From: a virus
DNA length: 24,960 bases
Virus record (IMG/VR): IMGVR_UViG_3300010885_018111
Coordinates: 1 to 24,960 of that record
Direction: 5' to 3' (one strand)
The notes beneath the pieces were generated by a model. It had not been told where the DNA came from. It saw only the letters and a list, made by a program, of their open reading frames with translations, and did no database searches. Below are positions 1 to 24,960 of this stretch, in pieces (the stretch's first letter is position 1; each line of letters starts with the position of its first letter). Both the position numbers and the translations under genes were made by a program.

Positions 1-1349
1 AGCGTAGCGCTGTTACGGGCAAAGAAACAGTTAGTAATGTTGCTTACAGACCTAGTAGCAGTTGCCGCAGGGGTATTAATATAAATGTCCGCATTACCAA
101 CATTTCGCTCAAAATACGTGCCATCTACAACCAACTCAGTAGTAATAAAAGCACTTGTACCGTAAAAAATACCAGCAGAAACGCCTTGTGAGCTACCAGC
201 TAAAGTACCGCCTGGGCCTACAATACCGCCGTTAAAGCGTACTGGGCCACCGCCTGAGATTAGGTAGGCAACAGACTTACAAGCTGAAGCAGAGCAGTTA
301 TTAAAAGTTAAAACAGTTGGTTCGGTATTAGTTACGATGCCAGCTACCACACCAAGATCGCAACCGTAGATCATTAGGTTGTCAAAAGTGACGCCTAAGC
401 AGTCTACCATCTGAACGCAAGTGTTATAACCTGTAATGCGGATATTTTCAAAAAAGCCTAATGTTGGAACGCTATCCATGTACAAGCCAATACCTGTACC
501 CAAAGTGTAAACATTGGTTGGAATGTCAATGGTAGTAGCGTTAACTTTCTTAACTAGGGTAAACCCTCCCATTGTGCAGTCAAAATAGCGGCTACCAAAA
601 GAAGCGCTAAAGTCAATAGTGATACAACCTTTAGTAGGTGTACCTGCACGATAATCGTAAATAAAGCTAATATCAGCGCCTTCGCCACGCAGGGTAACGT
701 GTGCTGGGGCGTTAGCATCTGTGCCGTTAGGCCATGTAATAGTAAGGTTGCTAGTAACTTTGTATGTGCCTGCTGGCAAGTAGACTGTACCGCCTACGCC
801 TGCGGTTGATAAAGAGTCAATTGCAGCTTGAATAGCTGCGGTGTCATCAGTTGTACCATTACCTACCGCACCAAAATCCTTAACGGACACGACTTCTTGC
901 AGTTTAGACTTAACGGTTCTAGTAACAGCGCCCGTAGAGCCTTGGTTGTATTTAATGATATTAGCGCCTGTACTAGCGGCTAATTCATCTAAAGCCCCTT
1001 GTACTGTAGTAGCGGTAAAGTTGCCTGTAGGCGTGTAGTTGACTGCTGAAGCTGAAGTAAAGCCAGGGATGTTATCGTTAGACCAAATCTGTGTAAAAGT
1101 AGAATCTTTTAAAATCAGTTTGTAAGATGATGTGCTGTTTAACCAAATCTGCGCTGGAGTTCTACCAGCCGAGTCTAAAACGATTGGATTGCTATTAGCT
1201 GTACCGCCAGTGCTAGAAGTATAGGTAGCCGCAGGCGTAGTTGTACCAGCCGTATAGGTATAAAGTAACCCACCCGCTAAAGGTACGCCGTTGCTATCAA
1301 AGAACTGCCAGCCAGCACCAGCTAAAGGCGAAAGAGTGTAAGTTGGCAT
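1..1349 (-). CDS. Tail spike with pectate-lyase-type beta-helix (partial)
   Basis: The reading frame is open at the left edge, so the C-terminus is missing; about 449 residues are visible. The N-terminal 110 residues (beginning MPTYTLSPLAGAGWQFFD) look like a phage neck-attachment domain. Around residues 155-180 comes the signature VKDFGAVGNGTTDDTAAIQ followed by VYLPAGTYK, the typical entry into a right-handed beta-helix of the pectate-lyase-3 superfamily. Such proteins sit at the tail tip, bind surface polysaccharide and often cleave it. The ATG at 1349 follows AAGGAT at good spacing, 3 nt after the cupin gene stop. It is the last visible gene of the late operon. Substrate and catalytic residues cannot be named from what is visible. 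Confidence 0.88.
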   Translation of the reverse strand, partial: MPTYTLSPLAGAGWQFFDSNGVPLAGGLLYTYTAGTTTPAATYTSSTGGTANSNPIVLDSAGRTPAQIWLNSTSSYKLILKDSTFTQIWSNDNIPGFTSASAVNYTPTGNFTATTVQGALDELAASTGANIIKYNQGSTGAVTRTVKSKLQEVVSVKDFGAVGNGTTDDTAAIQAAIDSLSTAGVGGTVYLPAGTYKVTSNLTITWPNGTDANAPAHVTLRGEGADISFIYDYRAGTPTKGCITIDFSASFGSRYFDCTMGGFTLVKKVNATTIDIPTNVYTLGTGIGLYMDSVPTLGFFENIRITGYNTCVQMVDCLGVTFDNLMIYGCDLGVVAGIVTNTEPTVLTFNNCSASACKSVAYLISGGGPVRFNGGIVGPGGTLAGSSQGVSAGIFYGTSAFITTELVVDGTYFERNVGNADIYINTPAATATRSVSNITNCFFARNSAT

Positions 1350-1352
1350 AAA

Positions 1353-1712
1353 TCAATCCTTAGTTAAGGGGGTATTTCCAAGCAATTCCCACGCTTGTTC
1401 TATTGTAATGTCTGGGCTTGCTATTGCGTCTAATTCATCTTTTTCACGAATAGCATGAATACACGCAAAAACAGTATTTTCTTCTAAAGCGGTAAATTGA
1501 TGTTTAATGCCTTTAGGGGTAATAATTAAATGCGGAGCTTTATATTCAGCCTCACCGTTGTCATGCACCATTTTTACTGAACCATAAGCTAACAAAGTAA
1601 TGTGGTCAAAAGCATGAGTATGACCTTCATGCGTATCACCAACATTGTTAAACAAGTGCATTTTTACAAACACATTGTCTACAATTTTAAGGTCTGTTGT
1701 TGGACTAGACAC
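1353..1712 (-). CDS. Cupin-fold protein
   Basis: A 119-residue single-domain cupin. Motif 1 is seen around residues 30-44 (GHTHAFDH, with His31, His33, His37 and Gly44); motif 2 around 67-71 (PKGIKH) with further Cys84 and His86. These are candidate metal ligands; the usual motif 1 glutamate is not present at the normal spacing. The start is a GTG at 1712 with GAGGTG just upstream, overlapping the preceding gene by 8 nt. It lies between fibre genes and the tail spike, so it could be a virion or fibre accessory protein or a small metabolic enzyme. The family fold is well supported; the substrate and reaction are unknown. Confidence 0.8.
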   Translation of the reverse strand: MSSPTTDLKIVDNVFVKMHLFNNVGDTHEGHTHAFDHITLLAYGSVKMVHDNGEAEYKAPHLIITPKGIKHQFTALEENTVFACIHAIREKDELDAIASPDITIEQAWELLGNTPLTKD

Positions 1713-2109
1713 GAGTCACCTCAATTACTGGTTGTGGTGGGTTGTAATACCAAAGACAAGCAAACTCATCAAAAGTGACATACTGCTCATCTTCTGGCGG
1801 TACAACAGGCTTTGGATTGATAAACGCATTACGAGTTGGATCATAAGACCAGTCTATGCCTGCGTAGTTCTTTCTAAAAGCTAATGATTGGTCTGGACTA
1901 ACCTCATTAGTGCCAGCAACATAGTAAATACCAGCACGGGTGTTGTAGCTAGTTTGCGCCCAAATAGTATCTGTACCGTATAGATTTTGTAAAAAGTCAA
2001 TGCCAAGTTGTTCTATACGCTGACTTTGGTCGTTTTCCATGACAGAATTATCTAAAGCAAGGACTCGCAAAACAATATTGTTTGAGTCCAATTCTGCAAA
2101 ATGAGCCAT
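1705..2109 (-). CDS. Conserved phage protein of the tail-fibre operon
   Basis: A 134-residue protein beginning MAHFAELDSNNIVLRVLALD, a start seen in many phage proteins encoded beside tail fibres. The middle carries an aromatic segment with YNTRAGIYY and FRKNYAGIDWSYDPTRNAF; the C-terminus is proline-rich and ends in a short hydrophobic stretch. I chose ATG 2109 because it overlaps the preceding stop as TAATG and follows GGAG by about 10 nt; the in-frame ATG five codons upstream lacks such a site. Position suggests a tail or fibre-associated structural or assembly protein, but no defined enzymatic motif is visible. Confidence 0.75.
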   Translation of the reverse strand: MAHFAELDSNNIVLRVLALDNSVMENDQSQRIEQLGIDFLQNLYGTDTIWAQTSYNTRAGIYYVAGTNEVSPDQSLAFRKNYAGIDWSYDPTRNAFINPKPVVPPEDEQYVTFDEFACLWYYNPPQPVIEVTRV

Positions 2110-2972
2110 TATTGGAATCTCCATTTAATTACTACAATACCTGAACCACCAGCACCGCTAGTACCTGATTTTACGCCACCACCGCCACCACCAAGATTTG
2201 TTGTTCCAGAAACGCCTGCAGAGTTTGCACCAGCGCCACCGCCGCCTGATCCACCAGTACCTTGCACACTTACGCCAGCACCACCACCACCGCCAGCATA
2301 AAATACATTAATGCCACTGACTATTCCAGAAAGACTTCCACTTCCACCATTACCAGCGTTATATCCATCTGGAACAGCATTTCCACCTTGCGTTGCTGCA
2401 CCGCCGCCGCCGCCGCCAGATTGAGCTTTACCATAAAATCCATCGCCACCTCTATAGCCTTGTCCTGATACACCCGCACCATAACTGCCACCACCGATTG
2501 CGCCACCACCAGAACCACCAGAGTTTGCTGTTCCAGAATTCCCGCCGCCACCACCACCGCCAGCCGTACTAACTATTAAAGAACCAATAGACGAGTCAGT
2601 TCCGTTAGACCCATTTGTTGCAGAAGTTGCTGCAGCCCCGCCACCACCAACAGTTACTGTATACGCAGTTGCTGCAACAGTTAAACTTGGAACTCCAGGT
2701 GGATAACTTGCTAACATTCCTCCAGCACCGCCACCGCCACCGCCATAAGCACTTCTACCACCACTACCACCCCCAGCAACAACTAAATACTCAACTTTAG
2801 AGCCATAAGTTGCATCAGTTCCTGTAGAAGCAACTGTAAATGAGCCTGTTCCATTAAATACTGCAATCTTATAGTCACCGCTAGTGGTCACTGTTGCGCC
2901 TGATGCAGAAGCATCCATATACAATGCACCGCCAGCGCCAGCAGTTAAGAAAGAGTTCTTAGCGGCAAACAT
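2109..2972 (-). CDS. Glycine-rich tail fibre / adhesin-like protein
   Basis: 287 residues. After an N-terminal region starting MFAAKNSFLTAG, the segment KVEYLVVAGGGSGG opens a long glycine-rich domain with many runs of 5-7 glycines interrupted by short Ser/Ala/Thr/Tyr stretches; it ends GSGIVVIKWRF. This is the layout of the phage glycine-rich domain found in distal fibre proteins, where polyglycine helices form a receptor-binding lattice. The start at 2972 is the ATG in a TAATG overlap with the upstream gene. A longer frame to 3089 is open but would overlap that gene by 118 nt. Glycine codons make the plus strand rich in CCA/CCG repeats, which creates spurious frames there. Receptor unknown. 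Confidence 0.82.
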   Translation of the reverse strand: MFAAKNSFLTAGAGGALYMDASASGATVTTSGDYKIAVFNGTGSFTVASTGTDATYGSKVEYLVVAGGGSGGRSAYGGGGGGAGGMLASYPPGVPSLTVAATAYTVTVGGGGAAATSATNGSNGTDSSIGSLIVSTAGGGGGGGNSGTANSGGSGGGAIGGGSYGAGVSGQGYRGGDGFYGKAQSGGGGGGAATQGGNAVPDGYNAGNGGSGSLSGIVSGINVFYAGGGGGAGVSVQGTGGSGGGGAGANSAGVSGTTNLGGGGGGVKSGTSGAGGSGIVVIKWRFQ

Positions 2973-3631
2973 TACGGTGTATACCCTTGAGCAATAGAGC
3001 CATACCAATTTGTGCCATCGGCTACAAAAGTTAAAATATCCATCTTGCCAGCAGTTGCGGTAATGGTTGGTGCGCCAGCAGTACCCCACTTAACCCCAGT
3101 AAATGTAGCTGTACCAAGGCCTACTGAAGCTGCTTGTTTTAATAACAAGATAAATGATTTACCAGCAGTGGCTGTAGGCATTGTAAATGTACAGGCGGTA
3201 GAGGCAGTTAAGGTAGCTGTTTGTACTGTGCCGTTGGTTAACGCAATAGTGTTTGTAGTTGTAACCGTACCAATAGCCACTACACTTTCGGTGTAATTTG
3301 TTACGGTTGGGTTGTTAACCGTTGGGGTAGTGCCAAATACTAATGAACCTGAACCTGTTTCATCGGTAACAGCAGATATTAAATTAGCTGAAGATGGTGT
3401 GCCTAACCAAGTGGCAATACCAGTGCCAAGACTAGAAAGTCCTGTACCACCGCTACCAGCAGCTAAAGGCGTGGTAGTTAAAGTCAAACTAGCGGCTGAT
3501 ACTGCACGGCCTGCGGTTATATTAGCAATTGATACTTGATCTGTAACACCGCTTTGAACAATTGGGAATACCTCAGTACCCGCTAGAGGGGTGGTTGCTG
3601 ATGGTAAAGCACTAATTTTGACGTTAGCCAT
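2972..3631 (-). CDS. Tail fibre-like structural protein
   Basis: 219 residues, Thr/Ala/Ser/Gly-rich with very few charged residues. The N-terminus MANVKISALPSATTPLAGTE and the later LVFGTTPTVNNPTVTNY are phrases typical of phage tail fibre or collar proteins, including the SALP..TPLAGTE attachment motif seen in fibres of many environmental phages. The C-terminal half (from about residue 115) reads as a beta-rich domain ending NWYGSIAQGYTP. Start at 3631 follows GGAA with 5 nt spacing. It overlaps the next gene by one base (TAATG). It probably builds part of the tail fibre together with the glycine-rich protein; the exact position in the virion is not known. Confidence 0.75.
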   Translation of the reverse strand: MANVKISALPSATTPLAGTEVFPIVQSGVTDQVSIANITAGRAVSAASLTLTTTPLAAGSGGTGLSSLGTGIATWLGTPSSANLISAVTDETGSGSLVFGTTPTVNNPTVTNYTESVVAIGTVTTTNTIALTNGTVQTATLTASTACTFTMPTATAGKSFILLLKQAASVGLGTATFTGVKWGTAGAPTITATAGKMDILTFVADGTNWYGSIAQGYTP

Positions 3632-3640
3632 GATAATTCC

Positions 3641-3802
3641 TTAAACTAAAATAAATGAGCCATCTTCTTGGACTAAATTGGCACCTGATTCGGTAAGTAA
3701 AACACCAGAGCTAGGTGCAGAGCCTGCACGATTGGTAAAAAAGGCAACAATGTTACCTAGCCCTACGGCTACACCTGTACGAGCGCCAATTCCCCAACTC
3801 AT
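3641..3802 (-). CDS. Small structural-operon protein, 53 aa
   Basis: A short gene found by its ATGA overlap with the upstream stop (ATG 3802-3800, upstream TGA 3801-3799). The product begins MSWGIGARTGVAVGLGN and ends VQEDGSFILV. It has a glycine-rich start, one moderately hydrophobic central stretch and the segment SGVLLTESGANLVQEDGS, which resembles repeat units at the ends of phage fibre and virion proteins. Tight packing on both sides (stop 9 nt before the next start) supports translation. Function unknown; a minor virion or fibre component is an inference from position. Confidence 0.6.
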   Translation of the reverse strand: MSWGIGARTGVAVGLGNIVAFFTNRAGSAPSSGVLLTESGANLVQEDGSFILV

Positions 3803-4101
3803 CTGAAATTGATTGGTTTAGCGTAGACAGTACCGCCTGTAGACACTTGCAATGCGCTTACACGCCAAGGGCCAGTAATGGTAGTAGCTACAGTAAATGG
3901 GATTGGTGTTAAAGCTGGGATTGGTGTGCTAGAAGTAGTAGCAACGGCGCCTTCGCCGACAGTAATGTAGGCAGCTTCAGTACACCAAACCATTACACCT
4001 TGTGGGCCAGGAGGCCAAGTACCAAGACTAACAGCAGTACCGCTAGTAGTATCAGAATCTGCCGGGTAATTGGCATCGGCTAAGGGGTTTAAAAAATCCA
4101 T
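3799..4101 (-). CDS. Small virion-like protein, 100 aa
   Basis: 100 residues, beginning MDFLNPLADANYPADSDTTS and ending GGTVYAKPINF plus Arg. It is Thr/Pro/Ala-rich with alternating hydrophobic positions (PIPFTVATTITGPWRVSALQV), predicting a compact beta-sandwich; no membrane segment or catalytic motif is seen. A strong AGGAG lies 6 nt before the ATG at 4101. It sits between the DUF5856-like gene and the fibre genes in the late operon. A head-decoration or tail accessory role is plausible from size and context but not shown. Confidence 0.62.
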   Translation of the reverse strand: MDFLNPLADANYPADSDTTSGTAVSLGTWPPGPQGVMVWCTEAAYITVGEGAVATTSSTPIPALTPIPFTVATTITGPWRVSALQVSTGGTVYAKPINFR

Positions 4102-4111
4102 TCTTTTCTCC

Positions 4112-4474
4112 TTACGCTAAAAAGCGCAATTTATACAAGGTGCTTAAATATAACTCAATAATACCGTCAATTAGGTTTTGCAACGGTGTATCTGTCTTTT
4201 CACAAACACTATATCTGCTTGCTTCTATTTCTTCAAGCTGTGATTCTAAAAATTCAATAATATTTCCAGTTTTTTTTGCCGACATCAAAGTGATGGGGCC
4301 AATTAAACCGTGCCGACCCTGATATGCCTCAGCAAACGAATCTGCAAGGTCAATGATACCCTCATAGAATTTTTGCAAAGCTTTATGTTTTGCATAGCTA
4401 CGGGTGTTTAAATGAACCGAGTGGGTTACATCACGGGCTAAGAAAAACAATCCTACAAAGTCGCAGCATTTCAT
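4112..4474 (-). CDS. DUF5856-like protein
   Basis: 120 residues, almost all helical. The segment HLNTRSYAKHKALQKFYEG followed by IIDLADSFAEAYQGRHG matches my recollection of the phage DUF5856 family, whose ferritin-like four-helix fold is predicted; His21, His30 and the acidic helices are the kind of residues such folds use, but no metal site is demonstrated. The start at 4474 overlaps the portal stop as ATGA, so translation is probably coupled. Related proteins occur in cyanophages. A structural or DNA-protecting (Dps-like) role has no direct support here. Confidence 0.68.
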   Translation of the reverse strand: MKCCDFVGLFFLARDVTHSVHLNTRSYAKHKALQKFYEGIIDLADSFAEAYQGRHGLIGPITLMSAKKTGNIIEFLESQLEEIEASRYSVCEKTDTPLQNLIDGIIELYLSTLYKLRFLA

Positions 4475-6687
4475 TGTGGCATCATCCCTTCAGGTGGCAT
4501 TTGTTCAGGAGGCATTTGTTCAGGTGGCATCATACCTTGAGGTTCGCCAACTTCGGTCTGCTCTCTAGGCATTTCATTAACCAAATCACCGCTAGTAATC
4601 ATTCCATGCACGGTGCCAAGCACAATGTCTTGGATCTGTTCAGGTGACATAGACGCTTGAACGGCAGTAATACGCTTGGTTTCAGCATCAAACGCTTTAA
4701 TCATCGCTTCAAATTCTTTACGTTCCATGTCTTGCGCTTCAATGGATTTACCCACGTTTTGCAACATCTGGTGCATTTGTTCCATTTCTTGAGCCATTGC
4801 TTGCATTTGCTGTTCAGCAGCTTGCAGTGCAGGATCTTTGTCATCCACTTCCAATAGCTTAGGATCAATGGTCTTAGCAAAGCGAGCCGCCATCTCTTGA
4901 GCGCCAGGCCAATCCATGTTCTTGATAAACAAATCGCCTGCAACAGCCCAAAGCTGTGGGTTGCCTTGCAAAATCTGACCCATTGCGTCCATTGCTTCTT
5001 GACGCTTGGTCATATAGCTTGGGCCTGTAGTGCAGACCACATCGTAATAGCCAACGCCAGGGTTGTATATCTTTTCAATCACAATGCCTGCTTGGTCAAC
5101 GATTTTCTTAACTGGCTCAGGTTGCTGAGGGTTAATCTTAACCATATCGACTTCACCATCCATACCTACGATACGGGCAATACGCTCGGTGTCGTAAATC
5201 TTAGGAATCATGTCTACTAATTGACGGGTGATGTGGCGAACCGCACGGGCGAGGTTGTCGCCATAGTGATATGTACCTACATCGCCTTGTTTTTCACGGG
5301 CAAGGATTGCTTTACCGCTGCGTTCGTTGCTTGTTGCGCCCAAACTAGAGTCATATTGACCTGTTGTGGACTTAATATCGTCGCTTGCACCAGCTTTAGC
5401 TTGTAAAAGACCGCTTGAAGCCATTGGTGGTTGGGCGCGTTGCGGTAATGGCAATATGCCGCCCATACCATCGGTTACATCAGGATTAACCTCTAAATAC
5501 GGCCAATTTGTTGTGTTGGCTGTTTTCCAATTGGTTTCGTAACCCTCAAATTGACCGCCATAACCGATAAATGGTGCTTTTGGAGCCAAAGCAAGCATTT
5601 CTGCTTCTTGCGAAACCCAATAGTTGTACATCCTTTGAGCATCTTTAGCGTTGCGTACCAAGCCTGAGATGTAAATCTGACCATCTACCTCAAATTCGTT
5701 GCCGATCACCCGTACCACAGGGATCCATTTACCTGCCCATTCACGTTCTTCTAACGCTTCAAAGCCATTGGTTTTCATCCACATGACTGTTTTAGCGTCT
5801 ACGATGCGGCTATTGACGGGTTTTAGACCCATATCCTTCATTTGCTTATCTTCAGGGCTTCCTTCGTAAAACGCTTGGTTGCCAGGGTATAAATTCAGCT
5901 TTTTGGTCTTGTGCTTGTAGTAAAAATACTCCGCAACGCGGATGGTATCTTCTGTTAGCCACTGAGAGAGGTATTGATCGCCTACACCGCTTGCCAAAAT
6001 AGAGCTTATGGGCGCGGCATCAGGGTATTCACGCTCATATTCTTCTTTGGTCATGTCCTGAGTAATAAACGTCCACTCGGCGTCAGCGCCAGTAGGGTCT
6101 TGGGACATCGGATCCATGTAAACAGAGAACGAGTTGCGAACGCGCCCAATGCGTAGGTCTTGATCGAACGAATCGTCGTGGCAATACTCGGTTAATACCC
6201 GAATGTAGCCTTCACCATACGTTACTTGGTTCTCGCAAGCCGTGTCGTAGGCAACATCAGCATCACTCATATACTCGATATGGCGAACCATACCTTCAAA
6301 AATCTGTGCTACTTCAACATCCGCTTTGTCGTCCGCAGGGATGACTTTCCCAGAGGGTCGGTTCTGACGTTGTTCGTTTGTTACCTGGTGGACGTGCTGT
6401 GGCAGCTTGTTAATGGTCAAACAAGGACGGGCGTTGATTGTTTGCCCCTGTACTGAACCACGGGTTGCCAATACATCAGCAGGCCATTGCCACTGATTGT
6501 CTGGTGATCCAGCCATAAACCGCAAGTCATCTAGCTCATCTTCACGGGAATCACTAAACGCTGCAACCGCCATTGTGTAGCGGGTACGCATTTCAGCAAG
6601 GGTATCCGTGTGATCGGTAGGCGCCCCTTCAGGGCCACCTCTTGCAGCTACTATGCCTGCCTTGTTTATACCTGTAGGATCATTCAT
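4471..6687 (-). CDS. Portal protein, P22-like
   Basis: 738 residues, the normal size for P22-type portals. The protein forms the dodecameric ring at the capsid vertex through which TerL pumps DNA. Evidence: the N-terminal helix region with SREDELDDLRFMAGSPDNQW, the segment RPCLTINKLPQHVHQVTNEQ, GEGYIRVLTEY, the DPMSQDPTGADAEW patch around residue 195, and the position directly downstream of TerL. The C-terminal 130 residues are methionine/glutamine-rich coiled coil (the barrel region) and end in a short proline repeat (MPPEQ twice, then MPPEG). The ATG at 6687 overlaps the GroES-like gene by 8 nt (ATGAATGA). Confidence 0.92.
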   Translation of the reverse strand: MNDPTGINKAGIVAARGGPEGAPTDHTDTLAEMRTRYTMAVAAFSDSREDELDDLRFMAGSPDNQWQWPADVLATRGSVQGQTINARPCLTINKLPQHVHQVTNEQRQNRPSGKVIPADDKADVEVAQIFEGMVRHIEYMSDADVAYDTACENQVTYGEGYIRVLTEYCHDDSFDQDLRIGRVRNSFSVYMDPMSQDPTGADAEWTFITQDMTKEEYEREYPDAAPISSILASGVGDQYLSQWLTEDTIRVAEYFYYKHKTKKLNLYPGNQAFYEGSPEDKQMKDMGLKPVNSRIVDAKTVMWMKTNGFEALEEREWAGKWIPVVRVIGNEFEVDGQIYISGLVRNAKDAQRMYNYWVSQEAEMLALAPKAPFIGYGGQFEGYETNWKTANTTNWPYLEVNPDVTDGMGGILPLPQRAQPPMASSGLLQAKAGASDDIKSTTGQYDSSLGATSNERSGKAILAREKQGDVGTYHYGDNLARAVRHITRQLVDMIPKIYDTERIARIVGMDGEVDMVKINPQQPEPVKKIVDQAGIVIEKIYNPGVGYYDVVCTTGPSYMTKRQEAMDAMGQILQGNPQLWAVAGDLFIKNMDWPGAQEMAARFAKTIDPKLLEVDDKDPALQAAEQQMQAMAQEMEQMHQMLQNVGKSIEAQDMERKEFEAMIKAFDAETKRITAVQASMSPEQIQDIVLGTVHGMITSGDLVNEMPREQTEVGEPQGMMPPEQMPPEQMPPEGMMPQ

Positions 6688-6955
6688 CTAATATTCCAAT
6701 CACGTCCGGCTCACGCATCATAAGCAGTTCTTCGCCGTCAACATCGACCTTTTGCCCGGAATATTCACCGAATAGCACATGGTCGCCTTTTTTGACGTTC
6801 ATAGGCTCAATAAACCCTTTTAGGTTTTTCTTACCGTCACCAATTGCCACAATAATACCTGAGAATAATTTTTTTGTACCTGTTACTTCGATAATATTTG
6901 AAAGTTTTTCTATGTCTTGTTTAATTAAAACACAGTTACTTAGCGGTCTTAACAT
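6680..6955 (-). CDS. Phage GroES-like co-chaperonin (Cpn10)
   Basis: 91 residues, close to the 95-97 of bacterial GroES. The Cpn10 pattern is clear: RPLSNCVLIKQD at the start, SGIIVAIGDGKK (residues 32-43), VKKGDHVLFGEYSGQKVDVD (54-73) and EELLMMREPDVIGIL at the end. Residues 16-31 form the mobile loop; NIIEVTG takes the place of the GroES GGIVLTG, so an Ile-Glu-Val triplet would contact GroEL. By analogy with T4 gp31, it would replace host GroES to help host GroEL fold a virion protein. It sits immediately before the portal gene, which fits a virion-folding role. No strong ribosome site is seen; the start lies 2 nt after the preceding stop, suggesting coupling. Confidence 0.88.
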   Translation of the reverse strand: MLRPLSNCVLIKQDIEKLSNIIEVTGTKKLFSGIIVAIGDGKKNLKGFIEPMNVKKGDHVLFGEYSGQKVDVDGEELLMMREPDVIGILDE

Positions 6956-7166
6956 TACTATTTACCTTTGGTTTTGTTTTTTGACGCGGCTTCCCTTTTG
7001 ACGGAATACGCGATGGCGACTGCTTGCTTGATGGGCTTGCCTGCGTGCGCTTCGGCGCGGACGTTTTGACGGAAGGCTTCTTTACTAGCGCTTTTTTTGA
7101 GAGGCATGGTTGCTCCTGTGTTGGGGTTGGTTTATAGCCAAACAGCTTCATTAGCGATTTAAACAT
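6936..7166 (-). CDS. Possible overlapping basic protein, 76 aa
   Basis: This frame starts at an ATG one base after the stop of the 51-aa gene and runs through the whole 49-aa gene in another frame into the start of the GroES-like gene. The first 20 residues (MFKSLMKLFGYKPTPTQEQP) could form an amphipathic helix, and the rest is Lys/Ser/Pro-rich and very basic. In its favour, without it there would be a 60-nt gap at 7108-7167 in an operon where genes otherwise abut or overlap. Against it, there is no clear ribosome site and the basic composition could simply reflect the overlapped gene. Low confidence. Confidence 0.3.
   Translation of the reverse strand: MFKSLMKLFGYKPTPTQEQPCLSKKALVKKPSVKTSAPKRTQASPSSKQSPSRIPSKGKPRQKTKPKVNSNVKTAK
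6958..7107 (-). CDS. Small conserved basic phage protein, 49 aa
   Basis: A 49-residue protein starting MPLKKSASKEAFRQNVRAEA and continuing HAGKPIKQAVAIAYSVKREA. This is a recognisable tiny phage family (MPLKKG..KK.I..NI...H.GKP.KQAVAIA), usually encoded in the terminase-portal region. It is short, helical and lysine-rich. AGGAG lies 5 nt before the ATG, which settles the start. The stop is 2 nt before the GroES-like start. Its function is unknown; a DNA-contacting packaging accessory would fit composition and place but is only a guess. Confidence 0.75.
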   Translation of the reverse strand: MPLKKSASKEAFRQNVRAEAHAGKPIKQAVAIAYSVKREAASKNKTKGK

Positions 7167-7167
7167 A

Positions 7168-7323
7168 CTATTTATTCTTTTTAGCGGTTTTGGCTGATTG
7201 CTTAAAGTCTTTAGCTGTCGGTGCGCCTGCGCTGCCAGGCTTTCTCATCTTTTCGCCAGATCCCGCTTTGATGCGAGCTTGTTTAGCGTGAATGTTGGCA
7301 TATAAGCCAGGTTTAGTTGCCAT
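7168..7323 (-). CDS. Small conserved basic phage protein, 51 aa
   Basis: 51 residues, beginning MATKPGLYANIHAKQARIKA and continuing GSGEKMRKPGSAGAPTAKDF, ending in a lysine-rich tail. I recognise this as another tiny family (K.GLYANIHAK..RI.AGSGEKMRKPG) that commonly sits between TerL and portal in environmental phages. Its ATG overlaps the TerL stop as TAATG. No structured domain or cysteine cluster is visible. It may serve packaging or head assembly, but no function is established. Confidence 0.78.
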   Translation of the reverse strand: MATKPGLYANIHAKQARIKAGSGEKMRKPGSAGAPTAKDFKQSAKTAKKNK

Positions 7324-8849
7324 TATGATCCCATCCATGAGTTAGTTACCGCACCTTGTGATTGGTACGATGGTTTGCGAATTGTACCTTTACTTTCGCG
7401 GTGTGCAACTGGAAACGCAAAGGTCAGCGCTATGGCGTCAGCGGCGTCGGGCGATGCCAAACCCCGCGCTTTCATGTCTTTCTTGCTTTCCAAATAAATG
7501 GATCCCTTGCTATCTGGTTTCATCAGGGGGCTAATGAAGTCACTCTTGAGATACCTGTCAGTTGGGACGGCTGCGCTTTTAAGCCAATCGCGCATATCGC
7601 CCCACATCTCTGCCCGTTTGTTGCCGTACATCATGGGGTTTTTAGCCTTGTTTGCAAAGTTAACCCCTTTGACTTTGTACCGTTGTTCTTTGAGCCTATC
7701 TACTACCCCGGCCCCAAGGCCGCCTTCGTCAATGTTGACCAACGCTGGTTTGTAGTCGTCAATTGCCTCAATGATCCTGCCCACCGTTTCCATGGTGTCA
7801 TCACCCTTGTGCCGATGGATGGCAATGATGTCCCGTCCTTGACGCACTGCAATAACGGTAGCATCAGCGCCAAACCGTGCAGGGTCAACCCCAATGATGA
7901 TGGGCGCGGAGTCATCCTTGTACTTCTCCCGTTGCATGGCTTCGTCCACCACCAAGCTAGAGATGAACTGGTCATCACTTGCGTTGGGGAACATACCATA
8001 GACCTCAACATACGCCTGGCTTGAATCAGCCCCGTATTCGTCAATGATCTGGTTGTATACCGACTTGTCCGTACCTTCTACTTGCCGTGAGTCAATGTTG
8101 CGAGTTTGCCAAAAGTCACGTTTAGAATGAAACGCCTCATAGAAGTAGCCACTGTTGCGCCGTGGGTTACTAAACGCAAACCAAAAGCGGTTCGGTGTGT
8201 TCTCTGTAAAGAAGCCCGATGTCACCGCCCAGATGGAATCATCAATACCAGACGCCTCATCAAAGATAACCATTACCCCATCATAGTTATGTACACCCGC
8301 AAAAGCGTCAGGGTTCTCAGCCGACCAAAGCCGTCCTTCCACACCCCAATAGCGGGTGCCTTTTTTTAGATCTCGCTCAACCAGTTCCGTCAACCATTTG
8401 GCTGGCATCACTCTAGTTGCTGATACCTCAAACCAATGGCTATTGACCGACATACTAAGCCACTTAGTTATCTCAGCCCAAGTGACCGAGCGTAGCTGCG
8501 TTTCGCTGTTAGCCGACACGATAATACTGGCGCCTATCCGGGTAGACAGCATCCAATGCTCTAGCCAAGATACCAAGGCCGACTTACCAATACCACGCCC
8601 AGACGCCACCGCTTCGCGCAAGACGCTAAAGTCTACCTTGCCATTGTTCTGTTTGATGTGGTCGGCGATGTCTGTCAAGATCTGACGCTGCCATTTTCTA
8701 GGCCCTGTGAAGTTCTCTAACGGCGTCCCCTTTTCACCCCAAGGGTAGCAAAACATCACAAACGCCAGTGGGTTGTCCTTGAGGGACGGCGACCAAAGCC
8801 GCGACATGAGTTCTTGTTCGTCTTGCGCGCTGTATATGGTTGTCTGCAT
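7323..8849 (-). CDS. terL: Terminase large subunit
   Basis: 508 residues with the two expected parts. ATPase: Walker A SGRGIGKS at 83-90 and Walker B VMVIFDEAS at about 192-200, with the coupling region FSNPRRNSG near 227. RNase-H-like nuclease: IIIGVDPARFGADA (Asp322), LVNIDEGGLGAG (Asp374, Glu375) and SPDAADAIALTF (Asp468/Asp471). It cuts concatemers and powers packaging through the portal. It lies between a terminase-linked conserved gene and the portal region, overlapping its upstream neighbour by one base (TAATG at 8849). All key acidic residues are present, so it should be active. Confidence 0.95.
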   Translation of the reverse strand: MQTTIYSAQDEQELMSRLWSPSLKDNPLAFVMFCYPWGEKGTPLENFTGPRKWQRQILTDIADHIKQNNGKVDFSVLREAVASGRGIGKSALVSWLEHWMLSTRIGASIIVSANSETQLRSVTWAEITKWLSMSVNSHWFEVSATRVMPAKWLTELVERDLKKGTRYWGVEGRLWSAENPDAFAGVHNYDGVMVIFDEASGIDDSIWAVTSGFFTENTPNRFWFAFSNPRRNSGYFYEAFHSKRDFWQTRNIDSRQVEGTDKSVYNQIIDEYGADSSQAYVEVYGMFPNASDDQFISSLVVDEAMQREKYKDDSAPIIIGVDPARFGADATVIAVRQGRDIIAIHRHKGDDTMETVGRIIEAIDDYKPALVNIDEGGLGAGVVDRLKEQRYKVKGVNFANKAKNPMMYGNKRAEMWGDMRDWLKSAAVPTDRYLKSDFISPLMKPDSKGSIYLESKKDMKARGLASPDAADAIALTFAFPVAHRESKGTIRKPSYQSQGAVTNSWMGS

Positions 8850-9295
8850 TAACGTAGTCTAGGTATAGCTTTTAAATATACGTCTGCGTCTTGAGGCGAC
8901 TGTAATCCTATAGCATCAGGGTTTTGACCTGTCTGCCGCATAAACTGTTCTTTCCAAGCCGTTGGGTGAGTTGGAGATTTTAACATTTCGCCGCCTGGCA
9001 AAGACGACGGCCAATGGTATCGGTTTTTATCGTACGGATCCCGTTCGGGCTGAATACCTGCTTTCCACGCTGCGCGGTAGTCATACTCAGAAGCGTTAAG
9101 GTTAGGTTCTTCGTTGTACTCTTTACGAAACTCTTTATACCAATCCGTAGATTTAATCCATTTTTGAAACGCCGATTCTTCGTCTGGGTTTAGCTTAGAT
9201 GAAAACGTAGGCGCAGGCGCTTGTTTTGCTATCGGATCTGACGCAAACATATTTAGTGCATTTACAGGGGCAGGGGCTAACGCGTTATATGGCAT
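8849..9295 (-). CDS. Conserved terminase-linked phage protein, 148 aa
   Basis: 148 residues. After a 35-residue Ala/Pro-rich start, the conserved core runs from about residue 38: EESAFQKWIKSTDWYKEF, then EPNLNASEYDYRAAWKAG, RDPYDKNRYHWPSSLPGGEM and TAWKEQFMRQTGQNPDAIG. I know this combination from phages where the gene is next to TerL, but it has no assigned function. No membrane segment is seen. The start at 9295 lies immediately after the small terminase stop (TAAATG), and its own stop overlaps TerL, so the three genes are likely co-translated. Confidence 0.72.
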   Translation of the reverse strand: MPYNALAPAPVNALNMFASDPIAKQAPAPTFSSKLNPDEESAFQKWIKSTDWYKEFRKEYNEEPNLNASEYDYRAAWKAGIQPERDPYDKNRYHWPSSLPGGEMLKSPTHPTAWKEQFMRQTGQNPDAIGLQSPQDADVYLKAIPRLR

Positions 9296-9745
9296 TTATG
9301 CAGCCTTTCGTTCTTTTTGTTTAACTTCTTTGAACTCTACGGTTTCGCTTGGGTCGTATTCCAAGCCGTTGATAACTCTTGATTGCGCTTGTTCAAGCGC
9401 TGCCGTGATAGATATTCGTTGTTCAACATCGATTGAAAGCTGTTGCTTGGCAACCCATCCGTGGATGTTTTGCAAGATGGCAAGGGTGGCTTTTGCGTCA
9501 CCAGCTTCGGCGGCTTCGTGTAGAAGTTCAGATGCACGTAGTTCTCCTTGCGCTCTAGCGCGTTGTTCTGCGTATTCGGCGATGGGGTCAAACATAATTA
9601 ACTGGCGATATTCAGCCGGGGTCATTCCTGCGGCAAGCGCAAGCGAATCCCCTTTTAGCCCTAACTTAGCGGCCTTCATTATGGCTTCGAGCCGTGCTTC
9701 GGTAGCTTGGAGCTTGCGAGGTTCGTAGTGGAAGCTTTGGAACAT
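9296..9745 (-). CDS. Terminase small subunit-like DNA-binding protein
   Basis: 149 residues. The segment EARLEAIMKAAKLGLKGDSL followed by ALAAGMTPAEYRQL is a helix-turn-helix typical of small terminases; then a helical stretch with HEAAEAGDAKATLAILQNIHGW and a C-terminal WVAKQQLSIDVEQRISITAA segment that recurs in phage small terminases. It would recognise the packaging site and load TerL. I take ATG 9745 because conserved sequence begins there; a GTG at 9814 would add 23 residues unlike the family. No Shine-Dalgarno sequence precedes 9745, but an extended -10 lies 7 nt upstream, so the mRNA may be leaderless. It heads the late operon. Confidence 0.8.
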   Translation of the reverse strand: MFQSFHYEPRKLQATEARLEAIMKAAKLGLKGDSLALAAGMTPAEYRQLIMFDPIAEYAEQRARAQGELRASELLHEAAEAGDAKATLAILQNIHGWVAKQQLSIDVEQRISITAALEQAQSRVINGLEYDPSETVEFKEVKQKERKAA

Positions 9746-9761
9746 AAAAGGGAGTGTATCA
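9746..9761 (-). promoter_or_regulatory. Candidate late promoter, extended -10
   Basis: On the minus strand TGATACACT (9761-9753) reads as an extended -10 (TGn plus TACACT), ending exactly 7 nt before the ATG at 9745. Transcription would start at or next to the A of the ATG. Only AT-rich sequence, no good -35, lies upstream. It would drive the whole 9745-to-1 late operon. Confidence 0.4.
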
Positions 9762-9850
9762 AATATTTTGCAAAAAATAAAAAATTGTTCGTAATACCTC
9801 CCCAGCCACAACACTTTTGCTCAAGGCCCTAGGGGGAGGTGTCGGCTGGC

Positions 9851-9917
9851 AGCCCTTATTCTATATGGCTCGGCGGGTAGGGGTCGCTGTAGCCCTTATT
9901 CTATATGGCTCGGCGGG
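9851..9917. repeat. 27-bp direct repeat, two copies, 40-bp period
   Basis: Two perfect 27-bp copies at 9851-9877 and 9891-9917 (starting AGCCCTTATTCTATATGGCT, then CGGCGGG). The first 15 bases recur at 10325-10339 on the far side of the TAGGTCA array, so the element brackets it. A 15-bp GC-rich repeat GGCGGGCGCGTGGCG is also present at 9965-9979 and 10041-10055. No gene lies here. Confidence 0.85.
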
Positions 9918-10003
9918 CGGGCGCGGCCACAATGGCGGGCGCTTTTCCCTTTTTACATTCTCGCGGCGGGCGCGTGGCGGGCGCTTTATGCCAGGGCGCG
10001 GCC

Positions 10004-10420
10004 TAGGTCATATTGTCATATTGTCATTTGAATTTAGCCGGGCGGGCGCGTGGCGTAAACCTAGGTCAAATTGTCATTTAGCTAGACCTAGGTCAAATTG
10101 TCATTTAGCTAGATATAGGTCAAATTGTCATTTGTATTTTGTTAACGGCTTTTTCCTTTTTTGCGTGAAATTTTGCGGCGGCGGGCGCGAAAATCTAGGT
10201 CAAATTGTCAAATTGTCACGCCAAAATAATCGCTGCCAAAAAACACCTACGCCATAGCACTATACAAAATATACATTCTTAACATATACCTAAATAAATG
10301 ACAATTTGACCTAGATCGGCTTTTAGCCCTTATTCTATAAGCCCCTAATATAGGTCATTTAGCCCCTTTTAAATGACCTAGGTTTTGACAATTTGACCTA
10401 TGTTTTGCCAATTAGACCTA
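10004..10420. repeat. Modular TAGGTCA(AATTGTCA)n site array; candidate origin/operator
   Basis: The gene-free stretch 9918-10445 holds ten related sites. Plus orientation: 10004-10026 (two extensions, variant TATTGTCA), 10062-10076, 10089-10103 and 10116-10130 (one extension each; exact 27-bp period), 10196-10218 (two extensions), 10351-10357 (none). Minus orientation: 10299-10313 (one), 10374-10380 (none), 10386-10400 (one), 10406-10420 (one, degenerate). The 10351 and 10374 sites form an inverted repeat with a 10-bp arm (TAGGTCATTT). Plus-facing sites fill the left half and minus-facing sites the right. The layout suits a replication initiator or a multi-site repressor between divergent late and early transcription units. 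No binding protein can be named. Confidence 0.8.
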
Positions 10421-10445
10421 GGGAAAACACCTATCTAAATAATTG

Positions 10446-10474
10446 TTGACAAATGTAAAACAATTGTTTACATT
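10446..10474 (+). promoter_or_regulatory. Early promoter, sigma70 type
   Basis: TTGACA (10446-10451) is a perfect -35; 17 bp later TACATT (10469-10474) is a -10 matching 4 of 6. The spacer contains the 12-bp palindrome AAACAATTGTTT (10458-10469), which could be an operator. It points into the early operon starting at 10528. Confidence 0.72.
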
Positions 10475-10477
10475 ATC

Positions 10478-10500
10478 AATTGTGGGCGCTGTCCACAATT
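10478..10500 (+). promoter_or_regulatory. Inverted repeat at the early transcription start
   Basis: AATTGTGG (10478-10485) and CCACAATT (10493-10500) form a perfect 8-bp inverted repeat with a 7-nt loop. The expected start of the early transcript falls inside it. It could be a repressor operator or a 5' mRNA hairpin; the sequence does not decide. Confidence 0.5.
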
Positions 10501-10504
10501 CAAT

Positions 10505-10522
10505 CAACTAAAGTAAGGTAAA
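10505..10522 (+). promoter_or_regulatory. Leader motif ACTAAAGTAAGGTAAA, copy 1
   Basis: CAACTAAAGTAAGGTAAA lies 5 nt before ATG 10528 and includes the ribosome site TAAGG. Near-identical leaders precede the genes at 11071, 11789 and (minus strand) 19878. Confidence 0.6.
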
Positions 10523-10527
10523 AAATC

Positions 10528-10713
10528 ATGAACAAAACGCAATTAAAACAGTTTGCAATGATCCAGGCCCACGCAATGACGGGCAATATTGACGCCGCCG
10601 CGCGTGGCCTTAGCGCAATGTATCGCGCCGCTATAACTAATAAAAGCAAGGCCGCTATTCTAGCCGCCGCTACTCAATTAAACATCCGCGGCAATGCAGA
10701 ATTCATTATCTAA
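10528..10713 (+). CDS. Early hypothetical protein, 61 aa
   Basis: First gene of the early plus operon. The 61 residues start MNKTQLKQFAMIQAHAMTGN and are alanine-rich and helical (IDAAARGLSAMYRAAITNKS), ending RGNAEFII. There is no Cys cluster, signal peptide or membrane segment. The start follows leader motif copy 1. Being closest to the early promoter it is expected to be among the first proteins made on infection. I do not recognise the family; a small host-takeover or regulatory protein is inference only. Confidence 0.68.
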   Translation: MNKTQLKQFAMIQAHAMTGNIDAAARGLSAMYRAAITNKSKAAILAAATQLNIRGNAEFII

Positions 10714-10723
10714 GGGGCCAAAA

Positions 10724-10843
10724 ATGACTAAATCAGAAATGAAAAAATATCAGAATGTAACTAATTGGGAGATCCTGGGCGCTTGCGCCCTGGGCGCCGT
10801 AATCGGTGCAATGTTCGCTTACGGCTTTTTAGGGAGGTTTTAA
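10724..10843 (+). CDS. Small single-pass membrane protein, 39 aa
   Basis: Starts MTKSEMKKYQNVTNWEILGA and continues with CALGAVIGAMFAYGFLGRF. A charged 15-residue N-terminus is followed by one transmembrane segment of about 20 residues (roughly 17-36) with small-residue GxxxA/AxxxG spacing that favours helix packing. AAGGGG precedes the ATG at 7-nt spacing, and the stop is 2 nt before the next start. Function unknown; it may act at the host inner membrane early in infection. Confidence 0.6.
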   Translation: MTKSEMKKYQNVTNWEILGACALGAVIGAMFAYGFLGRF

Positions 10844-10845
10844 TT

Positions 10846-11055
10846 ATGTCCACAATGTCACCTATAAATGCTCACGTGAGCGCGCTTAACCGCGCGTACG
10901 CTCATATTGATAACGCAATTGACGCCTGCAACACTAAGGCGGCCTGTATTGCGTTATTAGATAAAATTGAATCGCAATGTGAAGTACCGTATATGGATAT
11001 GCTATATCAACACGCGGTAGAAATTATCAGCGTAAAAATCAAAACTCTTAACTAA
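10846..11055 (+). CDS. Early hypothetical protein, 69 aa
   Basis: 69 residues beginning MSTMSPINAHVSALNRAYAH. The body is helical with IDNAIDACNTKAACIALLDK and ends EIISVKIKTLN; four cysteines-or-fewer are scattered without a zinc-binding spacing. GGGAGG lies 8 nt before ATG 10846, which decides the start; a longer in-frame version from 10765 would cover the membrane-protein gene and has no such site. Family not recognised. Its stop overlaps the leader motif of the clamp gene. Confidence 0.65.
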   Translation: MSTMSPINAHVSALNRAYAHIDNAIDACNTKAACIALLDKIESQCEVPYMDMLYQHAVEIISVKIKTLN

Positions 11056-11066
11056 AGTAAAGGAAA
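11051..11066 (+). promoter_or_regulatory. Leader motif ACTAAAGTAAAGGAAA, copy 2
   Basis: Ends 4 nt before the clamp ATG at 11071 and overlaps the stop codon of the preceding gene. It differs from copy 1 only in the AAGGAAA versus AGGTAAA part, and exactly matches the minus-strand copy at 19883-19898. Confidence 0.6.
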
Positions 11067-11070
11067 TAAT

Positions 11071-11718
11071 ATGCAAAATCAATTCACTGTAAAACAATCA
11101 ACCCTTAAAGCGCTGCTATTGTTGGCCGCGAAAAAGGATATACGCTATTACTTGTGCGGCGTAAACGTGGAATTTTCCCCGGCCATTACCCGCGTAATAG
11201 CTACTGACGGCCACAAGCTAGGTTTACATCAAGCCGGGGCGCAAAACGTCGGCCATGGTTCCCTAATCATCCCGGCCGACGTTATCAACGCTTTACCAAA
11301 AACCGGCACTTATGATCCAGAGCTAACATTTATAAAATGCGAAGGCCCTGGCGCGTGGGAAATTGTAGGCCTGCCAAATAACGGGCGTATTGTGTTTCAG
11401 GAAATTGACGGCCGGTTCCCTGATTACCAGCGGGTATGCAGCTTTAAAACCGACGGGCTGCCTGGCAATTACAATCCTGAATATTTAATGCAATTCTTAA
11501 AAGTGCAGCATTTATTAGGCGGTTCCAAAAAATGCACTATTAACGTATTTCAAAACGGTAAAAGCGGCGCCCTAGTCACCCTGGCGGGCGTGCCAGAATT
11601 TTACGGCGTGGTTATGCCTATGCGCACCGATAGTGAGGGCGTAAGCGGCGCTGCCGTTGACGCTGCATTTTTAACTGATTTAAAAGCGCCAGCGCCTGCA
11701 TTGCAGGCCGTGGCTTAA
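11071..11718 (+). CDS. Two-domain beta sliding clamp homologue (DnaN-like)
   Basis: 215 residues that align with domains 2 and 3 of bacterial DnaN. KKDIRYYLCGV (21-31) matches the DnaN QDVRYYLNGM stretch, RVIATDGHKLGL (41-52) matches RTVATDGHRLAV, EIDGRFPDYQRV (111-122) matches LVDGRFPDYRRV, and GVVMPMR (179-185) matches the C-terminal YVVMPMRL. DnaN is about 366 residues with three domains; domain 1 is absent and the start lies at a good leader, so this is not a truncation by the window. The pocket that binds polymerase peptides, between domains 2 and 3, should be kept, but the normal dimer interface is not. It may form a trimeric ring like PCNA or gp45, or be a decoy for clamp-binding host proteins. 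A 30-residue Ala/Pro tail follows MPMR. Confidence 0.85.
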   Translation: MQNQFTVKQSTLKALLLLAAKKDIRYYLCGVNVEFSPAITRVIATDGHKLGLHQAGAQNVGHGSLIIPADVINALPKTGTYDPELTFIKCEGPGAWEIVGLPNNGRIVFQEIDGRFPDYQRVCSFKTDGLPGNYNPEYLMQFLKVQHLLGGSKKCTINVFQNGKSGALVTLAGVPEFYGVVMPMRTDSEGVSGAAVDAAFLTDLKAPAPALQAVA

Positions 11719-11734
11719 TGTTTTAAAGCAGCGC

Positions 11735-11760
11735 CAGGCCTGGCAAACCCGCCGGGCCTG
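11735..11760 (+). other. Strong intercistronic hairpin
   Basis: CAGGCCTGGC (11735-11744) pairs with GCCGGGCCTG (11751-11760): ten base pairs with one G-U and a 6-nt loop, 17 nt after the clamp stop. TTAATT follows rather than a T run, so it is a weak terminator at best. It may stabilise the clamp mRNA or reduce downstream expression. The 12-bp palindrome GCCAGGCCTGGC overlaps its left arm. Confidence 0.6.
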
Positions 11761-11767
11761 TTAATTC

Positions 11768-11783
11768 ACTAAAGTAAGGTAAA
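11768..11783 (+). promoter_or_regulatory. Leader motif ACTAAAGTAAGGTAAA, copy 3
   Basis: Identical over 16 bases to copy 1 and ending 5 nt before ATG 11789. The bases between the upstream hairpin and this motif show no promoter. Confidence 0.6.
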
Positions 11784-11788
11784 TCAAA

Positions 11789-12052
11789 ATGATAGCTATA
11801 CAAACTAAATATATACCGCCATCAAATATTAAGGGTTCACGCATTAAAGCGTGGGTTGATTCTGATATAGGCCACAATTTCAGCGTTTATATCTCATATC
11901 CGCACCATTTAAATCATGAGCTAGTGCATTATGAGGCGGTTAAGGCTTTGATTGATAAGCACAAGCTAGATTGGAATATATCTAATATGACTTTCGGCGG
12001 CGTGAAAAATGGTTATGTTTTTTGTTTTTTAAATTCTAAAGTGGAGGCTTAA
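11789..12052 (+). CDS. Conserved small phage/mobile-element protein, 87 aa
   Basis: 87 residues. The N-terminus MIAIQTKYIPPSNIKGSRIK followed by a short beta-rich stretch (FSVYISYPHHLNHELVHYEA) and VKALIDKHKLDW resembles a small family I have seen in proteobacterial phages and islands (MIAIQTKYIPAT...GSRIKA...ISYPHEL....H..AVKAL). That family has no assigned function. There are conserved-looking histidines at the centre but no defined motif. The start follows leader motif copy 3. Confidence 0.7.
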   Translation: MIAIQTKYIPPSNIKGSRIKAWVDSDIGHNFSVYISYPHHLNHELVHYEAVKALIDKHKLDWNISNMTFGGVKNGYVFCFLNSKVEA

Positions 12053-12054
12053 AA

Positions 12055-12228
12055 ATGAATGGTTACAAAGCATTTTATAAAAACAAGGTGTTAGAAATTT
12101 ACGCCAATACTAGTTACCAAGCCCAACAATTAGCAGCAGCACAATTTAAGGCCAAAAAAGCGTGGGAAATAACGGTAATGCTATGCGAAAAAGCAGGCGC
12201 GCCCGTTATCCATGCACCAACAAATTAA
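12055..12228 (+). CDS. Conserved small phage protein, 57 aa
   Basis: 57 residues beginning MNGYKAFYKNKVLEIYANTS and continuing YQAQQLAAAQFKAKKAWEIT. The pattern YKAFYKGK..EVYA.TSY.AQQ.AA..FK..K.YEV is a recurrent tiny phage/mobile-element family with a predicted alpha-beta fold; its function is unknown. GGAGG lies 8 nt before the ATG and the start is 2 nt after the preceding stop. Often found, as here, among early small genes. Confidence 0.72.
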   Translation: MNGYKAFYKNKVLEIYANTSYQAQQLAAAQFKAKKAWEITVMLCEKAGAPVIHAPTN

Positions 12229-12238
12229 GGGGTTAATG

Positions 12239-12463
12239 ATGAAACCTAGATCAACTGAATTTTATTCCGACGCTTACGCTTACGCGGTAGGATACCGCGA
12301 CGGGCGCAATTATTCCCCTTGTGAATTTCCCGATATTTACCTATTTTCAGATCACCATCAAAAATTATATTGTGATGGAGTACAGCAAGGGCAGCGCGAT
12401 TATGAGCGTTATGACCACCACAATGCAACACCAGCCTATGCGCCAATACAAACAGGGGTATAA
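12239..12463 (+). CDS. Early hypothetical protein, 74 aa
   Basis: 74 residues starting MKPRSTEFYSDAYAYAVGYR. Two repeated-looking units, AYAVGYRDGRNY and CDGVQQGQRDYERY, resemble the GY.DG...Y motif of small phage and plasmid proteins of unknown function. AAGGGG lies 6 nt before the ATG at 12239; an adjacent in-frame ATG at 12236 is only 3 nt away from it, and an ATG at 12212 would lie inside the preceding gene. No membrane segment or metal cluster is seen. Confidence 0.6.
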   Translation: MKPRSTEFYSDAYAYAVGYRDGRNYSPCEFPDIYLFSDHHQKLYCDGVQQGQRDYERYDHHNATPAYAPIQTGV

Positions 12464-12465
12464 AA

Positions 12466-12690
12466 ATGAATTATTCAACTAGTGATTTACACGTTTTGCA
12501 GCAAGCTATTGCCGACAATCGCGCTTTTAACGCGTCATTAATCCGCGCTCAAATGGAGCGCAAAATTACAACTGTAGATATGCACTTGCACAATGCAGCG
12601 CTTAACGCCCGCGACAATGACGGCCGCGCCGCCTGGCATGATATCAACCAAGCTCGCAACGTATTGACCGAAATATTAGGGGGCCTGTAA
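12466..12690 (+). CDS. Early hypothetical protein, 74 aa
   Basis: 74 residues, fully helical in appearance: MNYSTSDLHVLQQAIADNRA, then SLIRAQMERKITTVDMHLHN and a C-terminus NQARNVLTEILGGL. A run of leucines and alanines at heptad-like spacing suggests a helical bundle. AGGGG precedes the ATG at 8-nt spacing, 2 nt after the previous stop. Its stop overlaps the next start as TAATG. Family not recognised. Confidence 0.6.
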   Translation: MNYSTSDLHVLQQAIADNRAFNASLIRAQMERKITTVDMHLHNAALNARDNDGRAAWHDINQARNVLTEILGGL

Positions 12691-12827
12691 TGTATAGAGT
12701 CACTTATACAACCTATTTAGGCGGGATAGAGTCGCAAGCTTGCCGCCGCTTTAATACGCGGGCGGCTGCTGCGACGTTTGCCCGGCTTGTAGGCGGCACT
12801 GTAGAAAAGGGGGCGCGCCTATGTTAG
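12690..12827 (+). CDS. Early hypothetical protein, 45 aa
   Basis: 45 residues from the ATG in a TAATG overlap: MYRVTYTTYLGGIESQACRR, then FNTRAAAATFARLVGGTVEK and GARLC. The form (a beta strand YRVTYTT followed by an alanine-rich helix TRAAAATFARLVGG) recalls small phage proteins that read Y.V.Y......F.TRAEAE.FA...GG. No function is known. The last seven bases overlap the next putative start. Confidence 0.55.
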   Translation: MYRVTYTTYLGGIESQACRRFNTRAAAATFARLVGGTVEKGARLC

Positions 12828-12883
12828 CCGTATTGTGCGGCCTGGCAGTGGCCCTATGGATCGCTTACCTATTAGACCTATAA
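12821..12883 (+). CDS. Possible 20-aa membrane microprotein
   Basis: A 20-residue frame that is almost entirely one transmembrane helix: MLAVLCGLAVALWIAYLLDL. It overlaps the preceding gene by 7 nt, has AAGGGGG about 8 nt upstream and stops 20 nt before the operon terminator. Position and hydrophobic composition argue for translation, but a frame this short can arise by chance. Confidence 0.4.
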   Translation: MLAVLCGLAVALWIAYLLDL

Positions 12884-12902
12884 ACCCGCTTTATTTAACC
12901 CG

Positions 12903-12927
12903 CCCGGCCTTAGCGCCGGGTTTTTTA
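12903..12927 (+). terminator. Intrinsic terminator of the early operon
   Basis: CCCGGC (12903-12908) and GCCGGG (12915-12920) form a 6-bp all-GC stem with a 6-nt loop, followed directly by TTTTTTATT. It lies 20 nt after the last early frame. Confidence 0.85.
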
Positions 12928-13163
12928 TTGTCCGCGCCCGCTAAACTGTAAAACAATTTTAAGCGCTCTAGGCGCTGCGCTTGCCCGCGCCGCTCCCTAA
13001 GTATTACCCGCGCCCTAATCGCGGCCTAGGCGCCATTCTAGGCGCCTGCAAGCGCCCGCCGCCCGCCTGCGCCTGCTACCTACGCGCGCGCCTATGCGCC
13101 CGCCCGCGTGTACGCGCGCGCCTGCGCGTATGACCTGGCCGTTAGCGTTTTGTTTTAATTCTT
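12928..13163. other. GC-rich convergent intergenic region
   Basis: No credible gene on either strand. The sequence is dense in GGCGCC, GCGCGC and CCTAGG palindromes. TACGCGCGCGCCT occurs at 13081-13093 and again at 13111-13123; such alternating purine-pyrimidine runs can adopt Z-form DNA. AAGCGC and GCGCTT near 12960-12982 can form a hairpin. It separates the early plus operon from the minus replication operon. Confidence 0.6.
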
Positions 13164-13232
13164 GCAGGCAAACGCTCCCGTTTTTTGCAGGGCAACGCTC
13201 CCGTTTTTTGCAGGGCAACGCTCCCGTTTTTT
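13164..13232. repeat. Three tandem 23-bp repeats with T6 tracts
   Basis: Units at 13164-13186, 13187-13209 and 13210-13232, consensus GCAGGGCAACGCTCCCG plus TTTTTT; copy 1 differs at two positions. Each holds AACG-CTCC-CGTT, a small hairpin, followed by the T tract, so on the plus strand they look like three weak stacked terminators. The last unit touches the stop codon of the primase-helicase. Confidence 0.8.
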
Positions 13233-15534
13233 ATTTGACGATGACCATCTTAGGCTGCGGATTTTCTTCTACTGCACGGCGAAGCTCCGATTTTTTGAGG
13301 GTTTCGTAAACATCAGGCGCGGCGAATATATGCTTCTTGCTTGGGTAATCATGGGACGCTAGACGTCCACAATCAATCCAGCCTGCTTCCTTGAGCGCGT
13401 GTAATAGCGCAGCCTGTGGCACCTTAACGCCAGACGGTGCAGCACCAGCAAGGCGATCACACAAACTATGGAATGGCGAACCAATTACACCTTTATTAAA
13501 TTCACTCTTACGCTCTCGCAGCATATCTACTAAATACGACTCAGCCATGCTCATGCCATGCTCAACCAAGTTAGCTTTAAATTCAGTCATCATTGGCGGC
13601 GCTGATGGATTAAATTGAGATACGTCCCTTGCCGTTAACCATTTTGCTATGCAGGCAAACCCTCCCGCTCTATACCAATCCCAGATTTTTTTAGCTTTAT
13701 TAGAGTCCATCCTTGGTGCGGTAGACCACACACAAAACCATCTTCTATCTTGTGATGCCAGGCTAATAGGTACTGGGTCATTACTAAAGGCCAACACAAA
13801 CAGGCGGTTTGCCATCATGTAAGGATGCAAGCCCTTGCGGTTGATAGGCAACATCTCAGGCGGCGCTGCAATAATTGGTTTGAGTTGGTTAGCTAATTGC
13901 CTACGCGTTGCAGCGTCAGGCTCTTTTAATTCGTTAATAATTAAAATTTCTGATTCAAGCTGATAACCCCATTGACTGTTTACGCTGTTGTTATCCATAA
14001 TGCCGCGGTTTTTTAAATGGTCACCACAGACAGCCCAAATAAACGGCGCCCAAAATGTGTCCTTGCCTGACCCTTCATCCCCTGCGTGTAAGACCGCATG
14101 GTTTACCTTAATCTCAGGATGTTGCACCTTAAAAGCCATGACATCAAAAATATGATCTAGCTCTGCCTGCTCAGGCACTAAAGCCTGGCAATGCTCCATC
14201 CACATATCAATACTATTATTGTTTGCACCTGATAGGTCAGGTCTAGCGTTGCGCCAACGGTTGCCGTACAAGTCGCCATCACGGCTAACTACCACTTGTT
14301 CACCTGCTGCGTAGGTCACACCAACAAGCGCCTTGGCGCCCATTGCTTGCCTGTTTTCATCAAAACAGATAGATGCTTCAACCCGGCGCCCAGTGTGGAT
14401 TGATTTGCAGGGGACATGACGGAACAAGGCGTTAAAGGTAGTACGCCCGATCTCCCGCCTATCTAACATATCAAAGTAAGACTCATCGTCTTGGATATAA
14501 GCAAAGCGGTTGTACCACTCAGCTTTTTCTATACGGCCAAGCTCTTTACGTTCTATTTCTGCAATCAATTCGGCTGCGGTATCACGATAGACATCGTTAG
14601 GCGTTAATTTTGACAGGGCAGAGGACATCTTTTCTGCTAGTAACTCATCACGCAATCCATGATCTACTTCAGGGCCACCATTGTCAGCAACCCAATTAAG
14701 AAACATTTGCGAACTAAAGTCTACGCAATGACCATGCAAACAACAGTAACTGCGATCTAAGGGTTTATACCTACCCTCTATGTTGCCATCGGAATGTTCG
14801 CCGTTGTTAGGGCAAACCACACCCATCCAGCCCTCACCATTGGCAGCGGACATGATTAGCCCTTGCTCATTGAGCCAAGTCACTACCGAATCCTTACCTG
14901 TGTCAGCAAGACGGATAGCTATGTTGGTAGCCGTGTCAGCAGGATCAGGCACCACATCAAGGGCGGTGCAGATGTCCTCTAGGTTGTACTCACGCTCAGG
15001 GTGAAACTCTACCAAAACCGAAGCAAAGTTATTGCGCCCTAGCTTGAGGTTGATTGAACCGGGCAAGCGAAAGTTACGCACGGCGTTAGTTGCGCCAGGA
15101 TCGGTGTAGCCTGCCTTGGCAATCGCTTTGATGGCTGCGGTAAAGTCGCCCTTGCTAGGTTGCTCTTTAAACGCATAACCCCATTGAAATGACCCCTCAG
15201 ACGTTTCCATAATCCATGTAGGCGCAAGGGGCGGCTCTTTGGACTTAGTGCCAATGTCATCTAACATCATCACAAGGACGTATTCACAGTTTGCGGCAGA
15301 TGCGGACACCTTGCCATCGGCAAAGCGATCTAGAATAAATGAGCCTGTGTTGCCGTAGATTGCCCAATCAGGCTTGACCTTGGCGGTTGGCAAGAACGCA
15401 GGCCAAGTGCATTTAATTGCACCATCAGCATGGGTCTGTAATAGTCCATTAGCGTCTAACTGTGGCTTTTGACGTACAACAAGGGCAGTTTCGCCCTCTG
15501 GCGCTAATCCTGTGATATATTCAACAAAGTTCAT
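13231..15534 (-). CDS. Primase-helicase (RepB-type primase domain, SF3/DUF5906 helicase)
   Basis: 767 residues. Residues 60-170 look like an archaeo-eukaryotic/RepB-type primase core (VLVMMLDDIGTK at 86-97, TWIMETSEGSFQWGY at 106-120, NFRLPGSINLK at 154-164). Residues 241-270 hold a cysteine/histidine zinc site (CPNNGEH ... YCCLHGHC). The C-terminal half is a superfamily 3 helicase: Walker A GDEGSGKDT at 485-493, Walker B EILIINELKEP near 540, and an FVLAFSNDPVPI segment with sensor Asn. It primes and unwinds at the phage fork. AAAGGT precedes the ATG at 15534. It is last in the replication operon and its stop abuts the 23-bp repeats. Confidence 0.88.
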   Translation of the reverse strand: MNFVEYITGLAPEGETALVVRQKPQLDANGLLQTHADGAIKCTWPAFLPTAKVKPDWAIYGNTGSFILDRFADGKVSASAANCEYVLVMMLDDIGTKSKEPPLAPTWIMETSEGSFQWGYAFKEQPSKGDFTAAIKAIAKAGYTDPGATNAVRNFRLPGSINLKLGRNNFASVLVEFHPEREYNLEDICTALDVVPDPADTATNIAIRLADTGKDSVVTWLNEQGLIMSAANGEGWMGVVCPNNGEHSDGNIEGRYKPLDRSYCCLHGHCVDFSSQMFLNWVADNGGPEVDHGLRDELLAEKMSSALSKLTPNDVYRDTAAELIAEIERKELGRIEKAEWYNRFAYIQDDESYFDMLDRREIGRTTFNALFRHVPCKSIHTGRRVEASICFDENRQAMGAKALVGVTYAAGEQVVVSRDGDLYGNRWRNARPDLSGANNNSIDMWMEHCQALVPEQAELDHIFDVMAFKVQHPEIKVNHAVLHAGDEGSGKDTFWAPFIWAVCGDHLKNRGIMDNNSVNSQWGYQLESEILIINELKEPDAATRRQLANQLKPIIAAPPEMLPINRKGLHPYMMANRLFVLAFSNDPVPISLASQDRRWFCVWSTAPRMDSNKAKKIWDWYRAGGFACIAKWLTARDVSQFNPSAPPMMTEFKANLVEHGMSMAESYLVDMLRERKSEFNKGVIGSPFHSLCDRLAGAAPSGVKVPQAALLHALKEAGWIDCGRLASHDYPSKKHIFAAPDVYETLKKSELRRAVEENPQPKMVIVK

Positions 15535-15559
15535 TCGTAGTACCTTTCGTGAGGGTTTG

Positions 15560-15592
15560 CCCCCTAGCTAATCACTAGGGGGTTTTTCTTTT
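15560..15592 (+). terminator. Plus-strand terminator inside the minus replication operon
   Basis: CCCCCTAG (15560-15567) and CTAGGGGG (15575-15582) give a perfect 8-bp stem with a 7-nt loop followed by TTTTTCTTTT. Both flanking genes are on the minus strand, where the same hairpin has an A tract before it and no T run after it. It should therefore stop antisense transcription, and on the sense mRNA be only an intercistronic hairpin between polymerase and helicase. Confidence 0.8.
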
Positions 15593-17552
15593 ATTTGCCA
15601 TACCTTTGCATTGAATGTATCTCAACGCCAAGGGGAATTCCGGTAGCCCAATCGGGCGGTGTACACATCACTTCTTCCATTCGTTTTATGATCGCTTCGG
15701 GCTGATCTGTTTCGATAACAATTTCGTCATGTACGTGAAGTACGACATCATCCAATTGACGTAAAGAATGTCTAAGTAAATCATTGGCGACGGCTTGGGT
15801 GATGTTTTCACAGGCTAATCCTTTCCATAATCTTGCTCTAGGCCATTCCTTTGCATCGGCTGCGGGTTTCCATGCTGCTTTAGCGTAGGTAACCCCATCA
15901 ACCTCTAATTTAGCAAACGGATAACAAAGAACTCTGCCCGAAGGTAGAGCATACCAAAGATGCAAGCCATCGTACATATAGGTAACCCTACCTGCGGAAA
16001 ACTCATGCTTTGGGTTACGCATTGCCCGTGTGTAGGCTGATTCTAAGTCTTGCCAATACGGAACTGCCCACGGGTTAGCCATGCGCCAGCCTGTGACCAT
16101 GCGCTTGGCTTGTGGCTCAGGCAACAAAATGCCATAGGCTCTGCCCATCGCAGCAAACGCGCCCACACCACCTGCAAACCCACAGGCTAACTCTTGAACT
16201 TTGCCGATTTGTCTTTGCTCACCATCGACATCAGCAACGGGGACGTGGAAAGTTGCTGAGGCGTTAACTTTATAGACATCTTTTCCAGATGCAAAGAGAT
16301 GTAACTTTTCCGCCCCCGCTTCGCTGTTGGAGAGCCAGGGGTTAACTCTAGCTTCGATTCCTGACCAATCGGCAACGACAAGGCTTTTGCCTGCGCTTGG
16401 GATAATGGCAGGTCGTAACATTCCTTTGAGTACATCGGTAACTCGGCGTCCAAAGGCAGGGACAATTGAGTGGCCTCTAACCATAGCTTGTCTAACGGCA
16501 TCAGGATCTTTAGCACACCTTCGGGTGAAATTGTGGACTTGGGCGCCGTAAGATGAGGCACGCCCAGTAGCACTTCCTCCAGCAAAGACAAACGCACCTC
16601 TAACTCGGCTATCTTCTTCATCTGCTAAATCCTTTAATCGGTTGAACTTCGCAACACTAGACGCCCATAGGTCGTCCGCACATTGGATAACATCCGCAAC
16701 TTCCGGCGGTATCTCATCGGGGTTTTCTTCAGCAAAAACAAGTAGGTTAGCTCGAACTGACTTGTCGATCGAATATTTCTTATCGCCATCTTTATACACT
16801 TCCATTAACTTTTTAGCTTCATCGCCAACACGCGCTAAGACCCACTCACGCATTCTAGGGCTACGTACCGAAGTGATCTCACCTTGCGTCACTTCAGCCA
16901 CAATCTGTTCAATTTCCTGTAATTCTTCCCCTGCGTAACGGATAGCTGCCTGCGCCAAAGGCTTATCTAACAGCACCCCACGATCATTGATGCGCTCATT
17001 GACATGGTAATCAGCCAACTCATTATCTGATAAATCACGCAAAGCTTGGCTAATCGCTCTCATGGCCCTAACGTCTTGCTCACAATAGGCGATCATCTCA
17101 GCCATCAGGGTTGGATCGTTGTTGAAGGTGCCATCAAGCTTGGGTATGGATAGCAGGCGTATCAACTGATTGCCACGGTGATCCTTACGCATATTGGCAC
17201 TAGCAAAACGCCCAACGTCCTCTAGGCTGCCAGGCGCGCAGTTGGCACGGGCTTGCGCCGCAGTACAATAGAACTGTTCTAGCTTTAGTTCTGGGATACC
17301 TTTGTCTGCTGACAGGACATACCACCAGATCAAGCGCTCGAACGCCGCGTTGTGCGCCCTGATTTGACCTGTGAAATTGGCTACCTCAGTAGGGAATGGC
17401 TGATCGGGTGTCCAAGTGACTACCTCAGCATCATCAAACGCATAAGACATACATAGCACTTGCGTGCTTGGGTCTTGGGCGTAGTTGTACACCCCACGGG
17501 TACGCAAGTCGCACCGTGAGCGTGTTTCAAAATCAATCCAAAGAATATTCAC
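15591..17552 (-). CDS. DNA polymerase, family A, with 3'-5' exonuclease
   Basis: 653 residues. Proofreading domain: LWIDFETRS (Asp7, Glu9), HNAAFE (67-72) and YCEQDV (156-161, Asp160). Polymerase domain: motif A VVADWSGIEARV (Asp395, Glu400), motif B around 447-465 (RQIGKVQELACGFAGGVGAF, in which Lys451 fits the conserved lysine), and motif C LHVHDEIVIE (605-614; Asp609, Glu610). No 5'-nuclease domain. All catalytic residues are there, so it should be the replicative polymerase. The start is GTG 17552, in a GTGA overlap with the upstream coiled-coil gene. No obvious clamp-binding peptide is seen at the C-terminus. Confidence 0.95.
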   Translation of the reverse strand: MNILWIDFETRSRCDLRTRGVYNYAQDPSTQVLCMSYAFDDAEVVTWTPDQPFPTEVANFTGQIRAHNAAFERLIWWYVLSADKGIPELKLEQFYCTAAQARANCAPGSLEDVGRFASANMRKDHRGNQLIRLLSIPKLDGTFNNDPTLMAEMIAYCEQDVRAMRAISQALRDLSDNELADYHVNERINDRGVLLDKPLAQAAIRYAGEELQEIEQIVAEVTQGEITSVRSPRMREWVLARVGDEAKKLMEVYKDGDKKYSIDKSVRANLLVFAEENPDEIPPEVADVIQCADDLWASSVAKFNRLKDLADEEDSRVRGAFVFAGGSATGRASSYGAQVHNFTRRCAKDPDAVRQAMVRGHSIVPAFGRRVTDVLKGMLRPAIIPSAGKSLVVADWSGIEARVNPWLSNSEAGAEKLHLFASGKDVYKVNASATFHVPVADVDGEQRQIGKVQELACGFAGGVGAFAAMGRAYGILLPEPQAKRMVTGWRMANPWAVPYWQDLESAYTRAMRNPKHEFSAGRVTYMYDGLHLWYALPSGRVLCYPFAKLEVDGVTYAKAAWKPAADAKEWPRARLWKGLACENITQAVANDLLRHSLRQLDDVVLHVHDEIVIETDQPEAIIKRMEEVMCTPPDWATGIPLGVEIHSMQRYGK

Positions 17553-17809
17553 TTCTTTGTCCAGCTTTCTACAATTTCTAACGATTGTTTAGTAAGCATC
17601 AACTTATCTTTTAATGACTCATTTTCTTCTTTTAATAACTTAATATTTTGTTTAGCCTCGGTAAATCTTGACCCAAGACGTAAAAAACACGCGTCTAATT
17701 TAGCTATTTCTTGGCACAAAATTTTTATCATAGTAGAGTGCGTTTCATACCCGTCATGCTCTAGTTCATGCGCCAATTTATAGGCGGCTTTACTTACTTT
17801 AACGTCCAT
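17549..17809 (-). CDS. Coiled-coil protein encoded before the polymerase, 86 aa
   Basis: 86 residues starting MDVKVSKAAYKLAHELEHDG. Residues 42-80 form a long charged helix (TEAKQNIKLLKEENESLKDK, then MLTKQSLEIVESW) with heptad leucines, a predicted coiled coil; the N-terminal half is also helical. AGTAAAGGA upstream of the ATG resembles the leader motif found at other genes. It overlaps the polymerase GTG by 4 nt, so the two are probably co-translated; a polymerase-associated role is possible but not shown. Confidence 0.68.
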   Translation of the reverse strand: MDVKVSKAAYKLAHELEHDGYETHSTMIKILCQEIAKLDACFLRLGSRFTEAKQNIKLLKEENESLKDKLMLTKQSLEIVESWTKK

Positions 17810-17836
17810 TTATCTGTCCTTTACTGTACTGTGGGT

Positions 17837-17926
17837 GGGGTGTCGATTTGGTTGCTACTACGTGTGTGCTAGAAGGCAGAAAAAAAGCACGCTTGCAACA
17901 TCCTCGAAAGTCTGCCTAACCACCCC
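17837..17926. ncRNA. Candidate structured RNA with pseudoknot
   Basis: The 122-nt gap 17810-17931 holds complementary segments: GGGGTG 17837-17842 with CACCCC 17921-17926 (outer stem); GTTGC 17851-17855 with GCAAC 17895-17899, and GTGTGCT 17864-17870 with AGCACGC 17886-17892 (stacked hairpin); AGGCAGA 17874-17880, in the hairpin loop, with TCTGCCT 17911-17917 (pseudoknot). On the plus strand all pair (one G-U); on the minus, sense-mRNA strand one G-U becomes a C-A mismatch. It could be a cis-regulatory element of the replication operon or an antisense RNA. No known riboswitch class is recognised. Confidence 0.42.
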
Positions 17927-17931
17927 GTTTA

Positions 17932-18075
17932 TTACTCTGCTGCCGCAGGTTTAGTGTTTTCTTGCGCTTGAATCTGCGCCATAGCTTGCGCTTTGATCTT
18001 TTCTACAAGACCTGCGTTCATAGCTGCCAAAACCTGATTAATTTCTTCTACAGATAGTTGTAAATTAATTATCAT
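17932..18075 (-). CDS. Small helical phage protein, 47 aa
   Basis: 47 residues, MIINLQLSVEEINQVLAAMN followed by AGLVEKIKAQAMAQIQAQEN and TKPAAAE. I recognise the I.LS.EE.N.VLAAL....V..L..KI..QA..Q pattern as a small phage protein commonly encoded just after the ssDNA-binding-slot gene, as here. It is all helix with a glutamine/alanine-rich tail. GGAG lies 7 nt before the ATG, 1 nt after the upstream stop. Function unknown. Confidence 0.7.
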   Translation of the reverse strand: MIINLQLSVEEINQVLAAMNAGLVEKIKAQAMAQIQAQENTKPAAAE

Positions 18076-18076
18076 A

Positions 18077-18730
18077 TTAAGCTCCTGTACGACGGCGACG
18101 TGCTGGCGCTGCTTCAGCTACGGGCGCTTCAATTGCTGGCGCTTCTTCGGCTTGTGCATCACCATCCATACCAACCCACTCTAATACCTGAAACACAGGC
18201 GTAAAGATACGGCCATAGGATTTGTGGGTGTAATGCTCTTTACCCAACTCAACCACAGGTACTGGCTTGTCTTGTTCTTTCTCTACTTGCGTAGCAATAG
18301 CAACTGCCAAGGCCTGAACCGCTTTTTTACCGCCTACCGAAGTAGTGGTGTAACGCGCTTCCATACCTTTATCTTCGCCAGACAAGCATTTGATAGACAT
18401 CCCAACCTGCGTTTCCCAACCCTTTTTAGCACCAGGAGGCGCTGCTTCAAGCTCAGGCAATGGCTGGCTTACGCTAACCATCTTCTCAGCTAGTACTTCA
18501 CCATCACCCCACGCAATATAGCCGTGAACAAAGGAGAAAGGATTAACCGCCCATGAGGAATCATCTTCGATTTCGGTCTGCTCTGCACCGAACACCCAAT
18601 GACCTGTTTTGTCCATCTTAAGAATTACGGTGCCTACGCCGCCAACATCGGTTTCAATGGTACGTAAGGCTGTAGCCAATGATTTAACTGAAGGAAGGTT
18701 TGCACCTGAGAATGTAGTGATATTTGACAT
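18077..18730 (-). CDS. Conserved replication-cassette protein, candidate ssDNA-binding
   Basis: 217 residues. The N-terminus MSNITTFSGANLPSVKSLAT leads into beta-rich segments (GTVILKMDKTGHWVFGAE, FVHGYIAWGD) and HKSYGRIFTPVFQVLEWVGM; the end is an acidic Glu/Ala/Pro linker (residues 190-210) capped by ARRRRTGA. It occupies the position where many phages carry a DUF2815-type ssDNA-binding protein, between a Cas4-like nuclease and the polymerase. Unlike typical SSBs, whose tail is acidic and hydrophobic, this tail is basic at its tip. ssDNA binding is inferred from place and general fold only. AAGGAC precedes the ATG. Confidence 0.6.
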   Translation of the reverse strand: MSNITTFSGANLPSVKSLATALRTIETDVGGVGTVILKMDKTGHWVFGAEQTEIEDDSSWAVNPFSFVHGYIAWGDGEVLAEKMVSVSQPLPELEAAPPGAKKGWETQVGMSIKCLSGEDKGMEARYTTTSVGGKKAVQALAVAIATQVEKEQDKPVPVVELGKEHYTHKSYGRIFTPVFQVLEWVGMDGDAQAEEAPAIEAPVAEAAPARRRRTGA

Positions 18731-18741
18731 TATTTAAGTCC

Positions 18742-19878
18742 TTATTGAAGTTTAGAAAGGGCTGCGGTCAGTTGCTGCCCGATTTGTAATACCGCCGGTC
18801 TTGGATCAGAGTCCTCAACCAACGTACTGCCACTGCTTACTGCTACTATTTGATTAGCAGGCAATTGCTTGCCATGCTTTTTCAATACTTTTTCTGCTTG
18901 GGCTGGAGATATTACCTTAGTTGTAGTCAATTCCTCCTCAGGAATACCCTCATTAAGCATAGCAACCAAGGCTTGATCTTCATCACCCCATTGACGGGTA
19001 GCCCGTTTAGCGACCAATTTAAAGCCTGGCACAGGTTTGCCTGTTTCTAAAACTTGGTGCGCTAACCCACGCACATCCGCAATCCATTGCTCTAGCATAT
19101 CTGCTTTCTTGAGGTATTCGCTGATCTGCACCACGTCAAGAACATCTAGTTTAGCGTGTAATGACCGATCTGCAAGGCCTGTCATCTTAGGGCAAGTAGG
19201 CTTGGCGGCACACCAACGGCAATGATCGCCTGTGTTCAATGGTGCATCTGGCATCCCTGCAATCTTGACCGCCATAGCCAACTCTAGCTCAAACTCTTGA
19301 ATCCGTTTTTTGGTAGTAACCCAACGCTTGATAGATGGTGGCTGAACAATAACGCACTCAATCTCGGTGCAATCATCAAACACCCATTTAGCTTCAGCGG
19401 TACGCATGGCTGCCGCCGCATAAAACATTAACTGAAAATTATCGGTAGCATCCACAGCAACGCCGCTACCAAATTTCCAATCCAAAACAACAGCGCGCCC
19501 ACCAATACGACCAAGAAGATCAGTACTCCCAAACACACCAGGTAGAAAATCTCCGAATCCAACACGCGTTTCAGTTGCATATTCCATCTCCTTATTAGGG
19601 TCAATTTCATTTAACAGAGCTAAAGCAGGGTAAATTTTGTCGTCTAACAACTCTTGCGTAAGCACTTGATCTTCATATTTCATGCCAAGAAGTTCTTCGG
19701 GCTTATGCCCAGCTAGAACTAAATCCATAACGCTATGACAAAGGGTGCCTTCGTCAGCGTACTTGCTAGAGGGTTTAGGAGGCATTTTGTCGCATAAGGC
19801 TACAGAGCCAGGGCAACTGATGACGCGTTTGGCGGTAGAACCACCGACTACACGGGAATGTTTTACTACATCGTTCAT
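18742..19878 (-). CDS. DUF2800-like PD-(D/E)XK nuclease, Cas4-like Fe-S
   Basis: 378 residues. Nuclease residues: GTLCHSVMD (Glu43, His48), FGSTDLLGR (Asp120), VVLDWKFG (Asp133, Lys135) and Gln149 in DNFQLMFY. Cysteines 22, 220, 223 and 229 (ISCPG near the N-terminus and DHCRWCAAKPTC) match the four-cysteine iron-sulfur cluster of Cas4/AddB-type exonucleases. Phage proteins of this kind (DUF2800) precede the polymerase in many replication cassettes and are thought to process DNA ends for recombination. It heads the minus replication operon, and its ATG follows leader motif copy 4. All catalytic residues are present. Confidence 0.85.
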   Translation of the reverse strand: MNDVVKHSRVVGGSTAKRVISCPGSVALCDKMPPKPSSKYADEGTLCHSVMDLVLAGHKPEELLGMKYEDQVLTQELLDDKIYPALALLNEIDPNKEMEYATETRVGFGDFLPGVFGSTDLLGRIGGRAVVLDWKFGSGVAVDATDNFQLMFYAAAAMRTAEAKWVFDDCTEIECVIVQPPSIKRWVTTKKRIQEFELELAMAVKIAGMPDAPLNTGDHCRWCAAKPTCPKMTGLADRSLHAKLDVLDVVQISEYLKKADMLEQWIADVRGLAHQVLETGKPVPGFKLVAKRATRQWGDEDQALVAMLNEGIPEEELTTTKVISPAQAEKVLKKHGKQLPANQIVAVSSGSTLVEDSDPRPAVLQIGQQLTAALSKLQ

Positions 19879-19882
19879 TTTG

Positions 19883-19898
19883 TTTCCTTTACTTTAGT
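19883..19898 (-). promoter_or_regulatory. Leader motif ACTAAAGTAAAGGAAA, copy 4 (minus strand)
   Basis: Ends 4 nt before ATG 19878 on the minus strand; exactly matches the copy before the clamp gene. Confidence 0.6.
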
Positions 19899-19951
19899 TG
19901 ACTGAGATTAAACTTTACCACAACTTTTATTTGTGTGCTAAACTTTTTTAC
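19899..19951. promoter_or_regulatory. Divergent promoter region
   Basis: For the plus operon, TGCTAAACT (extended -10, 19936-19944) ends exactly 7 nt before ATG 19952 with no Shine-Dalgarno site between; TTACCA 18 bp upstream is a possible -35. For the minus operon, TTTAAT (19912-19907) is a possible -10 without a good -35. The half-site TAAACTTT occurs at 19909 and 19939, about 30 bp apart, and may be an operator. Confidence 0.45.
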
Positions 19952-20248
19952 ATGAATACAAAAACTAAACCTGAAAGAGAAGCAGAAATTGAAAAATATT
20001 TTTGTTGGGCGGTAGCGTCAATTGGCGGCAAGACTTATAAGTTCAAGTCTATCAGCCAGCGTGGGGTTGCTGATCGTATAGCCTGTTTGCCCAATGGCGA
20101 CACTTGGTTTGTTGAAATTAAACGCCCTAAAGGTGGTGTTTTATCGCCTTTGCAAGATTTATTTGCGGATGAAATGTGGGCGTTAAAACAACACTATGTG
20201 TGCTTGTGGACTAAAGAAGATGTTATGAAATGGATTGCTGACTTATGA
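19952..20248 (+). CDS. VRR-NUC domain nuclease
   Basis: 98 residues, a stand-alone VRR-NUC (PD-(D/E)XK) domain. RGVADRIACLPNGDTWFVEI spans the core: GVADRI at 38-43 with Asp41, and VEIKRPKGG with Glu55 and Lys57; Glu12 in the first helix completes the usual site. In phages this domain is normally next to an SNF2-type helicase and is thought to cut branched or flapped DNA. I start at ATG 19952, where family sequence begins; a frame from 19898 would add 18 residues over the promoter. It overlaps the next gene as ATGA. Its sequence is AT-richer than the helicase gene downstream. Confidence 0.85.
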   Translation: MNTKTKPEREAEIEKYFCWAVASIGGKTYKFKSISQRGVADRIACLPNGDTWFVEIKRPKGGVLSPLQDLFADEMWALKQHYVCLWTKEDVMKWIADL

Positions 20249-20847
20249 GTAAAGTTGATTTTGTTGTTAAAAACGTGACTAAAGCTGAGTGTGCAAAAAT
20301 TCTTTTAACACATCATTATTTAAAAAATATTAGCAAAGGTTTTAAAAGCGGGTTTAACTACGGCGTATATAAAAACAATGTTTGCGTCGGTGTTGTTATT
20401 TATACGGGTTTTCCCGTGCCAGAATTAGCTAAAGGAATGTTAGGGTTAGAACGCAACGACCAAGAAGGACTATTTGAGCTTAGCCGGCTTTGCTTAACGC
20501 CAGAAATACAACGAGAAGAACATAACCTTGCGTCGTGGTTTGTAGCTAAATCATTAACTAAGCTGCAAAAGGAAACAAAAGTACGCGTTGTTTTATCGTA
20601 TGCAGACGCCGATTTTCATAGTGGAACTGTTTATCGTGCCAGTAATTTTAATTACTACGGTTTAACTACACCTAAAAAAGATTTTTGGGTTAGACAATTT
20701 GATGGCAGTTATATAAAACATAGCCGAGGAAAAGTTAAAGGGGTAAATGGTGAGTGGCGTAAACGTAGTCAAAAACATCGTTTTGTGTTGGTATTTGATA
20801 AACAGTTAAAAATTTTATGGAAAAAAATACCTTATGAAGCTACGTGA
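20245..20847 (+). CDS. Mom-like DNA-modification protein (GNAT fold)
   Basis: 200 residues. The pattern matches the family of phage Mu Mom, which converts adenine to its N6-methylcarbamoyl form and shields phage DNA from restriction. Seen here: THHYLKN (22-28), VYKNNVCVGVVIYTGFPVP (41-59), FELSRLCL (77-84), NLASWFVAKSLTKLQ (94-108), VVLSYADADFHSGTVYRASN (115-134), FNYYGLTTP (135-143) and a basic end with HSRGK and KRSQKHRF. The order ELSRL ... N..S.F...L ... SYAD...GT.Y.A..F.Y.G.T is that of Mom-like proteins. It is nested by overlaps between VRR-NUC and SNF2 genes and is AT-rich (15 G+C in the 60 bases 20281-20340). The modified base and target sequence are not predictable. Confidence 0.78.
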   Translation: MSKVDFVVKNVTKAECAKILLTHHYLKNISKGFKSGFNYGVYKNNVCVGVVIYTGFPVPELAKGMLGLERNDQEGLFELSRLCLTPEIQREEHNLASWFVAKSLTKLQKETKVRVVLSYADADFHSGTVYRASNFNYYGLTTPKKDFWVRQFDGSYIKHSRGKVKGVNGEWRKRSQKHRFVLVFDKQLKILWKKIPYEAT

Positions 20848-22168
20848 TTACCAAGAAAAGGCAGCCGACTTCTTGTACGAGAACAACCGCGCCATGATCC
20901 TTGCCCCTGTGGGCGCGGGAAAGACGGCGCTGACGCTAACAGCCATGCAAGATATGCTGCGCTACAAGATTGTCAAACGGTGGCTTGTGCTGGCTCCTAA
21001 GCGGGTCTGTACGGACGTATGGCCTGTAGAGCAACTTAAGTGGGCTACGGATACGCCGATTGCAATAGCGGTGGGTACACCTGCCCAGCGTAGCCAAGCA
21101 CTATATTCGGGTTTTCCCGTAGTGGTAAGTAACTACGACAACATTCAATGGTTGTCGGAACAGCAGCTAGACTTTGACGGGATTGTGTTTGACGAATTAA
21201 CCAAGCTCAAGAACCCATCTGGCAAGCGCTTTAAAGCATTGGCTAAGGTGGTAGATAACATCAAGATACGTTGGGGTTTGACAGGCAGCTTTACTAGCAA
21301 CGGCCTTGAGGATGTCTTTGGTCAATGCAAAATTGTTAACCAAGACCTGCTTGGACGGGCTAAAGGCGCGTTTATGCAGCAGTACTTTGTCCTGGTCAAT
21401 AAAGACTTTGGCGAATGGGAACCCCGTGTAGGCTCACTAGGAAAAGTTATGGAACGCATTAAACCCGCAACATTTGTATTAGAAGCAGGCGAATACGCTG
21501 ACAAGCTGCCGCCATGCCACGTTGTTGAGATGAAGTGCGACCTTACAGACCGCGCCCCATACGAAAAAATGAAAAAAGATTTTGTGCTTGAGTTTAAAGA
21601 TAAGGTCATTACCGCCGTTAACGCAGGGGTTGTTACAGGCAAACTGCAACAGATGGCAGGCGGCTGGGTCTATGAAACGGTTACGACCCCATCCACTACG
21701 CCAGGGCGCATGAACATCAGCCAAACGCCAGTGTGGTTTTCAAGCCACAAATTTGATTTGCTTGATGAATTGCTTGAGGAAAATCAACACGCCAACACCA
21801 TCATTGTTTACAACTACGTAGAGGAATTGGCTGAACTTAAGCGCCGCTACCCTACCGCACAGACAATCAACGATACCAAGGTCATTGAGCGTTGGAATGA
21901 TGGCAAAGTTGAGTTGTTACTAATTCACCCTAAGTCTGCCGGGCATGGCCTTAATCTTCAGCATGGCGGGTGCAAAATGGTCTTTGTATCTTTGCCTTGG
22001 AGCCTTGAGTTGTACGAACAAACCATCGGGCGCTTGCACCGCAGCGGTCAAAAGCATGATGTATGGGTGTACCTTTTGTTGACCAATAAAACGATTGACG
22101 AAAGGATTTGGGATGCCCTGAAAGATAAACGGGCGCTGTCTGACATAGCACTAGAGGAGTTGAAATGA
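20834..22168 (+). CDS. SNF2-family DNA helicase/translocase
   Basis: 444 residues. Motif I APVGAGKTAL (24-33), motif II FDELTKLKN (119-127), GLTGSFTSN as motif III near residue 154, and the C-terminal lobe with SAGHGLNLQHGG and QTIGRLHRSGQ (396-406, motif VI). Motif II is DELT rather than DEAH. Such compact SNF2 enzymes are paired with VRR-NUC in phages and probably remodel forks or recombination intermediates. The gene overlaps the Mom-like gene by 14 nt; GGA lies 15 nt before ATG 20834. Its G+C is clearly higher than that of the two genes before it (30 of 60 bases at 20941-21000). Confidence 0.9.
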   Translation: MKLRDYQEKAADFLYENNRAMILAPVGAGKTALTLTAMQDMLRYKIVKRWLVLAPKRVCTDVWPVEQLKWATDTPIAIAVGTPAQRSQALYSGFPVVVSNYDNIQWLSEQQLDFDGIVFDELTKLKNPSGKRFKALAKVVDNIKIRWGLTGSFTSNGLEDVFGQCKIVNQDLLGRAKGAFMQQYFVLVNKDFGEWEPRVGSLGKVMERIKPATFVLEAGEYADKLPPCHVVEMKCDLTDRAPYEKMKKDFVLEFKDKVITAVNAGVVTGKLQQMAGGWVYETVTTPSTTPGRMNISQTPVWFSSHKFDLLDELLEENQHANTIIVYNYVEELAELKRRYPTAQTINDTKVIERWNDGKVELLLIHPKSAGHGLNLQHGGCKMVFVSLPWSLELYEQTIGRLHRSGQKHDVWVYLLLTNKTIDERIWDALKDKRALSDIALEELK

Positions 22169-22329
22169 AATTACTAGACGAAGCAAAGAAATTGGCTGAC
22201 GACATAGCGGAATATGCGCCAAGTACCAATATTGAGCTAATGATCCGCAATTTAATTAAAGAAATAGAAAGGTCACAAAGTGAAAAGACTGTTGCAGTTA
22301 AAAGCAAAACTAAAGCTAAAGCAAGCTGA
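22165..22329 (+). CDS. Small charged helical protein, 54 aa
   Basis: Starts in an ATGA overlap with the helicase stop, with GGAG 7 nt upstream. MKLLDEAKKLADDIAEYAPS is followed by TNIELMIRNLIKEIERSQSE and a basic tail rich in Lys/Thr/Ala (KSKTKAKAS). All helix, no cysteines or membrane segment. Likely translationally coupled to the helicase; function unknown. Confidence 0.65.
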   Translation: MKLLDEAKKLADDIAEYAPSTNIELMIRNLIKEIERSQSEKTVAVKSKTKAKAS

Positions 22330-22453
22330 AAGCGTCATTCGTGTACGTAACTATGGCACGGCTGCTAGGGCGTTAACTAGAACGATTGAAGAAATCAAAG
22401 CGTTGAAGGAAAGGATTAAGAATGAAGAAGTTAAGCTGGCGGGAACTAAATAA
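22280..22453 (+). CDS. Small basic helical protein, 57 aa (GTG start)
   Basis: A frame from GTG 22280, with AAAGG 6 nt upstream, that overlaps the preceding gene by 50 nt. It starts MKRLLQLKAKLKLKQAESVI and continues RVRNYGTAARALTRTIEEIK, ending EEVKLAGTK. It is a very basic helix pair with coiled-coil character. The ribosome site and the end just past the next start fit the packing of this operon. The overlap makes the exact start less certain. Function unknown. Confidence 0.55.
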   Translation: MKRLLQLKAKLKLKQAESVIRVRNYGTAARALTRTIEEIKALKERIKNEEVKLAGTK

Positions 22454-22616
22454 TCAGCTTTCCATGATGTCTGAAGCGGATGTTTGGGAATTGTTAGAAA
22501 CCGAGCGTTTTGGTGAGAAACGCTCATCTGTATTGCAACGCCTGCACCAACGCTATAACGTGCTACGGGTGGCTAGAGAGAGGATTGAAATACTAAAGTT
22601 AGCGGTAAAACCATGA
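22422..22616 (+). CDS. Small hypothetical protein, 64 aa
   Basis: MKKLSWRELNNQLSMMSEAD, then VWELLETERFGEKRSSVLQR and LHQRYNVLRVARERIEILKL. Helical, with the WRELN...M....VW.LLE.E..G.RR..VL.RLHQRYN.LR..RER layout I know from small proteins of tailed phages. AAGGA lies 9 nt before the ATG. It overlaps its upstream neighbour by 32 nt and its downstream neighbour as ATGA. Function unknown. Confidence 0.68.
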   Translation: MKKLSWRELNNQLSMMSEADVWELLETERFGEKRSSVLQRLHQRYNVLRVARERIEILKLAVKP

Positions 22617-22765
22617 CGCCACCTGATTTTGGGTCTTGGAAACATGAAAATTTAGTTAAGTTAGCAGAAGAAATGTACGTTGAGTTAAGGGCTTTGCGCC
22701 AAGACGTAAAGGACGCAATTAAGGCTTACCGTGAACTAAACACAAAGGAGAAGGAAAATGGATAG
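22613..22765 (+). CDS. Small hypothetical protein, 50 aa
   Basis: Starts in an ATGA overlap. MTPPDFGSWKHENLVKLAEE is followed by MYVELRALRQDVKDAIKAYR and ELNTKEKENG. The first ten residues (PPDFGSWKHENL) resemble small phage proteins of replication regions; the rest is one long helix. The sequence upstream, ACTAAAGTTAGCGGTAAA, partly matches the leader motif but lies in coding sequence. Function unknown. Confidence 0.6.
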   Translation: MTPPDFGSWKHENLVKLAEEMYVELRALRQDVKDAIKAYRELNTKEKENG

Positions 22766-23081
22766 CAGCTTATTTTATTTAACTATTGGCATCTGCGCTG
22801 GCTGGTTAGCTGGTGCTAGCGATTGCCAGGCTCAAACGCAGTATTTTTACGGCTCACAAGGCCAAGCTATTGGCACGGCGCAGACGTTTAACGGCACTAC
22901 GTACTTCTACAACGCTCAAGGGCAATCTGTTGCGTCTGCACAACAGTTTAATAATACAACCTACGTATACGGCTCACAAGGGCAGAACCTTGGCACAGTG
23001 CAGACGTTTACTTACGCACCCCATACAATACCTATTACGCCGTCATTGACGCCTATCTATGACTCAATTTTTGGTAAATAA
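22758..23081 (+). CDS. Secreted repeat protein, 107 aa
   Basis: An N-terminal hydrophobic segment (SLFYLTIGICAGWLAGAS) and small residues before the first repeat suggest a signal peptide or anchor ending near residue 25. Then three 20-residue repeats follow, each of the form Y.YGSQGQ..GTAQ.FN.TT (about residues 29-48, 49-68 and 69-85), and a proline-rich end. Such Y.Y...GQ..G.A repeats occur in exported phage and bacterial proteins of unknown role. AAGGAGAAGGAAA precedes the ATG. It is probably periplasmic or on the cell surface, which is unusual among replication-operon genes. Confidence 0.65.
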   Translation: MDSSLFYLTIGICAGWLAGASDCQAQTQYFYGSQGQAIGTAQTFNGTTYFYNAQGQSVASAQQFNNTTYVYGSQGQNLGTVQTFTYAPHTIPITPSLTPIYDSIFGK

Positions 23082-23083
23082 CA

Positions 23084-23278
23084 ATGCGGCTTTGCATAAA
23101 CTGTAGACAACACAAAAACAGCACAAACGGAACAGCGGTAATTAATTCAACTGGTTTAACTTATAAATGGTTTTGTAATGATTGCATTAAAAAAAGGATT
23201 GAAAATGAGAATGGACGAATTAAAAAGATTATGGCTATTACTAATAACGCCTTTAACATCAAGCGAAAGGGCGGTTAA
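23084..23278 (+). CDS. Small zinc-finger-like protein, 64 aa
   Basis: Two cysteine pairs, CINC (residues 4-7) and CNDC (31-34), 23 residues apart, form a probable zinc ribbon; the text starts MRLCINCRQHKNSTNGTAVI and the tail is Lys/Arg/Asn-rich. GGTAAA lies upstream of the ATG, 2 nt after the previous stop. DNA, RNA or protein binding are all possible. Confidence 0.65.
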   Translation: MRLCINCRQHKNSTNGTAVINSTGLTYKWFCNDCIKKRIENENGRIKKIMAITNNAFNIKRKGG

Positions 23279-23429
23279 AGAGTTAGAAAGCGCCAAACGT
23301 AGCTATCTAGAGCATAAAACGCACGCTGAGTATTACCAATCCCTTTGTAGTTTTGAAACGCAACGGATTAAACGGCTAGAACAGTACCTTGAGGAACCAT
23401 CCCCAACGCCGCCTGTTTCACACACTTAA
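23205..23429 (+). CDS. Small phage coiled-coil protein, 74 aa
   Basis: Starts at ATG 23205 after AAGGA, overlapping the zinc-finger gene by 74 nt; an ATG at 23178 has no ribosome site. MRMDELKRLWLLLITPLTSS is a hydrophobic, possibly membrane-touching start; then ERAVKELESAKRSYLEHKTH and a helix with CSFETQRIKRLEQYLEE. This two-part form (short hydrophobic segment plus ELE.A.RSLLEA....EYA......RI.RLE..L) is a common small phage family of unknown function. Last gene of the plus operon; its stop overlaps the convergent endolysin stop region by 12 nt. Confidence 0.68.
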   Translation: MRMDELKRLWLLLITPLTSSERAVKELESAKRSYLEHKTHAEYYQSLCSFETQRIKRLEQYLEEPSPTPPVSHT

Positions 23430-24008
23430 TGCGTGAAAAGCATTAGCAATCTTGGCTTTGCGGTCATCTAATCCAATCAGGCCACCATTGATGCGTTTAG
23501 TCATTGTTTCAAAGTCCTTGGAATCAGCTAAAGCATTTAATCCTTTTTTGTTCCAGAACCACCCTGCGGAAAGGCAAGCATATCGTGGATCCAGCAATAA
23601 AGCAGGGTCAGCAAGAAGATCAGCACCAATACCCAATCCGCAGTGTTCATAGTTTTCCTTACCAGTTAGCTGAATTAAACCCCTGCCTAAATATTTAGCA
23701 GCTTCTTCTTCGCTAGTGTTACCTAAACGCCCGTTATATACCTTGCCAGCAATTTTGGCTGGTTGGCGAGCGTATTGGTCTGCCATTTCTTTAGTTGGAA
23801 AACGGCTAGGCCAAGTTTTCATTAGCCCTTCAGCGCTGTAATTGAGGTTTTCTTGCAAGGTTTTAAAGTTACCAGACTCATGGGCGCATTGCCCAATAAA
23901 GGCAGATTGACGCTCTTTAGTGTTGATTTCGTATTTCTTAAAGGTTTCGTTTAATGGTTCTAACCATTTTTCATCAATACCTAAAACTTTAAGTTGCTCA
24001 TTCGTCAT
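23418..24008 (-). CDS. GH19-family endolysin
   Basis: 196 residues. FIGQCAHESGNFKTLQENLN (38-57) carries the catalytic Glu44 of glycoside hydrolase family 19, and Glu53 fits a second acidic position; KYLGRGLIQLTGKENY (105-120) is the family signature, and AGWFWNKKGLN follows. GH19 enzymes of phages cleave peptidoglycan and are typical endolysins. No signal peptide, so export needs the holin. The 11-nt overlap with the upstream membrane-protein gene and the neighbouring holin-like gene make a lysis cassette. Confidence 0.9.
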   Translation of the reverse strand: MTNEQLKVLGIDEKWLEPLNETFKKYEINTKERQSAFIGQCAHESGNFKTLQENLNYSAEGLMKTWPSRFPTKEMADQYARQPAKIAGKVYNGRLGNTSEEEAAKYLGRGLIQLTGKENYEHCGLGIGADLLADPALLLDPRYACLSAGWFWNKKGLNALADSKDFETMTKRINGGLIGLDDRKAKIANAFHALSV

Positions 24009-24213
24009 TTTTGTCTGATCCTATTTTGATACCAGTAATTAAACCAATAAACCCACCTACGATTGTTTGAAATGCAGGGCCAATAATGGCAAATACTTTA
24101 TCAGTATCAAAATTAGGATCAATTACTGCATAGGCAAACATAAAAAGCATACAGGCAACAATAGCCACCAAAGACCAAGCGGCGATTACTAAAATATGTT
24201 CTCTATGGTTCAT
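23998..24213 (-). CDS. Two-TM small membrane protein, holin-like
   Basis: 71 residues with two predicted transmembrane segments, about 8-32 (VIAAWSLVAIVACMLFMFAY) and 41-64 (FAIIGPAFQTIVGGFIGLIT), a short loop containing PNFDTDK, and a charged C-terminus (KIGSDKNDE). It starts in an ATGA overlap and ends 11 nt inside the endolysin gene. Size, topology and place suggest a holin, antiholin or lysis regulator; the sequence does not tell which of the two adjacent membrane proteins forms the pore. Confidence 0.68.
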   Translation of the reverse strand: MNHREHILVIAAWSLVAIVACMLFMFAYAVIDPNFDTDKVFAIIGPAFQTIVGGFIGLITGIKIGSDKNDE

Positions 24214-24614
24214 TCTTTAGCCTTATTTTTAGAATCCATAATTTTTTCTAAACTGCGCCCACCAAAGTAAGCAGTCATCACTAGCATTCCCCATTGGCCT
24301 AGCAATTCAACGTAAGCACCCCTTGTTTCATGCCCAAGCATAGACATAAACGCAAAGAATGTATAGACGCCCAAAATAAATATAAGGGTTAATGGACGGA
24401 TGTTTTTAGCTAAGAAGCTATCAGTACTAGCATCTGCTTTCCAGCGGTCTGAGATGTTATTAGCTTCATTCATGTCAGCTTGTAATTCAGCCAACTTACC
24501 GTCTTGCGCTAATTGCTGTAATGCTAACTGGGCTTGTGCTTTTTGAGCAGGGTCAGGAATAACTTTGTCAATAATTTTAAGACCAGCGCCAATGATGTCA
24601 TCTATGCCAAACAT
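24210..24614 (-). CDS. Holin of the GTA/3TM-like type
   Basis: 134 residues from ATG 24614, which has GGGGGG 7 nt upstream; a TTG five codons earlier lies on that site itself. MFGIDDIIGAGLKIIDKVIP, an alpha-helical glutamine/alanine-rich cytoplasmic stretch (PAQKAQAQLALQQLAQDGKL), then KNIRPLTLIFILGVYTFFAF and a second hydrophobic segment GQWGMLVMTAYFGGRSLEKI. The order IxDK.IPDP..K.......L ... RP..L........ Y.GGRS.EK fits the holin family of gene transfer agents and tailed phages. Likely forms the inner-membrane lesion that releases the endolysin. Confidence 0.78.
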   Translation of the reverse strand: MFGIDDIIGAGLKIIDKVIPDPAQKAQAQLALQQLAQDGKLAELQADMNEANNISDRWKADASTDSFLAKNIRPLTLIFILGVYTFFAFMSMLGHETRGAYVELLGQWGMLVMTAYFGGRSLEKIMDSKNKAKE

Positions 24615-24654
24615 GATAAAACCCCCCAATAGTTATAACAAAAGGCTAAATAAG

Positions 24655-24960
24655 CTACCATTTGTACCCCCAAGTAAAGTACCACGCAAATACCGCTGCT
24701 ACTGCAAAACAATAAAATTGAACCCGTTTAATAGCTTTTAAATCGTGTTGGTAAATTTCATTATCTTTTTTGCGGATATTTTCTATTTCCATCTTAATTT
24801 TTAAAACCGCTTCCCATTCCTTAGCGCCATACTTCTTTACAAAATCAATCTTTAACTTTGCTTCTTCATCACTTATCTGTTTATTGTGCTGCCATTGTTT
24901 TAAAGCCTTGATTAATGCTTGTTCTTTTTTAAACTCTGCTTCCCGTCTTGCCCTGATACG
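24655..24960 (-). CDS. Coiled-coil protein with C-terminal membrane anchor (partial)
   Basis: Open at the right edge; the last 101 residues are visible. A long charged helix (KKEQALIKALKQWQHNKQIS, later EWEAVLKIKMEIENIRKKDN) leads to one C-terminal transmembrane segment (VQFYCFAVAAVFAWYFTWGY) and stop. This is the reverse topology of an Rz-type spanin, whose anchor is N-terminal. It lies before the holin gene and may belong to the lysis set or to a virion gene upstream. Family not recognised. The 40 nt between it and the holin gene hold only the holin ribosome site. Confidence 0.62.
   Translation of the reverse strand, partial: RIRARREAEFKKEQALIKALKQWQHNKQISDEEAKLKIDFVKKYGAKEWEAVLKIKMEIENIRKKDNEIYQHDLKAIKRVQFYCFAVAAVFAWYFTWGYKW

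Follow-up and report, generated by a model that had tools for sequence, protein, structure and literature searches.

DNA methyltransferases are well-known protective enzymes of phages. Mom proteins have a fold unrelated to that of methyltransferases, which use SAM as cofactor, and add a larger group; to our knowledge the cofactor of Mom and its role outside phage Mu are poorly known. Mu Mom has been deposited in the PDB (8bv8) as 'Methylcarbamoylase mom', in an entry whose title calls S124A an inactive mutant. In the phage Mu record mom lies at the right end with com just upstream, and it is a late gene under the control of C and Dam sites. Mu Mom confers protection against restriction enzymes (PMC6483171), and Mom is listed among the protective phage DNA modifications in a review that also describes a role for orphan phage methyltransferases in restriction escape and phage regulation (PMC12707154).

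Relatives of Mom were found in 225 of 50,697 phage records, often annotated as 'acetyltransferase', and mom recurs within replication blocks in several unrelated phages. In Microbacterium phage BarnCat it overlaps the gene for polymerase I, and in Salmonella phage VSiP that for the polymerase; it follows the polymerase in Enterococcus phage Stockyards and lies between the DHFR and helicase genes in Klebsiella phage K64-1, while Roseobacter phage CRP-212 carries Mom in a primase-helicase-polymerase-RNR block.

The window analysed here, meaning the whole stretch of DNA under study, constitutes a virus record of 24,960 bases in which a P22-like portal gene is present. A preliminary description had proposed a Mom-like DNA-modification gene at positions 20245-20847, and an open reading frame with all of the motifs that it named (ELSRL, NLASWFVAKSL, SYAD, GTVYRASNF and YGLTTP) is present there on the + strand, running from an ATG start to a TGA stop and encoding 200 amino acids. 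The product matches Pfam PF25680 (E 6e-27; score 95 bits, with the cut-off at 27.1, over positions 1-190 of the 202 in the profile) and the PHROG Mom family (PHROG 1384; E 2e-34), and in a sequence search of the PDB the Mu Mom chain 8bv8 was the best and sole meaningful match (E 1.7e-5). This similarity is far above chance and, on sequence evidence, 20245-20847 encodes a new member of the known Mom family. A scan of viral contigs with the window Mom as single query returned no relatives; with an alignment as query it returned many.

An AlphaFold2 model, built with 41 viral-contig relatives as input, had a mean pLDDT of 93.7 and a pTM of 0.87. The GNAT/Mom fold that had been proposed agrees with this prediction, for which Mu Mom was the clear top match by both Foldseek (8bv8, E 2e-11) and VIA-align (180 residues aligned at Z 18.9 with an rmsd of 3.5 A); the VIA-align runner-up was a generic GNAT acetyltransferase at Z 14.3. 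The window and Mu proteins share family and fold and retain the same Ser, Asp, H-Y, E-L-x-R and Y-x-A-x-N positions, although their identity is only about 22-23%. In the alignment S97 of the window Mom corresponds to S124 of Mu Mom and D121 to D149; residues H24, Y25, E78, R81, G127, Y130, A132, N134 and G139 are invariant in both Mom alignments (one of them with 42 rows), and H24-Y25, E78, R81, Y130, A132, N134 and G139 are unchanged between the window and Mu proteins. Short insertions in the window Mom (approximately residues 29-36 and 87-93, before strand 3 and before N-x-x-S) are absent from Mu Mom, so that its product could differ from that of Mu.

It is improbable that the gene encodes a GNAT-fold acyltransferase whose substrate is not DNA but a small molecule or a protein, such as a host defence protein, given that Mu Mom is clearly the closest relative in both structure and sequence, and that the acetyl-CoA pattern of ordinary GNAT enzymes (Q/RxxGxG/A) had no match in the window Mom sequence. 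The GNAT fold is common to many N-acetyltransferases and the label 'acetyltransferase' is frequent among the relatives, but such an activity would also be a poor fit to the position of mom, which is the one taken by DNA methyltransferases in related phages (see below).

The gene had further been described as nested between a nuclease and a helicase gene and overlapping both, and this arrangement is confirmed. The left neighbour (19952-20248, + strand) encodes a VRR-NUC-like PD-(D/E)XK nuclease that matches the PHROG 93 endonuclease family (E 2e-21) and the PDB nuclease 4qbn (E 2e-4), and a homologue of it matches Pfam VRR_NUC just under the cut-off; of two possible starts, the ATG at 19952 and a TTG at 19898, the former was preferred since it is where the alignments with homologues begin. 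The right neighbour (20834-22168, + strand; Pfam, PHROGs) encodes an SNF2-family helicase whose start at 20834 is credible because the protein begins with a conserved KLRDYQ...LAPVGAGKT segment. Nuclease and mom overlap by 4 bp, ATGA (20245-20248), and mom and helicase by 14 bp, with the stop codon of mom lying within the start of the helicase gene. The 7-mer CTTATGA is present on the + strand at both junctions, at 20242-20248 (nuclease stop and mom start) and at 20831-20837 (helicase start); this repeat, which is short and to some extent dictated by the codons, is compatible with an insertion of mom into the single ATGA junction seen in relatives that have no gene between nuclease and helicase.

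A 73-bp control region (19879-19951) separates the nuclease-mom-helicase operon (+) from a divergent replication operon (-), and both its length and its sequence are conserved among close relatives. The first gene of the divergent operon is a DUF2800/PD-(D/E)XK exonuclease-like gene (18742-19878, - strand; Pfam, PHROGs), which is adjoined by a gene for a protein of 217 amino acids (PHROG 9528); the operon also includes a family A DNA polymerase (15591-17552, - strand; Pfam, PHROGs). Within the control region TAAACTTT occurs twice in direct orientation (GATTAAACTTTAC ... GTGCTAAACTTTTTT), directly before the nuclease start, and this direct repeat is a possible operator for both operons.

Since nuclease, mom and helicase genes are co-oriented, follow one another without gaps and have this one 73-bp control region, co-expression of mom and helicase is the simplest reading and is likely; early expression of mom is plausible from its position. 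The number of promoter and terminator sites predicted in 17500-24000 did not exceed that in shuffled sequences. The com zinc-finger gene that overlaps the start of mom in Mu has no counterpart at the start of this mom, which is overlapped from upstream by the nuclease gene, and the fold of 20195-20285 is no stronger than those of shuffled sequences (z 0.83), without sign of the hairpin that inhibits translation of mom in Mu. A translational lock of the Mu kind is therefore not expected. Only two GATC sites are present in 19600-20300; mom of the window lies beside replication genes, whereas Mu has it at the late genome end.

The contents of the slot between nuclease and helicase were surveyed in loci obtained by scanning viral contigs with the window helicase, the window nuclease and the helicase of a second Mom-bearing locus (L255), with the best 80 of 551 helicase-matching contigs taken per scan. 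Among the matches listed, 227 loci had both genes, the window included, and these formed 142 clusters at 95% identity. The slot was empty in 73 of the 142 clusters from these listed matches, with nuclease and helicase genes abutting or overlapping, commonly by a single 4-base ATGA. A DNA methyltransferase (C5, Dam or others) was present in 46, an HNH endonuclease in six and small or unclassified ORFs in 15; Mom occupied the slot in two clusters among the same matches, the window and L255, the latter with a Pfam Mom match of E 1.6e-42. Representatives of the slot methyltransferases were checked and corresponded to PF00145 (C5, several subtypes), Dam PF05869 and PHROG 757, 363 and 1008, and stop-to-stop reading of individual slots returned Mom in L255, Dam in L235 and a C5 methyltransferase in L238. 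A DNA-modification gene is thus found in 48 of the 54 clusters with a classified occupant among the matches listed, although the slot is not reserved for such genes, as its HNH genes and small ORFs show.

A control on whole records covered 31 long relatives (28-43 kb each) together with the L235 record (19.8 kb), 32 records in all, and searched for four methyltransferase families by Pfam/PHROG, with Mom as a fifth modification family. In these records, which were picked by length and in some cases with slot contents known beforehand, 10 of the 11 methyltransferase genes returned by the four family searches lay in the slot, as judged from converted record coordinates; the slot accounts for about 0.9% of the total length of the 31 long records. 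The slot held all C5 methyltransferases (7/7) and both strong phrog_757 matches (2/2) of the 31 long records, and the sole Dam gene (1/1) of the L235 record; one N6/N4 methyltransferase was the only member of the four families found elsewhere, and two more phrog_757 matches (E 2e-4) fall within genes included above as C5 methyltransferases. The informative part of this control is that methyltransferases of the four families are nearly absent outside the slot. No Mom was found in the 31 long relatives with PF25680, an absence that is meaningful because the same search finds Mom in 8/8 known carriers.

Of the 31 long records, 21 were negative for all five of the modification families that were searched, and the nuclease therefore seems to need no partner mark. 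This bears on the possibility that nuclease and Mom are the two halves of a restriction-modification pair carried by the phage, in which Mom would mark phage DNA and the nuclease (with the helicase) would destroy unmarked host or rival-phage DNA, as would fit the overlap of mom with a PD-(D/E)XK-type nuclease gene and an SNF2 helicase gene and the published reading of Mom-endonuclease fusions in jumbo phages (PMC7824862). Such a pair is very improbable, however, when nuclease and helicase also stand without any intervening gene in about half of the clusters among the matches listed (73/142) and when most long records lack the modification families searched.

We consider it probable instead that the Mom-family enzyme of the window modifies the DNA of its own phage against host restriction, that its gene was inserted at a junction where modification genes are exchanged, and that it is likely co-read with the helicase. 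We infer that the protein would be a catalytically active GNAT-fold enzyme that modifies bases in the phage's own DNA (adenine N6 by analogy) by addition of a group, and that DNA so modified would escape cutting by host restriction endonucleases. The gene would have been inserted at the stop/start junction of the VRR-NUC-like nuclease and the SNF2 helicase, an exchange site that in most lineages is empty or holds one of several unrelated methyltransferases, with Mom as a rarer occupant; most likely read on the helicase message, it would provide for modification during DNA replication. Anti-restriction DNA modification is supported because Mom sits where methyltransferases sit. The orphan DNA methyltransferases that occupy the same slot in relatives of the window give independent support to the earlier proposal of a DNA-modification gene, which is probably right as a prediction. 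The proposed functional equivalence of the two kinds of enzyme also has a parallel in a preprint on marine mobile elements that groups methyltransferases and Mom-like proteins in one accessory module (PMC12324425).

The slot contents suggest that phages of this group exchange one means of hiding their DNA from bacterial defences for another. A stronger version, which we regard as doubtful, would make the junction a dedicated DNA-masking exchange socket of a large aquatic podovirus-like group, with SAM methylation repeatedly giving way to the different chemistry of Mom, carried out during replication; the clade of the window Mom, which has insertions of its own and one member fused to MazG, might then add another group or use another cofactor than Mu Mom.

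The Moms of the window and of L255 share 25% identity. In a tree the window Mom groups with those of CRP-212, L016 and L020, and the L255 Mom with that of BarnCat, in clades that are supported with bootstrap values not fully settled. Among the loci compared, the nearest kin of the window Mom are on contigs where the nuclease-helicase pair was not found. The GC content of mom is 35.2% (GC3 25%) against 48.5% (GC3 54%) for the helicase, a low value as expected for an acquired gene. Together, the separate clades, the low identity, the kin without the nuclease-helicase pair and the low GC point to two or more entries of Mom into the slot as the most likely history, with different Mom clades as sources. 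That the slot takes any short gene, with Mom there by chance as inactive or passing cargo of no effect on the phage, is the least probable explanation, for while HNH genes and small ORFs also use the slot and the low GC of mom marks a recent arrival, the mom frame is intact with all family-invariant residues retained, a large majority of classified occupants (48/54 clusters among the matches listed) are DNA-modification genes and the two probable arrivals of Mom came from different clades.

The preliminary description had also contrasted this locus with Mu, which is correct as far as Mu is concerned, with its late mom following com; the arrangement is no peculiarity of the window, as BarnCat, VSiP, Stockyards, K64-1 and CRP-212 demonstrate. 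In the first four of these phages, as in the window, mom adjoins or overlaps replication genes; unlike the window they have Moms of other clades, other neighbours and no nuclease-helicase slot. The CRP-212 Mom is closer to that of the window, with 57.7% identity over 194 amino acids, membership of a common clade and a location in a replication module, but it is an unannotated domain that shares a single frame, as a fusion, with a MazG pyrophosphohydrolase domain. The fused ORF (CRP-212, L002, 10342-11274) encodes 316 amino acids, and the record annotates the MazG half alone, from an internal start. Another contig, L021, has two overlapping Mom genes of different types (4786-5394 and 5321-6007), the second of which matches Pfam Mom with E 1.3e-43.

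In the limited range of literature searched we found no description of a methyltransferase/Mom exchange slot at a nuclease-helicase junction. The slot provides genetic evidence, independent of sequence similarity, for a Mom outside Mu doing the job of a methyltransferase. It also supplies a natural comparison set, in which near-identical replication modules carry no modification gene, a C5, Dam or other methyltransferase, or one of two types of Mom, and this set allows testing of which restriction systems each chemistry defeats. As a search rule, genes of no known function that lie between nuclease and helicase can be taken as candidates for DNA modification.

The second commonest slot gene (L168, L170, L228 and others) is the phrog_757 'DNA methyltransferase', a protein of about 200 amino acids with the segment ACEFSGxVRDAF..., which has no Pfam match at E 0.001 and is a predicted methyltransferase. 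Slots of 135-300 bp (L107, L109, L112, L155 and others) hold small ORFs, among them a family with MRYIVKDETGAMLRLFNTRQEALAFCQ... that has no Pfam or PHROG match, and the slot of L104 holds a DUF3268 zinc-finger protein; the small ORFs are candidates for small anti-restriction or regulatory proteins.

The source phage appears to be of a freshwater type, and the related slot-bearing group appears to consist of aquatic podovirus-like phages. The deposited phage set held no near relative, the nearest being ctNMl277 with a helicase identity of 62.8%. A genome scan with the helicase returned one fragment, on a contig of a Burkholderiales MAG (L176), with a helicase 88% identical to that of the window, which gives a weak hint of Burkholderiales as the host group. 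Elsewhere in the window, the gene at 11071-11718 matches both the Pfam beta-clamp central domain (E 1e-7) and a PHROG named 'RusA-like resolvase' (E 2e-28); it probably encodes a phage sliding clamp, with the PHROG misnamed.
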